The notes under the pieces: generated by a model | What the model was told of the DNA's origin: nothing | Seen by the model: the letters and a program-made list of their open reading frames with translations, nothing else | Databases searched by the model: none | Position numbers and translations under genes: made by a program | Shown: piece after piece, positions 1 to 64,000 of the stretch | How the letters are laid out: the number at the start of each line of letters is the position of its first letter | How positions within the stretch are numbered: the stretch's first letter is position 1 | Assembly: GCA_018399635.1 (NCBI GenBank) | Contig: JAGYOH010000004.1 | Coordinates: forward strand, 62,001 to 126,000 | DNA: 64,000 nucleotides | Direction of reading: 5' to 3' | From: Clostridia bacterium | Lineage (GTDB): Bacteria > Bacillota > Clostridia > Peptostreptococcales > Acidaminobacteraceae

Positions 1-1
1 C

Positions 2-688
2 CACAAAAAACCGGGACAGCATGTCATGGTGGGTTCAGGGATGGAGTCCCTGAGAGAAACCCTTTCCCTGACCAACAAGGCCGCGGGACTGGGGGCGGAC
101 TTCGCCCTGGTGCTGACGCCCAGCTACTACGGAGGGGCCATGACGGAGGAGGCCCTGATCCAGTACTTCACCGCCCTGGCGGACCAGAGCGAGATTCCCG
201 TCCTCATCTACAACGTGCCCAAGTTCACCCATCTCAACGTCACCCCCGGTGTGGTGAGGACCCTCTCCCGCCATCCCAACATCATCGGCATGAAGGATTC
301 CACCGGGGACATCCCCCAGATGGCCACCTGGCTGAGAATCGTGCCGGAGGACTTCAACCTCATCGTGGGCACCGCCTCCGCCTGGTATCCCGCCCTGGCT
401 CTTGGGGTCAGGACAGGAATCCTGGCCCTGGCCAACTGCAACCCCGGGGAGTGCATCGCCGTCCAGGAAGCCTTTGACAGGGGGGATTTCAAGGCTTCCC
501 TGGCGACCTACCAGAGGGTTTTTCCCGTCAACTCCGCTGTCACCGGAACCTACGGCATCGCCGGCCTCAAGTACGCCTGCGACCGGTTGGGCTTCACCGG
601 AGGCCATGTGAGAAGCCCCTTGCTGCCCCTGAAGGAGGAGGCCGTGAAGGCCCTGGATGCCATTCTTGAAGAAGCCAAGGTGATCTGA
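2..688 (+). CDS. DapA/NAL-family aldolase (5' truncated by window)
   Basis: This is the C-terminal part (228 codons) of a dihydrodipicolinate synthase / N-acetylneuraminate lyase family protein. The reading frame is open from base 2, so the true start lies left of the window and the internal ATG at 26 is not the start. The family's catalytic tyrosine (IYNVP) and Schiff-base lysine (GMKDSTGD) are both visible. The KDSTGD form is more common in 2-keto-acid aldolases of the family (4-hydroxy-2-oxoglutarate or 2-keto-3-deoxy-acid type) than in true DapA, so the substrate is left open. A strong terminator follows directly. Confidence 0.85.
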   Translation, partial: HKKPGQHVMVGSGMESLRETLSLTNKAAGLGADFALVLTPSYYGGAMTEEALIQYFTALADQSEIPVLIYNVPKFTHLNVTPGVVRTLSRHPNIIGMKDSTGDIPQMATWLRIVPEDFNLIVGTASAWYPALALGVRTGILALANCNPGECIAVQEAFDRGDFKASLATYQRVFPVNSAVTGTYGIAGLKYACDRLGFTGGHVRSPLLPLKEEAVKALDAILEEAKVI

Positions 689-696
689 CCATCAAG

Positions 697-724
697 CCCC
701 CCTGGGAATTCCCAGGGGGGTTTT
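697..724 (+). terminator. Intrinsic terminator after the aldolase gene
   Basis: A 24-base perfect palindrome (six C, TGGGAATTCCCA, six G; 697-720) is followed by TTTT. It begins eight bases after the stop codon. Confidence 0.9.
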
Positions 725-751
725 GCATTTTTTGTCAAAGATAGGTATAAT
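723..751 (+). promoter_or_regulatory. Sigma-A-type promoter for the GGDEF gene
   Basis: TTGCAT (723-728), a 17-base spacer and TATAAT (746-751) lie 28 bases upstream of the ATG. The -35 overlaps the T tail of the preceding terminator. A nearer TTGTCA (732) is only 8 bases from the -10 and was discounted. Confidence 0.6.
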
Positions 752-778
752 TGAAGAAAAGTTCTTGGAGGAAACTGG

Positions 779-1756
779 ATGGATTGCAGAAATCGATCAA
801 AGGCAGAGTTGATTGCAGAAATCGAGAGGCTCAAGAGTCTCAACAAGTACCTGCTTGAGGAACAGCAGCGGGCGGACCGGCTGGAGTTCTCCTGGACGGG
901 AAATCTGGGCCACTGGTATTTTCGTCTGGATACCAACCGGGTCACCTACAATCCTCTGAAGGTCATTGCCCTGGGATACGATGCCGAGGAGGTTCCCGGG
1001 GAGGTGCCCTACCAGTATTTCACCGACAAGCTCCACCCGGAGGATCATCCCCTTGCCATGGAGAACATGCGGCACCATCTCGCCGGCAGGACCGATGTCT
1101 ATGAGGTGGAATACCGGATCATGGCCAGGGACGGCAGCTACAAGTGGTACCATGACCGGGGAAAAGTCACCCAGTATGATCAAGAGGGAAAACCCCTCCT
1201 GATTGCGGGAATCGTCTTTGATGTCACGGAGCGTCGCCTGATGCAGGAGGAACTTGAGACCAAGAACCGGATTCTTGAGGAAAAGGCCGTCACCGACAGC
1301 CTCACGGACCTGAAAAACCACAGGGCCCTCATGGAGGGTCTGACCAAGGCCCTCGAGGTGGCCCTGGTGACGGGAGGCTCCCTGAGCATCGCTTTTTTCG
1401 ATCTGGATGATTTCAAGGGCATCAATGATCATTACGGACACCAGGCGGGGGACCGGGTCCTCAGGGACTTTGCCGGGATTCTCAAGGACAGTGTCAGGGA
1501 AAGCGACATCGTGGCCCGCTACGGAGGCGAAGAGTTCGTCATTGTGCTGCCCAGGGCCTCCCTCAAGGCGGCGAAAATGATTTCGGAGAGAATCAGACGC
1601 CGGGTGGAGGCTTACGAGTTCGGGGACGGTATCAGGGTCACCGTCAGTGGCGGCATCAAGGTCTTTGACGGTGAAAGTCTCGGAGACCTCATCGCCGCCG
1701 CCGACAAGAAACTGTATGAAGCCAAGGCCTTGGGCAAAAATATAATCGTGAGCTGA
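779..1756 (+). CDS. Diguanylate cyclase with PAS domain
   Basis: This 325-residue soluble protein probably makes cyclic di-GMP from two GTP. A short coiled-coil (about 8-35) leads into a PAS_3-type fold (about 40-155, ending in the usual VFDVTERR) and then a GGDEF domain (about 170-325). The catalytic signature is YGGEEF, the active GGEEF variant. An RESD sequence five residues upstream fits the RxxD inhibitory site for product feedback. There are no membrane segments, so the PAS domain would sense a cytoplasmic signal or bind a cofactor; its ligand cannot be read from the sequence. The start has a good ribosome site (TTGGAGGA, 766-773). It stands alone between two terminators. Confidence 0.93.
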   Translation: MDCRNRSKAELIAEIERLKSLNKYLLEEQQRADRLEFSWTGNLGHWYFRLDTNRVTYNPLKVIALGYDAEEVPGEVPYQYFTDKLHPEDHPLAMENMRHHLAGRTDVYEVEYRIMARDGSYKWYHDRGKVTQYDQEGKPLLIAGIVFDVTERRLMQEELETKNRILEEKAVTDSLTDLKNHRALMEGLTKALEVALVTGGSLSIAFFDLDDFKGINDHYGHQAGDRVLRDFAGILKDSVRESDIVARYGGEEFVIVLPRASLKAAKMISERIRRRVEAYEFGDGIRVTVSGGIKVFDGESLGDLIAAADKKLYEAKALGKNIIVS

Positions 1757-1781
1757 TTCCATGGGGAAGGGCTCTTTTTTT
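1750..1781 (+). terminator. Probable terminator after the GGDEF gene
   Basis: GAGC (overlapping the stop codon) pairs with GCTC, with an inner TTCC/GGAA stem, followed by eight T. The outer stem is short, so support is moderate. Confidence 0.5.
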
Positions 1782-1834
1782 TGCGCCTCACAATCTTAAC
1801 TTAATGACCGAAATGAACAAAACCCTACAAAAGA

Positions 1835-1863
1835 GTGACAAACATTTATCAAAGTCATAGAAT
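1835..1863 (+). promoter_or_regulatory. Promoter for the FMN-binding lipoprotein gene
   Basis: GTGACA (1835-1840), a 17-base spacer and TAGAAT (1858-1863), 20 bases upstream of the first ATG. Confidence 0.55.
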
Positions 1864-1883
1864 ATCCATACAGGAAAGGAGAG

Positions 1884-2741
1884 ATGATGATGATTAATAA
1901 AAGATTCCTATTGGTAATGTTGCTGGTCTTGTCCCTGGCTCTTGTCACGGCGTGCTCGAGTGAGCCGGCACAGGCGCCTGGGCCTGAGGTCCAGGACGGC
2001 TATACCGATGGCATGTACTACGCTCAAGACGATGAATATGCCTCCAGCGGTTGGAAAAGCGCGGTGATTCTGAAGGTGGAAAAGGGTGCCGTCGTCGAGG
2101 CAAACTGGACGGCGATTTCAAAAGACGGCGGCCTTGACAAGAAGACAGCCTCCATCAATGGCGACTACGGCATGGTGGCCAAGGGCGGCGCCCAGGCCGA
2201 GTGGCATGAACAGGCCGGCCTCGTCGAGGACTATCTGATCGAGACCCAGGACCTTGAGGCCCTGACCTATGACGCGGAGGGCTACACCGATGCCGTATCG
2301 GGGGTGTCCATCCATGTCAATGATTTCGTGCTTCTGGCGCAAAAAGCCCTCGAGGCCGGTCCCCAGGCGAGGGGTCCCTACATCGACGGCGGCTACTACA
2401 CCGAGGGGGATGCCTTCAACAACGGATGGAAAGAAACCGTGAAACTCACAGTGCTCTATGGTAATATTGTATCAGCGAACTGGAACGCCCTTCCTGAAGA
2501 AGGGGATCTGGACAAGAAGACCGCCTCCATGGAGGGTGAGTACGGCATGGTGGCCAAGGGTGGCGCCCAGGCCGAGTGGCATGAGCAGGCCATGGCCGTA
2601 GAAGCCAGACTCATTGAAAGCCAGGATCCCAAGTCGGTTGAAACCGATTCTGATGGCTACACCGATGCCATCGCCGGGGTTTCAATCCATGTCAACGGGT
2701 TTTTTGAACTTGTCCAGAAGGCACTCCAGGACGCCAAATAA
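1884..2741 (+). CDS. PplA-like lipoprotein with two FMN-binding-type repeats
   Basis: A 285-residue exported lipoprotein: a signal peptide ends in the lipobox LVTAC (Cys24). Two tandem repeats (about 40-155 and 165-283) share long identical stretches such as YGMVAKGGAQAEWHEQA. Each ends in a motif resembling the site flavinylated by ApbE: TDAVSGVSIHV and TDAIAGVSIHV, with Ser in the acceptor position. In this family FMN is attached covalently and the protein carries electrons outside the membrane, as in PplA of flavin-based extracellular electron transfer. The next gene encodes ApbE, which supports this reading. Three ATGs stand in a row; the third (1890) has the best distance from the ribosome site AAGGAG. 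The electron donor and acceptor are unknown. Confidence 0.85.
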   Translation: MMMINKRFLLVMLLVLSLALVTACSSEPAQAPGPEVQDGYTDGMYYAQDDEYASSGWKSAVILKVEKGAVVEANWTAISKDGGLDKKTASINGDYGMVAKGGAQAEWHEQAGLVEDYLIETQDLEALTYDAEGYTDAVSGVSIHVNDFVLLAQKALEAGPQARGPYIDGGYYTEGDAFNNGWKETVKLTVLYGNIVSANWNALPEEGDLDKKTASMEGEYGMVAKGGAQAEWHEQAMAVEARLIESQDPKSVETDSDGYTDAIAGVSIHVNGFFELVQKALQDAK

Positions 2742-2748
2742 ATCAATC

Positions 2749-2780
2749 AAGGGCTTTAGGTCATCTGAAGCCCTTTTGAC
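2749..2780 (+). terminator. Terminator between lipoprotein gene and apbE
   Basis: AAGGGCTT and AAGCCCTT form an 8-bp stem around an 11-base loop, followed by TT. It would allow partial read-through into apbE, which has no clear promoter of its own. Confidence 0.7.
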
Positions 2781-2801
2781 ACGATCAATGGAGGGCTTGC
2801 C

Positions 2802-3821
2802 ATGATGAAAAGAATTTTGCTGCTGATGGCTTTGCTGGTGTTGCTGACGGGGTGTTCCCAGGCAAAAGAACCGGTGAGAGGGACGGAATTCGCCCTTGGG
2901 ACGGTAATCACCCTCAGTCTGCTGGACCACGGGGACGAGGCCCTCCTGGAGGAGGCCTTCGACCTGATTGAGGCCATCGAAGACAAGATGTCCACCCGGA
3001 TTGAAGGCAGTGATATCTGGCGGATCAATCATCAGGCGGGAGAAGGCCCTGTCCCGGTGACGGAGGAGACCCTCGGGGTCATCCTTCAGGGGATGGCCTA
3101 CGGCGATTTTTCTAAGGGAAGCTTTGATATTTCGATGGGTCCGATCGTGGACCTCTGGCAGATCGGTTCTGCGGAGGCGAGACTTCCAGAGCCAGGAGAG
3201 ATTGAAGCAGCCCTGGAAAAGGTGGATTATCGAAAAATCACGGTGGTGGAGGATGCCGTCGGCCTTGAGTCCGGCATGTCCCTGGATCTGGGAGCCATCG
3301 CCAAGGGATACGCCGCGGACCAGGTGGCGGAATTCCTCAGGAGCAGGGGTGTGACCTCCGCAGTGCTGGACCTCGGAGGCAATATCAAGACCATCGGGGC
3401 CCGCAAGGGGGGTGAGGCCTTCAGGATAGGGATACGCAGTCCCTTTGAAGGCAGAAACGATTATTTCGGCATCGTCTCTTTGGTGGATAAAAGCGTGGTT
3501 TCAAGCGGTGATTATGAAAGATACTTTGAAGAGGATGGCAAACGATACCATCATATATTCGATGCCGTGACCGGCTATCCCGTCGAGACCGAGGTCGCCC
3601 AGGTGACGGTGATCACGGAAAAGTCCATGGAGGCGGATGCCCTGTCCACCACCTTCTATACCCTGTCGGTGGAGGAGGGGATCGCCCTGGCGGATACCCT
3701 GGATCATGTGTGCGTGATTTATGTCACGAAGGATTTCCGCGTGTTTTTTTCTCAAGGGGCTGAAGCAATCTTCGAGCTCACGGATCCTGATTTCATCCTT
3801 TCCTCTCTTGACAATCAGTGA
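2802..3821 (+). CDS. apbE: FAD:protein FMN transferase ApbE (lipoprotein)
   Basis: This 339-residue protein transfers FMN from FAD to Ser/Thr of exported target proteins. A signal peptide with lipobox LLTGC (Cys18) anchors it outside the membrane. ApbE motifs are visible: DLGAIAKGYAADQV (about 163-176, flavin/Mg region) and VLDLGGNI shortly after, and a C-terminal ADALSTTFY stretch. Length and domain are typical. Its likely client is the two-repeat lipoprotein encoded just upstream, and a terminator-like hairpin between them suggests unequal expression. A second, distant relative of the fold (COG2122) lies at 12134-12883 but belongs to another pathway. Confidence 0.95.
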   Translation: MMKRILLLMALLVLLTGCSQAKEPVRGTEFALGTVITLSLLDHGDEALLEEAFDLIEAIEDKMSTRIEGSDIWRINHQAGEGPVPVTEETLGVILQGMAYGDFSKGSFDISMGPIVDLWQIGSAEARLPEPGEIEAALEKVDYRKITVVEDAVGLESGMSLDLGAIAKGYAADQVAEFLRSRGVTSAVLDLGGNIKTIGARKGGEAFRIGIRSPFEGRNDYFGIVSLVDKSVVSSGDYERYFEEDGKRYHHIFDAVTGYPVETEVAQVTVITEKSMEADALSTTFYTLSVEEGIALADTLDHVCVIYVTKDFRVFFSQGAEAIFELTDPDFILSSLDNQ

Positions 3822-4045
3822 CTCGGGCCTGGAAGGAAGCACAGAAGAAAGACCGTTGCTGCTGCAGGTCGGCGTAAAAGGTACTCAGGGGGAGTCATCT
3901 TCGCTTTGTCTTGTTTTTTCCATCGGTCTGCCGTCTCCTCGTGCATGCCTTTCTTACGGCTTAAGCAGGGGGGCTTAAAAAAGCTTGCCCGGGAACCGGC
4001 TCCATATGATATGATGGTCTTAATCAAAAAATTCAGGGAGGCGCT

Positions 4046-4927
4046 ATGGATCGAAAGGAATATCTCAAAGGACTCGCCTTCGGCGTTTCAGGTTTCATTC
4101 TCTGGGGCTTGCTCCCCCTTTACTGGAAAACGGTGCAAGCCATCAGCCCCTACCAGGTCTTTTCCCACAGGGTGGTCTGGTCCTTTATTTTTGTCCTGGG
4201 GATTTTGAAATACAAGGGACAACTCAAGGCCTTTCTAGGGGTCATCACGGACCTGAAGCAGGTGAAGCATATCCTGCTTCCCGCCTTCTTCATCTCCGTC
4301 AACTGGCTGCTCTATATCTGGGCGGTCAACAACAATTACGTCATTGAAACCAGCCTGGGGTATTTCATCAATCCTCTGGTCCTGACGGTATTCGGGGCGA
4401 TTTTCTACAAGGAACGCCTCAACCGCCTGCAGGCCATCGGTGTAGGCTTTGCCGTGGCGGGGGTCCTGGTCAAGACCCTTTACTACGGCCGGGTTCCACT
4501 CATCGCCCTGACCCTGGCCTTCGCCTTTGCCCTCTACGGTCTCTTCAAAAAGAAATCCTCCCTGACCTCCTTGCAGGGATTGGGACTTGAAACCCTTCTC
4601 ATCAGTCTCCCCGCCGTGGGCTACCTCTTCTTCATGGAGGGCCAGGGGCAGGGCATCGTGGGGAATCTTCCCCTCTTATTCTGGCCCCTCATCATGTTGA
4701 GCGGCGTCATGACCGCCACCCCCCTGATTTTTTATTCCGAGGCGGTCAAGCGGCTGCCCCTCAGCATCATGGGATTCCTGCAGTACATCGCCCCCACCAT
4801 CATGATGGTCCTGGCCATCTTCATCTTCAAGGAGCCCTTCAATGTCATCGAGCTCGGCGCCTTTTCCCTGATCTGGATCGGACTGGGCTTCTTCTCCTAT
4901 TCCCAGTACCGGCTGCTCAAAGGTTAA
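4046..4927 (+). CDS. rarD: RarD-like EamA/DMT-family permease
   Basis: A 293-residue integral membrane protein of the drug/metabolite transporter superfamily with about ten hydrophobic segments in two EamA halves. The N-terminal stretch (GLAFGVSGFILWGLLPLYWK) is typical of the RarD subgroup. The substrate of RarD is not established. The ribosome site is GGGAGG before ATG 4046. It is monocistronic: a terminator follows. The 224 bases before it (3822-4045) hold no gene, only a weak GGCCTG/TTCGCTT similarity to the interspersed repeat described elsewhere. Confidence 0.9.
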   Translation: MDRKEYLKGLAFGVSGFILWGLLPLYWKTVQAISPYQVFSHRVVWSFIFVLGILKYKGQLKAFLGVITDLKQVKHILLPAFFISVNWLLYIWAVNNNYVIETSLGYFINPLVLTVFGAIFYKERLNRLQAIGVGFAVAGVLVKTLYYGRVPLIALTLAFAFALYGLFKKKSSLTSLQGLGLETLLISLPAVGYLFFMEGQGQGIVGNLPLLFWPLIMLSGVMTATPLIFYSEAVKRLPLSIMGFLQYIAPTIMMVLAIFIFKEPFNVIELGAFSLIWIGLGFFSYSQYRLLKG

Positions 4928-4939
4928 TTGCAGGTTAAG

Positions 4940-4975
4940 GATGACCTTTTCACCTTGAAAGGTCGTCTTTTTTTT
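4940..4975 (+). terminator. Intrinsic terminator after rarD
   Basis: GATGACCTTT pairs with AAAGGTCGTC (one G-T pair) around an 8-base loop, followed by eight T. Confidence 0.88.
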
Positions 4976-5004
4976 GCTAGTATATGAATATATTCAAATA
5001 TAAT
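4974..5004 (+). promoter_or_regulatory. ars promoter with palindromic ArsR-type operator
   Basis: TTGCTA (4974-4979) and TATAAT (4999-5004) are 19 bases apart. Between them lies a perfect 12-base palindrome TGAATATATTCA (4985-4996), in the place where an ArsR-family repressor would block RNA polymerase. This suggests autoregulation of the arsR-acr3-arsC operon. Confidence 0.65.
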
Positions 5005-5018
5005 CATAAGAGGTGGCC

Positions 5019-5396
5019 ATGGAAGGATTGTTCAAGGTATTAGGAGATACCAATCGACTCAGACTGATTCACATCCTGACCCGGGGGGAGTTCTGCGTCT
5101 GCGAGCTCGAGGTGCTTCTCGGCCTCACCCAGTCCAATGTCTCCCGGCATCTGACCCGGCTCAGGCAGGCGGGGATTCTAGAAGGCTACAAGGAGGGACA
5201 GTGGATCCACTACCGCCTCAGGGAGGGCTTCAAGAACCGTCATGCCCTGCTCTTTTCCTATCTCCTGGCGGAATTTGAAAAGCAGGGGATTTTCAAGGCG
5301 GACCAGGAGCGTCATGACCGATACGTGGAGAAGCATCTGAGCTGCACCTACATTACTCAGGATCGGCAAAATGTCATCAATCTGATTGAAAGATGA
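5019..5396 (+). CDS. arsR: ArsR/SmtB-family repressor (arsenic operon)
   Basis: A 125-residue winged-helix repressor, expected to leave DNA when it binds As(III) or Sb(III). The FCVCEL motif on the metal helix matches the ELCVCDL metalloid site of classical ArsR. The third cysteine of that site is replaced by Glu, and a separate Cys lies near the C-terminus (HLSCTYI), so the exact ligand set is uncertain. A GTG at 5013 is in frame, but AAGAGGTGG (5008-5016) places the start at ATG 5019. It is first in the operon, ten bases before acr3. Confidence 0.9.
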   Translation: MEGLFKVLGDTNRLRLIHILTRGEFCVCELEVLLGLTQSNVSRHLTRLRQAGILEGYKEGQWIHYRLREGFKNRHALLFSYLLAEFEKQGIFKADQERHDRYVEKHLSCTYITQDRQNVINLIER

Positions 5397-5405
5397 GGGA
5401 ATCCA

Positions 5406-6461
5406 ATGAAAAAAAACAATGAAATCAAGAAGGAAATGGGGCTCTTCGGCAGGTATCTGTCCCTGTGGGTCGCCCTGTGCATCGTCGTCGGGGTCATGAT
5501 CGGCCAGTTGTTTCCGGCTTTTCCGGAGCTGTTGAGTCGCCTGGAGTACGCCAATGTCTCCATACCCGTCGCCCTGCTGATCTGGCTCATGATCTACCCC
5601 ATGATGCTCAAGGTGGATTTCGGCAGCATCGTGGAGGCGACCAAAAAGCCCAAGGGGCTCACGGTGACGACGGTGACCAACTGGCTTATCAAGCCCTTCA
5701 CCATGTACCTCATCGCCCTCTTCTTTTTTGAAGGGGTCTTTTCCCCCTTCATCGAACCGGGACTGGCCAAGGAGTACCTGGCGGGGGCCGTTCTCCTGGG
5801 AGCCGCCCCCTGCACCGCCATGGTCTTTGTCTGGAGCCATCTGACCAAGGGGGATCCCGCCTATACCGTGGTCCAGGTGGCGGTGAACGACCTGATTCTT
5901 CTGCTGGCCTTCACCCCCATCGTGGCCTTTCTCCTGGGGGTCAGCGATGTAGTGGTGCCCTATGACACCCTCCTGATCAGCGTGGTTCTTTTCGTGGTGG
6001 TGCCCCTTATTGGGGGGTATCTATCGAGAAGGGCCGTCATCGGCAAGCGGGGGCGGCAGTACTTTGAAGAGGTCTTCATCCACCGTTTCACCCACACCAC
6101 GGAGATCGGTCTTCTGCTGACCCTCATCATCATCTTTTCCTTCCAGGGAGAAATCATCCTGGGCAATCCCCTCCACATTCTCCTCATTGCGGTGCCCCTC
6201 ACCCTCCAGACCTTCTTCATTTTCTTCTTCGCCTATCTGTGGGGGAAGAAGTGGGGACTGAGTCATGAGATCGCCGCTCCGGCGGCCCTCATCGGCGCCA
6301 GCAATTTCTTCGAACTCGCCGTGGCGGTGGCCATTTCCCTCTTCGGCCTCAATTCCGGGGCCACCCTGGCCACGGTGGTGGGGGTCCTGGTGGAGGTGCC
6401 CCTGATGCTGACCCTGGTGAAAATCGCCAACCGTACCCGCCATCATTTCCAGGCGGCCTGA
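5406..6461 (+). CDS. acr3: Arsenite efflux permease, ACR3 family
   Basis: A 351-residue membrane protein with about ten segments that exports arsenite using the membrane potential. The signature GAAPCTAMVFVWSHLTKGDP contains the cysteine conserved and required in ACR3 proteins, and NDLILLLAFTP follows. It belongs to the BASS/ACR3 fold and is unrelated to ArsB. It is the second gene of the ars operon, with 13 bases to arsC. Confidence 0.95.
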   Translation: MKKNNEIKKEMGLFGRYLSLWVALCIVVGVMIGQLFPAFPELLSRLEYANVSIPVALLIWLMIYPMMLKVDFGSIVEATKKPKGLTVTTVTNWLIKPFTMYLIALFFFEGVFSPFIEPGLAKEYLAGAVLLGAAPCTAMVFVWSHLTKGDPAYTVVQVAVNDLILLLAFTPIVAFLLGVSDVVVPYDTLLISVVLFVVVPLIGGYLSRRAVIGKRGRQYFEEVFIHRFTHTTEIGLLLTLIIIFSFQGEIILGNPLHILLIAVPLTLQTFFIFFFAYLWGKKWGLSHEIAAPAALIGASNFFELAVAVAISLFGLNSGATLATVVGVLVEVPLMLTLVKIANRTRHHFQAA

Positions 6462-6474
6462 AAGGAGACCCGTC

Positions 6475-6909
6475 ATGACCATGAAAATCGCCTTCGTCTG
6501 TACCCACAACTCCTGCCGTTCCCAGATGGCTGAGGGATGGGCCGAAAAACTGGGAGGCCATCTCTTCGAAGCCTACTCCGCCGGCACTGAAGCCTACCCA
6601 GAGGTCAAGCCCCTGGCCGTGGCGGTCATGAGAGAGGTGGGGGTGGACCTCTCCGGCCATCATCCCAAACTGATCACCGACATCCCCGAGTCCCTGGATG
6701 TCCTCGTCACCATGGGCTGCAACGTGGTGTGTCCCTACGTGCCCAACCGGCACCAGGAGGACTGGGGGCTGGAGGATCCCTCCGGGGGACCCATCGAGGG
6801 TTTCCGGGAGACCAGGGACCTGATCCGGGAAAAAATGCTGGACCTCATCCAAAGGATTGAAAAGGGAGACCTCAAGCCAGATAATGCCCTGAATCTCAAC
6901 GGAAAGTGA
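6475..6909 (+). CDS. arsC: Arsenate reductase, low-molecular-weight phosphatase fold
   Basis: This 144-residue enzyme reduces arsenate to arsenite, the form pumped by Acr3. The phosphatase loop CTHNSCR (Cys9 to Arg15) gives the nucleophile; two further cysteines (Cys82 and Cys86 in MGCNVVCP) would relay the disulfide to a thioredoxin-type reductant. WGLEDPSGG is the general-acid Asp region. Ribosome site AAAGGAG lies seven bases before ATG 6475. Last gene of the ars operon; the next gene has its own promoter starting directly after the stop. Confidence 0.93.
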   Translation: MTMKIAFVCTHNSCRSQMAEGWAEKLGGHLFEAYSAGTEAYPEVKPLAVAVMREVGVDLSGHHPKLITDIPESLDVLVTMGCNVVCPYVPNRHQEDWGLEDPSGGPIEGFRETRDLIREKMLDLIQRIEKGDLKPDNALNLNGK

Positions 6910-6938
6910 TTGAAATCATTTCAACGGGATATTATATC
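6910..6938 (+). promoter_or_regulatory. tpx promoter with 7-1-7 Fur/PerR-type palindrome
   Basis: TTGAAA (6910-6915), 17 bases and TATATC (6933-6938) form a promoter. A perfect 7-1-7 inverted repeat (TTGAAAT C ATTTCAA, 6910-6924) covers the -35. The AATnATT core and spacing are those of Fur-superfamily boxes, and in front of a peroxidase PerR is the natural candidate. Confidence 0.6.
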
Positions 6939-6966
6939 CCTAGATTCAATTATAGGAGGCTACAAG

Positions 6967-7470
6967 ATGAATATCACTTTCAAAAACCAACCCGTCACCA
7001 TTCTCGGCCGCCCCATTGCCGTCGGAGACACCGCACCTGACTTCAAGGCCGTTCACATGGACCTGAGTCCCTTTGAACTGGCTTCTCTCGATGAGGGGAA
7101 AATCAAGGTCATCAGCGCCGCCCCCTCCATCGATACCAACACCTGCTCCCTCCAGGCCATTCGATTCAACCAGGAAGCGGTGAAATACAAGGATCAAGTG
7201 GCCCTCATCACCATCACTCTGGATCTGCCCTTCGCCCAGAAGCGCTACTGCGCGGCGGAGGGAATCGACAACATGACGGTGGTCAGTGACTATCAGGACA
7301 GGGATTTCGGCCTCAAGTACGGTTTTCTCATGGAGGAACTCAAGCTCCTGACCCGGGGCGTGGTGATCATCGGCAGGGACCGGCTGGTGAAATACGTGCA
7401 GTATGTGCCCGAGGTGGGGAATGAACCGGACTATGAGGCGGTCCTCGAGGCCATCGAGGCCTTGATCTGA
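6967..7470 (+). CDS. tpx: Thiol peroxidase (Tpx-type peroxiredoxin)
   Basis: A 167-residue cytoplasmic peroxiredoxin that reduces hydrogen and alkyl peroxides using thioredoxin. The peroxidatic cysteine lies in SIDTNTCSLQ and the resolving cysteine in QKRYCAAEGI, the Tpx pattern. The start is ATG 6967, with AGGAGG (6955-6960) just upstream; the longer in-frame ORF from 6910 would run through the promoter. It is separated from the ars operon by its own promoter. Confidence 0.93.
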   Translation: MNITFKNQPVTILGRPIAVGDTAPDFKAVHMDLSPFELASLDEGKIKVISAAPSIDTNTCSLQAIRFNQEAVKYKDQVALITITLDLPFAQKRYCAAEGIDNMTVVSDYQDRDFGLKYGFLMEELKLLTRGVVIIGRDRLVKYVQYVPEVGNEPDYEAVLEAIEALI

Positions 7471-7476
7471 TGGAAT

Positions 7477-7505
7477 TTGACAAAGCCTCGAAATCGTGGT
7501 AAGAT
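7477..7505 (+). promoter_or_regulatory. Strong promoter for the DUF5698 gene
   Basis: TTGACA (7477-7482), exactly 17 bases, TAAGAT (7500-7505). Transcription would begin near 7512 and give a leader of about 137 bases before ATG 7649. Confidence 0.75.
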
Positions 7506-7511
7506 ACTTTG

Positions 7512-7606
7512 GTCGGGTAAAATCCCGGTAAAACAATCAGCTATCCTGTTAAATACCGTTTCAATCGAGGTAATCAACGGACCTGAGTCACTTCAGGTCT
7601 GTTTTT
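7512..7606 (+). ncRNA. Structured leader with intrinsic terminator, candidate cis-regulator
   Basis: The leader folds into a small CGGG/CCCG hairpin (about 7514-7527), a CGGTA/TACCG stem holding an inner ACA/TGT, and then a clear terminator at 7578-7606 (CGGACCTGA pairing with TCAGGTCTG, one G-T pair, then five T). The terminator sits between promoter and gene, the layout of transcription attenuation. I could not match the upstream fold to a known riboswitch class. Confidence 0.5.
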
Positions 7607-7648
7607 ATGTTAGAAAAGGAAAAATGTGATAGCAACAGGAGGGTCAAG

Positions 7649-8179
7649 ATGAATCAAGAAATGATAATTTCCTTGAGCAGTCTTTTCATCATCACCTCTT
7701 TTACTAACGTTTTAGCGACTCTCAAAACCATCATGATTGCCAAGAAAATCATGAATCCCGTTTACCTGATCGTCTTTGTCGACGCGGCTATTTTTGCCAG
7801 TGTCCTGACAAAGGTGGTGGGTGCCACCGGTATCTATTTCACCCTGGCCTATGCCCTGGGAAGGACCTTCGGGGTTTTCCTGGGCGGCAGGCTGGAGGAT
7901 CGGCTTGGACTCGGAATCATCGAGGTGGATCTCTTCCTCAATGAAGGTAGAAAATCCACTGATATCGCACAGCGGCTCAGAGAAGAAGGCTACACCGTCA
8001 ATCATTTCCTCACCAGAGGAAATATGGGAGAAAAAAGACAGCAAGTAGAAGTGATCATGAAAAGAAAAGAGTACAAAATTTTCCGGAAGATTCTGAGTGA
8101 GAAGGGTGTGGAAAATCCCACCCTGAAAATCAAAAGCATCAGCAAGATCGAAGGAAAAATCACCGTAAGCAGTCTGTAA
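7649..8179 (+). CDS. DUF5698/DUF2179 membrane protein (YebE/UPF0316-like)
   Basis: A 176-residue protein with three N-terminal membrane segments (about 5-75) followed by a soluble DUF2179 domain (about 90-170), the same arrangement as the uncharacterised B. subtilis YebE family. Ribosome site AGGAGGG (7637-7643) points to ATG 7649 rather than the upstream in-frame ATG at 7607, which lies inside the leader just after the terminator. Function unknown; DUF2179 is related to the small ligand or nucleotide-binding domains at the ends of other membrane proteins. The leader suggests regulated expression. Confidence 0.8.
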   Translation: MNQEMIISLSSLFIITSFTNVLATLKTIMIAKKIMNPVYLIVFVDAAIFASVLTKVVGATGIYFTLAYALGRTFGVFLGGRLEDRLGLGIIEVDLFLNEGRKSTDIAQRLREEGYTVNHFLTRGNMGEKRQQVEVIMKRKEYKIFRKILSEKGVENPTLKIKSISKIEGKITVSSL

Positions 8180-8185
8180 AAAAAA

Positions 8186-8222
8186 TCCCCTCCCGCTGAA
8201 ATGGATTCGGCTGGAGGGGACT
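8186..8222. terminator. Bidirectional terminator between DUF5698 gene and metH
   Basis: TCCCCTCC (8186-8193) pairs with GGAGGGGA (8213-8220), flanked by A8 on the left and TTTTA on the right, so it serves the plus-strand gene and, with a T8 tail, the minus-strand met operon. Confidence 0.88.
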
Positions 8223-8223
8223 T

Positions 8224-10581
8224 TTATTTTTTGAAGAACTGGTCCGCGATGGTGACGGCGCTTCTGGCATCCCTGCCGTAGTGGTCGGCGCCGATTTCCC
8301 TGGCGTACTCCGGCGTGAGGACGGCGCCGCCGACAAAGACTTCCACGTCGGGGTACTTTTTTTTGATCGCCTTGATGGTGCCTTCCATATGGAGGACGGT
8401 GGTGGTCATCAGGGCGGAGAGGCCGACGAGTTTCACATCGTGCTGTCCCACCGCTTCTAGAATCCGGTCGGCAAGGACGTCCCTGCCCAGATCGATGATG
8501 TGGTAGCCGTAGTTCTCCAGGAGGACCTTGACCAGATTTTTTCCCAGGTCGTGGACATCCCCCTGGACCGTGGCCAGGATGATGGTTCCCTTTGAAGCGA
8601 GGTTCTCGCCGCTTGAGAGAAGTTTTTTTCTGACGAGATCAAAGGCGACGCCGGCGGTTTCCGCCGCGCGGATCAGCTGGGGAAGATAAATCCGCTTGTC
8701 CTCGTACTGGCGGCCCACCTCGTCCAGGGCCGGGACCAGATGGTTTTCAACGATCCACAGGGGTTCATGGTTTTCCAGCAGGGCTTGGGTGAGGGCCTTC
8801 GTACCGGCCTGGTCGCCCTTGAGGAGCAGGTCGGGGCAGGCCGCCACTTCCGGGGATTCCGCGGTCGGAGAGGGGGGGGCTTCAAGACCGTAGTCCCGGA
8901 TGAAGGCTTTGGCGTCGGCATCGTGGTTGGCCAGGAGGTTGAAGGCCATGAGGGTGTCCCTGACGCCGGGGGCCCCGGGATCGATGATGACGGTGTCGAG
9001 ACCCGCGGTGAGGGCCATGGCCAGATAAGTCCGGTTGATCAGGGGCCGGTTGGGAAGACCGTAGGAAACGTTGCTCAGGCCCAGGGTGGTGAGGACCCGG
9101 TGCCTGGCCTTGAGGGAGGTGATGGCCTTCAGGGTCTCCATGACCTCGGCCTGCTGGGCGCTGGCGGTGAGGACCAGGGTGTCGATGAGCAGGTGGCTCT
9201 TGTCGATGCCGTGGGCTTCAGCTGTGGTGATGAGCTTGACAGCCACCGCCAGGCGGTCCTCGGATTTTTTGGGAATCCCCTCTTCGTCAAAGGTGAGGGC
9301 GATCACATAGGCCCCGTATTTTTTCACCAGGGGAAAAATTTCGGCCATGGCTTCAGCCTTGCCGTTGACGGAATTGATGACGGGGACCCCGTTGTAGTGA
9401 CGCAGGGCGGCCTCGATGACCTCCGGGCTGGTGGTGTCGAACTGGAGGGGGACGTCGATGAGGCCGTTGAAAAGCTCGATGATTTCAAGCATAGCCTTTT
9501 TCTCATCCACTCCGGGGAGGGAGGTGTTGATGTCGAGGACCGCCGCCCCCTGTGCCACCTGCTCGAAGGCGATCTTCAGGGCCGGGGTGAAATCCCCCGC
9601 CTTGAAGGGTTCCTTGAGTTGCCGGTTTCCTGAGGGATTGATCCGCTCGCCGATGAGGGTGATGCCTTCATCGAGGTTGACCCGCCTTTGGGAGGAGGAA
9701 AGGTAGCGGGGCCTTGTGGTGATTTTTCGGGGCCGGTAGTTTCCTTTGAGCTCAGCGAGTTTTTCAATGGTTTTCGGGCCGGTGCCGCAGCATCCCCCGA
9801 TGATCTGGACCCCCTTTTCGACGAAGCCGGCATAGATGTCCTTGAAGGCCTCCGGGGTGACGGAGTAGTGGGTTTTGCCGAAGCTGACGCTGGGCAGACC
9901 GGCATTGGCCTGGACCATCACCGGCAGCCTGGAAAAGTCGAGAATCCGCTCCACGATGGGAATCATTTCCTGTGGTCCCAGGGAGCAGTTGACGCCCAGG
10001 GCGTCCACTCCCAGGGCTTCCAGGGCCAGGACCATGTTTTCAGGATCGGTGCCGGTGAGACTGAAACCGTCGGCCTCGAAGGTCATGGTGGCGAAGACGG
10101 GACAGTCGGCGTTCTCCTTGGCGGCGAGGACCGCCGCCCGCATTTCCCCCAGATCCGACATGGTCTCGATGAGAATCAGATCGACCCCCTGCCTGGCACC
10201 GATGAGGACCTGCTCCTTGAAGTAGCCGTAGGCCTCCTCGAAATCCATTTCGCCGATGGGCCGCATGACCCGTCCGATGGGACCCAGGTCCAGGGCGATC
10301 TTCGTCCCGGTGTCCCCGGCGGCCCTTCGGGCATTGTCGATGGCGGCCAGGACGATGGTTTCAAGAGAGTATCGTGATTTCGAGAGTTTGTAGGCATTGG
10401 CGCCGAAGGTGTGGGTGGTGATGACCCCGGCCCCGTGGCGGATATAGGTCCTGTGGATATCGATGATCACCTGGGGATGGTCGATATTGAGCTCCTCCGG
10501 GATGGTGGTGTCGATATAGCCCTTTTCCTGGAGCATGGTGCCCATGGCACCGTCAAAAATCAATAGTCCTGTTTCGAGCAA
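8224..10581 (-). CDS. metH: Cobalamin-dependent methionine synthase (no activation domain)
   Basis: This 785-residue enzyme methylates homocysteine with methyl-tetrahydrofolate through cobalamin. Domains in order: homocysteine S-methyltransferase (about 1-285, zinc ligands in GVNCSLG and GGCCGTGPK), pterin-binding (about 300-560, LIGERINPSGNRQL), cobalamin cap and cobalamin-binding Rossmann domain (about 585-785, with GDVHDLGKN supplying the B12 histidine). The C-terminal activation domain of E. coli MetH is absent and is encoded separately by the preceding gene. Start is TTG 10581, ten bases after AAAGGAG. Last gene of the SAM-riboswitch operon. Confidence 0.96.
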   Translation of the reverse strand: MLETGLLIFDGAMGTMLQEKGYIDTTIPEELNIDHPQVIIDIHRTYIRHGAGVITTHTFGANAYKLSKSRYSLETIVLAAIDNARRAAGDTGTKIALDLGPIGRVMRPIGEMDFEEAYGYFKEQVLIGARQGVDLILIETMSDLGEMRAAVLAAKENADCPVFATMTFEADGFSLTGTDPENMVLALEALGVDALGVNCSLGPQEMIPIVERILDFSRLPVMVQANAGLPSVSFGKTHYSVTPEAFKDIYAGFVEKGVQIIGGCCGTGPKTIEKLAELKGNYRPRKITTRPRYLSSSQRRVNLDEGITLIGERINPSGNRQLKEPFKAGDFTPALKIAFEQVAQGAAVLDINTSLPGVDEKKAMLEIIELFNGLIDVPLQFDTTSPEVIEAALRHYNGVPVINSVNGKAEAMAEIFPLVKKYGAYVIALTFDEEGIPKKSEDRLAVAVKLITTAEAHGIDKSHLLIDTLVLTASAQQAEVMETLKAITSLKARHRVLTTLGLSNVSYGLPNRPLINRTYLAMALTAGLDTVIIDPGAPGVRDTLMAFNLLANHDADAKAFIRDYGLEAPPSPTAESPEVAACPDLLLKGDQAGTKALTQALLENHEPLWIVENHLVPALDEVGRQYEDKRIYLPQLIRAAETAGVAFDLVRKKLLSSGENLASKGTIILATVQGDVHDLGKNLVKVLLENYGYHIIDLGRDVLADRILEAVGQHDVKLVGLSALMTTTVLHMEGTIKAIKKKYPDVEVFVGGAVLTPEYAREIGADHYGRDARSAVTIADQFFKK

Positions 10582-10600
10582 GGGGGTTCATCTCCTTTGA

Positions 10601-11260
10601 TTATTTTCTGAAGTGGCAGCTCTCATAGTAGGGACACGCCTGGCAGGAGTCCTCCCCGCAGCGGGTGGGGGCCCTGGCTTCTAAAGGACGGCTGGCTATG
10701 CCGAGTACTGCGACGATGGATTTCAGCGGGACCAGAAGAGAGCTTTCATTGAGGCTCAGTCCGATTTTCTTGTAGGCGTCGAGGACCTGGAGAATATTGA
10801 TCTGGTCCGACAGGGGCATGTCTCCGTAGCCCGGACTGAAGCGGAAGGGAAAATGGGCGGTGGCGGGATAGGCCTGCTTGATGATCGCTTCGCAATCATC
10901 GCAGACCTCTTCAATCATCACCGAGGCCGCGGCGTCGTGGATCAGCCCCTCGTAGGGGGACAGACGGCTCCTGAGCTGGATCAGCCGGTCCGCCGCCTGC
11001 CCCAGGGTACAGGCCATGAGAACCACCTCCTCGCAGCCGGCAAGATGGGCCGTGATGCTCCCGCCTTTGAGGGAGAGAAGGGGATGGGAAAGGTCCACGA
11101 TTTTTTCCCGGACGGCGGCCACCTTGAAGGTTTCATGGACGCACCGGCCCTTGAGCAGGGTCTTCATTTCCTGGTAGGTTTTTTCAATGGTGTGGCGGGT
11201 GGCCGGATCGGCACCCTCCGGGAAACCCAGGTAGGCTTCGATGGTGCTGATGGGATCCAT
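10601..11260 (-). CDS. Stand-alone methionine synthase activation-domain protein
   Basis: A 219-residue protein related to the AdoMet-binding reactivation domain of MetH. The motif RFSPGYGDMPLSDQ matches the family's RxSPGYG signature. It is expected to bring AdoMet and a reductant to cob(II)alamin that has become inactive. The C-terminus carries four clustered cysteines (CGEDSCQACPYYESC) not found in the E. coli domain; they could bind metal or an Fe-S cluster. It lies 19 bases before metH and 11 after metF, completing the split methionine synthase. Confidence 0.9.
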   Translation of the reverse strand: MDPISTIEAYLGFPEGADPATRHTIEKTYQEMKTLLKGRCVHETFKVAAVREKIVDLSHPLLSLKGGSITAHLAGCEEVVLMACTLGQAADRLIQLRSRLSPYEGLIHDAAASVMIEEVCDDCEAIIKQAYPATAHFPFRFSPGYGDMPLSDQINILQVLDAYKKIGLSLNESSLLVPLKSIVAVLGIASRPLEARAPTRCGEDSCQACPYYESCHFRK

Positions 11261-11271
11261 ATAACCCTCCT

Positions 11272-12156
11272 TTAGCCTTGGGTCAAGGTCTTTCTGATGG
11301 TGGAGATCGGGTCCATGATGGCCAGGGTGTTCCTGGGCTGGTTCATGGTATAGAGGTGGATGCCGTCGATGCCGGAGGAGAGCAGATCGATGATCTGGTT
11401 GACGGCGTAGGCGATGCCGGCTTCTCTCAGGGCCTCGGGCTTGTCCTGGTAGCGGTCGAGGATTCTCTGGAATTTGGCGGGCAGGCGGGTGCCTGTCAGG
11501 GCCTGGACATGGTGGACCTGGCGCAGGTTGACCACGGGGAAGATTCCGGCGATCACCGGCACGTCGATATCCAGAAGTTCGAGGTTTTCCTTGAAGGCAT
11601 AGAATTTCTGATTGTCGAAGAAGAGCTGGGTGATGAGAAAGTCGAGGCCGTGGTCCACCTTGGTCTTCAAGTACTTGATGTCCGAGACCCGGCTTTGGGA
11701 TTCCACATGACCCTCGGGATAGGCCGCGCCGCCGATACTGAAGTGGTCGGTCTTCCTCAGTTCCTGGATCAGGTCGGCGGTATGGGGAAAGGCGGGCTTG
11801 AAGTGTTGGTTTTTGAGGGACTCGGGGATGTCCCCCCTGAGGGCCAGGATATTCTCGACGCCCTCATCCTTCAGGGCTTGAATGGTCTTTGTAAGAGTTT
11901 CCCGGGAGGCGGCGATACAGGTCAGATGGGCGATGGATTCAATCTTGTAGTGGTTCTTGATCCGGGAGGCGATTTCAATGGTGTGGTTCTGGGTCGATCC
12001 CCCCGCTCCGTAGGTGACGCTGATGAAATCCGGTGCCAGGTCCTTCAGTGCTTCAATGGTATCATAGATGGTTTCGATGGGGTATTCCTTTTTTGGGGGG
12101 AAGACCTCGAAGGAAATGGTGGGTTTTTTTGCTTCAAACAGGGTTTTGAGTTTCAT
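11272..12156 (-). CDS. metF: Methylenetetrahydrofolate reductase
   Basis: A 294-residue flavoprotein that makes methyl-tetrahydrofolate, the methyl donor for MetH. The FAD/substrate motif FISVTYGAGGSTQNHT is present near residue 45, and length is typical of the catalytic domain alone. Its start overlaps the end of the COG2122 gene by 23 bases, so the two are translationally coupled. It links the homocysteine-forming genes upstream to the methylation genes downstream. Confidence 0.96.
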   Translation of the reverse strand: MKLKTLFEAKKPTISFEVFPPKKEYPIETIYDTIEALKDLAPDFISVTYGAGGSTQNHTIEIASRIKNHYKIESIAHLTCIAASRETLTKTIQALKDEGVENILALRGDIPESLKNQHFKPAFPHTADLIQELRKTDHFSIGGAAYPEGHVESQSRVSDIKYLKTKVDHGLDFLITQLFFDNQKFYAFKENLELLDIDVPVIAGIFPVVNLRQVHHVQALTGTRLPAKFQRILDRYQDKPEALREAGIAYAVNQIIDLLSSGIDGIHLYTMNQPRNTLAIMDPISTIRKTLTQG

Positions 12157-12883
12157 GGGATTCTTCCTTTCGATGATAAAGATGGATTTCCCCCCAGAGG
12201 CCGATCCGGTCCTCGATGAGGATCAGGGTCCCCAGGATTTCGGGAATTTTTTTTGCGGCGGCCATGGCGGCGGGAATGTCCCGGGGGGACTTGACCATGT
12301 TGCCCAGGGCGGTGGCGGCGGCATCGGCCAGGAGGGGATCCCGGCTCAGCACCACCACGGCATCGGCTTTCCCGAAGCTCAGGGAATGACCCAGGGTTCC
12401 GGAGGAGGTGCAGATGCCCAGGGGGGTGATCTGGGGGGGGATGGTGATGACGAGGTCTCTGGGAAAGGCGCTGGAGGCGGTATGGACCCTGATGTTTCGG
12501 GGTACCGAAGACTTGAGATAGAGGTCTCCTCCGTTTTCAATGATGAGTTCGTCATTGAGGGGGCTCAGGGCTTCCCCCAGATAGTGGGCCACGGCGCCGG
12601 CGACACTGGCCATGGGGCCCACTCCGAGGGCCCCGCCGGCCTGCTTCATGTGACTGATCAGTGGATCTTCGGCTTCAAGGGGTTCCAGGGGTGTCAGACT
12701 GTGAAGAAAAGAAGGTTCATTTTCGATGTGGTCCGTCATCACCCGGCGAAGCTGCTTCAATCGGGCGGCGGCATCCCCCAGGGACCCGCTGTAGTAGATC
12801 ATCAGATCGGATTCTTCGATTTTGAGAGGCTGACTTTTCAGGTCGCCGGTAACCTCCCTGCGGTAGCTTCTTTCCTGATACAC
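12134..12883 (-). CDS. COG2122/UPF0280 protein of the direct homocysteine pathway
   Basis: A 249-residue protein of the UPF0280 family, a distant relative of the ApbE fold. The glycine- and serine-rich stretches (GVGPMASVAGAVAHYLG and GICTSSGTLGHSL) are typical. In methanogens and Desulfovibrio, COG2122 members are linked genetically to DUF39 and NIL-ferredoxin proteins in making homocysteine from aspartate semialdehyde and sulfide; its exact reaction is not settled. Here it lies immediately after those two genes. The start is GTG 12883, with a weak ribosome site (GGCGGTGAT). Confidence 0.85.
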   Translation of the reverse strand: MYQERSYRREVTGDLKSQPLKIEESDLMIYYSGSLGDAAARLKQLRRVMTDHIENEPSFLHSLTPLEPLEAEDPLISHMKQAGGALGVGPMASVAGAVAHYLGEALSPLNDELIIENGGDLYLKSSVPRNIRVHTASSAFPRDLVITIPPQITPLGICTSSGTLGHSLSFGKADAVVVLSRDPLLADAAATALGNMVKSPRDIPAAMAAAKKIPEILGTLILIEDRIGLWGEIHLYHRKEESHETQNPV

Positions 12884-12896
12884 GGGATCACCGCCT

Positions 12897-13307
12897 TTAA
12901 AGGAGGGAGGCCTTTGAAATGGCCTTTGAGGGACAGACCGGCAGGCAGAGGTCGCATCCGGTACACTTGTCCGAATTGTAGGTCAGTTCCCAGTCCGGAC
13001 CGGTGACGGCCAGGGCATCCGGGAAGCAGACGGCGGTGCACAGGCCGCAGTCGGTGCAGCGGCTCCGGTCGACGGCGATGATGGCCTCCACCATTTCCAG
13101 GTGGATGCCGGGCTCATTGAGGTCGGTGAGGGTTTTTTTGATCATGGCCTCATCCCCCTCGATTTCGTAGAGGATATGGCCGATATTGTTGTAACCGATA
13201 TCCGCCTTGAGAATGTTGATGACGAGATTGTACTCCTTGATGAGGCGGTAGGTGAGGGGCTTGGCGGTGTATTCCGAATCGAAGGTGAGCATGATTTTGG
13301 TCTTCAC
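12897..13307 (-). CDS. NIL domain plus 2[4Fe-4S] ferredoxin
   Basis: A 136-residue protein with an N-terminal NIL domain (about 1-75) and two CxxCxxCxxxC clusters (CTDCGLCTAVC and CTGCDLCLPVC), so it should hold two 4Fe-4S centres. The homologous NIL-ferredoxin partner of DUF39 in Methanosarcina (MA1822) is required for homocysteine synthesis, probably by supplying electrons to the sulfur-transfer step. Its ATG overlaps the stop of the DUF39 gene (ATGA), showing tight coupling. Confidence 0.92.
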   Translation of the reverse strand: MKTKIMLTFDSEYTAKPLTYRLIKEYNLVINILKADIGYNNIGHILYEIEGDEAMIKKTLTDLNEPGIHLEMVEAIIAVDRSRCTDCGLCTAVCFPDALAVTGPDWELTYNSDKCTGCDLCLPVCPSKAISKASLL

Positions 13308-14473
13308 GCTTCATCATCTCCTTTCACCATGGTTTTGACCCTGCTGTCGAGGGAAAAATGAGCGACGGGCTCGGTGAGGAAGAATTCTCCATTCCGGATC
13401 TGGTCCTTGAGGACCTGGGCGATTTTTCTCGCCTTCCGGAGGCTGCTGAGGGGGGCGGTCTTCACTTTTTTCCCATCGATGGTCACCCCGCCGCTTCTGA
13501 GCTCGGCGTAGGATACCGTGGCCACCACCGGCTTGGACCGTTTCGGGACGGAATAGTCGATGATGTTGGTTTTGATTTCATCGTCACTGATGCCGCAAAA
13601 GGCCAGCACCTCGGGACTGAGGACGGGGATGGGGATGCCGATGCCGACGTTCATGCTGACCCCGTAGCCCTTGAAGACCACCGGTGAAATGTATTCGGTA
13701 TCCATTTCCCTGAGCTGGCCGATCACCGAGAGGGTGGCGGCGGGAGTCTTTGGAATGCCGTTTTCATAGCGGGGCACATCGGTCTTGAACTGGGTCCCTT
13801 GAAAGGCGATATAGCCCTGGGCCCCGCCCAGGAAAATCCGGGTGCCGATGCCGATGGTTTTCAGGTAGGGATCGTTGAAGAGGGGGCTGAGCTGTCCCGT
13901 AGTGGCGTAGTTGACATGGGTCCCCTTGGGCAGGAGGGTCCCCATGTAGGTGTGGATGGGTCTGTCAGAAAGATTGATGGCGGCGGCGTAGTTCTGGTAG
14001 GAATTTCTGGGATTGAACATGAAGGCTTCGTTGAGATCCTCTAGAGCCACTTCCCGGGTCACCTGGGTCCTGGGGTAGCAGTCGGTGCCCTTGCCGGAAC
14101 CCTTGAGGGTGACCTTTTTGCCTTCGATGAGGTCGCAGATGACGTGGGCGCCGCCATAGTCCTCGGGACGGGTTCTGGAGACGTCCGTGGCGCCGATATA
14201 GGTATCCACGGCGGCCAGTCCCCCCGAGGCGGGCACGTCGTTGAGGGTGATCTCCTCCAGGCGGATGGGGGGGTCGGAGTGGCCGAAATTCAGGAAGGCT
14301 CCCGTGGAGCACATGGGGCCGAAGGTGGCGGTGGTCACCACGTCCACCTTTTCGAAGGCGGCTTCGGGACCCTCCTCCCGCAGGAGCTGGATGACTTCTT
14401 CCGCGGTCATCACCACGACATTCCCCTGTTTGATTTTTTCGTTGATGGCTTCGACGGTTCTTGATCTTGTCAT
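13304..14473 (-). CDS. DUF39 homocysteine-biosynthesis protein (aspartate semialdehyde sulfurtransferase)
   Basis: This 389-residue protein belongs to COG1900/DUF39. Its methanogen homologue (MA1821) converts aspartate semialdehyde to homocysteine with sulfur carried on a cysteine persulfide. Candidate sulfur-carrying cysteines are Cys55 (GPMCSTGAFLNFGHSDPP) and Cys132 (GKGTDCYPRTQ); Cys113 is also present. Unlike MA1821 it has no C-terminal CBS domains. It is the first gene of the operon, 26 bases behind the SAM-I terminator, with ribosome site AAGGAGG. The pathway bypasses the usual O-acetyl- or O-succinylhomoserine route. Confidence 0.92.
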   Translation of the reverse strand: MTRSRTVEAINEKIKQGNVVVMTAEEVIQLLREEGPEAAFEKVDVVTTATFGPMCSTGAFLNFGHSDPPIRLEEITLNDVPASGGLAAVDTYIGATDVSRTRPEDYGGAHVICDLIEGKKVTLKGSGKGTDCYPRTQVTREVALEDLNEAFMFNPRNSYQNYAAAINLSDRPIHTYMGTLLPKGTHVNYATTGQLSPLFNDPYLKTIGIGTRIFLGGAQGYIAFQGTQFKTDVPRYENGIPKTPAATLSVIGQLREMDTEYISPVVFKGYGVSMNVGIGIPIPVLSPEVLAFCGISDDEIKTNIIDYSVPKRSKPVVATVSYAELRSGGVTIDGKKVKTAPLSSLRKARKIAQVLKDQIRNGEFFLTEPVAHFSLDSRVKTMVKGDDEA

Positions 14474-14498
14474 GATTTGACCTCCTTGAAAAAATAAA

Positions 14499-14635
14499 AA
14501 ACCCTACCCGAAGGTAGAGTTAATTTTAAAATTTGCTCATCTTTCGGTTTACACCGCTGGATTTAGCACCACGCCGGCAGGCAGGTTGCTGGATGTCATC
14601 GGGCCAGTCCCTCAATCGCTCTTGATAAGTCGTGC
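14499..14635 (-). promoter_or_regulatory. SAM-I (S-box) riboswitch with terminator
   Basis: Read on the minus strand, the aptamer (about 14629 to 14530) shows the S-box core: CTTATCAAGAGCG, GAGGGACTGGCCCGATGA, CAGCAACC, GGTGCTAAATCCAGC and a closing GATGAG. The expression platform is a terminator at 14499-14520 (ACTCTACC, TTCG loop region, GGTAGGGT, then T6). High SAM would end transcription before the DUF39 gene, so the whole homocysteine-to-methionine operon is under methionine-pool control. Confidence 0.96.
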
Positions 14636-14658
14636 TATTCAATTGGTATTTGAAAATT

Positions 14659-14686
14659 ATTATAACAGGCTCAAAGGGAATGTCAA
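14659..14686 (-). promoter_or_regulatory. Promoter of the met operon
   Basis: On the minus strand TTGACA (14686-14681), 16 bases and TATAAT (14664-14659), about 30 bases before the SAM-I aptamer. It begins only 20 bases after the ilvB stop, with no terminator in between, so some ilv transcripts could run into the riboswitch. Confidence 0.85.
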
Positions 14687-14705
14687 CATAAACAATCCGA
14701 AAACA

Positions 14706-16361
14706 TCATTTGACCAGGTACTCTGCGATGGATTTTCCCGGAGGAACGAAGGGGTAGACGTCCTCGTCGGGATCGATGCGGACCTCGATGAAGTGGGCGC
14801 CCCGGTCCCTTCGGCTGGCTTCGAGGGCCGCCTTCAGGTCCGGCAGGCTGTCCACCCTGACCCCCTTGACGCCGTAGGCCTCGGCGAGCTTGAGGTAGTC
14901 CAGACCGCTCTGGTTGTTGGTTTCGGAATACCGCCGGTTGTTGAAGAGTTTCTGCCATTGACGGACCATGCCCAGGGATTCGTTGTTCATCATCAGGATG
15001 GTGAGGTTGAGGTCGTAGCCTGCCACCGTCAGCAGCTCGTTGGCGTTCATTCTGAAGGAACCGTCCCCTGAAATCAGGACCACCGGTGTGTCGGGGTTGC
15101 CGATACAGGCTCCGATGGCGGCTCCGAGTCCGTAGCCCATGGTGCCGAGGCCGCCGGAGGTCAGCATCCCCCTGGGGTGGCTCACCCACCAGTGCTGGGC
15201 GGCCCACATCTGGTGCTGGCCTGTATCCGTCACGAGAATCGTCTCGTCGGGATAGGCTCTGCGGGCGGTCTTGATGATATTCTCCGGGCAGTAGAGGGCC
15301 TGGTCCGCCGGGGCGTATTTTTTGCTCTGGATCCAGTCGAGCCACTGGGTGTGCTTCTTCACTTCAAGGCGGTCCACCAGGTAGGCAAGGTTGCTGCTCA
15401 GGTCTCCGTCCAGGTAGAGATCGCAGTGGATGTTTTTGGAGAATTCCGTTTCATCGATGTCGAGCTGGACGATATAGGCATCCCGGGCAAAGGTTTCCGA
15501 AAGGCCGATGGCCCGGTCGCTGAAGCGGGCGCCGATGACCAGAAGCAGGTCGGTGTGGCTGACGGCTTCATTCACTTCGGGATGGCCGTGCATGCCGGAA
15601 AGGCCCAGGGACAGGGCATGGTTCATGGGGAAGGTGCCGAGGCCCATGAGGGTGTTCACCACGGGAATATTCCCCTTGATGGCCAGGGCCTTGAGGAGGG
15701 TTGAGGTGTTGGAGCGTTTGACGCCGCCACCGGCATAAATCAGAGGCCTTTCGGCCTGGGACAGGCGAAGGAGAATCTCCCCGAGTTTTTCGGTGTCCAG
15801 GGCTCTGGCGGGGTCGCCCGGGGAAGAGGCTGCCGGGTCGGCGTCCTCCTGGTCCGTGGTGGCCAGAAGGATGTCCTTGGGCAGGTCCACCAGAACCGGC
15901 CCGGGTCTTCCACTTCTGGCCACGTCGATGGCCTCCTGGACCACCGCCGCCATCTTGTCCACATCATCCACCAGATAGGTTTTTTTGGTAATGGGCTCCG
16001 AAATCGAAGTGATATCGATTTCCTGGAAGGAGTCCTTGCCCAGCATGGCCATGGGAACCTGACCGCTGAAAACCACGATGGGAACGGAGTCCATGTAGGC
16101 GGTGGCCAGTCCCGTGATGGTGTTGGTGGCTCCGGGGCCGCTGGTGACGAAACAGACCCCCACCTGGCCCGTGGCACGGGCGAAGCCGTCGGTGGCGTGG
16201 ACGGCTCCCTGCTCATGGGCGAAGCGGTAGTGGGTGATGCGGCCGGTGTAATCCAGGAGGGCATCATAAACCGGCATGATGGCGCCTCCAGGGTAACCGA
16301 AGATTTTGGTGACCTGGTTTTTCAAAAGGGTATCTAAAATGATTTCTGATCCGGTACGCAC
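14706..16361 (-). CDS. ilvB: Acetolactate synthase, large subunit
   Basis: This 551-residue thiamine-diphosphate enzyme condenses pyruvate with pyruvate or 2-ketobutyrate, the first common step to valine, leucine and isoleucine. The catalytic Glu is in AHEQGAVHATDGFARATG, and the ThDP/Mg motif starts at GDGSFRMNANEL and ends in the usual NN. Start is GTG 16361, seven bases after AGGAGG. It is the last gene of the operon, after ilvC; the regulatory subunit is encoded first, the reverse of the common ilvB-ilvN-ilvC order. Confidence 0.96.
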   Translation of the reverse strand: MRTGSEIILDTLLKNQVTKIFGYPGGAIMPVYDALLDYTGRITHYRFAHEQGAVHATDGFARATGQVGVCFVTSGPGATNTITGLATAYMDSVPIVVFSGQVPMAMLGKDSFQEIDITSISEPITKKTYLVDDVDKMAAVVQEAIDVARSGRPGPVLVDLPKDILLATTDQEDADPAASSPGDPARALDTEKLGEILLRLSQAERPLIYAGGGVKRSNTSTLLKALAIKGNIPVVNTLMGLGTFPMNHALSLGLSGMHGHPEVNEAVSHTDLLLVIGARFSDRAIGLSETFARDAYIVQLDIDETEFSKNIHCDLYLDGDLSSNLAYLVDRLEVKKHTQWLDWIQSKKYAPADQALYCPENIIKTARRAYPDETILVTDTGQHQMWAAQHWWVSHPRGMLTSGGLGTMGYGLGAAIGACIGNPDTPVVLISGDGSFRMNANELLTVAGYDLNLTILMMNNESLGMVRQWQKLFNNRRYSETNNQSGLDYLKLAEAYGVKGVRVDSLPDLKAALEASRRDRGAHFIEVRIDPDEDVYPFVPPGKSIAEYLVK

Positions 16362-16388
16362 GTCATAACCTCCTAGACTGTCGAGGGA

Positions 16389-17378
16389 TTAATCAATCCA
16401 AGACATCATGCTTCTGAGATTCTTGCCCACTTCAACCAGGTCGTGATTGAGTTCGGCTTCCTTGATTTTTTTGAAGTTGGGCAGGCCCTGCTTGTTTTCA
16501 TCGATCCAGTCCTGGGCGAATTTGCCGTTTTGGATTTCGGTGAGGACCTGCTTCATCTCCTTGCGGGTGTTTTCGTTGATGATCCGTTTGCCCACCATGT
16601 AGTCGCCGTATTCGGCGGTATCGCTGATGGAATAGCGCATGTTTTCAAAGCCGCCCTCGTAGAGGAGATCGACGATGAGTTTCATCTCGTGGAGACATTC
16701 GAAGTAGGCGACTTCCTTCTGATAGCCGGCATCCACCAGGGTTTCCCAGCCGGCCTTGATGAGCTCGGTGACGCCGCCGCAGAGAACGGCCTGCTCGCCG
16801 AACAAGTCGGTTTCGGTTTCCTCTGTGAAGGTGGTTTCAATGACTCCGGCCTTGGTGGCGCCGATGCCCTTGGCGTAGGCCAGGGCCAGTTCCTGGGCAT
16901 GGCCGGTATAATCCTGATGGACCGCGAATAGGGCCGGAACCCCCTTGCCGTCCTGGTAGACTCTTCTGACCAGATGACCGGGGCCCTTGGGGGCCACCAT
17001 GAAGACGTCCACGTTGTCCGGAGGTGTGATCTGCTCGAAGCGGATGTTGAAGCCGTGGGCGAAGGCGATGGCATTGCCGGCCTCGAGATTGGCTTCAATG
17101 GCACCTTCGTAAACCTCTTTCTGCTTGGTGTCGGGGACCAGGATCATGACCACGTCGCTTTCCCTGGCGGCCTCGGCGACGGTTTTCACCTCAAAGCCGT
17201 TTTTCTGGGCGACCTCCCAGGATCGGGAACCCTCGTAAAGCCCTACCACGACATCGACGCCGCTTTCCTTCAGGTTGGATGCGTGGGCGTGTCCCTGTGA
17301 GCCGTAGCCCACCACGGCGACCTTCTTGCCTCTGAATACTTCCAAATCCGCGTCCTTCTCATAGTACATTCTAGCCAT
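16389..17378 (-). CDS. ilvC: Ketol-acid reductoisomerase (class I)
   Basis: A 329-residue enzyme that isomerises and reduces acetohydroxy acids to dihydroxy acids. The Rossmann motif [19 protein letters not shown] starts near residue 20 and the metal-binding helices include [16 protein letters not shown]. Length is that of the short class I enzymes. Three bases separate it from ilvN and 27 from ilvB. Confidence 0.97.
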
Positions 17379-17381
17379 TTT

Positions 17382-17618
17382 TTATTCCTCCATTTTTTCT
17401 TTGATTTCGTAGACATCTTCCAGCTTGTTCATGAATCCCATGATCTGTTTCACATTCTTTGCCGAGTCACCCAGGGTGACCTCCACCAGGAAATTTTCCT
17501 GGGGCAGATGCTCCATAAAGATCTTTTCGACCTCGATGCGCCGTCTTTTCAGAGTGGCACTGATTTTGATGAAATGATCAAATCCGCCTCTTGATTTGAT
17601 GCTCAGTACTCTGCCCAT
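17382..17618 (-). CDS. ilvN: Acetolactate synthase small (ACT) subunit, short form
   Basis: This 78-residue single ACT-domain protein matches the short regulatory subunits of acetolactate synthase (IlvM/IlvN type), which confer valine feedback and stimulate the large subunit. It lacks the C-terminal domain of long IlvH forms. It is first behind the T-box leader and is followed directly by ilvC. The ribosome site is GGGAGGTC before ATG 17618. Weak sequence signature, but size and context leave little doubt. Confidence 0.85.
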   Translation of the reverse strand: MGRVLSIKSRGGFDHFIKISATLKRRRIEVEKIFMEHLPQENFLVEVTLGDSAKNVKQIMGFMNKLEDVYEIKEKMEE

Positions 17619-17640
17619 AATGACCTCCCTTCAATTCTGG

Positions 17641-17940
17641 TAAAAAAAAATACCCTCAACCCAATACCCCTGCGGGTATAGGAATGAAAGCATCGCTTCA
17701 TGGTACCATCCTACTTCGTGATAAATCACCTTGTTTCGAATCAGACAATTCTAGCCCTTTAACGGCAGGCACCCGGCTCAGACTTACTCGAATAAGTTCA
17801 GTCCGCTGTTCAGGAGGGATAAGGGGAGGTTGTTCTTCTGCCGGTTTTCACCAACCACCGGCTCTCTGGAAAAAGGGACAAGCTCCTGGGCTCCGTCATC
17901 ACATTTGTGAATGAAGTTGTCAAGAAAAGTTATATTGTTG
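17641..17940 (-). promoter_or_regulatory. T-box leader of the ilvNCB operon
   Basis: On the minus strand the leader contains a Stem I with AGAGAGCCGGTGG and GGTGAAAACCGGC, a T-box antiterminator element AGGATGGTACCATGAAGCG (near 17712-17694), and a terminator ATACCC/GGGTAT with a T9 tail (17679-17642). It reads uncharged tRNA and allows transcription when the amino acid is short. CTC (Leu) and ATC (Ile) triplets both occur in the specifier region, so the tRNA cannot be fixed from sequence alone. Confidence 0.92.
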
Positions 17941-17942
17941 CA

Positions 17943-17971
17943 ATTATATCCACGGACCTGACTCCTGTCAA
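17943..17971 (-). promoter_or_regulatory. Promoter of the ilvNCB operon
   Basis: Minus strand: TTGACA (17971-17966), exactly 17 bases and TATAAT (17948-17943), a consensus promoter immediately before the T-box leader. Confidence 0.92.
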
Positions 17972-18005
17972 GAGATAACTAAAAAAAAATAATTTTAATA
18001 CTTAA

Positions 18006-18020
18006 AATTTTCTGACTATT
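18006..18020. promoter_or_regulatory. CodY-like box between divergent ilv and leu promoters
   Basis: AATTTTCTGACTATT matches 13 of 15 positions of the CodY consensus AATTTTCWGAAAATT. It lies in the AT-rich stretch between the ilvNCB promoter (-35 at 17971) and the leuA promoter (-35 at 18034), where a branched-chain-amino-acid-responsive repressor could act on both operons. Whether this genome encodes CodY is not visible here. Confidence 0.5.
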
Positions 18021-18033
18021 CTCAGGATAACTG

Positions 18034-18062
18034 TTGACTTTTTAACAAGACTTGATTATGCT
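18034..18062 (+). promoter_or_regulatory. Promoter of the leuA operon
   Basis: TTGACT (18034-18039), 17 bases, TATGCT (18057-18062). Transcription would start near 18069, giving a leader of about 157 bases. Confidence 0.8.
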
Positions 18063-18068
18063 AGTTGC

Positions 18069-18208
18069 AATATATATGGGAGAGAGACCGTATCACAGAT
18101 CCGGCCCTGATTCCATGTGGCCTTCTACGCCCAAGGAAGGTCCGCTGGTCCCGTTAAAGACCGAATGATTTCCCCGATCTTTAAATGGCCAGCATTTAAA
18201 GGTTTTTT
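18069..18208 (+). ncRNA. leuA leader with competing terminator and antiterminator hairpins
   Basis: A perfect terminator (CTTTAAATG, loop GCCAG, CATTTAAAG, then six T; 18179-18208) ends ten bases before the leuA start region. An alternative hairpin can form from GCTGG (18144-18148) with CCAGC (18189-18193) and TTAAAG (18154-18159) with CTTTAA (18179-18184); it uses both halves of the terminator stem region and would prevent termination. Upstream are smaller stems (GGCC/GGCC, CCTTC/GAAGG). It does not match a T-box I can recognise, and the only in-frame peptide has few Leu codons. Confidence 0.6.
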
Positions 18209-18225
18209 ACTAAGGAGGATTTGCC

Positions 18226-19743
18226 GTGGACAACCATATTTACTTTTTTGACACGACCTTGAGAGACGGAGAACAATCTCCGGGCAACACCATGAATTTG
18301 AAGGAAAAGTTATTGTTGGCAAAACAACTCGAGAAGCTCGGTGTGGACATCATCGAAGCCGGCTTTCCGGCGGCTTCGAAGGGCGACTTTGAAGCCGTGC
18401 AGGCCATTGCCGGCGTGGTTCAGAACGCCGTGGTGGCAGGGCTTTCAAGAGCCTTGGAATCCGATATCCAGAGGACCTACGATGCCGTCAAGGGGGCCAG
18501 ACATCCCAGAATCCATACCTTCATCGCCACCTCCCCCCTCCATATGGCGTACAAATTGAAAATGACTCCTGAGGAGGTTTACCAGAAGGCGGTGGCTACG
18601 GTCGGATTCGCCAAATCCCTCACGGAGGATGTGGAATTTTCCGCCGAGGACGCCTCCAGAACCGACCTGCCCTTCCTGGCCAGGGTCATTGAAGGCGTCA
18701 TCGAAGCCGGGGCCACGGTGGTCAACATTCCCGATACGGTGGGCTACACCACCCCGGAGGAATATGCCCGGATCATCAACTATCTGAAAGAAAACGTCAG
18801 CAATATCGACCAGGCCGTCATCAGCGTCCATTGCCACAATGATCTGGGGCTTGCGGTTTCCAACAGCCTCTCCGCCTTCAAGGCCGGCGCCCGCCAGGTG
18901 GAATGCACGGTCAATGGCATCGGCGAACGAGCCGGCAATGCGGCCCTGGAGGAAATCGTGATGGCCCTTGAAACCCGAAGGGACTTCTACGGTTTCGAGA
19001 CCGGCATCAACACCCGGGAGATCGCCAAGACCTCCCAGCTGCTGACCTCCATCACCGGTGTGCCGGTCCAGCCCAACAAGGCCATCGTCGGAGCCAACGC
19101 CTTCGCCCACGAATCAGGGATCCATCAACACGGGGTCCTCGCCCATAAATCCACCTACGAGATCATGTCGCCGGAGGCCATCGGGATCAAGTCCAACAAG
19201 CTGGTCCTCGGCAAGCATTCCGGACGTCACAGCTTTGTGAACCGCCTCGAAGAGCTGGGCTACAGCCTGGAACCCGACAAACTCAAGGATGCCTTCGAGA
19301 AATTCAAGGAGCTGGCGGACAAGAAAAAGAACATCTACGACCGCGATCTCATCGCCATCGCCATGGAGGAATCGGTGAAGATTCCACAGATTTACGCCCT
19401 GAAATCCTTTACCATCAACACGGGAACAGGGATGACCTCCACCGCCACCATTTCCCTGGAATCCAAGGGAGACACCATCGAAGAAGTGGCCATCGGAGAC
19501 GGTCCGGTGGATGCCGCCTACAACGCCATCAAGAAAATCGTGGGCGTCAACGGAGTCCTGAGAGAATACAAGCTTGACGCCGTCACCGAGGGCATGGATG
19601 CCCAGGGCGAGGCCATGGTCACCGTGGTCTTTGAAGACAAGAAATACAAGGGACACGGTCTGAGTACCGATGTCCTGGAATCCAGTATCCTGGCCTATAT
19701 TGACGCCATGAACCGGATTCTGGACCGAACCAGAGAGAATTGA
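18226..19743 (+). CDS. leuA: 2-isopropylmalate synthase
   Basis: A 505-residue enzyme condensing acetyl-CoA with 2-ketoisovalerate, the committed step to leucine. The TIM-barrel motif [17 protein letters not shown] starts near residue 7; the metal-binding [14 protein letters not shown] lies near 205; the C-terminal third is the LeuA regulatory domain that binds leucine. Start is GTG 18226 with AAGGAGG (18212-18218). First gene of the leuA-cimA-leuC-leuD-leuB-ilvD operon. Confidence 0.96.
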
Positions 19744-19798
19744 TGCCAGAATCGATTCAGGATGGGCGCCGAAAAAAAGAGAGTAGGAGCTTGTTCTT

Positions 19799-21358
19799 AT
19801 GAAAATAAAGATATTCGACTCCACCCTGAGGGATGGAGCCCAGGGAGAGGGGATTTCCTTCTCCGTCACCGATAAACTCAAGATTGTCGAAGTGCTCGAC
19901 AATCTCGGCATCCACTACATCGAATCCGGCAATCCGGGTTCCAACGAAAAGGACCGGCTTTTTTTCGAGGAAGTCCGAAAGAAGCCTCTCAAGAATGCCA
20001 GGCTCGTGGCCTTCGGGAGCACGAGACGCAAGGGAATCGAGGTATCCCGGGATGACAACGTCCTGGCCCTCCTCGAGGCCGGAACCGGGGTGGTCTGCAT
20101 CTTCGGGAAATCCTGGGACCTTCATGTGGAGAAGATTCTCAGGACGACCCTTGAGGAAAACCTCGAAATGATCGGGGATACCGTGGCTTTTTTCAAGGAC
20201 AAGGGCAAGGAAGTGGTCTTCGATGCGGAGCACTTTTTCGACGGCTACCAGGCCAATCCGGCCTATGCCCTGAGGACCCTGGCGGCGGCTTCCGGGGCCG
20301 GGGCCGACGTCCTGGTCCTCTGTGACACCAACGGCGGCACCTATCCCACGGACCTTCAGAGAATCGTCGCTGAGGTAAAAAAAACCACCGCCACGGAACT
20401 GGGAATCCACGTCCATGACGACATGGGCCTTGCCGTGGCCAATTCCCTCCTTGCCGTCGACGAGGGAGTGACCCACGTCCAGGGGACCTTCACCGGCTTC
20501 GGGGAACGCTGCGGCAATGCCAACCTCTCCGCCGTCATCCCCGGTCTCCAGTTGAAACGGGGGCATGAAGTCCTTGAGGAAGACCAGCTGAAAAACCTGA
20601 CCCACGGGGCCAGGGAAATCAACAACATCGCCAACATCCCCTTGGCCAACCAGCTGCCCTATGTGGGAAGGTCCGCCTTCTCCCACAAGGGGGGGATGCA
20701 CATCGACGGGGTGGCCAAGGTGGCCCGCAGCTTTGAGCACATCCCCCCGGAGGAGGTGGGGAACAGGCGCCGCTACCTGATGAGTGAAATGTCAGGAAAA
20801 ACCTCCATTTTTTCCATCATCCAGCGGGTGGATCCCTCCCTTGAGAGAAATTCGGAAACCTCCGGGAAGATCCTGGAAAAATTGAAGGCCCTTGAGAAGG
20901 AGGGCTATCAGTTTGAAGGGGCGGAAAGCTCCTTTGAGCTGGTGATCAGAAAGTTCCTCGGACTTCACGATCCCGCCTTTGAGATCGAATACTTCAAGAC
21001 CATCGATGAAAGCACCACCGCGGCCCTCAGTGCCTCCAGCATCATCAAGATCAGGGTCAAGGGCCAGGAGGAAATCACCGCCGCCCAGGGCAACGGTCCC
21101 GTCAACGCCATGGACCTGGCCCTGAGAAAGGCCCTGCTCAAATTCTACCCCTGTCTGGACCGGATGAAGCTCAAGGACTACAAGGTGAGAGTCCTTGACG
21201 GCGACAACACCACGGCCGCAAAGGTGCGGGTGCTGATCGAGTCCACCAACGGGGAGGAGACCTGGGGCACCGTCGGGGTTTCCACCAATATCATGGAGGC
21301 CAGCCTCAAGGCCCTGGTGGATTCCATAGAATACAATTTGCTGAAGGAGATAGGATAA
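19799..21358 (+). CDS. cimA: (R)-citramalate synthase
   Basis: This 519-residue relative of LeuA condenses acetyl-CoA with pyruvate to make citramalate, so isoleucine can be made without threonine deaminase. [20 protein letters not shown] at the N-terminus and [14 protein letters not shown] are typical of the CimA group rather than LeuA, as is the longer length. Its product is processed by the LeuCDB enzymes encoded just downstream. The stop overlaps the leuC start (TAATG). Confidence 0.93.
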
Positions 21359-22635
21359 TGGGAATGACGATGACGCAGAAAATCCTGGCCGCCCACGCCG
21401 GCCTGGAAGCAGTGACGGCGGGGCAGTTGATCTGGGCGGACCTCGACATGGTCCTGGGCAATGACATCACGGCGCCGGTGGCCATCGAGGCCTTTGAAAA
21501 GACCCGCCACAAGGAAGTTTTCGACCGGGATAAAATCGCCCTGGTCCCGGACCATTTCACCCCCAACAAGGATATCAAAGCGGCTGAAAACAGCCTGAAA
21601 CTGAGAAATTTTGCCAGGCAACAAGCCATCACCAACTACTTCGAACTGGGAGAAATGGGCATCGAGCATGCCCTGCTGCCGGAAAAGGGACTGGTGGTGG
21701 CGGGAGACGTGGTGATCGGCGCGGATTCCCATACCTGCACCTACGGCGCCCTGGGGGCCTTTTCCACGGGCATCGGCTCCACGGACATGGCGGCGGGGAT
21801 GGTTACGGGAAAATGCTGGTTCAGGGTTCCCTCGGCGCTTCGCTTCAATCTGACGGGGCGCTTGAAGGATTTCGTCAGCGGCAAGGATGTCATCCTCCAT
21901 ATCATCAAGCTGATCGGCGTGGAGGGGGCCAGGTACCAGTCCATGGAATTCACCGGGGAAGGCATCGGCAACCTGTCCATGGACGACCGCTTCACCATCG
22001 CCAACATGGCCATTGAAGCCGGAGCGAAAAACGGCATCTTTCCCGTGGACGGACTCACCAGGGCGTATATCCGGGATCACGGCAGCAGGGCCGGAAAGGT
22101 CTACGAAGCGGACGGGGACGCCCTCTATGAGGCGGTCCATGAAATCGTTCTGGATGACATTGAACCCACCATCGCCTTTCCCCACCTGCCTGACAAGGGC
22201 AGGGTCTTCGGTGAATTCGGGGAAATCGCCATCGACCAGGTGGTCATCGGCAGCTGCACCAACGGCAGACTCGGTGATCTGAGGGCCGCCGCCCGGATCC
22301 TCAAGGGCAGGAAGATCGCCAGGGGTCTTCGACTCATCGTCTTCCCGGCGACCCAGAAAATCTACCTCGATGCCATGAAGGAAGGCCTGCTTGAAATCTT
22401 CATTGAAGCCGGCGCCGTGGTGTCCACCCCCACCTGCGGTCCTTGCCTCGGGGGTCACATGGGTGTCCTGGCCAAGGGTGAAAGAGCCCTGGCCACCACC
22501 AACCGGAACTTCGTGGGACGCATGGGTCATCCTGAGTCGGAGGTTTATCTGGCGAGTCCCGAAGTGGCTGCGGCCACGGCCCTGGCCGGGGTGATCGCAG
22601 ATCCTAGAAAAATCATGGGAGGAAGTCATGAATAA
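21358..22635 (+). CDS. leuC: Isopropylmalate/citramalate isomerase, large subunit
   Basis: A 425-residue aconitase-family subunit carrying a 4Fe-4S cluster. The cluster ligands lie in [10 protein letters not shown] and [31 protein letters not shown] is the substrate-side motif. The short form with a separate LeuD is typical of clostridia and archaea and often accepts citramalate as well. It overlaps cimA at its start and leuD at its end (8 bases). Confidence 0.96.
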
Positions 22636-23122
22636 AGCAGGAAGAGTGTTCAAATACGGGGATAACGTGGATACGGACGTCATCATCCCGGCCCGGTACC
22701 TCAATACCACGGACCACAAGGAACTGGCCTCCCATTGCATGGAAGACCTCGACGAGAGCTTTGCCCGGGAAGTCGCTCCCGGAGACTATATCCTCGCCGG
22801 CAGCAATTTCGGCTCCGGCTCCTCCAGGGAGCACGCCCCCATCGCCATCAAGGAATCAGGCGTCGCCGTGGTGATTGCCAGAAGTTTTGCCAGAATCTTC
22901 TATCGCAACGCCATCAACATCGGCCTGCCCATCATGGAATGTCCCGAGGCCTATGAAGGCATCGAGGCCGAGGACCGGATCAGGGTGGATCTCACCCAGG
23001 GCACCATCACCAACCTCACCAAGGGAGAGGTCTACCAGACCCATCCCTTCCCGGAGTTCATGCAGGCCCTTATCGAGGCCGGCGGACTGATGGCCTATAT
23101 CAAGACATGGGAGGGGAAATGA
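22628..23122 (+). CDS. leuD: Isopropylmalate/citramalate isomerase, small subunit
   Basis: A 164-residue swivel subunit of the LeuCD isomerase. [14 protein letters not shown], the substrate-recognition loop of the family, is intact, and [14 protein letters not shown] is near the N-terminus. The gene begins inside the end of leuC, and its stop overlaps the ATGs before leuB. Confidence 0.96.
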
Positions 23123-23124
23123 TT

Positions 23125-24183
23125 ATGAAATTCAATATTGCAGTCATTGAAGGTGACGGTATCGGCCCGGAGGTGACCCGGGCGGCGGTGGCGGTCCTTG
23201 AAAGGGTCGGGGAGCGCTACGGCCATCACTTTGAATTCAACTATGTCCTGGCCGGAGGCAGGGCCATCGATGAAACCGGAGTGCCCCTGCCGGCTTCGAC
23301 TCTGGAGGTCTGTCAGAATTCCGACGCGGTCCTTCTGGGGGCTGTCGGAGGTCCGAAATGGGACCAGCTGCCGGGCCATCTGCGGCCTGAGAAGGGTCTG
23401 CTCCAGATCAGGCAGGGTCTTGGACTCTTCGGCAATATCCGACCGGCCAAGGTCTTCAAGGCCTTGAAGGAGGCCAGCCCCCTGAAGCCGGAGATCATGG
23501 GGGATTCCCTGGACATCGTGGTGATCCGGGAACTCACCGGGGGGCTCTATTTCGGCAAAAGGGGCCGGGATGAAGCAGGTGCCTATGATACCATGCGGTA
23601 TTCAGAAGCCGAGGTCCGCCGGATCGCCAGACTGGCCTTTGAAGTGGCCAAAAAAAGAGGCGGACATCTCACCAATGTGGACAAGATGAATGTGCTTGAA
23701 AGTTCGAGACTGTGGCGGGAGGTGGTTCTCGAGGTGGCCGGGGAGTATCCTGAAGTCACCCTCAACCACCAGCTGGTGGACAATGCCGCCATGCAGCTGG
23801 TGAGAGACCCCCATCAGTTCGACACCATCGTCACCGCCAATCTCTTCGGGGACATCCTCTCCGACGAAGCCAGCATGTTGACGGGTAGCATCGGCATGCT
23901 GCCCTCGGCCAGCCTTGGAGAAGGCCGTCTGGGTCTTTATGAACCCATCCACGGGTCGGCACCGGACATTGCGGGAGAGCACAAGGCCAATCCCCTGGGC
24001 ACCATCCTTTCCACGGCCCTCATGCTCAGATATTCCTTTGATCTGGAAGAGGAAGCCCTGGCGGTGGAAGGGGCCGTGGAAAAGGCCCTGGACGACGGCT
24101 ACCGGACCCCGGATCTCAAGGGTCTGGGAAGGACCGTCACCACCGAGGAAATGACTGATGCCGTTTTGGAGAGGCTGGTATGA
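23125..24183 (+). CDS. leuB: 3-isopropylmalate dehydrogenase
   Basis: This 352-residue NAD-dependent enzyme oxidises and decarboxylates isopropylmalate, and in this operon probably methylmalate too. [15 protein letters not shown] is the N-terminal motif, and [16 protein letters not shown] is the metal/substrate helix. Of three in-frame ATGs (23107, 23119, 23125), the last is about eight bases behind GGGAGGGG and matches the usual N-terminus [12 protein letters not shown]. It overlaps the open frame before ilvD. Confidence 0.95.
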
Positions 24184-24197
24184 AGGAGGAGGGCGCT

Positions 24198-25874
24198 ATG
24201 AGAAAACTGAGGAGTCATGAAGTGACCAAGGGGGTGGCGAGAGCGGGACACCGGTCCCTCTTGTATGCCATGGGCTATCTGCCCGAGGATTTTGACAAAC
24301 CCCTGATCGCCGTGGTCAATGCCCAGAATGAAATCATTCCGGGGCACTTCCACCTGGATGATATCGCCAGACAGGTCAAACTGGGAGTCAGTGCCGCAGG
24401 GGGCGTTCCCCTGGAATTTCCCGCCATCGGCATTTGCGACGGCATCGCCATGAACCACAGCGGTATGAAATATCCCCTGGCTTCGAGGGAACTCATCGCC
24501 GACTCCATCGAGGCGGTGATGATGGGCCACAAGTTCGACGGCATGGTCCTCATCGGCAACTGTGACAAGATCGTTCCAGGGATGCTTATGGGGGCGGCCA
24601 GGCTCAATCTCCCCGCCGTCTACATCGGCGGCGGTCCCATGCTGCCGGGAGAGAACCAGGGGGAGACCATCGACCTGATCAGCGGGGCCTATGAAGGCGT
24701 CGGAAAGCTTCAGGCCGGGAAAATCACCGAGGAAGAGCTTTTTGAAATCGAGCAGAACAGCTGCCCCACCTGCGGGAGCTGTTCCGGACTTTTCACCGCC
24801 AACACCATGAATTCCCTGGCCGAGGCCCTGGGCCTCACCCTTCCGGGCAACGGCACCGTTCCGGCGCCCTATGGCAGGCGAAAGCAACTGGCCAAGCGGG
24901 CCGGCATGGCCATCGTCGCGCTGGTGGAAAAGAACATCACCGCCAGGGACATCATGACCAGGGAGGCTTTTTTGAATGCGGTGACCCTGGACATGGCCAT
25001 CGGCGGCTCCACCAATACCGCCCTGCATCTGCTGGCCATCGCCGACGAAGCCCGGGTCCCCCTGAGTCTGGATGACTTCGACGTCATCAGCAAGCAGGTA
25101 CCCAATCTGACCAAAATCAGTCCCTCCGGTTTTCACAGCATGCAGGACCTCGACCAGGCGGGGGGGATTTCAGCCGTCCTCAAGGAACTGATGGACAAGG
25201 GTTTTTTATACCCTGAAACCCTAACCATCACCGGGAAGACCCTCAAGGAAACGGTGGAAAATGCCCGAATCAGAAATCCCAAGGTGATCCGCACCGTCAA
25301 GGACCCCTACTCCACCGAGGGGGGCATCGCCGTCCTCAAGGGCAATCTGGCCCCCCTGGGCTCCGTGGTCAAGCAGGCGGCGGTTTCGAGTGAAATGATG
25401 GTCCACGAAGGACCGGCCCGGGTTTTTGATTCCGAGGAAGAGGCCTATGAAGCCATCATCAAGAACAGGATCAAGGCCGGGGATGTGGTGGTGATCCGCT
25501 ATGAGGGGCCCAAGGGCGGTCCCGGAATGCGGGAGATGCTCAATCCCACGGCGGCCATCAGCGGCATGGGACTGGAAAAATCCGTCGCCCTCATCACCGA
25601 TGGGCGTTTCAGCGGCGGCACGAGGGGTCCCTGTATCGGCCACATTTCCCCTGAAGCCATGATGGGAGGCCCCATCGCCCTCATCGAGGAGGGGGACCTC
25701 ATCGCCATTGATATTCCCGCCAGGGGACTCAGTCTCAAGGTTTCCGAGGAGGTCCTCAGGCAAAGAGAAAAGAACTGGGTCCAGCCGCCTTCAAAGGCCG
25801 AGCCGGGCACCTATCTCGCCCGTTATGCCAAGCTGGTGACCAGCGCCAACACCGGCGGCGTTTTCGAAAAGTAG
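24198..25874 (+). CDS. ilvD: Dihydroxy-acid dehydratase
   Basis: A 558-residue Fe-S dehydratase that turns dihydroxy acids into 2-keto acids for valine, leucine and isoleucine. The cluster cysteines are in [12 protein letters not shown] and [29 protein letters not shown] is the conserved C-terminal loop. The chosen start (ATG 24198) sits behind AGGAGGAGG; the ORF from 24180 would start before it. Last gene of the leu operon; a strong terminator follows. Confidence 0.97.
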
Positions 25875-25898
25875 GTGCTCTTGAGCCCAAGCAAAATG

Positions 25899-25930
25899 AT
25901 CCCCTCTTTCGACGGAAAGGGGGGATTTTT
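25899..25930 (+). terminator. Terminator of the leuA-ilvD operon
   Basis: ATCCCC(T)CTTTC, loop GACG, GAAAGGGGGGAT, followed by TTTTT. Confidence 0.88.
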
Positions 25931-25937
25931 GTGAACC

Positions 25938-26124
25938 TCCCCCACTTGTAGAAGGGGGGCTTCCTGGGGGATATCCCTGACGGGACGAGTTTCCCCAGGC
26001 CTGAAGGGTCGCACCGTCCTCAAAGTACAGGGCCGGGGGGCGCATTCAAGAGCTCCCTGTCCTGCCACTGGGACCGGTGCTTCAGCAGTCCGCTTGGGGG
26101 TGGGAAATTTCGCTTGTTTGTCAA
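25938..26124 (+). repeat. Interspersed structured repeat, copy A
   Basis: This gene-free 187-base element is clearly homologous to the minus strand of 53591-53729. Shared blocks in the same order are a CCCACTT hairpin, GCTTCCTGG, ATATCCCTGA, AGTTTCCCCAGGC, GGTCGCACCG, GCTTCAG and ATTTCGCTTGTTTGT. Copy A carries about 40 extra bases in the middle. It resembles a structured RNA or a remnant of an IS200/IS605-type element end; no transposase is nearby. It lies between the leu-operon terminator and the promoter of the GAF gene. Confidence 0.75.
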
Positions 26125-26193
26125 ATGGATTCCTCAGCGGCTCAAAAACAGGTATAATGAGAAAAAACGAAGCCATTGACGGGAGGTGCCAGC

Positions 26194-28059
26194 GTGGAAA
26201 ACATCAGAAGAAGTGTCAGGGAACTGGAAAAAATCCTGGAATTGACCAAGCTCATCAATTCCACCAACGACATCCAGACCATCCTGAATTCCATCATGGA
26301 GGTCACCCTGAGTCTGATGCCCAGGGCGGATATCGGCGTCATCTTTCTCCACAATGAAGCCACCGGCATGCTCGACCTCACCACCTCCATCGGATTCGGC
26401 GGAATCGCCATGAGTCTGAGGCCGGGGGAATCCATCACGGGCATCGCCTTCCAGAAGAAAGAGACCCTCCATCTCACCAACAAGGAAGAGATGATGGCGG
26501 CCATGGGCACCATGGACTCGGACAAGTACGGCGAGCTTGAAACCACCATCCCCCGGGGGATGGAGACCATACAGAGCAGTATCAGCGTGCCCTTGATGTT
26601 CCAGGAGGAAGCCATCGGGGTCTTCGTCATCGACAACTACCAGGGGAAGGCCCCCCTGAACAAGGACGACATCTACCTGGCCGAGTGGATATCCCAGCAT
26701 GCCACCACCGCCATCGTCAATGCCAGGAATTATGAAAAGATTCTGGAGAACCAGAAGAATCTCACCATCTATTCCGAAATGATCGAGGAGGAAAAGAACC
26801 GCTACGAATACTCCACCTTCCTGCATAACAAGTTCACAGAAATGGTCCTCAACGGCTCCACCATCCAGGACGTGGTGGAGGAAGTCTCCCAGATTCTAGG
26901 CTCCGGGGTCTTCATCATGGATCCGCTCCTGAGCATTTCCAACCATGCCCTCAGGGCCTTCACCATCGAAGAACTCAACAAGGAAAAGGCCCATTTCACC
27001 CCCAGGCTGGACCGGAACACGGAGGTGATCTATTATTCCACCAAGCCCTCCCTGTGGATTTTCCTCAACCCGATCCGGGTCAACAAGGAGGTTCTCGGCT
27101 GGGTGGGCATCATCTCCAACACCCCGAGATACAACGAACTCGAGAAGGTGACCATCAACAACTGCTCCACCATCGTTGCCCTTGAAATGCTCAAGAACAA
27201 TGAAATCGCCATCATGGAGCAGTCTCTGAAGGGGGATTTCCTCGACAACCTCCTGCTGGAGAAATCAGAGGATTTTCTCAAGAAATTCGCCCATAAATTC
27301 AACTACGACTTCAACCGGTCCCATCAGATGATAGTGACCCAGTATTCAGAGGACACCCTGGAATCCACCAGGGGGAAGTATCTCAAATTTCTTTACCAGG
27401 AAGTCAACCGGCTGATGACGGAGAGACTCCCGGGGAGTTTCACCATCCTCAAGAACAACGACCTGATCACCATCTACGAGATGAAGGCGGAACACGACCG
27501 CGCCTATCTGGTGGATCTGATTCACCGGATTTTCGAGAAGAGCCGGTATATCCTGTCCCAGTTGAAGATCGACTATGCCTGCCGGGTGGTGGTCAGCGAG
27601 GTCATCAAGACCCAGGCTGAATTCAAAAATATCTACGAGAACACCCTGCAGGTCTTCAACATGGACCTCTGGAACAAGGGCAGACTCAGCTACAATTTCT
27701 ACGAGGATCTCGAAATCAAGAAATTCTTGATGAAAAACAGCCTCGAGGATCTCGAAGGCTTCGTCCTCAAAACCCTCGGTCCCTTGATCGACTACCACAA
27801 CGCCTCGAGAAAGGACCTCTTCGACACCTTGAAGATGTATCTCAAGACCGGCAAGGATTTCGCTCTTTGCAGAGACCGGCTTCATATCCATCCCAATACC
27901 CTGACCTACCGGATCAACCGCCTCAAGGAGATTCTCGACGTCGATTTTCGGGAATACCACGATGTGCTCAAGCTCCAGATCGCCCTGGAAATCCTGGAAA
28001 TCTCTTCGGAATTCAAGGGCTTCGACCTCAACAAAATCGAGCAGGTTGACAAAAGTTAA
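26194..28059 (+). CDS. GAF-domain regulator with PucR/CdaR-type C-terminal HTH
   Basis: A 621-residue cytoplasmic transcription regulator. An N-terminal coiled segment and GAF domain (about 25-180) would bind a small ligand; the middle is unassigned; the C-terminus has the HTH_30 helix-turn-helix of the PucR/CdaR family (HPNTLTYRINRLKEILDVDF near 570-590). Targets and ligand are unknown. Start is GTG 26194, six bases after GGGAGGTG; the longer frame from TTG 26176 is unlikely. A TATAAT (26153-26158) is upstream but with a poor -35. It lies alone between the leu and aro operons. Confidence 0.85.
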   Translation: MENIRRSVRELEKILELTKLINSTNDIQTILNSIMEVTLSLMPRADIGVIFLHNEATGMLDLTTSIGFGGIAMSLRPGESITGIAFQKKETLHLTNKEEMMAAMGTMDSDKYGELETTIPRGMETIQSSISVPLMFQEEAIGVFVIDNYQGKAPLNKDDIYLAEWISQHATTAIVNARNYEKILENQKNLTIYSEMIEEEKNRYEYSTFLHNKFTEMVLNGSTIQDVVEEVSQILGSGVFIMDPLLSISNHALRAFTIEELNKEKAHFTPRLDRNTEVIYYSTKPSLWIFLNPIRVNKEVLGWVGIISNTPRYNELEKVTINNCSTIVALEMLKNNEIAIMEQSLKGDFLDNLLLEKSEDFLKKFAHKFNYDFNRSHQMIVTQYSEDTLESTRGKYLKFLYQEVNRLMTERLPGSFTILKNNDLITIYEMKAEHDRAYLVDLIHRIFEKSRYILSQLKIDYACRVVVSEVIKTQAEFKNIYENTLQVFNMDLWNKGRLSYNFYEDLEIKKFLMKNSLEDLEGFVLKTLGPLIDYHNASRKDLFDTLKMYLKTGKDFALCRDRLHIHPNTLTYRINRLKEILDVDFREYHDVLKLQIALEILEISSEFKGFDLNKIEQVDKS

Positions 28060-28098
28060 CTTTTTTTCGAAGATTCGGATAATTTCAAATCAAATAAA

Positions 28099-28127
28099 TT
28101 GACAATTCAAAGGCCTGAGGATATAAT
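28099..28127 (+). promoter_or_regulatory. Promoter of the aromatic operon
   Basis: TTGACA (28099-28104), exactly 17 bases and TATAAT (28122-28127): a consensus promoter 44 bases before the leader peptide. Confidence 0.93.
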
Positions 28128-28170
28128 CAGAACAATCATTGTCACATCACCACAATTGGAGGAATCATCC

Positions 28171-28314
28171 ATGATCGACGCCAACGTCATCCAGAGCAGA
28201 AACCTGCAATCCACTTATTTTTATTATTTTTTCAGCTTGGGCTTTTACTTTAGCGCAGGCGATTTGGCGTTGAAAAATTTCATGGCAGGACCTTCTTCAA
28301 GAGGTGAATTCTGA
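28171..28314 (+). CDS. Phe/Tyr-rich leader peptide of the aromatic attenuator
   Basis: A 47-codon ORF with an excellent ribosome site (TTGGAGGA, eight bases before ATG). Its centre reads STYFYYFFSLGFYF: five Phe and four Tyr within fourteen residues. Such a run is what a ribosome-stalling leader peptide needs to sense charged tRNA-Phe and tRNA-Tyr. It lies between the operon promoter and an intrinsic terminator 41 bases after its stop, in front of aroF-tyrA-aroA-aroC-pheA. It has no similarity to any protein I know and is probably only regulatory. Confidence 0.88.
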   Translation: MIDANVIQSRNLQSTYFYYFFSLGFYFSAGDLALKNFMAGPSSRGEF

Positions 28315-28354
28315 ATCCAGGATGCAATAAAATCGATATTGTAGGTCAGTTGGA

Positions 28355-28385
28355 GAGTTTCTTCTTAAAGAAGAAACTCTTTTTT
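28355..28385 (+). terminator. Attenuator terminator of the aromatic operon
   Basis: GAGTTTCTTC, loop TTAAA, GAAGAAACTC (perfect 10-bp stem) then six T. A CCTTCTTCAAGAGG segment inside the leader ORF (about 28290-28303) could pair with the GAAGAA arm in an alternative fold. Read-through would continue into aroF 106 bases downstream. Confidence 0.92.
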
Positions 28386-28490
28386 ATTGACAGGGTAAAA
28401 TAAGGGGGCATGGCCAGTGGACTATGAAGACTATCAGAATCGCGTAGAAGGATGCCGCATCAAATAATCAAAAAATTGGAGGGAAACAAA

Positions 28491-29492
28491 ATGATTATTG
28501 TTTTGAGAAGAAATGCTACAGAGGAAGAAAAACGAGCCATGATTCAATGGGTCGAGGACCATGGCCTCGCCGTCATGGATGCCAGCAGCAGCGAGCACAC
28601 CGTCCTCGGCCTCATCGGAGATACCCGGAAAATCGACATCACCCAGGTGGAGGCCCATCGGGTGGTGGAAAAGGTCCTCAAGGTGGAGGAGCCCTTCAAA
28701 CTGGCCTCGCGAACCTTCCACCCCGCCGACACCGTCATTGATGTCAGGGGACATAAAATCGGCGGTGGCAATTTCACCATCATCGCCGGACCCTGCTCCG
28801 TGGAAAGCGACTACCAGCTGATGACGGTGGCGAAGTCCGTGAAGGAATCCGGGGCCCACATCCTCAGGGGCGGCGCCTTCAAACCCAGGACTTCTCCCTA
28901 CAGCTTCCAGGGTCTGGGTGAAGAGGGGCTCAAGCTTCTCGCCAAGGCCAGGGATCTGACGGGTCTTCCCATCATCACGGAAGTCATGAATACCGAGGAC
29001 TACGATCTGGTGGAGCACTACACCGATATCGTCCAGATCGGCGCCAGGAACATGCAGAATTTCGCCCTCCTCAAAAGGGCCGGTCGCGGTCAAAAGCCCA
29101 TCTGCCTCAAGCGGGGACTGTCGGCCACCATTGAAGAACTGCTGATGTCGGCGGAGTACATCATGAACGAGGGCAATCACAATATCATTCTCTGCGAGCG
29201 GGGAATCAGGACCTTCGAGACCTATACCCGGAACACCCTGGACCTTTCCGTGGTGACCGCCATCAAGGAATTGAGCCATCTCCCCATTTTTGTGGATCCC
29301 TCCCACGGGACCGGACGATGGTCCATGGTGGAACCCATGTCCCGGGCGGCGGCGGCCATCGGTTCAGACGGCATCATGGTGGAGGTCCACCATGAACCGG
29401 AAACGGCCCTTTCCGACGGCCAGCAGTCCCTCAAGCCTGAACGCTTCAGAGACCTTGTACAGTCCGTCACCCGCATGCATCAGTCCATTTAA
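28491..29492 (+). CDS. aroF: DAHP synthase with N-terminal ferredoxin-like domain
   Basis: This 333-residue type I-beta 3-deoxy-7-phosphoheptulonate synthase catalyses the first step of aromatic synthesis. Residues about 1-80 form the ferredoxin-like regulatory domain that gives Tyr/Phe feedback in Thermotoga-type enzymes. GPCSVES, RGGAFKPRTSPYSFQG and ARNMQNFALLKR are the catalytic barrel motifs. The true start is ATG 28491 behind TTGGAGGG. First enzyme gene after the attenuator. Confidence 0.95.
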   Translation: MIIVLRRNATEEEKRAMIQWVEDHGLAVMDASSSEHTVLGLIGDTRKIDITQVEAHRVVEKVLKVEEPFKLASRTFHPADTVIDVRGHKIGGGNFTIIAGPCSVESDYQLMTVAKSVKESGAHILRGGAFKPRTSPYSFQGLGEEGLKLLAKARDLTGLPIITEVMNTEDYDLVEHYTDIVQIGARNMQNFALLKRAGRGQKPICLKRGLSATIEELLMSAEYIMNEGNHNIILCERGIRTFETYTRNTLDLSVVTAIKELSHLPIFVDPSHGTGRWSMVEPMSRAAAAIGSDGIMVEVHHEPETALSDGQQSLKPERFRDLVQSVTRMHQSI

Positions 29493-29507
29493 GGGCGGTG
29501 TTGAAGA

Positions 29508-30596
29508 GTGTTCAGTGACTTCAAGCGCATCACCATCGTAGGATTGGGTCTCATCGGAGGATCCATGGCCAGGGCCCTCAGGGCCAAGGGCTTCAAGGGA
29601 AGCCTTTACGGGGTGGACCATCATAAGGACCATCTGCAGCAGGCCCTTGAGGACGGCATCATCGACGGGACCGGCTACCACCCCTGTGACCTGATTATTC
29701 TGGCGGTGCCTGTGGGCCGTTACGAAGCCGTCATGGCCCAGGCGGCGGCCTACCTGGCACCCGAAGGCATCGTGACGGATGTGGGGAGCGTCAAGGGCAA
29801 GGCCCATCGCCTGGTGGAACCCTTCCTGAATGAAGGCCAGACCTTTGTGGGAGGGCATCCCATGATCGGGTCGGAGAAGTCGGGTTTCAGCGCCGCCAAA
29901 ACCCATCTTTTTGAAAACGCCTATTACTTCATCACTCCCGATACCAGGGAGGAAGGGGTCGGTAAAATCAAGCATCTCGTGGAGGTCCTGGGGGCCAAGC
30001 CCCTGCTGATGGCTCCCGATGAGCACGACCGGATCGTCTCGAGAACCTCCCATATCCCCCAGATCAATGCCGTGGCCATGGTCAACATGACCCTGCTCGG
30101 AGAAAACTCCCTCATCGACTATGTGGGGGGAGGATTCAGAGACACCACCCGGATCGCCTCGAGCAATCCCCGGCTTTGGCAGGACATCCTTATGAACAAC
30201 CGTGATGAAATCCTCCTGGGCATAACGGACTACATCCGCCTGCTCAATGCCATGAAGGATGCCATCGATGTCGGTGACGAGGCCTATATCCTCAGGGAGT
30301 TCGACAAGGCCCGGCATCAACGGGAGAAGATTCCCAAGCATCTCATGGGCTGGATCGAGCAGGCCTTTGAAATCTTCCTCGATGTCCAGGACAAGCCCGG
30401 GATGATCGCCAAGGCGACCACGGTCCTCGCCGACAACGGGATCAATATCAAGGACATCGAGATCGTCCACGCCAGGGAGAATATCCCCGGGGTCTTGAAA
30501 CTGGGTTTTTACAACCAGGAGGATCAAGTCAGAGCCCAGGAACTGATGAAAACCGAGGATTTCACCTGGAAATCCTCACATCACCAAAGCCAATGA
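29508..30596 (+). CDS. tyrA: Prephenate dehydrogenase with C-terminal ACT domain
   Basis: A 362-residue NAD(P)-dependent enzyme on the way to tyrosine. The dinucleotide-binding motif IVGLGLIGGSMARALRAKG is at the N-terminus; an ACT domain (about 285-360, DKPGMIAKATTVLADNGINI) should bind tyrosine for feedback. Start is GTG 29508; the ribosome site is weak, so translation may be coupled to aroF, 15 bases upstream. Confidence 0.94.
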   Translation: MFSDFKRITIVGLGLIGGSMARALRAKGFKGSLYGVDHHKDHLQQALEDGIIDGTGYHPCDLIILAVPVGRYEAVMAQAAAYLAPEGIVTDVGSVKGKAHRLVEPFLNEGQTFVGGHPMIGSEKSGFSAAKTHLFENAYYFITPDTREEGVGKIKHLVEVLGAKPLLMAPDEHDRIVSRTSHIPQINAVAMVNMTLLGENSLIDYVGGGFRDTTRIASSNPRLWQDILMNNRDEILLGITDYIRLLNAMKDAIDVGDEAYILREFDKARHQREKIPKHLMGWIEQAFEIFLDVQDKPGMIAKATTVLADNGINIKDIEIVHARENIPGVLKLGFYNQEDQVRAQELMKTEDFTWKSSHHQSQ

Positions 30597-30608
30597 GGAG
30601 GTAATGAT

Positions 30609-31868
30609 ATGAATGTAAAAATCCACCCCCAGCATCTGAAGGGAAGTCTCAGGGTACCGCCGTCAAAGAGCGTCAGCCATCGGGCCATCATTGCGGCCGC
30701 CCTTTCCAAGGGCCGATCCAGGGTCTCCAACCTGCTCTACGCCAATGACATCATGGCGACCTGCGATGCCATGGAAGGCTTCGGCGCCGTGATCAACAAG
30801 CGGGACACCTGGGCGGAGGTCATCGCTTCAGGCCGGCTTCGCAATCCCGGCCGGCCGATCGACTGCAAGGAATCCGGTTCCACCTTGAGGTTTCTGGTCC
30901 CCCTCGGGGGCGTCGTCGAGGAGCCGGTGGTCTTCACCGGAGAAGGGCGACTGAAGACCCGGCCCATGACCCCCTATTTCGATATTTTCGACGAGAAGCA
31001 CATCCGCTACGTCTACAATGACCAGCTGCCCCTTTCCGTAGAGGGGGAACTGACACCCGGCACCTACAGGGTCGCGGGGGACGTGAGCTCCCAGTTCATC
31101 AGCGGTCTCCTTTTTGTTCTTCCCCTGCTGGCAGGGGATTCCGAAATCCTGGTCACCACCCCCCTGGAGTCCAAGCCCTACGTGGATATCACCCTGGAGA
31201 TTCTGGAGACCTTCGGCATCACCGTGGAAAATGACAACCACGAGAGATACCGGATTCCCGGGGGCCAGGCCTACAAAAGCGCCGACTTCGAGGTGGAGGG
31301 CGACTATTCCCAGGCCGCCTTCTGGATCGTGGCCGGTCTGATCGGCGGAGACATCACGGTGGAGGGTCTCAGGGAAGACACCCGCCAGGGAGACCGGGCC
31401 GTCATCGATATCGCCAAGGCCATGGGGGGAAGGGTGACGGTGGAAAAGGACCGGGTGCTGGTGAAAAAATCCCTGACCCAGGGGACCGTCATCGACGCCT
31501 CCCAGTGTCCGGATCTGGTGCCGGTCCTTGCGGTCCTGGCAGCCGTCAGTGAAGGAAAAACAAGCATTGTCAACGCTTCTAGGCTGAGACTCAAGGAATC
31601 GGACCGGCTGACGGCCATTGCCGAGGAACTCAACAAGCTGGGGGCCCAGGTCATCGAAAACCCCGATGGTCTGGACATTTACGGCAAGGAACATCTCAAG
31701 GGCGGGGAGGTGGATTCCTGGAAGGACCACCGCATCGCCATGAGCATGGCCGTCGCCTCCATCCGATGCACCGAGGCGGTGACCATCCACGGGGCCGAGG
31801 CCATCGAGAAATCCTACCCCCACTTTTTTGACCATTTCAAAGCCTTAGGAGGTCTCATCATTGAATAG
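30609..31868 (+). CDS. aroA: EPSP synthase (3-phosphoshikimate 1-carboxyvinyltransferase)
   Basis: A 419-residue enzyme adding enolpyruvate to shikimate-3-phosphate. PPSKSVSHRAIIAAAL, ESGSTLRFLVPL, LKESDRLTAIAEEL and DSWKDHRIAMSMAVAS are the conserved substrate-binding motifs. The ribosome site is GAGGAGGTA. The end overlaps the aroC start by eight bases. Confidence 0.97.
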   Translation: MNVKIHPQHLKGSLRVPPSKSVSHRAIIAAALSKGRSRVSNLLYANDIMATCDAMEGFGAVINKRDTWAEVIASGRLRNPGRPIDCKESGSTLRFLVPLGGVVEEPVVFTGEGRLKTRPMTPYFDIFDEKHIRYVYNDQLPLSVEGELTPGTYRVAGDVSSQFISGLLFVLPLLAGDSEILVTTPLESKPYVDITLEILETFGITVENDNHERYRIPGGQAYKSADFEVEGDYSQAAFWIVAGLIGGDITVEGLREDTRQGDRAVIDIAKAMGGRVTVEKDRVLVKKSLTQGTVIDASQCPDLVPVLAVLAAVSEGKTSIVNASRLRLKESDRLTAIAEELNKLGAQVIENPDGLDIYGKEHLKGGEVDSWKDHRIAMSMAVASIRCTEAVTIHGAEAIEKSYPHFFDHFKALGGLIIE

Positions 31869-32895
31869 TACATGGGGAAAACATCTGGTTTATTCGCTTT
31901 TCGGAGAGTCCCACGGGCCCATGATCGGCATCACCATCCACCATCTTCCGGCGGGAATCGGATTGGATCTCGAGGCCCTCAAAAAGGAAATGGACCGCCG
32001 GCGTCCCGGCAGCTCACCCCACACCACTCCTAGAAAGGAAGGGGATGAATTCAAGATCATTTCCGGTTATTTCCAGGGGAAAACCACGGGAGCGCCACTG
32101 ACGGCCCTCATTGAAAACACCTCCCAGCATTCCGGCGATTATGACCGGCTCAGGGATACCATGCGGCCCTCCCATGCGGATTACGGGGCTCATGTGAAAT
32201 ACCTGGGCTACAACGACTACCGGGGGGGCGGTCATTTTTCAGGTCGGTTGACGGCGCCGGTGGTCTTTGCCGGGGCCATCGCCCGGCAGCTCCTCGCCAT
32301 GAAGGGGATCACCATCGAAGGGGAGGTCACCCGGATCGGAGAGAAGGTCCGGGAGGGTTTCACACCGGAGGAGGACATGAAACGGGTCATCAAGGAGGCC
32401 ATGGCCCAGAACGATTCCGTGGGGGGAGGACTTCAAGTCCGGGCCCTGGGAGTGCCGGCCGGGCTCGGGGAACCCTTCTTCAATTCAAGTGAAAGTCAGC
32501 TGGCCCATCTCATGTATGCGATTCCCGCGGTCAAAAGCGTCAGTTTCGGTCTCGGAGAGGGTTTCGCCTCCCGAAGAGGCAGTGAGGTCAAGGACGAGAT
32601 GTTTTACGAGGAGGGGGAGGTGAGGATTCCCACCAACTACAACGGCGGCATCATCGGGGGCATCACCAATGGCATGCCGGTGGTGGTCAACCTCGCCATC
32701 AAGGCCACCTCCTCCATCAAACAGCCCCAGAAGACCATCAACGTGGCTACCGGGGAGAACACCACCCTTACCGTGGAAGGCCGCCACGACCCCTGTATCG
32801 CCCTCAGAGCCCTGCCTGTGGCTGAAGCCATGCTGGCCATCGGCCTACTCGAACTCTATCTCGACCACGACTACGCCAGGAGGTGGCAATTGTGA
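31861..32895 (+). CDS. aroC: Chorismate synthase
   Basis: A 344-residue FMN-dependent enzyme producing chorismate. GESHGPMIGITIHHLPAGI is near the start and GRHDPCIALRALPVAEAM near the end. The TTG start (31861) lies eight bases after AGGAGG within the end of aroA. Confidence 0.96.
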   Translation: MNSTWGKHLVYSLFGESHGPMIGITIHHLPAGIGLDLEALKKEMDRRRPGSSPHTTPRKEGDEFKIISGYFQGKTTGAPLTALIENTSQHSGDYDRLRDTMRPSHADYGAHVKYLGYNDYRGGGHFSGRLTAPVVFAGAIARQLLAMKGITIEGEVTRIGEKVREGFTPEEDMKRVIKEAMAQNDSVGGGLQVRALGVPAGLGEPFFNSSESQLAHLMYAIPAVKSVSFGLGEGFASRRGSEVKDEMFYEEGEVRIPTNYNGGIIGGITNGMPVVVNLAIKATSSIKQPQKTINVATGENTTLTVEGRHDPCIALRALPVAEAMLAIGLLELYLDHDYARRWQL

Positions 32896-33986
32896 TTCAT
32901 GAAATCAGAAAGAAAATCGACAGCATTGATGATGAGCTTGTCAAACTTCTAAGCCGGCGGATCGATCTGGTGGACGAGGTGGCGCGGTACAAGAAGGACC
33001 ATCGTCTGGGGGTCAAGGATACCGACCGTGAGCTGGACATCAAGCGGCGTCTTCTGGGAATCATTGAAAGAGAAGACCAGCAGGAGGATATCCTGGCCTT
33101 GATGGAGGCGGTTTTCGACCTCAGTCGCAAACGCCAGCGGGGCAGCCTCAATGAAGAGGCCGTCATCGGTTTTCAGGGGACCCGGGGGTCCTTCAGTGAG
33201 GAGATGGCCATCCATTACTTCGGGGAGACCATGGAGAAAAAATCCTACGAGACCTTTGAAGAAGTTTTCCACGCCCTGGCCAACAAGGAGATCACCTACG
33301 GGGTCCTCCCCATAGAAAACTCCTCCACCGGGGCGGTGAAGGAGATCTATGATCTTTTGAACCGCTACAGCTTCTACATTGTCGGCGAGCATTACCTCAA
33401 GGTCAACCAGCACCTCATCGGCCTCGAATCCGCCAAGGTGGACACCATCAAAGAGGTCTACTCCCACCCCCAGGGCATCGAGCAGTGCGAGCATTTCCTC
33501 AGCTACTACCCGGGTTGGAAAAAGGTGAGTTATCTCAATACCGCCACCAGCGTGGCCCTGGTAAGGGATACGGGAGACCCCGCCATCGCCGCCATCGGCA
33601 GTGAAAGGGCGGCGAACATCTTCGGTCTCCAGATCATCAAGGACAACATCAACGACAACAAGCTCAACACCACCCGCTTCATCGTCATCAAGGGGGAGAT
33701 GGAGGAGGACGCCTCCTTCGACAAGATCAGCCTGATGTTCACCACCGCCCATACGGCGGGCTCCCTCTACAATATTCTGGCCATCCTGGCCAAGAACGAG
33801 ATCAACATGATGAAAATCGAATCCAGGCCCCTCAAACACCAGCCTGGCCAGTACTTCTTCTTTGTGGATATCGAAGGCAAGCTGGGCTCGGAGAATGTGA
33901 CCAGGGCCCTGAGGGATATCAACGATCACAAACGGTACTTCCGGGTCCTCGGCCATTACAAGAAAAAAGAAGGCTTCAGCAGCTGA
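32892..33986 (+). CDS. pheA: Bifunctional chorismate mutase / prephenate dehydratase
   Basis: A 364-residue fusion. Residues about 1-85 are an AroQ-type chorismate mutase (IRKKIDSIDDELVKLLSRR), about 90-270 the prephenate dehydratase (GFQGTRGSFSEEMA; NTTRFIVI), and 280-360 an ACT domain with the ESRP motif for phenylalanine feedback. The start is GTG 32892, eight bases after AGGAGG and overlapping the aroC stop; the ORF's nominal GTG at 32883 sits inside the ribosome site. Last gene of the operon. The N-terminal mutase fusion is common in some clostridia but not in Bacillus. Confidence 0.95.
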   Translation: MIHEIRKKIDSIDDELVKLLSRRIDLVDEVARYKKDHRLGVKDTDRELDIKRRLLGIIEREDQQEDILALMEAVFDLSRKRQRGSLNEEAVIGFQGTRGSFSEEMAIHYFGETMEKKSYETFEEVFHALANKEITYGVLPIENSSTGAVKEIYDLLNRYSFYIVGEHYLKVNQHLIGLESAKVDTIKEVYSHPQGIEQCEHFLSYYPGWKKVSYLNTATSVALVRDTGDPAIAAIGSERAANIFGLQIIKDNINDNKLNTTRFIVIKGEMEEDASFDKISLMFTTAHTAGSLYNILAILAKNEINMMKIESRPLKHQPGQYFFFVDIEGKLGSENVTRALRDINDHKRYFRVLGHYKKKEGFSS

Positions 33987-33987
33987 A

Positions 33988-34023
33988 AAAACCCCCGCTT
34001 TTTTGAAAAGCAGGGGTTTTCTT
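33988..34023. terminator. Bidirectional terminator between pheA and the M20 operon
   Basis: AAAACCCC-C-GCTTTT pairs with AAAAGC-A-GGGGTTTT around a short TTG loop, with T-rich tails both ways; it serves the convergent operons. Confidence 0.88.
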
Positions 34024-35190
34024 TTACTTGAGAAAATTGACGGCGAATCGGGCGTAAAGCTCTGCGCCGAGTTCGAGGGCATCCTCATCGATATCGAATT
34101 GGGGATGGTGATGGGGATGGATGATTCCCTTGTCTTCGTTCTGACAGCCGACAAAGGCGATGGCTCCCGGAATGCGCTCCAGATAATAGGCCAGGTCTTC
34201 GCTGCCGGTGGTTTTTTCAAAAAGGACACCGCCCTCGGGTCCTAAAAATTCCGCCACGGATTTCAGGGCGATTTCACTGATGTGGGGATCGTTGATGGTG
34301 GGAGGGGTTCCGTGATGGTAGTCGAGGGTGAAGTCTCCCCGATAGGAGGCCGCGATGGAACTGCCGTAGCGGTTGATGATTTCAGGAAGCCGGGCTCTGA
34401 TTTCAGGACTGAAGGTCCTGGCCGTACCGGCGATCCTGGCCTTGGCGGCCAGGACGTTGAACCGGGTTCCTGAGGCGACCTCTCCGAAGGTGAGGACAGT
34501 AGGCTCCAGGGGGCTGATCTCCCGACTCATCAGGGCGTTGACATTCATGATGAAGGCCGCCGCGATGAGGGCCGCGTCCACCCCCTGGTTGGGCATGGAG
34601 CCGTGGCCCCCCCGGCCTTCGATGAGACATTCCACGAAGTCGCCCGAGGCCATCCTGGGGCCTGCTTCGGCGGAAATCTTGCCGGTGGGTAGTCCCATCC
34701 ACAGGTGGATGCCCAGCAGACCGTCAATGCCTTCGAGGGCGCCGTCCTCGATCATTTTTTTGGCTCCGGCCACCAGTTCCTCCGCCGGTTGGAAAATCAG
34801 TTTCACCCTGCCTTCCAGGGTGTCCTCCATGGCTTTGAGGACCTTGGCGGCCCCCAGGAGCATGGCGGTGTGGCCGTCGTGGCCGCAGGCGTGCATGACG
34901 CCGTCTCTCAGGGACTTGTAGGGGACCTCGTTGACTTCCGTGACCATCAGGGCGTCCATATCGGCCCTGAGCCCTACGGTTTTCCCGGGTTTCGATCCCT
35001 GGATGGTGCCCACGACACCGGTGCCCGCCATGACCTCGAAGGGGATCCCCATGGCGCTGAGCTCTTCCTGGACCCGTCTGGAGGTTTCAAACTCTTCAAA
35101 GCTGGGCTCCGGATTGGCGTGAAAATGTCTTCTCAGATCAATGATGTACTGTCTTTGGGCCTTGATGGCTTCAGTAATCATGGGGCTCAC
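34024..35190 (-). CDS. M20-family amidohydrolase (paralogue 1)
   Basis: A 388-residue metallo-amidohydrolase of the aminoacylase/hippuricase/IAA-amino-acid-hydrolase group. Metal-binding motifs are GLRADMDAL, CGHDGHTAMLLGAA and FQPAEE, and the small dimerisation domain is present (about 180-295). It would cleave an N-acyl amino acid or similar amide in the cytoplasm. Its ATG overlaps the stop of the next gene upstream (ATGA). It is a close paralogue of that gene (387 residues, same motif spacing), suggesting a tandem duplication with split specificity. Confidence 0.88.
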   Translation of the reverse strand: MSPMITEAIKAQRQYIIDLRRHFHANPEPSFEEFETSRRVQEELSAMGIPFEVMAGTGVVGTIQGSKPGKTVGLRADMDALMVTEVNEVPYKSLRDGVMHACGHDGHTAMLLGAAKVLKAMEDTLEGRVKLIFQPAEELVAGAKKMIEDGALEGIDGLLGIHLWMGLPTGKISAEAGPRMASGDFVECLIEGRGGHGSMPNQGVDAALIAAAFIMNVNALMSREISPLEPTVLTFGEVASGTRFNVLAAKARIAGTARTFSPEIRARLPEIINRYGSSIAASYRGDFTLDYHHGTPPTINDPHISEIALKSVAEFLGPEGGVLFEKTTGSEDLAYYLERIPGAIAFVGCQNEDKGIIHPHHHPQFDIDEDALELGAELYARFAVNFLK

Positions 35191-36350
35191 CGGTTCAAAT
35201 AGTCGAGGGCGAACTGGGCGTATATCCCGGCGGCATTTTCAAGCGCATCCTCGTCGATATCGAATTTGGGATGATGGTGGGGGTAGTAGTCGAGTTTGGC
35301 CGTGTTTTTCGATCCGACAAAGGCGAACATGGTGGGGGCCTTTGTGGAGAATATGCTGAAATCCTCGCCGCCGGTGGTTTTGGGCACGAGGGCGATGCCC
35401 TCTTGTCCCAGAATGGCGACCACCGAATCCTGGGCGATTTTCGCCAGTTCGGGATCGTTGATGGTGGGGAGGACCAGTTGGGAGTAGTCGAGGACGGCCT
35501 CGGCCCGGTAGGCCTTGGCGGTGTTCTGGACCACCCGGTCGATCTGCTCTTCGAAGGCGTCATTGACCTCCATGCTGAAGCAGCGGGTGGTGCCTTCGAG
35601 GTAGGCTTCTCCCGGAAGGACGTTGAAGCGGGTGCCAGAATTGAAGATGCCGATGGAGACGACGGCGGGATCCAGGGGACTGATCTCGCGACTGACGATG
35701 GATTGCAGGTTCATGAGGGTGGCGGCGCCGACGAGGGCGGCATCCACTCCCTGGTTGGGCATGGAGCCGTGTCCGCCCTTGCCCTTGATCTTGACATTGA
35801 AGATACCCGCCGAAGCCATCCGACCGCCGGCTTCCACTGAAATTTTCCCGACTTCGAGGTCGTTCCACAGGTGGAGGCCGAAGATGGCGTCGCAGTCATC
35901 CGCCACGCCGTCGTCCACCAGGGCCTGAGCCCCCTTGGCGGTCTCTTCTCCCGGTTGGAAAAGCAACTTGACGGTGCCCTTGATTTCACCCTCCATGGTT
36001 TTAAGAATCTTTGCGGCGGAAAGAAGGCCGGCGGTGTGGCCGTCGTGACCGCAGCCGTGCATGATGCCCTCGTTTTTCGATTTGTAGGGGACGTCGCTTT
36101 CTTCCTGGAGCTCCAGGGCGTCCATGTCGGCTCTGAGACCGATGGTTTTACCCGGAGTCGACCCCTTGATCAGGCCCACGACTCCCGTGCCGCCGGCCTT
36201 GAAGCATTCAATGCCCATTTTTTCAAGTTCTTCCATGACCCGTTTCTGGGTTTCATATTCCTTCATGCTGGACTCGGGATGCATGTGGAAGTGTCTTCTC
36301 ATTTCCACCGCATAGCCAGCCACTTCTTTCATCAGTGTTTTAACACTCAT
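35187..36350 (-). CDS. M20-family amidohydrolase (paralogue 2)
   Basis: A 387-residue metallo-amidohydrolase with the motifs GLRADMDALELQEESDVPY, CGHDGHTAGLLSAA and FQPGEE. The start is ATG 36350 (MSVKTLMKEVAG) behind GGGGAGG, overlapping the stop of the upstream gene; the longer frame to 36440 runs into that gene. Substrate unknown; typical family substrates are N-acetyl amino acids, hippurate and short peptides. It belongs to the permease-hydrolase operon. Confidence 0.88.
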   Translation of the reverse strand: MSVKTLMKEVAGYAVEMRRHFHMHPESSMKEYETQKRVMEELEKMGIECFKAGGTGVVGLIKGSTPGKTIGLRADMDALELQEESDVPYKSKNEGIMHGCGHDGHTAGLLSAAKILKTMEGEIKGTVKLLFQPGEETAKGAQALVDDGVADDCDAIFGLHLWNDLEVGKISVEAGGRMASAGIFNVKIKGKGGHGSMPNQGVDAALVGAATLMNLQSIVSREISPLDPAVVSIGIFNSGTRFNVLPGEAYLEGTTRCFSMEVNDAFEEQIDRVVQNTAKAYRAEAVLDYSQLVLPTINDPELAKIAQDSVVAILGQEGIALVPKTTGGEDFSIFSTKAPTMFAFVGSKNTAKLDYYPHHHPKFDIDEDALENAAGIYAQFALDYLNR

Positions 36351-37585
36351 TGTACTGCCTCCCCTAGTTGAAGTATGGTTTCGTAAATGACTTCGATGCC
36401 CTTCTGCAGCTGGTCGTAATCCGTCCATTCTTCGGGACAATGACTTCGACCGTCGAGACTCGGCACGAAAATCAGGCCGACATCGGTGAAAAGCCCCATG
36501 ATCATGGCGTCGTGTCCCGCGCCGCTGAGCATCATCTCATAGGAGAAACCCAGGGCCTGGGCCTTGTCCTTGAGAATGTCGACGATGGCCGGCGCCATGG
36601 GAACCGGCTTGACGCCCAGTAGAATTTCGGTTTCATAGCTGACCTTGCTGTCCTTGGAGGCCTCGTCAAGGGCTATGGTGATTTTTTCAATGATCCTGTC
36701 GATGCTCTCCTGGTTCTTGGACCGGATGTCCACGGTCAGGGTGACGGACTCAGGAACGATGTTGGAAGCGCCGGGTTTCACCTCGAGGACGCCCACGGTG
36801 GCCACGCTGCCGTTGTTTTCCGCTGCGGGAAATTCGGGAATCCGGGCAATCACCTTGGAGGCGACCACCAGAGGATCCGCCCGCATGGCCATGGGGGTGG
36901 TGCCCGCATGATCCGGACGACCCCTGACCACCACCTTGAGCTGGGTGATGCCTACGATGAATTCCACGATGCCGACATCCTTGTGCCCGCTTTCAAGAAT
37001 CGGACCCTGCTCGATGTGGAGCTCGATGAAGGCCTTGACCTGGTCCTTGGTGCGTCTGGCCTTGGCAATTTCTTTGGGGTTGAAGCCGAAGGCTTCAAAG
37101 GCTTCAGCCATGGAAACTCCGTCGGCGTCCTTGCGTTGCAGGAGCTGGTCGTAGTCCACAAGGCCCGCCATGGCCCGGGAACCGAAGACACCGGAGCCGA
37201 ACCGACCGCCTTCCTCTTCAATCATGGCGATGAATTCAATGGGGTAACGGGTTTTGACCCCCTGGTCCTTGAGGGTCCTCATGATTTCGAGAGCCATGAT
37301 CACCCCGGCGGGACCGTCAAAATGGCCGCCGTTTTTCACCGAGTCGAAATGGGATCCGATGACGATGGCCGGGAGATCCTCTGTCCCCTCCCGTCTTCCA
37401 AAAAGGGAACCGGCAGGATCCTCGTAGACCTCGAGACCGAGTTTTTTCAATTCACCTCTAAGATATTCCCTTGCGCCCCGGTCTTCCTCAGTCAGGGAGA
37501 ACCGGGTCAGCCCCTTTTCAGGGGTGGCGTTGAACTGCTGCAGGTTTTCAAGATCCTGCTGGATGCGTTCTAGTCTGGTTTTCAT
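36347..37585 (-). CDS. M20-type N-carbamoyl-amino-acid hydrolase / allantoate amidohydrolase family
   Basis: This 412-residue zinc hydrolase has the motifs GSHFDSVKNGGHFDGPAGV, EEEGGRFGSGVFGSR, IELHIEQGPILE and GRPDHAGTTPM, diagnostic of the HyuC/AllC/beta-ureidopropionase branch of M20. It would release ammonia and CO2 from a carbamoyl or ureido amide. The exact substrate is open. ATG 37585 follows AGGAG; a GTG at 37594 is less likely. It is the first hydrolase after the permease. Confidence 0.9.
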   Translation of the reverse strand: MKTRLERIQQDLENLQQFNATPEKGLTRFSLTEEDRGAREYLRGELKKLGLEVYEDPAGSLFGRREGTEDLPAIVIGSHFDSVKNGGHFDGPAGVIMALEIMRTLKDQGVKTRYPIEFIAMIEEEGGRFGSGVFGSRAMAGLVDYDQLLQRKDADGVSMAEAFEAFGFNPKEIAKARRTKDQVKAFIELHIEQGPILESGHKDVGIVEFIVGITQLKVVVRGRPDHAGTTPMAMRADPLVVASKVIARIPEFPAAENNGSVATVGVLEVKPGASNIVPESVTLTVDIRSKNQESIDRIIEKITIALDEASKDSKVSYETEILLGVKPVPMAPAIVDILKDKAQALGFSYEMMLSGAGHDAMIMGLFTDVGLIFVPSLDGRSHCPEEWTDYDQLQKGIEVIYETILQLGEAVQ

Positions 37586-37598
37586 TAAATTCACTCCT

Positions 37599-37629
37599 AA
37601 AGACCCCTAATACTGCAAAGGGGTCTTTT
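37599..37629. terminator. Hairpin between permease and hydrolase genes
   Basis: AAAGACCCC and GGGGTCTTT form a 9-bp stem with a 12-base loop, but the minus-strand T tail is only three bases. It is more likely partial termination or RNA protection than a full stop. Confidence 0.5.
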
Positions 37630-37645
37630 GATATGGTGGGGCAGG

Positions 37646-38830
37646 TTAGAGCAGATTGACAAATACGCCGGCGATGATGACGGAAACGATGGTGACGGTG
37701 GTGAAACCACCCACCAGCATTTTTGGAAGCATTTCACTCATCAGGAAGTCCTTCTCCTCTTCATTCTCGGCCAGGGCCTTGGAGGCCTCTTCAGTCAGAA
37801 TGTAGTTGGGGGGGAAGCCGTAGAGAGCGGTAAGGGCGACGGCGAAGGACATTTCCTTGGTATAGCCCAGGAATTTTCCCAACAGCATGGAGAGGATTCC
37901 CATGCCCGTCACACCAAGGAGAATGATCACGACCAGGGGCAGGGCGATCTGGGCGAGCATTGCGGGAGTGGCTTTGTTGAGGCCTGCAAATACAAAGGCC
38001 ATGAGGATGGTGATCAAGAAGCCGAAGGATCCGGAAAGGTTGAGGGGTCTTTGCTCTACAAAGCCCAGCTCTTGAGCGATGACTCCGAAAACCAGACACC
38101 AGACAAAGGCTGAAATATTGACCACGGGAGCGATGAGACCACCAAAGACCACGGCGGCCCAGGCGGTGAGGCCCAGTTTCATCAGAAGCACGTAGGTCGT
38201 CTGGTATTTGGGGGGAGTGGCGGGAAAGAGTTTCTTGCTTTGAGTGACTGCTTTTTCAGTTTCGTCGGTTTTCACATACTTGATTTCACCGCTGCGGAAA
38301 CCCTTGATAAGCCGGGTCCCTTCTTTTTTAAGCATGACGGCGGTGAGGGGGTAGCCGGCAAAGCCTTGCATGACATAGGTGATGATGGCCAGGACCGCCA
38401 GGTCGGGCAGACCGGCGTTGGTGGCGGCTTCACTCATGACCAGGGCTGCGACGACGCCGCCGGTAAGGGGAGGAGTCGCTGCCAGGGCGGTCTCGAATCC
38501 GAAAAGGGCGGCACCCACGGTCATGACCAGGCCGACGATACCGACGATTCCGATGAGGGCGATGGCGATGGTCCGCCATTGGCTGGCCAGTTCCCTGACG
38601 GAAAGCAGGGTGCCCATGTGGGTGATCAAAAGATACATGGACAGGTAGACGATGGGGGTCTGGAAGCCGGCGATATCGACGATATCAGCGGGGAAAAAGG
38701 TCCAGTAGCCAAACAGGAATAATAAGGCCGTAACAAATACAGAGGGTATGAATGCTTTGGTCTTGGTGGAGATGATATCACCCAGGGCCAGGGCGATCAG
38801 TACGATTGAAAATGCCATCAGTAAACTCAT
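37646..38830 (-). CDS. Multi-pass permease, GltS-like
   Basis: A 394-residue membrane protein with about ten to eleven hydrophobic segments. The glycine-rich ATPPLTGGVVAALVMSEAATN stretch (in the middle of the N-terminal half) and the two-part layout resemble sodium-dependent glutamate-type carriers, but this assignment is tentative. Being first in an operon with three amidase-type hydrolases, it probably imports their substrate. Ribosome site AAAGGGGAT precedes ATG 38830. A TATAAT (38890-38885) lies about 55 bases upstream. Confidence 0.6.
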   Translation of the reverse strand: MSLLMAFSIVLIALALGDIISTKTKAFIPSVFVTALLFLFGYWTFFPADIVDIAGFQTPIVYLSMYLLITHMGTLLSVRELASQWRTIAIALIGIVGIVGLVMTVGAALFGFETALAATPPLTGGVVAALVMSEAATNAGLPDLAVLAIITYVMQGFAGYPLTAVMLKKEGTRLIKGFRSGEIKYVKTDETEKAVTQSKKLFPATPPKYQTTYVLLMKLGLTAWAAVVFGGLIAPVVNISAFVWCLVFGVIAQELGFVEQRPLNLSGSFGFLITILMAFVFAGLNKATPAMLAQIALPLVVIILLGVTGMGILSMLLGKFLGYTKEMSFAVALTALYGFPPNYILTEEASKALAENEEEKDFLMSEMLPKMLVGGFTTVTIVSVIIAGVFVNLL

Positions 38831-39204
38831 TGATAAATCCCCTTTCGTTTCAATATTCTATTGGATCAGTGCAGTATTTAGAGCATTATATCAGGCACGA
38901 CCATGATAAAAAAGGGCATGTATACCAAAGAAATCGAGATTTCTTTGTGATTCATGGGCCTCTGGCTGAGGGTTTCCTTCCCAAAAGCGTTCAGTATGAA
39001 GATAAAATCATTCAATTCGTTAATAAAAAATAAATAAAGGGGCGCCAATGAAAAAGCGCCGGAATAGTCCCTGAAATAAATTTAGTGTTCATAACGAATA
39101 AGATTTAAAAAATTTGTGAAATCCCAGATATTGACTGTTAAATTTAGGTAAAGTCAGTTAACAAGGGGGTATCAGTCCTATAAGATAGGAAAGAGGTGAA
39201 GCCC
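38831..39204. other. Gene-free divergent region
   Basis: These 374 bases separate the minus-strand permease operon from the plus-strand polyphosphate operon. They hold the permease -10 (38885-38890), a long dyad (38926-38947), a GGCGC/GCGCC stem (about 39041-39060) and an AT-rich stretch. A TTAACA-17-TAAGAT pair (39158-39186) lies too close to the next ribosome site to be convincing. No ORF with a credible ribosome site was found. Confidence 0.6.
38926..38947. promoter_or_regulatory. Perfect 22-base dyad, candidate operator
   Basis: CAAAGAAATC and GATTTCTTTG are perfectly complementary around a central GA, too tight for an RNA loop and therefore likely a DNA-binding site. It lies about 36 bases upstream of the permease -10, a place for an activator or repressor. 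Confidence 0.5.
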
Positions 39205-40713
39205 ATGAATTCGATCTACAGTGCCATTGATCTGGGGTCCAACAGCATCAAAATGAAAATCGTCCAGTACGGTGATTCGAAAATCAGATGCCTTGAGAAT
39301 ATCAGCAAGGAAGTGGACATCGGAGAGGCGGTCTTTACCAAGGGTTATCTGGAGCATCACAAGGTTCAGGAAATCATCGGGATTCTTCAGTATTTCAAGC
39401 AGGTGATGGCCACCTACGAGGTGGACCGCTACCGGGCCGTGGCCACCTCGGCCATGCGTTTCACCGAGAACAGCCAGAGCATCCTGGAACTGATTCACAT
39501 GAAGACCGGCTTCAAGGTGGAAATACTCGAGGACACCGTGGAAAAGTTCATCACCTATAAATCCATCCGGGACAAGGTGCCGGATTATCAGGAAATCCGC
39601 CAGGGCTCCCTCCTGGTGGAGCTCAATACCGGCAGCTGCGATATCAGCATGTACCTGAAGAACAAGCTGGTGATGAATGAAGAATTCATTCTGGGCACCA
39701 AGATTCTCAAGAATCTCATGAAGCAGATTGAAGCCGTCCAGGTGAACTATCTGCCGGTGGTGGAGGAATTCATCGAAGCCAGGACCAGTCATATCTTCCG
39801 CTTGATCCGAAACAAGAAAATCCGCCATTACCTCGTGGTGGGGGGGGAGGTCGCTCAGATGAAAAGCATGCTTTTCGGTGGGCGGGCCCAGATCTCCCGG
39901 GAGGACTTTGAAGCCCTCTACCAGGACATCATCACGGACCACCGGGAGCTCAGAAGCCGGGTGGAGGACCTGGGCGTCGACTGGTACGAGCTGATGGCGA
40001 CGGTGCTGGTGAATCACACCTTTCTGAGTCTTGTCAAGACACAAGCCCTGGCGCTTTCCGACATCAATCTCAGGGACGGCATCATCGCCGAACTGATTGA
40101 GAAGGACTACAGCCTCAACCGCTACCGGATTTTCAACGAGGATATGATATTTCTGGCCACCAGCATCGCCAAGCGGTACAAGACCAACCTCCCCCATGCC
40201 AAGTGGATCCGGAAAAATTCCCTGGTCATCTACCGGGAAATGAAGCGGCACTACCCTTTTGAAGAAAGGGACGAGGTGATTCTGCAGCTCAGCGCCCTTC
40301 TCCATGAAATCGGCAAGTTCACCCGGATGAAGGACTACATGAACACCTCCTTTTCCAAGGTCAAGAATCTGAGCATCCTGGGGATGACCGAGGAGGAAAT
40401 GCGTCTGGTGGCCTCGGTCTGTCTCGTGATGATCAGTCCGAGGGATTTCAAGAAGAACGAGAATCTGCTCCTGGTGAGGGAGGACCAGATGAACCGGATC
40501 TTCAAGCTGGGGGCCATCCTGACCCTGGCGGATTCTCTGGACAAAAGCAAGCGCCAGAAGATCACCCTCCTGAAGGTGGCCCTTGTCGAAGGGGATCTCA
40601 AGCTGGAAGCCAGGGCCCGGGAGGACGCCACCCTGGAGAACTGGGATTATGAACAGAAAAGGCGGTTTTTCATCAATACCTATGGAATCCATCCCCGATT
40701 GGAGTATCGATAG
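39205..40713 (+). CDS. Ppx/GppA-family protein with degenerate active site
   Basis: A 502-residue protein with the Ppx/GppA actin-like fold (about 1-300) and an HD-type C-terminal domain. The first phosphate loop DLGSNS (9-14) is kept. The catalytic ISGxEEA region is replaced by EILEDTVEKF (106-115), the second loop GGxSTE by ELNTGSCDI (139-147), and the HD pair by HE (LLHEIGKF). It is probably not a working polyphosphatase and may regulate Ppk1, encoded next. Start is ATG 39205 behind AAAGAGGTG; the in-frame GTG 39196 is part of that ribosome site. Confidence 0.8.
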   Translation: MNSIYSAIDLGSNSIKMKIVQYGDSKIRCLENISKEVDIGEAVFTKGYLEHHKVQEIIGILQYFKQVMATYEVDRYRAVATSAMRFTENSQSILELIHMKTGFKVEILEDTVEKFITYKSIRDKVPDYQEIRQGSLLVELNTGSCDISMYLKNKLVMNEEFILGTKILKNLMKQIEAVQVNYLPVVEEFIEARTSHIFRLIRNKKIRHYLVVGGEVAQMKSMLFGGRAQISREDFEALYQDIITDHRELRSRVEDLGVDWYELMATVLVNHTFLSLVKTQALALSDINLRDGIIAELIEKDYSLNRYRIFNEDMIFLATSIAKRYKTNLPHAKWIRKNSLVIYREMKRHYPFEERDEVILQLSALLHEIGKFTRMKDYMNTSFSKVKNLSILGMTEEEMRLVASVCLVMISPRDFKKNENLLLVREDQMNRIFKLGAILTLADSLDKSKRQKITLLKVALVEGDLKLEARAREDATLENWDYEQKRRFFINTYGIHPRLEYR

Positions 40714-42771
40714 ATGACAGAGCAATTTTTCAACCGGGAACTGAGCTGGCTCAGTTTCAACGAGAGAGTCTTGATGGAGGGAAGGGACCGGTCCCTTCCC
40801 CTTCTGGAGCGTCTGAAATTCAGCGGCATCTTTTCCAACAACCTGGATGAATTCTTCATGGTGAGGGTGGGATCCATCAAGGAGCAGATCCGGGCAGGCT
40901 ACAGCGAGAAGGATTCCTCGGGGGACCATCCTGAAACCGTCTATCAGAAAATCGTGGACAAGGTGAAGGCACTCATCCTCCTCCAGGAAGCCATCACAGG
41001 GGAGTGTCTTATGGACCTGGCCGACCAGGGGGTTGAAATATGCGGATGCAGTGAAAAATCAATGGATTTTCAGGCTCAATTCCATCAGTTCTTCAATGCC
41101 CAGATCTATCCGGTGCTCACCCCCATGGCGGTGGACTTTTCAAGGCCCTTCCCCCATATTTCAGGCAAGGCCCTCTATATCGCCGCAAAAATCAGGGTGG
41201 GGGACAAGCCCCAGCTGGCCATCCTCCAGGTGCCCCAGATCCTGTCCCGGATGGTGCCCTTCAAACGGGAGAACAAGACCTGTTACGTCTTGCTCGAGAA
41301 CATCATTCTCAGCCACCTCGACCAGCTTTTTCCGGGCTATGGGGTGGAGAGTGCCGGGATTTTCAGAATCACCCGCAACGCCGACATGGAGTTGATCCAG
41401 GACGTGGCGGAGGACCTGCTCATGGTCATCGAGGAGGCGGTCAAAAAAAGAAAATGGGGGGAGGTCATCCGTCTGGAGGTGAAGGCGGGGATGGACCCCT
41501 GGATCCTCGAGGTCCTGCAGTCCGCCCTTTCGGTGAAGGACAATGAAATCTACCGGATATCCGGGATGATGGCCCTGACCCATTGGCTTTCCTTCGATCC
41601 GCCCATCGGCAAGACCGCCCTGGCCCGGCCCCGCTATAAACCCAGAAAACTCCCCTACATGGTGAAGGGGAATATTTTCAAGTTGATCAAGGAGGGGGAT
41701 ATCTTTGTCCATCACCCCTATGAATCCTTTGATCTGGTGGTGGACCTGGTCAAAAAGGCCAGTGAAGATCCCAAGGTCCTGGCCATCAAGCAGACCCTCT
41801 ACCGGGTGAGCGGGGATTCCCCCATCATCAAGGCCCTGGAGGGGGCGGTGGAGCGGGGCAAGCAGGTGACGGTCCTGGTAGAGCTCATGGCCCGCTTCGA
41901 TGAGGAGAACAACATCTCCTGGGCCAAGCGCCTGGAGAAAAAGGGCGTGAACGTGATCTACGGCCTCGTGGGCTACAAGACCCATTCCAAAATCACCCTC
42001 ATCGTCCGCAAGGAGATGAAGGACATCCGCAGATACGTCCACCTGGCTACGGGAAACTACAACAACAGCACCGCCAAGCTCTATACCGACATGGGGTATT
42101 TCACCTGCAAGGAACACTACGGATCTGATGCTTCCCAGTTCTTCAACATGATTTCAGGGTTTTCCAATGAGGTGAAGACCCACCTTTTGACCGTGGCTCC
42201 CTATCATTTGAGAGAAAAGTTCTATGGGCTGATCCAGCGGGAAATCGACCTGGCCAAGGCCGGCAAAAAGGCCCGGATCGTGGCCAAGATGAATGCCCTG
42301 GTGGATGACGGCATGGTGGAAAAACTCTATGAAGCCTCCCGGGCCGGGGTCGGGATCCAGCTCATCATCCGGGGAATCTGCACCCTGGTTCCCGGGGTGA
42401 AGGGGCAGAGCGAGCATATTGAGGTCAAGAGCATCATCGGTGAATTTCTGGAGCATTCCCGGATCTATTACTTCGAAAACGGCGGCAGGGGTGAGATTTA
42501 TCTGTCAAGCGCCGACTGGATGACCCGCAATCTCAACCGCCGGATCGAGCTCCTCTTTCCGGTGGAGGACCGGATGGTCCTCAAAAGAATCCGGCTCATC
42601 CTGGACCTGTATCTCAAGGACAATGTGAAGTCATGGACCCTGGGATCCGACGGAACCTATCGCAAGCTTCCCCTCAAGGATGACAAACAGGTCTGGGCCC
42701 ATGAAATTCTCAAGAATCTCGACTACAGGGACAATGAAAGCTTCATTGCCAATCTCAAGGAAAGAATGTGA
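40714..42771 (+). CDS. ppk1: Polyphosphate kinase 1
   Basis: A 685-residue enzyme making polyphosphate reversibly from ATP. The autophosphorylated histidine is in YKTHSKITLI, and a second conserved histidine in FLEHSRIYYF; NRELSWLSFNERVL is at the N-terminus and HLATGNYNNSTAKLYTD in the catalytic core. It starts directly after the stop of the preceding gene (TAGATG) and is followed by a canonical Ppx/GppA gene, so synthesis and breakdown are in one operon. Confidence 0.97.
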   Translation: MTEQFFNRELSWLSFNERVLMEGRDRSLPLLERLKFSGIFSNNLDEFFMVRVGSIKEQIRAGYSEKDSSGDHPETVYQKIVDKVKALILLQEAITGECLMDLADQGVEICGCSEKSMDFQAQFHQFFNAQIYPVLTPMAVDFSRPFPHISGKALYIAAKIRVGDKPQLAILQVPQILSRMVPFKRENKTCYVLLENIILSHLDQLFPGYGVESAGIFRITRNADMELIQDVAEDLLMVIEEAVKKRKWGEVIRLEVKAGMDPWILEVLQSALSVKDNEIYRISGMMALTHWLSFDPPIGKTALARPRYKPRKLPYMVKGNIFKLIKEGDIFVHHPYESFDLVVDLVKKASEDPKVLAIKQTLYRVSGDSPIIKALEGAVERGKQVTVLVELMARFDEENNISWAKRLEKKGVNVIYGLVGYKTHSKITLIVRKEMKDIRRYVHLATGNYNNSTAKLYTDMGYFTCKEHYGSDASQFFNMISGFSNEVKTHLLTVAPYHLREKFYGLIQREIDLAKAGKKARIVAKMNALVDDGMVEKLYEASRAGVGIQLIIRGICTLVPGVKGQSEHIEVKSIIGEFLEHSRIYYFENGGRGEIYLSSADWMTRNLNRRIELLFPVEDRMVLKRIRLILDLYLKDNVKSWTLGSDGTYRKLPLKDDKQVWAHEILKNLDYRDNESFIANLKERM

Positions 42772-42775
42772 TGCT

Positions 42776-44302
42776 TTGAATCAAAAAATCGCCATCATCG
42801 ACCTGGGTTCCAACTCCGTCAGGATGAATCTGATGGCCGTCAATGAAGCCGGAGGATACGGGATTCACGACTCCGCCAAGGAGATGGTCCGCCTGAGCGA
42901 GGGGCTGGAGAAGGACCATCTTCTCAAGCCCGAGCCCATGGCGCGGACCATCAAGGCCTTGAAATATTTCAAGAAGCTGATCGAGATCAACGGCATCGAG
43001 GAGGTCCACGGACTTTCCACCGCCGCCGTCCGCCAGGCGGAAAATCGCAATGAATTCATCCGGAAGGTCAAGGAGGAGGTAGGCTTTGATCTGAGGATTC
43101 TCAGTGGTGAGGAGGAGGCTTATTTCGACTACCTGGGGGTCATCAACGCCATGGATATCGAGGACGCCCTCCTCATCGACATCGGCGGGGCTTCCACGGA
43201 AATCATCTGGGTCAAGAACCGGGAACTCATGGAATCAGTGAGTCTGCCCTATGGCTCCGTGACCCTGACGGACCGATTCAGAGACGTCAAGGGCACCCGC
43301 CGGCGGCAAAGGCGGGCGGAGGCCTTCATGAAGAAGGAAATCAAAGCCCTTGGCTGGATCAAGAAAACCCGCAAGCTGCCCATCGTCGGCCTGGGGGGCA
43401 CCATCAGGGCCCTGGGCAAGGTGGACCGCAACCGCAATGACTTTCCCATCAGAAACCTGCACGACTACCGCATGAGGGCCTGGGAGGTTGAGGAGATTTT
43501 TGACTTGATTCTGACCACGGAGGAAAAGAATCTCTCGGATATCGAGGGGATCAACTCGAAAAGGGCCGATGTCATCGCCCTGGGACTGATGCCCCTCAAG
43601 GCCCTCTTCGACGTGGTGAAATCAGAGGAAATGAGAATCAGCGGCCACGGCCTCAGAGACGGTTTTTTTTTCAAAACCTACTTTGAAAGCAGGCAGTGGC
43701 CCCTGATGGTCCAGGATGTTCTGGAACACAGCTGCAACAACCTGATCAGACGTTACGGCGTCCAGCAGGAACACGCCCATCAGGTGAAAAACATCGCTCT
43801 CTCCCTCTTTGACCAGACCGGGCCCCTGCACGATTTCGACCGTCACCACCGCCGGATTCTGGAGGTGGCCTCCCTCCTCCATGATATCGGCATGCACATC
43901 GATTACTACGACCACCACATCCACGGCATGTATCTGCTCCTTTACGGCAAGATCCACGGCCTGAGCAACTTCGAGCAGATCGCCGTGGCCTATCTCGTGG
44001 GGAATCACCGCCGGGAGGGAATCAAAAATCCCCTGGAGGAATACCGGGGCATTTTTGGGGACAAGGACCGGTCGGCAATGGACAGACTGGTGATTTTTTT
44101 GAAAATGGCGGAGCAACTGGACCGGTCGGTGAGCAGCAGTGTGAAGAACATCAAGGTCACGATTGACAAGGAGACTGTGACCCTGGCTCTTTTCGGGGCG
44201 GAATATCCCGAACTGGATATTCTCTCAGCCCTCTACTACGGGCCTCTTTTCAAAAAGCAGTTCAACCGGGGACTCATAATCACCTACGCCGGCCTGGTGT
44301 AG
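42776..44302 (+). CDS. ppx: Exopolyphosphatase / guanosine pentaphosphatase (intact motifs)
   Basis: A 508-residue Ppx/GppA enzyme that removes terminal phosphate from polyphosphate or pppGpp. All family motifs are present: AIIDLGSNSVRMN, ILSGEEEA (catalytic Glu) and DIGGASTEI, with a C-terminal HD domain (LLHDIGMHIDYYDHH). The start is probably TTG 42776, eleven bases after AAGGA and four after the ppk1 stop; the longer open frame overlaps ppk1. Its intact motifs contrast with the gene at 39205. Confidence 0.92.
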   Translation: MNQKIAIIDLGSNSVRMNLMAVNEAGGYGIHDSAKEMVRLSEGLEKDHLLKPEPMARTIKALKYFKKLIEINGIEEVHGLSTAAVRQAENRNEFIRKVKEEVGFDLRILSGEEEAYFDYLGVINAMDIEDALLIDIGGASTEIIWVKNRELMESVSLPYGSVTLTDRFRDVKGTRRRQRRAEAFMKKEIKALGWIKKTRKLPIVGLGGTIRALGKVDRNRNDFPIRNLHDYRMRAWEVEEIFDLILTTEEKNLSDIEGINSKRADVIALGLMPLKALFDVVKSEEMRISGHGLRDGFFFKTYFESRQWPLMVQDVLEHSCNNLIRRYGVQQEHAHQVKNIALSLFDQTGPLHDFDRHHRRILEVASLLHDIGMHIDYYDHHIHGMYLLLYGKIHGLSNFEQIAVAYLVGNHRREGIKNPLEEYRGIFGDKDRSAMDRLVIFLKMAEQLDRSVSSSVKNIKVTIDKETVTLALFGAEYPELDILSALYYGPLFKKQFNRGLIITYAGLV

Positions 44303-44314
44303 GCTCAAAAAAAG

Positions 44315-44348
44315 AAAAGGTTTCCATTTGAACCATGGAAACCTTTTT
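44315..44348. terminator. Bidirectional terminator between ppx and tRNA-Leu
   Basis: AAAAGGTTTCCAT and ATGGAAACCTTTT form a 13-bp stem around a short loop, with a T tail on the plus strand and TTTTCTTTTTTT on the minus strand. Confidence 0.92.
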
Positions 44349-44351
44349 GAT

Positions 44352-44439
44352 TGGTGCCGAAGGCAGGACTCGAACCTGTACGAACATAATGTTCACTAGA
44401 ACCTGAATCTAGCGCGTCTGCCAATTCCGCCACTCCGGC
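44352..44439 (-). tRNA. tRNA-Leu (anticodon CAG), CCA encoded
   Basis: The minus strand starts GCCGGAGTGGCGGAA and ends CTTCGGCACCA. The 7-bp acceptor stem pairs with one G-T, the anticodon loop TTCAGGT gives CAG (reads CUG), and the long variable arm (TGAACATTATGTTCG) is typical of leucine tRNA. The T arm has GTTCGAGTC. The terminal CCA is in the DNA. Confidence 0.97.
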
Positions 44440-44452
44440 TTGTCTAGTTATC

Positions 44453-44481
44453 ATTCTAATGAATTCTTCGGGATATTTCAA
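44453..44481 (-). promoter_or_regulatory. Promoter of tRNA-Leu
   Basis: Minus strand TTGAAA (44481-44476), 17 bases and TAGAAT (44458-44453), 14 bases before the tRNA. Confidence 0.75.
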
Positions 44482-44512
44482 GATATTTCGTCAATAATTC
44501 TTCAAGTTTCTC

Positions 44513-44539
44513 AAAAAAACACCAGATTTTTTTATCTGG
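44513..44539 (-). terminator. Hairpin with T tail upstream of tRNA-Leu
   Basis: Minus strand CCAGAT, A6, ATCTGG, TG, T7. It has the form of a terminator, but no minus-strand gene lies upstream to need it; it may insulate the tRNA promoter from antisense transcription. Confidence 0.4.
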
Positions 44540-44630
44540 GCGAAAAAGAATGATAAAATAATTAGGAAGAGTGGCATAAGCAATGAGCCGTCTCAGTCAA
44601 AGATTATCAACTCAAGGAGGAATGTAACCC

Positions 44631-46112
44631 GTGGAAGGCAATATGACCAAAATCATCGTGTTGTCGATCTACCTGATCGGCATGATTTATGTAGGCTTCA
44701 TTTATTATCGGCGAACCTCGGATTTTTCAGATTATGTCCTGGGGGGGAGAAAACTCGGAAGCTGGACGGCGGCCCTGTCCGCCCAGGCCTCGGACATGAG
44801 CGGCTGGCTGCTCATCGGACTGCCGGGGGCCGCCTATCTGGCGGGACTCGAGGCCGCCTGGATCGCCATCGGTCTCGGCATCGGGACCTATATCAACTGG
44901 AAGGTGGTGGCCAGAAGGCTCCGCAGCTATACGGAAATCGCCGGGGACGCCCTTACCCTCTCGGATTATTTTGAGAACCGGTTCAGAGACCACACCCATA
45001 TCCTCAGACTGGTATCCTCCCTGGTGATCATCGTCTTTTTTGCCGTCTATACCTCGGCGCAGTTTTCGGCGGGAGCCAAGCTTTTCGAAACCCTGATGGG
45101 GATTGATTACACCGTGGCTTTGATCCTGGGCAGTCTGGTGATCATCGCCTATACCTTTTTAGGCGGATTCATGGCGGTTTCCTTCACCGACTTCATTCAG
45201 GGCATGCTGATGTTCTTCGCCCTGATCGTCGTGCCCTTTGTGATTCTGGGGGAACTCGGCGGCTGGACCAGCGCCATGACCGCCCTCGATGGCGTGGCTC
45301 CCAACTACATGAACCTCATCCGGGCGACGGAGGGTGGCGGTGTGCTCCCGGTCATCGCCATTGTTTCCAATCTGGCCTGGGGCCTGGGCTATTTCGGCCA
45401 GCCCCATATCCTGGCCCGGTTCATGGCCGTCAAGCGTACGGAGGACATCAAAAAAGCCCGATGGATCGCCATGGTCTGGGTCTCCGTCACCCTGGCGGCG
45501 GCGGTGGTCATCGGTATCCTGGGCAGGGTGTATCTGCCGGGCATCCCGGATCCGGAGAAGATTTTCATGCTCAGTGTGGACGTACTCTTTGTTCCGGTCA
45601 TCGCCGGTGTGCTCCTGGCGGCCATTCTTGCGGCCAGCATGAGTACGGCGGATTCCCAGCTGCTGGTGACGGCTTCCTCGATTTCAGAGGACATTTACAA
45701 AAAGTACATTAATAAGGACGCCACGGATCAGGAGATGATCAAGGTGGGCCGACTGGCCGTGGTGGGTATCGCCCTGGTGGCCATGGGCATCGCTCTGGAT
45801 CCCGACAGCTCGGTCTTCAGCCTGGTTTCCTATGCCTGGGCCGGTCTTGGGGCCTCCTTCGGGCCTGTCATCCTGGCTTCTCTCTTCTGGCGAAGGACCA
45901 ACAAGTGGGGGGCCATCGCCGGCATGATCACCGGCGCCGTCGGGGTGGTGGGCTGGACCCGGCTGGCCGGGATATCCGATGCCGCCATCTTCGGCCTTTA
46001 TGAAATCGTTCCCGCCTTTTTGCTGTCCGGGCTGGCGATTTACGCCGTATCCCTCTTGACCGAGGCACCCGAAGCGGAGATTCTTGCCGAATACGACCGC
46101 ATGGCGGGATGA
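44631..46112 (+). CDS. putP: Sodium/proline symporter
   Basis: A 493-residue SSS-family transporter with about 13 membrane segments. SAQASDMSGWLLIGLPGAAY near residue 50 is the PutP signature around the sodium and proline sites. It imports proline for nutrition or osmoprotection. Start GTG 44631 follows AAGGAGGAA; ATG 44643 is an alternative. Monocistronic, ended by a bidirectional terminator. Confidence 0.93.
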   Translation: MEGNMTKIIVLSIYLIGMIYVGFIYYRRTSDFSDYVLGGRKLGSWTAALSAQASDMSGWLLIGLPGAAYLAGLEAAWIAIGLGIGTYINWKVVARRLRSYTEIAGDALTLSDYFENRFRDHTHILRLVSSLVIIVFFAVYTSAQFSAGAKLFETLMGIDYTVALILGSLVIIAYTFLGGFMAVSFTDFIQGMLMFFALIVVPFVILGELGGWTSAMTALDGVAPNYMNLIRATEGGGVLPVIAIVSNLAWGLGYFGQPHILARFMAVKRTEDIKKARWIAMVWVSVTLAAAVVIGILGRVYLPGIPDPEKIFMLSVDVLFVPVIAGVLLAAILAASMSTADSQLLVTASSISEDIYKKYINKDATDQEMIKVGRLAVVGIALVAMGIALDPDSSVFSLVSYAWAGLGASFGPVILASLFWRRTNKWGAIAGMITGAVGVVGWTRLAGISDAAIFGLYEIVPAFLLSGLAIYAVSLLTEAPEAEILAEYDRMAG

Positions 46113-46120
46113 AGCGAAAA

Positions 46121-46153
46121 GAAAGGAACTCCTTAAAGGGGGTTCCTTTCTTG
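46121..46153. terminator. Bidirectional terminator between putP and udg
   Basis: GAAAGGAAC (46121-46129) pairs with GTTCCTTTC (46142-46150); a T-rich tail exists on both strands. It overlaps the last codons of the minus-strand udg gene. Confidence 0.85.
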
Positions 46154-46708
46154 TGACGCCAGGAGATCGAGTTGTTTTTTCAGGATCTTGAAATCCTCCC
46201 AGGCGGCCTTCTTGTAGGCGGGGTTTCTCAGGAGGGCGGCGGGGTGGAAGGTTCCCATGAAAAGGGTGTCGCCCTTTGTGACCCACTGCCCGTGATTTTT
46301 TGTGATCTTGAAATCAGGGTGAATCAGGGTGGTGGCGGCGATTCTTCCCAGGGCCACCACGATTCTGGGGTTCAGGGCCTTGAACTGGGACCGGAGGTAG
46401 GGCAGACAGGCCTCTCTTTCCTCGGGGCTGGGATCCCGGTTGTCCGGGGGTCGGCATTTCACGATATTGGTGATATAGACGGTCTCCCGGGGAATTTCGG
46501 CGGCCTCCAGGATACGGCTCAGCAGGGCGCCCGACTTGCCTACAAAGGGGACCCCCTTGAGGTCCTCCTCCTCTCCGGGGGCTTCCCCCACAAAAAGCAC
46601 GGTGGGATTGGCGGGGCCCTCTCCAAAGACACTGTGGGTACGGGTGTCGCTCAAGGGGCATTTTTTGCAGATTCTCACAAGCTGTTCCAGGGTATCGAGG
46701 GTTTGCAT
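46133..46708 (-). CDS. Uracil-DNA glycosylase, family 4
   Basis: This 191-residue DNA repair enzyme removes uracil from DNA. VGEAPGEEEDLKGVPFVG is the family-4 catalytic motif, and cysteines in CKKCPL, KCRPP and ACLPY would hold a 4Fe-4S cluster; FHPAALLRNP is the C-terminal DNA-binding motif. ATG 46708 follows AGGAGG. It lies 11 bases after the sugar symporter gene, probably co-transcribed without functional link. Confidence 0.95.
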   Translation of the reverse strand: MQTLDTLEQLVRICKKCPLSDTRTHSVFGEGPANPTVLFVGEAPGEEEDLKGVPFVGKSGALLSRILEAAEIPRETVYITNIVKCRPPDNRDPSPEEREACLPYLRSQFKALNPRIVVALGRIAATTLIHPDFKITKNHGQWVTKGDTLFMGTFHPAALLRNPAYKKAAWEDFKILKKQLDLLASQERNPL

Positions 46709-46719
46709 CAGTGGGCCTC

Positions 46720-48099
46720 CTAAAGATTTTTTTGAATGGATGCCAGGTGGTCCCGGGTGAGGGTGTACTTTTTAAAGGATTCTTTGGCCAGGGCCATGGC
46801 GCCGATGGTGCCCAGGGGAAGCATGAAACCCAGGGCATAAAGGGTGAAGGGAGTCTGGGAGGGCAGGCTTGAATCAAAACCGATGAGATCGAGGAGGAGG
46901 CCGAAGAGGAAGATGCCCAGGGCCTGGGAAATCTTATAGCCGAAATTGAGCAGGCCGTAGTAGACGCCCTCGTTTCTCACCCCGTGGAGGTGTTCTTCGA
47001 TGTCCACGGTGTCCGCCACCATGGAAAAGGGGATGGAGAAAAGACCGCTGCTTCCGAAGCCGACGATGATGGCGTAGACCAGCATGATGGTGTAGTGACC
47101 GGAGACGAAATCCTTGAAGACCACCATGAAAAAGAGCAGGCTGCTGCCGAAGATGGCGATTTTCAAGCCGGAAATCACCACGTTCTTCTTGTCGAAGGTC
47201 TTGGCGATATGGACCCAGAAGGGTTGGAAGAGGATGCTCATCAGGAACTGCAGGCCGAAGATTACGGCGATTTCAACGTTGTTGAAGGCGAAGGTATAGG
47301 TGAAGACGTGAAGACCGATGGTGCCGATGAGGGCTGCGGCAAGGTTGGTGAAGAGGTAGCCCAGCAGGACGGATCTGAACTGGTCCTCGCCGAAGGCGAA
47401 TCGGATCCGGGTCATGAAGCGCTTGAAGTTGGGTTTTTCCTCCTTCTGGTCTCTGGTCAGGTATTTTCGAGTTGAAAAATAGGTGACCAGGCCGGTGAGG
47501 AGGGTCAGGGCAGAAATGGTCACGGCCATGTTCCGGTAGGCCTTGGGATTGAGCTGTCCCAGGGGATAGGCCAGGGTGGGTCTGAAGAAGACCAGCATCC
47601 CGATTGCCGTGACGGAGAGGATGGACAGAATGAAGAAGACGGTCTTGACTCCCTGGATGGCACTGCGATGGTCGTAGTCCATGGTCATTTCCGCACCCAG
47701 GGCGTTGTAGGGGGTGGCATAGATGGTGATGAAGGTCTTGAGGGCCATGAGGATGATGAAAAGCCACAGGAATTTCGCCGCGGGACCCAGGGAGGGGTCC
47801 ACGGTCCACATGGCGTAATTGCCCACCGTCATGAGTATCGTCCCCAGGAGGAGATACAGGTGGCGTTTTCCCAGGGGAGACCGGGTGTTGTCGGAGATGT
47901 AGCCCATCATGGGATCGCTCACCCCGTCCCAGAGCACGCTGAGGGACACCATGAGTCCGATCCATCCCCCGGGGAGTCTCAGGACCGCCGTGCCGTAGAA
48001 GATGAAATAGGAGGAAATCATCTGGGTGGTGAGACCGTATCCGTAAACCCCGATACCGTAGCCCAGCTGATGGGTGAAGGGAACCTTGATCTTTTGCAT
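46720..48099 (-). CDS. GPH-family sugar:cation symporter (MelB-like)
   Basis: A 459-residue major-facilitator transporter with twelve membrane segments, of the glycoside-pentoside-hexuronide group. The N-terminal LGYGIGVYGYGL, WDGVSDPMMGYISDNTRSP and GKRHLY motifs are diagnostic. The sugar is unknown, and no glycosidase gene is nearby. The 14-base palindrome at 48148 lies upstream. Confidence 0.9.
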   Translation of the reverse strand: MQKIKVPFTHQLGYGIGVYGYGLTTQMISSYFIFYGTAVLRLPGGWIGLMVSLSVLWDGVSDPMMGYISDNTRSPLGKRHLYLLLGTILMTVGNYAMWTVDPSLGPAAKFLWLFIILMALKTFITIYATPYNALGAEMTMDYDHRSAIQGVKTVFFILSILSVTAIGMLVFFRPTLAYPLGQLNPKAYRNMAVTISALTLLTGLVTYFSTRKYLTRDQKEEKPNFKRFMTRIRFAFGEDQFRSVLLGYLFTNLAAALIGTIGLHVFTYTFAFNNVEIAVIFGLQFLMSILFQPFWVHIAKTFDKKNVVISGLKIAIFGSSLLFFMVVFKDFVSGHYTIMLVYAIIVGFGSSGLFSIPFSMVADTVDIEEHLHGVRNEGVYYGLLNFGYKISQALGIFLFGLLLDLIGFDSSLPSQTPFTLYALGFMLPLGTIGAMALAKESFKKYTLTRDHLASIQKNL

Positions 48100-48147
48100 G
48101 CAATCACCATTTTCCTGAGATTTTAAAAGGGGGAATCTGTCAAGTGA

Positions 48148-48161
48148 CTGGATTAATCCAG
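48148..48161. promoter_or_regulatory. Perfect 14-base palindrome between divergent genes
   Basis: CTGGATTAATCCAG lies between the GPH symporter (minus) and the NYN gene (plus), overlapping a weak TGGATT-17-TATACT promoter (48149-48177) for the latter. Candidate operator for an unknown regulator. Confidence 0.45.
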
Positions 48162-48224
48162 ATAAATCCTTTATACTTGAGTTGAAGAGCCTAAGTCAAA
48201 GATTATTGAATGAAGGGGTAAATT

Positions 48225-48992
48225 ATGAATGAAGAAAAACGGATCGCCGTTTTAATCGATGCCGACAATGTTTCAGACAAGTACATTCGCTTTATTATTG
48301 ATGAAATTTCCAACCACGGGACACCCACCTACAAGAGGATCTACGGTGATTTCACCAGGACACAGATGACCTCCTGGAAACAGGTGCTCCTTAATCATTC
48401 TATCATACCGGTACAACAATATGCCTACACCACGGGAAAAAATGCTTCCGACGCCGCCCTGATCATCGATGCCATGGACATTCTCTATTCCCAGAATGTC
48501 GACGGCTTCTGCATCGTTTCCAGCGACAGTGATTTCACCAAGCTGGCGGCCCGCCTCAGGGAATCCGGGATGCTGGTGATCGGCATGGGAGAAAAAAAGA
48601 CGCCCAAGCCCTTCATTGCCGCCTGTGAGCGGTTCAAATACCTTGAGGTGCTGGCTTCCATGGCGGACAAGTCCATGGCGGAAAAAACCGAGGAAACCAA
48701 GACCACCAAGGCCCAGCCGGTGGTGGAGGACAGCAAGAACGGCATGACGACCAAATCACAGCTGGTTGAAACCATCCGGACCATCATCAATGAAGTCTCT
48801 GACGAGGATGGATGGGCCTATCTCGGTGAAATCGGCAGCATTCTCAACAAGCGCTATCCTGATTTTGACACCAGGAACTACGGTTTCACCAAGCTGACCC
48901 CCTTCATGTCCTCCATGAAGAACTTTGAGGTCAGGTCGGTGAAAACCTCCAATCCCAATATCACCCTGAAGTATGTGAGGAACAAAAAATAA
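48225..48992 (+). CDS. NYN-domain (PIN-like) protein with C-terminal LOTUS/OST-HTH
   Basis: A 255-residue protein. The NYN domain (about 1-140) keeps the acidic residues of PIN-like nucleases (LIDADNV, SDAALIIDAMD, SSDSDFTKLA) and ends in GMGEKKTPKPF. A charged linker leads to an OST-HTH/LOTUS domain (about 185-250, YLGEIGSILNKRYPDFDTRN), an RNA-binding fold. The pairing suggests an RNA-binding endonuclease of unknown target, as in the LabA/DUF88 group. Ribosome site AAGGGG before ATG 48225. Confidence 0.88.
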   Translation: MNEEKRIAVLIDADNVSDKYIRFIIDEISNHGTPTYKRIYGDFTRTQMTSWKQVLLNHSIIPVQQYAYTTGKNASDAALIIDAMDILYSQNVDGFCIVSSDSDFTKLAARLRESGMLVIGMGEKKTPKPFIAACERFKYLEVLASMADKSMAEKTEETKTTKAQPVVEDSKNGMTTKSQLVETIRTIINEVSDEDGWAYLGEIGSILNKRYPDFDTRNYGFTKLTPFMSSMKNFEVRSVKTSNPNITLKYVRNKK

Positions 48993-48995
48993 GTC

Positions 48996-49024
48996 TTGTG
49001 AAGCCCTCGGCACCGTGATACAAT
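48996..49024 (+). promoter_or_regulatory. Promoter of the glycine-riboswitch operon
   Basis: TTGTGA (48996-49001), 17 bases and TACAAT (49019-49024), about 65 bases before the aptamer. Confidence 0.7.
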
Positions 49025-49084
49025 ATGAAAAAATCATATGGACCAGATGAAGGCAGTGGAAAAGCAGATTTTGACCGTTGTCGG

Positions 49085-49205
49085 ATGGGACTCTGGAGAG
49101 ACTCTTTAAGTAGAGCACCGAAGGGGAAAGCGTTCAAGTTTTCATGAACGTCAAACTCTCAGGTAAAAGGACAGAGAAAAGGGTTGGGTTCTGACAACCT
49201 TTTTT
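49085..49205 (+). promoter_or_regulatory. Single-aptamer glycine riboswitch with terminator
   Basis: The aptamer (about 49088-49178) contains CTCTGGAGAG, GCACCGAAGGGGAAAGC and AACTCTCAGGTAAAAGGAC, the conserved glycine-binding core. A terminator follows at 49178-49205 (AAAGGGTTG pairing with CAACCTTTT, one G-T, then T6). Only one full aptamer is present; the 50 bases upstream may form the accessory stem of singlet types. It lies ahead of the ACT and UPF0210 genes instead of glycine-cleavage genes. Confidence 0.93.
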
Positions 49206-49216
49206 GCCTGTTTGCC

Positions 49217-49249
49217 TGAGACTAGAATCTAGTCTCATTTTATTTTTTT
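49217..49249 (+). terminator. Second terminator after the glycine riboswitch
   Basis: TGAGACTAG, loop AAT, CTAGTCTCA, then ATTTTATTTTTTT. It lies between the riboswitch terminator and the ACT gene, so two terminators stand in tandem. Confidence 0.75.
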
Positions 49250-49271
49250 GACAAAAAAGGGAGGTCATAGT

Positions 49272-49565
49272 ATGAAAGCGATCGTCAATGTAGTGGGCAG
49301 GGACCGGCTGGGTATCATCGCGGAGGTGGCGGCGGTGCTCTACCGCCGAAGGGTCAATATCCTGGACTTGTCCCAGACCATCATGGAGGACTATTTCACC
49401 ATGGTGATGCTGGTGGACCTGGGTCAGATGGAGGATTCCTTCAAGAGCCTGAAGGGGGATCTCAAGGCCTGCGGTGAGACCATCGGCATGTCCATCAGGA
49501 TTCAGGAGGAGTCGATTTTCAAGGCCATGCACCAGGTGGATTTCGGTGGTGTGATCCATGACTGA
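49272..49565 (+). CDS. ACT-domain protein, UPF0237/GcvR-like
   Basis: A 97-residue protein made of a single ACT domain ([20 protein letters not shown]), of the UPF0237 group related to GcvR. ACT domains usually bind amino acids; glycine is the likely candidate given the riboswitch upstream. Ribosome site GGGAGGTC places the start at ATG 49272, not the in-frame codon at 49248. It overlaps the UPF0210 gene by eight bases, a pairing conserved in many Firmicutes. Confidence 0.9.
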
Positions 49566-50916
49566 GATGAAATCCATTCTTGAAACCATACGGATGATCG
49601 AGAAGGAAAAGCTGGACATCCGGACCGTGACCATGGGAATCTCCCTCCTGGACTGCGCCCATGAGGACGGGGAGAGGGCCCGGGAGAGGATTTATCACAA
49701 GATCACCAGCCTGGCCGGGGACCTGGTGGCGGTGGCTGAGAAAATCGAGGAGGAGCTCGGTATTCCCATCATCAACAAAAGGATTGCCGTCACCCCCATC
49801 AGCCTGGTGGCGGGGGCGTCGAAGGACGAGGATTACACGGCCTTCGCCAGAACTCTGGATGAGGCGGCCAAAGCCGTAGGAGTCAATTTCATCGGGGGAT
49901 TCAGCGCCCTGGTGGAGAAGGGGATTTCGAGGAGCGACCGCATCCTCATGGACAGCCTCCCCAGGGCTCTGGCCGAAACGGAAAGGGTCTGCGCCTCCAT
50001 CAACGTGGGCACGACAAAGTCGGGCATCAATATGGATGCGGTGAAAATCATGGGACAAAGAATCCTGGACGTGGCTGAAATGACCAGGGAGGAGGAGAGT
50101 ATCGGTTGTGCGAAACTGGTGGTCTTCGCCAATTCAGTGGGGGACAATCCCTTCATGGCTGGGGCCTACCACGGCATTGCTGAAGGCGATGCCGTCATCA
50201 ATGTGGGGGTCAGCGGGCCCGGGGTCATCAAGGCCGCCCTTGAGAGGGTCAGGGGTGAGCCCATGGACGTGGTGGCCAGGGTCATCAAGGAAACGGCTTT
50301 CAAAATCACCCGGGCGGGCCAGCTGGTAGGAGAAGAGGTGAGTCGGCGGCTGGGGATTCCCTTCGGCATCATGGACCTGTCTCTGGCCCCCACGCCGGAG
50401 GTGGGGGACAGTGTGGCCAGGATTCTGGAGGAGATCGGTCTGGAGGTCTGCGGGACCCATGGCACCACCGCGGCCCTGGCCCTCCTGAATGATGCGGTGA
50501 AAAAAGGAGGCATCATGGCCTCCAACCACGTGGGGGGTCTGAGCGGGGCCTTTATCCCCGTCAGTGAGGACGAGGGGATGATCGCGGCGGTGCAAAAGGG
50601 AGCCTTGACCTTTGACAAGCTTGAAGCCATGACCTGCGTCTGCTCCGTGGGGCTTGACATGATCGCCATACCGGGGGATACCCGGGCCGCCACCATTGCC
50701 GCCATGATCGCCGACGAGGCGGCTATCGGCGTCATCAACAACAAGACCACGGCGGTCCGCATCATCCCGGCCCAGGGGAAAAGCACCGGGGACATGGTGC
50801 ATTTCGGCGGTCTTCTCGGCTACGCCCCCGTCATGAAGGTCAATGATTTTTCCTCGGAGGACTTCATCAATCGCGGCGGCCGGATACCGGCCCCGGTCCA
50901 CAGCTTCAAGAACTGA
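49558..50916 (+). CDS. UPF0210/DUF711 protein of unknown reaction
   Basis: This 452-residue protein belongs to the UPF0210 family, whose structures resemble glycyl-radical enzymes of the pyruvate formate-lyase fold but lack a known reaction. Glycine-rich stretches such as [13 protein letters not shown] and [17 protein letters not shown] are conserved. It is translationally coupled to the ACT gene and shares its glycine riboswitch, so a role in glycine or one-carbon metabolism is an inference from context. Confidence 0.88.
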
Positions 50917-50937
50917 TGAATCACCACAACAGCGGCC

Positions 50938-51063
50938 CCTTCCTTTTGGAGTTAATCACCAAAAATTCACAATAGGTTCTTTTATTAAAGGGTAAAGGTG
51001 AAGGGAAAGAGAATTGTTCCTGTAGAGACCCATGAACCTGGCGGTAATCCGCGACAAGGAAGG
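50938..51063 (+). ncRNA. Possible ribosome-site-sequestering leader of the amidohydrolase gene
   Basis: CCTTCCTT (50938-50945) is complementary to AAGGAAGG (51056-51063), which is the ribosome site eight bases before ATG 51072. Between them are an AGGAA/TTCCT stem, a GGGT/ACCC pair and a GCGG-TAAT-CCGC hairpin. The sequence ACCCATGAACCTG followed by this hairpin and CGACAAGGAA resembles the 3' half of a TPP riboswitch, but the conserved CTGAGA junction is not found intact. Class uncertain. Confidence 0.4.
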
Positions 51064-51071
51064 ATGAGCTG

Positions 51072-52421
51072 ATGAAAAAAATCCTGCTAAAAAACGTGAA
51101 AACCATCGTGACCTGCGACAATGAGGACCGGCAGCTTTTCGGCTACGATCTTCTCATCGAGGACGGGGTGATCAAGGCCATTGAAAAAGACCTCCAGGAT
51201 GAGGCGGCCGAGGTGATGGACGCCGGGAATCTGCTGGTCTACCCGGGCCTGGTCAACACCCACCATCATTTCTATCAGGTCCTGACGAGAAACATTCCTG
51301 AAATCCAGAAACTGGAGCTCTTTGACTGGCTGCTCTGGCTCTACGAGAGATGGCGCCACCTGACTTCGGACATGGTCCATGCCGCAAGCATGGTGGCCAT
51401 GGCGGAACTGGTCAAGTACGGCGCCACCACCATTTTCGACCACCACTACGTCTTTCCCCAGGGGGAGAAGGACCTCATCGACAGGGAGTTTGAAGCGGCA
51501 AAGACCCTGGGGGTGAGGTTGCATGCCAGTCGGGGCTCCATGTCCCTGGGCAGGTCCGAAGGGGGACTTCCCCCGGACGATCTCGTCCAAAGTGCGTCGG
51601 AGATTCTCGCCGACAGCGAAAGACTCATCAAAAGATACCACGACACCTCCCACGGGGCCATGACCCAGGTGGTCCTCGCCCCCTGCTCCCCCTTCTCCGT
51701 GGACCGGGAGATCATGATCAAAAGTGCCGAGCTTGCCAGACGCTACGGGGTCAAGCTCCACACCCATCTCGCGGAAACCGCCGACGAGGAGGACTTCTGC
51801 ATCAAAACCCTGGGGGACAGGCCCCTCGCCTATATGGAGAGCGTCAACTGGGTGGGAGAGGATGTTTTCTACGCCCATGGGATTTTCTTCAACGACGAGG
51901 AACTCCAGCGCCTCAGGGAGACCGGCACCGGTGTCGCCCATTGTCCCGTTTCCAACATGAAGCTGGCCTCAGGGGTGGCGAGAATCAGTGAAATGCTGCC
52001 CCTGGGGATTCCCGTCGGCCTCGCCGTGGACGGCAGTGCTTCGAATGACTCTTCCAACCTGCTTCTGGAGATCCGGACGGGTTACCTGCTGCAGCGCCTG
52101 ACCTACAAGGAAAAGGCGCCGGAGGCCTACGAGTTCTTGAAAATCGCCACCAGGGGGGGCGCCGGGATCCTGGGCAGAAAGGATATCGGTTCCCTGGAGG
52201 TGGGCAAATGCGCCGACATGTTTTTTGTCAAGAGCGACGGGGTCAACTACGCCGGTTGCCTGGAGGATCCCAAGGCCATACCGGGAGTCATCGGCATCAA
52301 CGAGCCCGTCCACATGACCATGGTGGGAGGAGAGATCATCTACAAGGAGGGGAAATTCAGCCATATCGACGAGGCGGCCTATGCGGCCAAGGTCAATGAA
52401 TTTTCAAAAAAACTCAGATGA
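51072..52421 (+). CDS. Amidohydrolase, 8-oxoguanine deaminase-like
   Basis: A 449-residue metal-dependent deaminase of the AtzB/SsnA group. Metal ligands: VNTHHHF (about 61-67), HTHLAE and DGSASND. The stretch WLLWLYERWRHLTSDMVHAA is characteristic of 8-oxoguanine deaminases, which convert 8-oxoguanine to urate; related proteins deaminate other purines or pyrimidines. Ribosome site AGGAAGG eight bases before ATG. No other purine-degradation gene is nearby. Confidence 0.85.
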   Translation: MKKILLKNVKTIVTCDNEDRQLFGYDLLIEDGVIKAIEKDLQDEAAEVMDAGNLLVYPGLVNTHHHFYQVLTRNIPEIQKLELFDWLLWLYERWRHLTSDMVHAASMVAMAELVKYGATTIFDHHYVFPQGEKDLIDREFEAAKTLGVRLHASRGSMSLGRSEGGLPPDDLVQSASEILADSERLIKRYHDTSHGAMTQVVLAPCSPFSVDREIMIKSAELARRYGVKLHTHLAETADEEDFCIKTLGDRPLAYMESVNWVGEDVFYAHGIFFNDEELQRLRETGTGVAHCPVSNMKLASGVARISEMLPLGIPVGLAVDGSASNDSSNLLLEIRTGYLLQRLTYKEKAPEAYEFLKIATRGGAGILGRKDIGSLEVGKCADMFFVKSDGVNYAGCLEDPKAIPGVIGINEPVHMTMVGGEIIYKEGKFSHIDEAAYAAKVNEFSKKLR

Positions 52422-52424
52422 ATC

Positions 52425-52454
52425 ACGGGACCCCCTAGAAGGGTCCCGTCTTTT
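52425..52454 (+). terminator. Terminator after the amidohydrolase gene
   Basis: ACGGGACCC, loop CCTAGAA, GGGTCCCGT, then CTTTT. Confidence 0.92.
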
Positions 52455-52502
52455 GTGGAGGAAGCTGTGGTATACTGGAGGAGTCAAAGGGGTGAAAACG
52501 CC

Positions 52503-53543
52503 ATGATTCAAAGAGGGCATCAACTGAAAATGAACCAACCGCCCGGGACCCTGACCTACACCGGCCTGCACGGGGAGGAATCCTTCGAAATGGAGCTCTT
52601 TGTCATTTCAGCCGGGGGGGTTCAAAGGGTGAAACTTGAGAAGGTGGAGGAGATACAGCGGTATCAAGGACTCAAATGGCTCAACGTGGTGGGCATCAAT
52701 CATGTGGCGGAGGTGGCGGCGGTGGGGAGCTTTTTCGGTCTTTCCAACCTGGTCATGGAGGATATTCTTCATGTGTGGCAGCGCAGCCGGATGCGTCTTG
52801 AGGCAGGGCGCCTCTTTTCCATCCACAAGATGCTCTATCTTCACCGTCAGAGCCTGGTCATGGAGCACCTTTCCATCGTCATGGCGGGGGATACCCTCAT
52901 CACCTTCCAGGAACTCAAGGCCGATATCTTCGAGTCCCTTCGGGACCGGATCATCACCCGGCAGGGGATTCTCCATAAGCGGGGACCCGACTACCTGTAT
53001 TTCGTCCTCCTGGATATCCTGGTGGACAGCTACTACGGGATTCTCGACGACCTTTCAGAGGAAATCGAATACCTTGAAACCACCATCCTGGAGGTCAAGG
53101 ACCATCAAGGGGAGCGCATCCACAGGATGATCAAATCCCTCATCTGGATCAAAAACGGGGTCCTGCCCGTCAGGGACATGGTCAAGCGGTTGCTTGATGA
53201 AAAACCGGCCTTTCTCAAGGAGGATACCCGGGAGTATTTTGAGAATCTCATGGGCCATGTCAACCAGATCGTCGATATCGTCAGCGTCTACAGGGAAATA
53301 TCCCAGAGTCTGAGCGACACCTTCGACGGACAGGTCAATCAGCAGATGAACCGGATCATGACCATCCTCACGATTTTTTCAGCGGTATTCATTCCCCTTT
53401 CCTTTCTGGCAGGGGTCTTCGGCATGAATTTCGTCCATATGCCGGTTTTCGAGTGGGTCAACGGTTTCTCCTTTTTCCTGGCCCTGTGCCTTCTGCTTGC
53501 CGCGGGAATGGTCGGGTTTTTCAAATACCAGAAATGGCTTTAG
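52503..53543 (+). CDS. corA: CorA-family Mg2+/divalent-cation channel
   Basis: A 346-residue channel protein with a large N-terminal cytoplasmic domain, a long helix (about 200-275) and two C-terminal membrane segments. GMNFVHMP after the first segment is the CorA GMN motif. Start ATG 52503 lies eight bases after AAAGGGGTG; the open frame from 52455 starts too early. An extended -10 (TGGTATACT, ending 52476) is probably the promoter. Confidence 0.94.
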   Translation: MIQRGHQLKMNQPPGTLTYTGLHGEESFEMELFVISAGGVQRVKLEKVEEIQRYQGLKWLNVVGINHVAEVAAVGSFFGLSNLVMEDILHVWQRSRMRLEAGRLFSIHKMLYLHRQSLVMEHLSIVMAGDTLITFQELKADIFESLRDRIITRQGILHKRGPDYLYFVLLDILVDSYYGILDDLSEEIEYLETTILEVKDHQGERIHRMIKSLIWIKNGVLPVRDMVKRLLDEKPAFLKEDTREYFENLMGHVNQIVDIVSVYREISQSLSDTFDGQVNQQMNRIMTILTIFSAVFIPLSFLAGVFGMNFVHMPVFEWVNGFSFFLALCLLLAAGMVGFFKYQKWL

Positions 53544-53551
53544 ATGAAAAT

Positions 53552-53590
53552 CAAGCCCCTTGATGACCAGACTGGTCAAAGGGGCTTTTT
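53552..53590 (+). terminator. Terminator after corA
   Basis: AAGCCCCTT-GA-TGACCAG pairs with CTGGTCA-AAGGGGCTT, then TTT. It abuts copy B of the interspersed repeat. Confidence 0.88.
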
Positions 53591-53729
53591 GAACAAACAA
53601 GCGAAATCTCCCATCTGAAGCGATTGCTGTCGGTTTGGCAGGATCGAGGTCGGTGCGACCTTTCGAGCCTGGGGAAACTTCTTCCTTCAGGGATATTGAC
53701 CAGGAAGCTCCCACTGCGATAAGTGGGGC
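53591..53729 (-). repeat. Interspersed structured repeat, copy B
   Basis: The minus strand of this 139-base gene-free element aligns with 25938-26124 across its whole length, sharing GCTTCCTGG, ATATCCCTGA, AGTTTCCCCAGGC, GGTCGCACCG, GCTTCAG and ATTTCGCTTGTTTGT. Its CCCACTT/AGTGGG hairpin is more perfect than in copy A, and a middle segment of about 40 bases is missing. It lies between the corA terminator and the stop of the unknown HTH gene. Confidence 0.75.
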
Positions 53730-53737
53730 TGCTTCAC

Positions 53738-55222
53738 TTATAGCCGGTCAATCATATTGTCCAGAGTGTCGATGACATAGAGGGGATTTTTCTGGACGAG
53801 GGGAACCTGCTGCCACAGGTGTTCGAAGTAGTATTCAAAGGCCACGGTGGTGGATATTTCGGTGCTGAGGAAGTATTCTTTGGTGTCCACGGGATTGTAG
53901 GTGACCATGAACTTTCTCGAGGCCACGATGGCGTTGACGGGAAAGAGCAGGGTCTGGTCGGTTTCCTGGATGAAGGCGAAATTGAAATGCTCATCGGATT
54001 TCATCAGGCTTTTGATGGATTCCAGGATTTCTTTCAATTCCTCCCGGGTGATGAGAATGGGCCGGCCGGCAAGATAACTCAGGGTTTCTATCCTGATTTC
54101 TTCGAGGTCGCCGATTTGCCGGTAGAGATCGATGTTGTACAGGATTTTCAACGAAGTCCTGGGAAAACTGTTGAGATCCTCCTGGAAAGTGAGAATTCCC
54201 GCAATGGTCTGGTCCGGGACGCCGTGTCTTCTTAAAACCCTTTGAATCAGTTCCTGGGGAAAATGAATCAGATTGGGCATATAGGAATAGATGAAATACC
54301 GGGTGGCCTCCCGGGTGAGGGGATAGACCCGTTCCTTGAGTCCGGACAGGGCCGACAGGGGGAAGGGGAGGAAGTGGGGCTTTGATCTTTTCAGGAAACC
54401 GTCGAAAATCACGGTATAGGTGGCGATGGAGAAGGGGTCGGTGTAAATGGCGGTATAGCGGTCCTTGGGATCCTGGGAGTAGTTGATGCTGTAAAGGACC
54501 ATTTTTTCCCTCAGGATCATCAAGGTGACCTTGAGGTTGTCTTCAGTCGGCTGATGATCGTAGTAACTTTTGATCTGTTGGTGGGTGTAGTAGGAAATCC
54601 AGTGCTTGATGGCCTCCGGCTCGAGGAAGATGCGGTCGTCCACACCGTTGATCAGGGTGATTTTGTGGGATTGCTGGAGGATGGAAAGCATTTTGTTGTT
54701 CCACGAGGCCAGGAAATCAGAATCCTTCATGATCCATTTGAGGTCTTCCTGGGAGTAAAACAGCAGTTCTGTGGATTCTTCGGCTTGAAGCACAGCGTCA
54801 AGAATCTGTTCGACCCCCTCCTGGGTCCCCTCGATGCCCTTGAAAAACCGCACCCGGTAGTCAAATACCTTGCGGGAGGGATCCTCCGGCAGGGCGGTTT
54901 CCCGGGAAATAGACGGCAGATTTGAGACATCATCCATTAAAAAGCGCTCGACAGACTGCTTGAGCTGGGGAAGAGTAACGATGGGCTCTTCATCGGAGGA
55001 AAAAAGTCTTTTCAGGACATGGTAATGGTTGACCTTGTCCACCTTGAGAAAGTATTCCACCAGTTCGCTGAAGTAGGGAGAACGGTAGTTGAGAACCCTT
55101 TTTTTATTGCGCCATTTGCTGATCAGGGAAACGTCCATGTGGATGGCTCCGGCCAGTTCCTTGCCGCTGACGTTCAGGGCGTCCATGAGGTAGGCCAGAT
55201 TGCTCGTGTAGGGGTTTGCCAA
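53738..55222 (-). CDS. Unrecognised protein with N-terminal helix-turn-helix
   Basis: I do not recognise this 494-residue protein. Residues about 10-40 (VSGKELAGAIHMDVSLISKW) look like an XRE-like helix-turn-helix. The remaining 450 residues are soluble, rich in aromatic residues and without a known motif. The ATG at 55252 lies inside the -10 of a near-consensus promoter, so it cannot be the start; TTG 55222 follows AGGTGA and gives MANPYTSNLAYLMDALNVSG. It may sense a ligand through the large C-terminal part. No neighbour indicates a target; both flanks are monocistronic. Confidence 0.65.
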   Translation of the reverse strand: MANPYTSNLAYLMDALNVSGKELAGAIHMDVSLISKWRNKKRVLNYRSPYFSELVEYFLKVDKVNHYHVLKRLFSSDEEPIVTLPQLKQSVERFLMDDVSNLPSISRETALPEDPSRKVFDYRVRFFKGIEGTQEGVEQILDAVLQAEESTELLFYSQEDLKWIMKDSDFLASWNNKMLSILQQSHKITLINGVDDRIFLEPEAIKHWISYYTHQQIKSYYDHQPTEDNLKVTLMILREKMVLYSINYSQDPKDRYTAIYTDPFSIATYTVIFDGFLKRSKPHFLPFPLSALSGLKERVYPLTREATRYFIYSYMPNLIHFPQELIQRVLRRHGVPDQTIAGILTFQEDLNSFPRTSLKILYNIDLYRQIGDLEEIRIETLSYLAGRPILITREELKEILESIKSLMKSDEHFNFAFIQETDQTLLFPVNAIVASRKFMVTYNPVDTKEYFLSTEISTTVAFEYYFEHLWQQVPLVQKNPLYVIDTLDNMIDRL

Positions 55223-55250
55223 AGAGTCACCTGCTTTCTTCAATGAACAC

Positions 55251-55279
55251 ATTATCCCATGGTGTCAATTATTTGTCAA
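55251..55279 (-). promoter_or_regulatory. Promoter of the HTH gene
   Basis: Minus strand TTGACA (55279-55274), 17 bases and GATAAT (55256-55251). A second TTGACA (55268-55263) is too close to the -10 to be used with it. Confidence 0.8.
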
Positions 55280-55333
55280 TCAAAAAACCTTGACAAAGGG
55301 CCGTGAGAACTTTCTATTTTACAAATGGAATCT

Positions 55334-55411
55334 TATAATCTACATATAGTCACTAATATTCGCCATATTAAGATCTATAAAGAGAAAGCCGGTTTCCGCC
55401 GGCTTTTTTTT
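55334..55411 (+). ncRNA. Possible orphan small RNA
   Basis: TATAAT (55334-55339) is followed after about 50 bases by a strong terminator (AAGCCGG, TTTCCG, CCGGCTT, T8; 55386-55411). No plus-strand gene lies upstream that would need this terminator, and no ORF with a ribosome site lies between. The -35 is weak (TTCTAT at 16 bases), so the RNA, about 60 bases long, is only a candidate. Confidence 0.4.
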
Positions 55412-55417
55412 GATGCA

Positions 55418-55437
55418 AAAAAGGACCCCGTCCTTTG
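55418..55437 (-). terminator. Terminator of the acetate-transporter gene
   Basis: Minus strand AAAGGAC, GGG, GTCCTTT, then TTT; 20 bases after the stop codon. Confidence 0.75.
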
Positions 55438-55457
55438 ACGGAATCCTTGAAGTGGAT

Positions 55458-56108
55458 TCAGGCGACTTTGGGAATCCTGGCCTTTGCGGAATCTGCTGCG
55501 CCGGCTCCGGAAAAAAGATTCAGGGGTTTTCCCACAGGCAGAAGGACTCTTTTGAAGTGGCCGTTGAGAATACTGGCACTGAAGGCGTAAAAGGAGATCA
55601 GGGAAACCAGGAGTTCGGAATAGGCCGCCAGAAGATGACCGAAATGGCTGCCGGCCAGGGTGCTGAGGACCAGGCCCGCAAAGAGCAGGTCGATGACTAT
55701 GAAATCCAGCAGCAGGACCTTGTTGGTCTGGGTGGCGGCGACGGTCAGGACCAGGGAGAAAGCCAGGTAGGCTACAAAGGCGACGCCCAGTTGTCTGGGA
55801 TCTGCAGCCTCGGCCATGGCATCGCCGAAAACCCCCAGGGAAGTCATCCAGCTGGCGGCAACCCCCAGCCAGAAAAGACCGAAGGCGGCAAAAACCGTGG
55901 TGCCGAAGAGGTTTTCACGTTTTGAATCGATATGGGCGGCATAGAGCTGGGCCATGGCGCCTAAAAAGATTGCCCAGGGGATGATGAAAGAGGTGCCCTG
56001 GGTAAAACCCAGTTTTTGTGATGAGGCGACCAGGGTGACCACGGTGAGACCGAAGAGACCAAGGGCGGATGGATCCACGAGGGGACTTTTTTTCAGATTT
56101 GTTTCCAT
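55458..56108 (-). CDS. GPR1/FUN34/YaaH (SatP) family acetate transporter
   Basis: A 216-residue protein with six membrane segments. DPSALGLFGLTVVTL near the N-terminus corresponds to the NPAPLGL signature of the family, which moves acetate or succinate with protons. The start is ATG 56108 (METNLKKSPLVDP) behind GGAGGAAT; the longer open frame to 56177 covers the promoter. Monocistronic. Confidence 0.88.
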   Translation of the reverse strand: METNLKKSPLVDPSALGLFGLTVVTLVASSQKLGFTQGTSFIIPWAIFLGAMAQLYAAHIDSKRENLFGTTVFAAFGLFWLGVAASWMTSLGVFGDAMAEAADPRQLGVAFVAYLAFSLVLTVAATQTNKVLLLDFIVIDLLFAGLVLSTLAGSHFGHLLAAYSELLVSLISFYAFSASILNGHFKRVLLPVGKPLNLFSGAGAADSAKARIPKVA

Positions 56109-56148
56109 AATTCCTCCAGTTGATAAGATTTTGTCAAAACCATCACTC

Positions 56149-56177
56149 ATCATAACAGAGGAAAAGAGCAGGGTCAA
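56149..56177 (-). promoter_or_regulatory. Promoter of the acetate-transporter gene
   Basis: Minus strand TTGACC (56177-56172), 17 bases and TATGAT (56154-56149). Confidence 0.75.
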
Positions 56178-56198
56178 GGAAAGATTCAGAAAATTGCA

Positions 56199-57689
56199 TC
56201 ACCTGGCCCAGTTTTTTGACCGTTCCACGGCCTTGTGCCACCCCGTCATCAGTTCCCGGCGACGGGATTCGGTCATGGCGGGGGAAAAGGAGCCGGTTTC
56301 CCCGGAAGAGGTCTCAAGCGCCTCCATGGATTCGTAGAATCCCACGGCAAGTCCCGCCAGGGTCGCCGCACCAAGGGCGGTGGATTCAGTGACTTCCGGT
56401 CTTTTCACCTCGGTTCCCAGAATATCCGACTGGAACTGCAGCAGCCAGTCGTTGCCGGTGGCACCGCCGTCGACCCTCAGGATGGACAGGGGGAGACCGC
56501 TGTCCTCCGCCATGGCGTGGATCACGTCGGCGGACTGGTAGGCGATGGATTCCAGGGCCGCCCGGACGATATGGTTCTTGTTGGTCCCCCGGGTGAGGCC
56601 GACAATGATTCCTCTGGCGTACATGTCCCAGTGGGGGGCCCCCAGACCGGTAAAGGCGGGAACCAGATAGACCCCCTCGGTGTCTGGGACGCGGGAGGCG
56701 TAATAGGCGCTGTCCTTGGCCTCCCGGATCAGGCCCAGTTCATCCCTGAGCCATTGGATGGTGGCGCCCCCCATGAAGACGCTCCCCTCAAGGGCGTAGT
56801 TGATTTTTCCCTCCACCCCCCAGGCGATGGTGGTCAATAGGCCGTGGTTTGAAGGGACGGGGGCTTCGCCGGTGTTCATCAGGATGAAGCATCCGGTGCC
56901 GTAGGTGTTTTTGACCATTCCCGGTTTGAAACAGGTCTGGCCGAAAAGGGCTGCCTGCTGGTCCCCGGCAATGCCGGCGACAGGAATTTCAACCCCTAGA
57001 AATCCTTTATCGACAAGCCCGTAGATTTCTGAGGAACTCTTGACCCGGGGCAGTATCTCCCGGGGAATGTCAAGGAGTTCAAGAATCTCCTGGTCCCATT
57101 GCAGCTGGTGGATATTGTAAAGCATGGTTCTTGAAGCGTTGGAATAATCCGTCACATGGACCCTGCCGCCGGTGAGATGCCACAGGAGCCAGGTGTCCAC
57201 CGTCCCGAAAAGGAGGTCGCCCCTTTTGGCAAGGGTTCTTGCCCCGTCGACGTGATCGAGTATCCACTGGATCTTGGTGGCGGAAAAATAGGCGTCGATG
57301 ATGAGGCCGGTGGAGGCCTTGAAGAGGGTCTCATAGCCCTGGGCCTTGAGCGCGTCACAGGTATCCGCGGTGCGTCGGCACTGCCAGACAATGGCGTTGT
57401 AGACGGGTTTTCCGGTTCTTTTGTCCCACAGGATGGTGGTCTCCCTCTGGTTGGTGATGCCGATGGCGGCAATCTCCTCAGGCAGGACACCGCCGCGACC
57501 CAGGACCTCCTCCATGACCTGCAATTGAGAGGAGAGAATCTCCATGGGGTCGTGCTCCACCCAGGAAGCCCTGGGGTAAATCTGTTTGAACTCCTTCTGG
57601 GCCATGGCCTTGATGTTCCGCCGGTGGTCGAAAAGAATGGCTCTTGAGCTGGTGGTTCCCTGGTCGAGGGCCAGGATGTACTTTTTCAC
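56199..57689 (-). CDS. glpK: Glycerol kinase
   Basis: A 496-residue FGGY kinase that phosphorylates glycerol. [16 protein letters not shown] at the N-terminus and [20 protein letters not shown] in the middle are family motifs; length is standard. GTG 57689 follows AAGGAGG by eight bases. No glycerol facilitator or glycerol-phosphate dehydrogenase is adjacent. It lies 93 bases after proC on the same strand, with only a weak TAAAAT between. Confidence 0.96.
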
Positions 57690-57782
57690 AGGCTTGTCCT
57701 CCTTCCCCTGGTCTGTAAGATTATTTTAGCACAAGCAAAGGAAAAAGGCCGGATGAGAGAAGCCGTCCAACCTTCAAGTGGA

Positions 57783-58601
57783 TCATTTGAATTTATTGGA
57801 AATTTCATGGGATTTGTCGGCACACTGCTTGACGGCTTCCATGACCGCCCCCCTGAAGCCTCGGTCTTCAAGCACCTTGATGGCTTCGATGGTGGTCCCG
57901 CCGGGGGAGGTCACCGCATCCTTCAGGGCTCCCGGATGCAGGCCGGAATCCCTGGCCATTTTGGCGGCGCCAAGCACGGCCTGCGAGGCCAGGGCATAGG
58001 CGGTTTCTCTAGGAAGACCCTTCAAAACCGCTCCGTCGGCAAGGGCTTCGATGAAGACGTAGACCATGGCGGGGGAGGAACCGGAGGCGGCAGTGACGGC
58101 ATCGAAGAGGGCTTCGGGAACCACCAGGCTTTTGCCGACGGCGTCGAAAATCCGCTTCACCATGGCGAGGCCCTCGGCGTCGACCCCATGGTTCGCGGCA
58201 ATCACCGTCATGCCTTCTCCCACCATGGCCGGGGTGTTGGGCATGGTTCTGACGAAGGGCTGGTCCTCACCGAGAATCCCCTCGTAATAGGCGATGGGAA
58301 TTCCGGCGGCGATGCTGATGAGCAGCTTCTCTTTGAGGGAGGTCTCCCCCTTGAGCTGGTGGAGGACCTCGGGTATGATGCCGGGCTTGACGCCGAGAAG
58401 GATGTAGTCGGCTTCTGCAGCCAGGGCCCTGTTGTCGGTGGTGGTCTTCACCCCACAGTTCTTCTGAAGGAGGTCGAGCTTGTCCCGGGTCGGATTGCTT
58501 ACGATGATGTCCCCGGCATCGAAGAGCCCGGAGGCCATCAGACCCTTGAGGATGGCCGTTGTCATATTGCCGGCACCGATGAAACCTATTGTGACGCCCA
58601 T
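57783..58601 (-). CDS. proC: Pyrroline-5-carboxylate reductase
   Basis: A 272-residue NAD(P)H enzyme making proline. GFIGAGNMTTAILKGLMASG binds the nucleotide, and GSSPAMVYVFIEALADGAV and SPGGTTIEAIKVLE are the conserved substrate and C-terminal motifs. It has its own promoter; the ribosome site before ATG 58601 is weak (GGAAGTG). Confidence 0.96.
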   Translation of the reverse strand: MGVTIGFIGAGNMTTAILKGLMASGLFDAGDIIVSNPTRDKLDLLQKNCGVKTTTDNRALAAEADYILLGVKPGIIPEVLHQLKGETSLKEKLLISIAAGIPIAYYEGILGEDQPFVRTMPNTPAMVGEGMTVIAANHGVDAEGLAMVKRIFDAVGKSLVVPEALFDAVTAASGSSPAMVYVFIEALADGAVLKGLPRETAYALASQAVLGAAKMARDSGLHPGALKDAVTSPGGTTIEAIKVLEDRGFRGAVMEAVKQCADKSHEISNKFK

Positions 58602-58636
58602 TTTTTCACTTCCTTAGTCGCTGGTTTATTAGATGT

Positions 58637-58665
58637 ATTATAATACACCCGGGATCAAAAGTAAA
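58637..58665 (-). promoter_or_regulatory. Promoter of proC
   Basis: Minus strand TTTACT (58665-58660), 17 bases and TATAAT (58642-58637). Confidence 0.7.
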
Positions 58666-58681
58666 ATGAGGGGGCGCTGTT

Positions 58682-59551
58682 TCACGCCCTCTCATTGCCA
58701 AAAAAGCTGATGACCAGAAGCCCCGGGCCTACATGGGACCCGATGGTGGGGGACTCCGGATTGATGATGATGTGATCATGGCCCAGTTCTTTTTTGATCA
58801 GATCAGCCAGGGCCTCTGCATCCTCTTCACAATCCCCGTGTCCGATGTGAATGGCGGAGGATTCCTGCAGATAGTGTCTTCTGATGGTTTCAACAAACTG
58901 CTGGTAGACCTTGACTTTGCCCCGGACCTTGTTCCTTTGCCTGAGCTTGCCCTCGTGGTCGATGTCCATGATGGGCTTCAGATTGAGCATGGTGCCTACA
59001 GTGGCCAGGGCAGGAGGAATCCTGCCGCCGTTCTTGAGGAAGTTCAAGTCGGCGACGGAGAAGGTGTGGTGGACCTTCAAGCGGTCTCTTTCAACCCTCC
59101 GGGCGAGGTCTTCAAGTTCTGCCTCTTCCAGGGACTTGAGGACTTTCAGGACCAGGGCGCCGTAGCCCACCGAGGCGGCCAGAGAGTCCACCACGTGAAT
59201 TTTCGCCTCGGGGTAGTCCTCCAGGAACATTTTCCTGGCAATCACGGCGTTGCCATAGGTACCGCTCATCCCTGAGGAGAAGGCGATGTAGAGAATCTGC
59301 CGACCCTCGAGGTGAAGCTTTTCAAAGCAGTCATAAAAATGGGTCGGCGTGATCTGGGAGGTTTTGGGGACGGTTCCCTGTCTGAGGGCGTTGTAAAAAG
59401 CTTTATGGGAAAGGGTTTTTCCGTGGTCATCCATAAAATCCATGTCGCCCAGATGGACAGGCATGCTGATCATACTGAGGGAACCCTGGTACTGATCAAA
59501 AACCGATGGCTGAAGATTGCAGCAGGAATCCACTAATACTGCTTTTTTCAC
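58682..59551 (-). CDS. DegV-family fatty-acid-binding protein
   Basis: A 289-residue cytoplasmic protein of the DegV/FakB fold, which binds a fatty acid and in many Firmicutes presents it to the FakA kinase. VDSCCNLQ and AFSSGMSGTYGNA are the fold's ligand-site motifs; LKNGGRIPP is the conserved loop. The start is GTG 59551, eight bases after AGGAG; the open frame begins at 59560. A second DegV gene starts at 63172. No fakA is in the window. Confidence 0.9.
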   Translation of the reverse strand: MKKAVLVDSCCNLQPSVFDQYQGSLSMISMPVHLGDMDFMDDHGKTLSHKAFYNALRQGTVPKTSQITPTHFYDCFEKLHLEGRQILYIAFSSGMSGTYGNAVIARKMFLEDYPEAKIHVVDSLAASVGYGALVLKVLKSLEEAELEDLARRVERDRLKVHHTFSVADLNFLKNGGRIPPALATVGTMLNLKPIMDIDHEGKLRQRNKVRGKVKVYQQFVETIRRHYLQESSAIHIGHGDCEEDAEALADLIKKELGHDHIIINPESPTIGSHVGPGLLVISFFGNERA

Positions 59552-59577
59552 AGGCAACACTCCTCATATCAAATAGT

Positions 59578-59632
59578 CAATCAATGGATTGATTGGTTGT
59601 TTCATTATAGCGCAAGTTTAAAGAGATTGTAA
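59578..59632 (-). promoter_or_regulatory. degV promoter with operator-like dyad
   Basis: Minus strand TTACAA (59632-59627), 17 bases and TATAAT (59609-59604). A perfect CAATCAAT-GG-ATTGATTG dyad (59578-59595) covers the first transcribed bases, suggesting a repressor site. Confidence 0.6.
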
Positions 59633-59678
59633 TCATTTGACAAGCAAAATTTGGGTATAAGGGTTTTAGGTGATTTAA

Positions 59679-61301
59679 TTGAAAAATAAAATTATGATAG
59701 TGACACTTATGTTTCTTGTACTGGGTTATAATGGTGCCGAAGCCTTGACCTTCACGGATATCGAGGCCGGCGACTGGTTTTACGAGGACGTGATGACTCT
59801 TTCGGATGCGGGAATCATCAACGGTTTCCCCGATGGCAGTTTTCTGCCCGCGGCCAAGGTCAATGTCGACCAGTTCATCAAGCTGCTGGTGGTGGCCCTG
59901 GGCTACGACCTGGAAAACGGGACTTCCTACTGGGCCCTTCCCTTCATCCAGAAGGGTCATGAAATCGGACTTTTCGCAAGCGGGGAATTCGATGATTATT
60001 CCCGCCCCATCACCCGGGGGGAAATGGCCACCCTGATCAGCCGGGGGGTGGCAGAGGATTTTGACAAGGCCATGTACGAATACACCTTTTTCATGAAGGA
60101 TTATCATGACCAGGGAACCGAGGAAATTCTCAAAGCCTTTTCTCTGGGAATCATCACCGGCTATCCTGACGGTTATTTTTATCCTCAGAAATTGGCGACG
60201 AGGGCTGAGGCCGGCACCATGCTCATGCGGTTGATCGCCAAGAACCGCCGGGTGGAGACCCATCAACTGAAAAATCTCATGGCGGATTTCACCAGGCTCG
60301 ACGAGGACATGAATGCGGCCCTTTCGGACTATCAGGAAGCCATGGGGGTGCTGTTGGAAGAAGACCCCATCCGCCTTGACAACGGCGATGCCATCTATCG
60401 CCTTGAAGACACGGCTATCGAGGGATACCGGTGGGCCAACGGCGACCTGTACGTTGGCGGCCTGGACGATGGTGTCTTTTCCGATTTCGGCTATTTTTCC
60501 TGGATCAACGGTTCCTTCTATATCGGGGAGATCGAGGAGGGTCTCATCCATGGCCGCGGCCTCATGGGCTTTGACGACGCCGTCTACACCGGAGAATTCA
60601 CCCGGGGAGAGATGACGGGCAAGGCCATGGTGGTCTGGGAGGACGAGGACACCTTCATCGGCAGCTACGATGAGGGAACCTTGACGGGTCTGGGGATGCA
60701 CTTCAGTCCCGGGGGAGAAAGCTATATCGGTGAATACCAAAGCGGTGCCAAGGACGGCAGGGGGATTTTCACCTTTTCAAACGGGCTGAGCTATTTCGGC
60801 ACCTTCAATCAGGAATACCGGGACGGGGACGAATTCACCATGTATTACCGGGATTCCGATGACACCGCCTTTGAGGACACCGTCTGGAGAATTCTCGACG
60901 AGGCTCTGGCCCCCGGTATGGGAATCAATGAGAAGATCCGCGCTATCCATGACGCCCTGGCCGGGCATGTCACCTATGATCTGGAGGGCTATGACCTGGG
61001 AGAAGTCGATGACCAGTCCCATACCGCCTATGGTGCCCTGGTGGAGGGTCGTGCGGTCTGCGACGGCTATGCCGAGGCCTTCAACCTGCTGCTCAATCGC
61101 GCAGGAATCACTTCGGACCTGGTCATCGGCGAAGCCCTGGATGAGGGTCATGCCTGGAATCTGGTCGCCTTCGAGGAGGGTTTTTACCACGTGGACCTGA
61201 CCTGGAACGACCTTGACAACGGCGGCATCAGTGAGGCTTATTACAAAATCAATCAGGATGAGATTCAAAGGGACCATGTCATCGAATGGATCATCCACTG
61301 A
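59679..61301 (+). CDS. Surface protein: SLH repeats, MORN repeats and transglutaminase-like domain
   Basis: This 540-residue exported protein has a signal peptide (1-22) and three S-layer-homology repeats (about 23-75, 82-126, 135-188; IINGFPDGSF and IITGYPDGYF are typical), which would bind it to the cell-wall polymer. Residues about 245-390 hold MORN-type repeats (FIGSYDEGTLTGLGMHF, YIGEYQSGAKDGRGIF). The C-terminus (about 415-540) is a transglutaminase-like/papain-fold domain with its triad visible: Cys in GRAVCDGYAEAF, His in GHAWNLV, Asp in YHVDLTW. Start TTG 59679 follows TAGGTGAT. It may be a wall-bound protease or cross-linking enzyme. Followed after 13 bases by a DUF4153 gene. Confidence 0.88.
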   Translation: MKNKIMIVTLMFLVLGYNGAEALTFTDIEAGDWFYEDVMTLSDAGIINGFPDGSFLPAAKVNVDQFIKLLVVALGYDLENGTSYWALPFIQKGHEIGLFASGEFDDYSRPITRGEMATLISRGVAEDFDKAMYEYTFFMKDYHDQGTEEILKAFSLGIITGYPDGYFYPQKLATRAEAGTMLMRLIAKNRRVETHQLKNLMADFTRLDEDMNAALSDYQEAMGVLLEEDPIRLDNGDAIYRLEDTAIEGYRWANGDLYVGGLDDGVFSDFGYFSWINGSFYIGEIEEGLIHGRGLMGFDDAVYTGEFTRGEMTGKAMVVWEDEDTFIGSYDEGTLTGLGMHFSPGGESYIGEYQSGAKDGRGIFTFSNGLSYFGTFNQEYRDGDEFTMYYRDSDDTAFEDTVWRILDEALAPGMGINEKIRAIHDALAGHVTYDLEGYDLGEVDDQSHTAYGALVEGRAVCDGYAEAFNLLLNRAGITSDLVIGEALDEGHAWNLVAFEEGFYHVDLTWNDLDNGGISEAYYKINQDEIQRDHVIEWIIH

Positions 61302-61314
61302 ATGAGGGGTAGAT

Positions 61315-63084
61315 ATGATAAAACACTTGAAAACCTTGATCAAGGGCCTGATCAGAAGTTTGAATAGGAGCACCCGGCGTTTCCCGGAGACCCTGGTCAT
61401 GGCGGCGGGCTTTGTCATCGTTGGCATCATGCTCAACCGCATGGAATACGACGTCAGTCCCGAATATCTTCTGAACCAGGCCCGCCTGAACCGCTGGCTC
61501 ATCACCTTCATCCTGGGGGCGCCGCTCTTTGCCCTGGGGAAGCTGATTCTGGAAAGACTCGGCGTATCACTCAAAAAACGCCTCCTGGTGGATGGCGCCA
61601 TAGTGGCCTTTCTGCTGGTTTTTTATCAGACCGTTCCCGAGGAGCTTTATCAGGAATTCATGTTGAAATATTTCCTGCTCAATCTGGCGGTTTATCTGGG
61701 CTTTCTGGCAGCGCCCTATTTTTATCAGCGGGAGAATTTTTCCAGGTACAGCCTTCAGGTCCTGACCCAGTTCTTCATCACGGTCTTTTTCTCGGCCGTC
61801 CTTTACGGCGGTCTCAACGGCATCATTTTCACCCTGGACCAGCTCTTTGAACTCAACTTGAACCACAGGATCTACCTGGACGTCTATCTGATCACCGTGG
61901 GTTTCTTTGCCGTCCCCCATTTTCTGGGCAACCTCAAGGGAATCGATGAGGAGATGGACCCCGGGTATTATCCCCAGGTCTGGGCCGTTCTTTTCAGTTA
62001 TATCGTGGTGCCCTTGTTGTCCATCTACACGGCCATTCTCTATGCCTACTTCATCCGCCTGGTGATCCTCAGGGAATTCCCCATCAATATCCTGACCCAC
62101 CTGGTGGTCTGGTACGGGATCATCGGCGTGGTGGTCCTCTTCTTCGTAGAGAAGCTTCGCGAACGCAATGACTACCTCAAGCGGTTCTACCAGATTTTTC
62201 CCAAGGCCATCCTGCTTCCCCTGGGAATGCTGTTCACCGCCATTTTTTCTAGAATCGCCGATTACGGTTTCACCCCGGCCCGGTATTTTGTCGTGATCAC
62301 GGGAAGCTGGATACTGTTGAGCATGCTCTATATGGGCTTTACAAAAAAAACCCGCTACACCTTCGTGGTGCTGGGGGCGATGGTGGTCATCCTGGTTTCC
62401 GCCTACGGCCCCGTCAGCGCCTTCAACCTCTCCTTCAACAACCAGCTCCACCGGTTCGAGACCCTTCTGGCAAAGACCGGCATGCTGGCAGAGGGGGAGA
62501 TTCAAAGGAATCCTGAGCTTCCAGTAGAGGACCAGCGAGAAATCAATGAATTCCTCCGATACTTCGACAACAACCATGACCAGCGCACCCTCTACTTCCT
62601 GCCTGAAGAATTCAATTATTACGAAGATTCCGAGGAGGTTTTCGGATTCCGGTACGAGTATTACTATCCTGACAAATTCGAGGACACCGGGATGATCGAG
62701 TACTACAGCTTCGACCGGTTCGATCTGGTGATGCCCGTCACGGGCAGGGATGTCTTCGCGGAACTCAATCTCGAGTTCTCCCAGGATATGACGGTTTCAG
62801 GAGAGGGCATGCGATTTGAATACGACAGCGAGACCCGGGACCTGGCCCTCCTCTACAAAGACGACCTCCTGGGGGTCGTCAATATGGTGGATTTCATCAC
62901 CGACTACGACGAGGATCGGGGAGGGACACCCCCCGCCACGACGGCGGAGGCCACCGTCACCTTTGATTTTCCTGAGGCCAGGGTGGAGTTCTTCATCAAG
63001 AATATCTTCTACAACCCCGCCGATGAGGAAGGGATGAAGTACGGCGGTCATTTCAACGGGTTGATTTTCATCGAATTCAAATAA
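61315..63084 (+). CDS. DUF4153 polytopic membrane protein
   Basis: A 589-residue protein with about ten membrane segments (30-365) and a C-terminal soluble part. YYPQVWAVLFSYIVVPLLSI is characteristic of DUF4153, whose function is unknown. The C-terminal 220 residues are acidic and probably lie outside or inside as one domain. It is 13 bases after the SLH-MORN-transglutaminase gene, so the two probably work in the envelope together. Confidence 0.8.
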   Translation: MIKHLKTLIKGLIRSLNRSTRRFPETLVMAAGFVIVGIMLNRMEYDVSPEYLLNQARLNRWLITFILGAPLFALGKLILERLGVSLKKRLLVDGAIVAFLLVFYQTVPEELYQEFMLKYFLLNLAVYLGFLAAPYFYQRENFSRYSLQVLTQFFITVFFSAVLYGGLNGIIFTLDQLFELNLNHRIYLDVYLITVGFFAVPHFLGNLKGIDEEMDPGYYPQVWAVLFSYIVVPLLSIYTAILYAYFIRLVILREFPINILTHLVVWYGIIGVVVLFFVEKLRERNDYLKRFYQIFPKAILLPLGMLFTAIFSRIADYGFTPARYFVVITGSWILLSMLYMGFTKKTRYTFVVLGAMVVILVSAYGPVSAFNLSFNNQLHRFETLLAKTGMLAEGEIQRNPELPVEDQREINEFLRYFDNNHDQRTLYFLPEEFNYYEDSEEVFGFRYEYYYPDKFEDTGMIEYYSFDRFDLVMPVTGRDVFAELNLEFSQDMTVSGEGMRFEYDSETRDLALLYKDDLLGVVNMVDFITDYDEDRGGTPPATTAEATVTFDFPEARVEFFIKNIFYNPADEEGMKYGGHFNGLIFIEFK

Positions 63085-63086
63085 TG

Positions 63087-63117
63087 GATAGGCCTTTTCA
63101 CAGGCCTATCTTTTTTT
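63087..63117 (+). terminator. Terminator after the DUF4153 gene
   Basis: GATAGGCC, TTTTCACA, GGCCTATC, then seven T. Confidence 0.93.
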
Positions 63118-63171
63118 CATATTGCAGAAATTTGGGTTATAATAGGAATCATAGAAAAGGGGGCCTGTTTC

Positions 63172-64000
63172 ATGATCAAGCTCATCACCGATTCCACCTG
63201 CGATCTTAGTGACGAAGTGTTGAAAGCGCATCATATCGCCATGGTACCGCTGTATGTGACCCTGGGTGAGAAAACCTTCAAGGACCGGGTGGACATCCAG
63301 CCCGACGATTTTTACAAGGTCATTGAAAAGGAAGCCAATATCAAAACCGCCAACCCCAGTCCCGAGGATTTTCTCAAGGCCTTTGAAGAGGGAGAGGGCC
63401 AGGGGGCCGGGGCCATGATCTGCATCAACATGTCCAGCGGGACCAGCGGTGCCTACCAGGCGGCGGTTCTGGGCCGAGAACTGTTTTTTGAAAAACACCC
63501 CGGATCCGGGGTGAGAATCCGGGTCATCGATTCAATTTCCATGAGCCACGGGACGGGATGGCTGGTCCTGAAGGCGGCAAGGCTGCTGGAAGAAGGGGCG
63601 GGCTACGAGGACGTCATCGACTTCATTGAAATGTACAAGGGCCATATGAAGCATTATCTTTCAGTGGATGATCTGGACCATCTGATTCGAAGCGGCCGTC
63701 TGACCAATGCCAGCGCCTTTATCGGAAAGATGCTCAAGCTCAAACCCATCATGACCATGAAAAACACAAAGGGGGCCATCGTGGCCAAGGAGCGGGGCCG
63801 CAAAAAAGTCCTGGGTCACTATGTCAGGGAGTTTCTCGCCCGGGTGGACCGGGATATCACGGATTTTGTCATCATCGGCTACACCTCGGACCGCATGGTG
63901 GCGGAGAACCTGAAGGAGAAACTGCTCTCGGAAACGGATTTCAGCGGTGAAATTCTCATCATGCAGATGGGGGTTTCCGTAGGAGCCCATGTCGGTCTGG
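63172..64000 (+). CDS. DegV-family protein (3' end outside window)
   Basis: The first 276 codons of a DegV/FakB-type fatty-acid-binding protein. It starts MIKLITDSTCDLSDEVLKAH; NMSSGTSGAYQAAV is the ligand motif and LIRSGRLTNASAFIGKMLKL the conserved loop. Ribosome site AAAAGGGGGCC precedes ATG 63172. A TATAAT (63138-63143) is upstream with a weak -35 (TTTCAT). It keeps the DSTCD motif, where the paralogue at 58682 has DSCCN. The frame is open to the window's last base. Confidence 0.93.
   Translation, partial: MIKLITDSTCDLSDEVLKAHHIAMVPLYVTLGEKTFKDRVDIQPDDFYKVIEKEANIKTANPSPEDFLKAFEEGEGQGAGAMICINMSSGTSGAYQAAVLGRELFFEKHPGSGVRIRVIDSISMSHGTGWLVLKAARLLEEGAGYEDVIDFIEMYKGHMKHYLSVDDLDHLIRSGRLTNASAFIGKMLKLKPIMTMKNTKGAIVAKERGRKKVLGHYVREFLARVDRDITDFVIIGYTSDRMVAENLKEKLLSETDFSGEILIMQMGVSVGAHVGL

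Follow-up and report, generated by a model that had tools for sequence, protein, structure and literature searches.

A string of six genes behind a SAM riboswitch in a Clostridia bacterium (GCA_018399635.1; GTDB lineage Bacillota; Clostridia; Peptostreptococcales; Acidaminobacteraceae) raises the question of whether DUF39-type homocysteine synthesis, a pathway already known from Desulfovibrio and methanogens, is joined here with MetF and MetH under a single control. The DNA analysed was a 64,000-nt stretch of contig JAGYOH010000004.1 (positions 62,001 to 126,000; hereafter the window), in which the unit studied covers positions 8224-14686 with all parts on the minus strand. This unit very probably represents one SAM-repressed operon for making methionine de novo from aspartate semialdehyde onward, with SAM feedback exerted on the RNA. 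Its features, in the direction of transcription, are:

14659..14686, minus strand: sigma70-type promoter, TTGACA-16-TATAAT with TG ahead of the -10 (12/12 match)
14534..14631, minus strand: SAM-I (S-box) riboswitch aptamer (RF00162, 77 bits, E 2.4e-16, full model)
14500..14521, minus strand: intrinsic terminator between the aptamer and the DUF39 gene (expression platform); 9-pair stem, UUCG loop, T run, -10.6 kcal/mol
13304..14473, minus strand: DUF39/HcyBio (COG1900a-like) predicted homocysteine-forming enzyme, no CBS, with Cys55 and Cys132 (PF01837, 484.6 bits, positions 1-349)
12897..13307, minus strand: NIL-domain ferredoxin, two 4Fe-4S motifs (PF09383 NIL, 51.5 bits; Fer4, two stretches)
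12134..12883, minus strand: COG2122/UPF0280-type protein (PRK04334.1-3, 242.9 bits; PDB 2o34, E 1.8e-36)
11272..12156, minus strand: MetF, 5,10-methylenetetrahydrofolate reductase (PF02219, 284 bits; TIGR00676, 318.8 bits, over cut-off)
10601..11260, minus strand: standalone MetH activation (AdoMet-binding) protein Act, TM0269-like, 219 aa (PF02965, E 0.0011; 1j6r, E 2e-11)
10616..10660, minus strand: C-terminal cysteine motif of Act, C201 variable, C206-x2-C209-x5-C215 invariant (14 aligned Act proteins)
8224..10581, minus strand: MetH with Hcy-methyltransferase, folate and both B12 domains, no activation domain (PF02574, PF00809, PF02607, PF02310)
8178..8225, minus strand: probable operon terminator at the MetH stop; CCCCTCC/GGAGGGG core stem (8187-8219), then a T run, -26.0 kcal/mol

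Open reading frames, RF00162 and profile matches confirmed all six genes and the SAM-I riboswitch at the places where an earlier note on this DNA had put them. The genes, in the order DUF39/HcyBio, NIL-ferredoxin and COG2122-type protein (together, the trio), MetF, Act, and MetH, overlap or sit within about 20 nt of one another, which bears out the gene overlaps also described in that note, and the unit is bounded by the 12/12 promoter and by the strong hairpin at the MetH stop; this hairpin was found by folding, its loop being too long for the general terminator scan. The promoter is the only promoter-like site found on the minus strand between 7900 and 14800, its 12/12 match was reached in 0/1000 base shuffles of the upstream stretch, and related loci carry matches of 12/12 (L009 and L135) or 11/12 (L010, L011, L139, and L013). 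All six genes would be co-transcribed. It is unlikely that the riboswitch governs only DUF39, with or without its nearest neighbours, while later genes have other promoters; loci L098, L123, and L125, which have the genes in another order or the MetH group on the opposite strand, would fit such a division, but the opposite-strand metH group has its own SAM riboswitch in L098 and L123, and both the overlap or near contact of the six genes and the single promoter-like site found argue against it.

The aptamer, aligned with 19 others, passes the RF00162 gathering score of 44.4 bits; the window shares with this riboswitch family the full-model match and the downstream terminator, and differs in the controlled gene, which belongs to DUF39-type homocysteine synthesis. 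High SAM would leave the riboswitch bound and favour the terminator, and low SAM would allow transcription. An antiterminator can be drawn for the leader (-1.3 to -3.4 kcal/mol), but it is weak compared to the terminator at -10.6 kcal/mol, and the leader was no more stable in folding than shuffled sequences (z -0.45). Terminator-like hairpins were found in 37/47 riboswitch-DUF39 gaps (118 loci, with the same genomes partly repeated).

The DUF39 assignment far exceeds the PF01837 cut-off of 26.2 bits. Cys55 is kept in 102/102 aligned DUF39 proteins and Cys132 in 101/102; the two have the same spacing as archaeal Cys54 and Cys131, with which they were paired by number and spacing, MA1821 being outside the alignment. 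In the M. acetivorans enzyme, C54A is reported to be non-functional and C131A to work with reduced activity (PMC12068725, available in part). The COG2122-type protein scored below the cut-off of 271 for the NCBIfam model PRK04334.1-3; both this model and PDB 2o34 are entries that we take to be COG2122 members. The earlier note had also pointed to the missing CBS domains of DUF39, and this absence is real; as a diagnostic feature of the window protein it was rejected, since it is usual among 100 other DUF39 proteins. These measure 341-519 aa (the 341-aa protein being truncated where its contig stops), and none is of a length to hold a CBS pair, the two exceptions being ferredoxin fusions; Pfam searches on the six longest found these two fusions (L122 with NIL, L183 without) and four proteins with DUF39 alone.

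At E<=0.001, the only NCBIfam match of the window DUF39 protein is TIGR03287 (methanogenesis marker 16), which would fit a protein that yields a different thiol, similar to coenzyme M or coenzyme B, as its relative MMP16 does with coenzyme M; L-ASST may also serve as a backup for making coenzyme M in M. acetivorans, according to the portion of PMC12068725 available. We consider such a product highly improbable here, as the match, at 141 bits, falls short of the 364-bit cut-off for MMP16 coenzyme M synthases, the conserved cysteines are at L-ASST positions (55/132 vs. 54/131) and not at MMP16 ones, and the SAM riboswitch, MetF, and MetH belong to the same gene string.

Homocysteine synthesis by the trio was also weighed against other routes in the genome. 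A search for the acylhomoserine route, which the earlier note had set as its own refutation test, found no HTS (MetA) and, for MetX, only a fragment of 51 positions and 26.5 bits, absences that carry a caveat because the assembly is 95.6% complete; the single full-length PF01053 enzyme had methionine gamma-lyases as its best models, with scores below the equivalog cut-offs, and the claim was not refuted. A rival pathway under SAM control was not seen either, as the genome yielded two SAM riboswitches (150/232 first-look candidates scored), one before the operon and the other before metK. Homocysteine might instead be formed mainly by the PF01053 enzyme acting on imported precursors, or by SAM recycling, with the trio as an accessory sulfur-trafficking system. 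The presence of that one enzyme is consistent with this, as is the survey of 10 other DUF39 genomes, in which HTS and PF01053 enzymes both accompany DUF39 in three (G520, G479, and G768) and PF01053 enzymes occur without HTS in three others (G720, G298, and G311). However, HTS and full-length PF01053 enzymes are both missing from the remaining four (G459, G418, G711, and G043), which do have DUF39, ferredoxin (NIL-less in G711), COG2122, and MetH; together with the failure to find makers of acylhomoserine in the genome of the window and the gamma-lyase-like scores of its PF01053 enzyme, these genomes make a main route outside the trio distinctly unlikely. The reading of the operon as one methionine pathway, uniting the trio with MetF, Act, and MetH, is thus supported in silico, both by the rival routes not being found and by the recurrence of the trio with SAM riboswitches.

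This recurrence was assessed in 100 other DUF39 loci. The trio is found together in 92 of them (seven with a NIL-less ferredoxin), and the full colinear gene set is present in L009, L010, L135, and L139. A SAM riboswitch ends <=800 nt upstream of DUF39 in 40/100 loci, or in 47/100 when the arrangement riboswitch-metH-DUF39 is included, supporting the earlier proposal that the riboswitch ties the trio to methionine. By the same rule, no SAM riboswitch leads into DUF39 in 53/100 loci (41/50 in the window's own class), of which four carry it at another place within the stretch, and a few contigs break off shortly before DUF39. The link is therefore common, not general. An estimate of how often such adjacency would arise by chance was set aside, as it assumed 12 riboswitches per 2.5 Mb as an illustration and not as a measured control. 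The ferredoxin is NIL-less at 9/100 loci, and the idea that NIL loss tracks the riboswitch was rejected: a riboswitch, counted wherever it lay upstream within the stretch, accompanies 7/9 NIL-less and 37/84 NIL loci, a difference short of significance (Fisher p 0.08). For this comparison, L157 was reassigned by hand from ferredoxin-only to NIL-ferredoxin, its match beginning at the cut, and L149, L162, and L187 (ferredoxin beyond the distance cut) as well as L140, L145, L159, and L185 (no ferredoxin beside DUF39) were omitted.

The last two genes bear out the earlier claim of a separate activation protein beside a MetH without activation domain. Pfam detected no PF02965 domain in the window MetH, and Act, although weak by sequence, has a predicted fold whose best Foldseek match is 1j6r/TM0269 (E 3e-8, TM 0.69/0.76). 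Such a split MetH is a known type; Thermotoga maritima TM0268/TM0269 likewise combines a MetH lacking the activation domain with an adjoining standalone activation protein, and TM0269 reportedly reactivates TM0268, to judge from the title of a listed reference. On the Act side, the match to 1j6r takes in residues 4-188 and stops short of the cysteine tail; in the 1j6r chain it ends at residue 206 of 214. The extra four-cysteine cluster noticed earlier in Act held as to the cysteines and not as to their number: C206, C209, and C215 are present in 14/14 aligned Act proteins, and the fourth (C201) varies. A role of this tail as part of the DUF39 pathway was rejected, as the tail also occurs in Act of three genomes without a PF01837 match (G359, G573, and G667), and a reading of its structure was set aside on account of low model confidence (10-residue means of 65, 60, and 46 from residue 191). 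Among 20 hand-picked loci, a MetF neighbour was seen in 6/7 tailed and 3/13 tailless cases (Fisher p 0.017), an association that is a lead only because the loci were hand-picked. The RACo C-terminal domain PF14574 had no match in the genome. Tentatively, judging from the motif, Act could be a variant MetH reactivase with its own Fe-S cluster in a C-x2-C-x4/5-C tail (the fourth cysteine before or after), taking over from flavodoxin the supply of low-potential electrons to cob(II)alamin; it would then be functionally equivalent to the Fe-S-bearing RACo/RamA activators.

In the proposed pathway, DUF39 would use Cys55 to turn aspartate semialdehyde and sulfide into homocysteine without homoserine as an intermediate, with electrons probably given by the NIL-ferredoxin and with help from the COG2122 protein; MetF would provide 5-methyltetrahydrofolate, MetH would methylate homocysteine, and Act would reductively remethylate oxidised cobalamin with SAM. 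In the available part of PMC5764234, Desulfovibrio genetics are reported to require all three trio proteins and to argue against homoserine as an intermediate, and the DUF39 homocysteine route is described as absent from MetaCyc and KEGG as of November 2017. The same source describes Desulfovibrio vulgaris Miyazaki F as having the same three proteins, no well-characterised rival route, and a MetH without activation domain; its trio genes are at distant locus numbers (DvMF_1464, 0262, and 0044), whereas the window has one gene string, and its inferred reactivator is a DUF4445 (RamA-like) protein, whereas the window has a TM0269-type Act. The M. acetivorans L-ASST shares the DUF39/COG1900a subunit, the NIL-ferredoxin, and the cysteine pair at matching positions, and differs from the window, where the trio genes form one string with metF and metH; as far as the accessible text of PMC12068725 goes, its deletion gave no methionine phenotype, for which the authors offer an explanation. 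That text also proposes the CBS domain of the Methanosarcina enzyme as a SAM sensor, whereas the window protein has no CBS and a SAM-I riboswitch precedes its gene. SAM feedback on the RNA would replace CBS sensing here, and the NIL domain may remain a methionine sensor.

The components are of types already described, and two elements are new here: the repeated placement of the trio under SAM-I control, and an Act with a cysteine tail, a possible Fe-S reactivase. SAM-I riboswitches before DUF39 in many families provide evidence, independent of genetics, that DUF39 is a methionine gene, and suggest that SAM feedback can act through the RNA in place of the protein sensor proposed for the archaeal enzyme. 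DUF39 homocysteine synthesis is poorly annotated, and these riboswitches would aid its annotation in anaerobes that automated annotation might list as auxotrophs. The cysteine-tailed Act, in turn, offers a directly testable idea for how B12 may be re-reduced in genomes without a detected RACo-type activator.

The six genes and their leader form a compact unit on the minus strand (window positions 14686 down to 8178), laid out as follows:

14686-14659 (-): promoter matching the consensus at 12/12 positions, with a TG before the -10 element
14631-14534 (-): SAM-I aptamer (77 bits)
14521-14500 (-): terminator with a nine-pair stem and a UUCG loop
After the terminator (-), in order: DUF39 (PF01837, 485 bits), NIL-ferredoxin, COG2122-type protein, MetF, Act (the standalone MetH activation protein, 219 aa), and MetH

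The DUF39 and NIL-ferredoxin genes overlap, as do the COG2122 and MetF genes, and the remaining junctions are about 20 nt or shorter; the overlapping genes under a SAM-I switch described in the earlier note were thus borne out. Upstream, ilvB terminates at 14706, ahead of the operon promoter, and by folding the operon ends in a hairpin (-26.0 kcal/mol) and T run across the MetH stop. The same 12/12 promoter precedes the riboswitch in two other DUF39 loci (L009 and L135) and an 11/12 version does so in four (L010, L011, L139, and L013); when the stretch upstream in the window was base-shuffled 1000 times, no shuffle scored 12 matches and 36 scored 10.

PF01837 was found in 133 of 398 sampled genomes of the phylum and in 51 of 391 of the class (window's genome included in both); apart from the window's genome, just two sampled genomes of its order carried it (G720 and G459), and 17 listed members lacked it. 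We compared 100 DUF39 loci, comprising all 50 non-self class matches and one locus hand-picked from each of 50 families of the phylum sample; several of these contigs stop early. Because some of the 18 additional named loci duplicate fetched ones (e.g., L011 and L125), counts are restricted to the 100. The comparison of operon content proposed earlier kept the trio together: a downstream same-strand ferredoxin partner was present in 94/100 loci (an undercount, since the short NIL-free ferredoxins of L121 and L128 were missed), COG2122 in 97/100, and both with DUF39 in 92/100, the ferredoxin being NIL-less in seven of these 92.

SAM riboswitches were searched for with a covariance model built from 20 examples: the window's, one belonging to metK, and 18 taken at other DUF39 loci, where a few precede metH instead. 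A match was required to end within 800 nt upstream of DUF39. By this rule a riboswitch leads DUF39 in 40/100 loci, or in 47/100 if riboswitch-metH-DUF39 arrangements are counted (9/50 in the class and 38/50 in the rest of the phylum), and 53/100 have none; four of the 53 (L097, L099, L109, and L150) carry one elsewhere in the stretch, the L109 ORF having been called too long. Rfam agreed on presence or absence in 12 class loci. In a separate set of 47 riboswitch-DUF39 gaps, drawn from 118 loci with the named ones included, 37 contained a terminator-like hairpin. The riboswitch occurs with all six genes in 6/100 loci (L098, L123, L125, L135, L139, and L154), and the colinear, window-like arrangement is found in L009, L010, L135, and L139. 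The MetH-MetF-Act group of L098 and L123 sits on the opposite strand under its own SAM riboswitch, so that both halves of the operon are independently tied to SAM. Tandem SAM-I riboswitches precede DUF39 in L010 (8358-8651) and L135 (2635-2874). The closest DUF39 among the named loci (81% identity) is that of L009, titled delta proteobacterium ML8_F1; the other 17 are titled clostridial or Bacillota, and the L009 label is possibly wrong. Searches of open-access literature, judged by their listings, turned up no account of the trio being under SAM-I control.

The window protein is clearly a DUF39 protein. Its only NCBIfam match was methanogenesis marker 16 (MMP16), at 141 bits against a cut-off of 364, and this label was therefore set aside. 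For the homocysteine-forming L-ASST of M. acetivorans, one study reports that Cys54 and Cys131 are nearly universal, that C54A is non-functional and C131A active but diminished, and that the MMP16 cysteines lie at other positions (PMC12068725). Cys55 and Cys132 of the window protein show the L-ASST spacing and are conserved in 102/102 and 101/102 aligned proteins (the 100 fetched loci plus L009 and L010; MA1821 itself is not among them), and two further cysteines in just 15/102 and 3/102. A sequence search found no solved DUF39 structure (best E 0.36). The reported lack of CBS domains is real but not special: a CBS pair spans about 120 residues, and among the 100 DUF39 proteins none is long enough for one besides two ferredoxin fusions, making the CBS-less form, by length, the usual one here. 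Apparent natural fusions include DUF39-NIL-ferredoxin (L122:2954-4513 (-)) and DUF39-ferredoxin without NIL (L183:7659-9089 (-)).

The ferredoxin is kept without NIL in 9/100 loci (some assignments corrected by hand), which fits a regulatory role of NIL, and is wholly absent beside DUF39 in 4/100. NIL-less partners of 63-80 aa (L121, L125, L128, L136, L147, L171, L177, and L182) suggest that NIL is dispensable for catalysis.

A full acylhomoserine route under stronger SAM control, named in the earlier note as one finding that would count against the trio, was searched for in the genome that carries the window, which is 2.36 Mb in size and 95.6% complete. HTS was not found there, and MetX gave nothing beyond a 51-position, 26.5-bit fragment; the raw score was decisive because the model's cut-off was unmet in every control genome too. 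Scoring 150 out of 232 candidates turned up two SAM riboswitches, the operon's and one ahead of metK. PF01053, the enzyme family of the rival routes, is represented by one full-length enzyme whose best models are methionine gamma-lyase, below their cut-offs. This gamma-lyase-like gene overlaps an amidohydrolase gene and a permease-like gene, the latter identified by eye (contig C7, L001:626-3989 (-)). In NCBIfam the amidohydrolase scores best against N-ethylammeline chlorohydrolase; models for 5'-deoxyadenosine and MTA/SAH deaminases rank further down, and all of them fall short of their cut-offs. These genes may represent a salvage cluster. Across 11 hand-chosen DUF39 genomes, the window's included, a search for HTS and PF01053 found no HTS and no full-length PF01053 enzyme in four (G459, G418, G711, with 6% contamination, and G043), PF01053 enzymes without HTS in four (the window's, G720, G298, and G311), and both in three (G520, G479, and G768).

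Pfam barely detects the window Act (E 0.0011), and by sequence it matches 1j6r at E 2e-11. Its AlphaFold model, from a four-sequence alignment (mean pLDDT 80.6), best matches the TM0269 activation domain (E 3e-8), followed by the Thermus, E. coli, and human MetH activation regions. The split MetH is present as claimed but of a known type, since methionine synthase is reportedly split in the same way in Thermotoga (TM0268/TM0269), going by the title of a 2007 study cited in PMC7857596. The "four-cysteine cluster" of Act is a real motif in which three cysteines are invariant (14/14 Act proteins from DUF39 loci). In the class sample, all 30 top-ranked Act proteins have the tail motif (a biased selection in which the window's own protein and two of the 14 recur), many with the extra cysteine after the motif rather than before it, and so do 7/20 hand-picked from lower ranks; the tail thus accompanies some standalone Act proteins rather than DUF39. 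Act-like matches were found in 173/291 genomes. PF14574, the C-terminal domain of the Fe-S cobalamin activator RACo, is missing from 7/14 searched genomes, including six (the window's, G720, G459, G418, G711, and G311) of the eight known to have a tailed Act; G298 and G043 carry both, and the tail as a simple RACo substitute was therefore set aside. No report of a cysteine-tailed Act was found in the open-access literature, judged by listings.

Elsewhere in the window, a glycine riboswitch (RF00504, 62 bits; 49083-49184 (+)), followed by a hairpin and T run, precedes a small ACT-domain-like gene (49272-49565 (+), by eye) and a DUF711 gene (49558-50916 (+), 640 bits), linking this uncharacterised pair to glycine. 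Two adjacent HMGL-like/LeuA-dimer genes of the 2-isopropylmalate synthase type lie in a leucine/isoleucine cluster (18226-21358 (+)); the second, we presume, may be citramalate synthase-like.

Most likely, SAM, as the end product, would be read by the riboswitch, and the operon would be expressed when SAM is scarce; DUF39, with electrons from the ferredoxin, would convert aspartate semialdehyde and sulfide to homocysteine, which MetF, MetH, and Act would take on to methionine. The catalytic steps are taken from work on Desulfovibrio and Methanosarcina (PMC5764234, PMC12068725). The switch itself (terminator/antiterminator) is the weakest computed link of this mechanism, because the antiterminator that can be drawn is weak (-1.3 to -3.4 kcal/mol) and the window leader was not more stable than its shuffles. 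Since the archaeal CBS domains have been proposed as a SAM sensor and NIL as a methionine sensor (PMC12068725), it is fair to infer that SAM sensing may have moved from protein to RNA.
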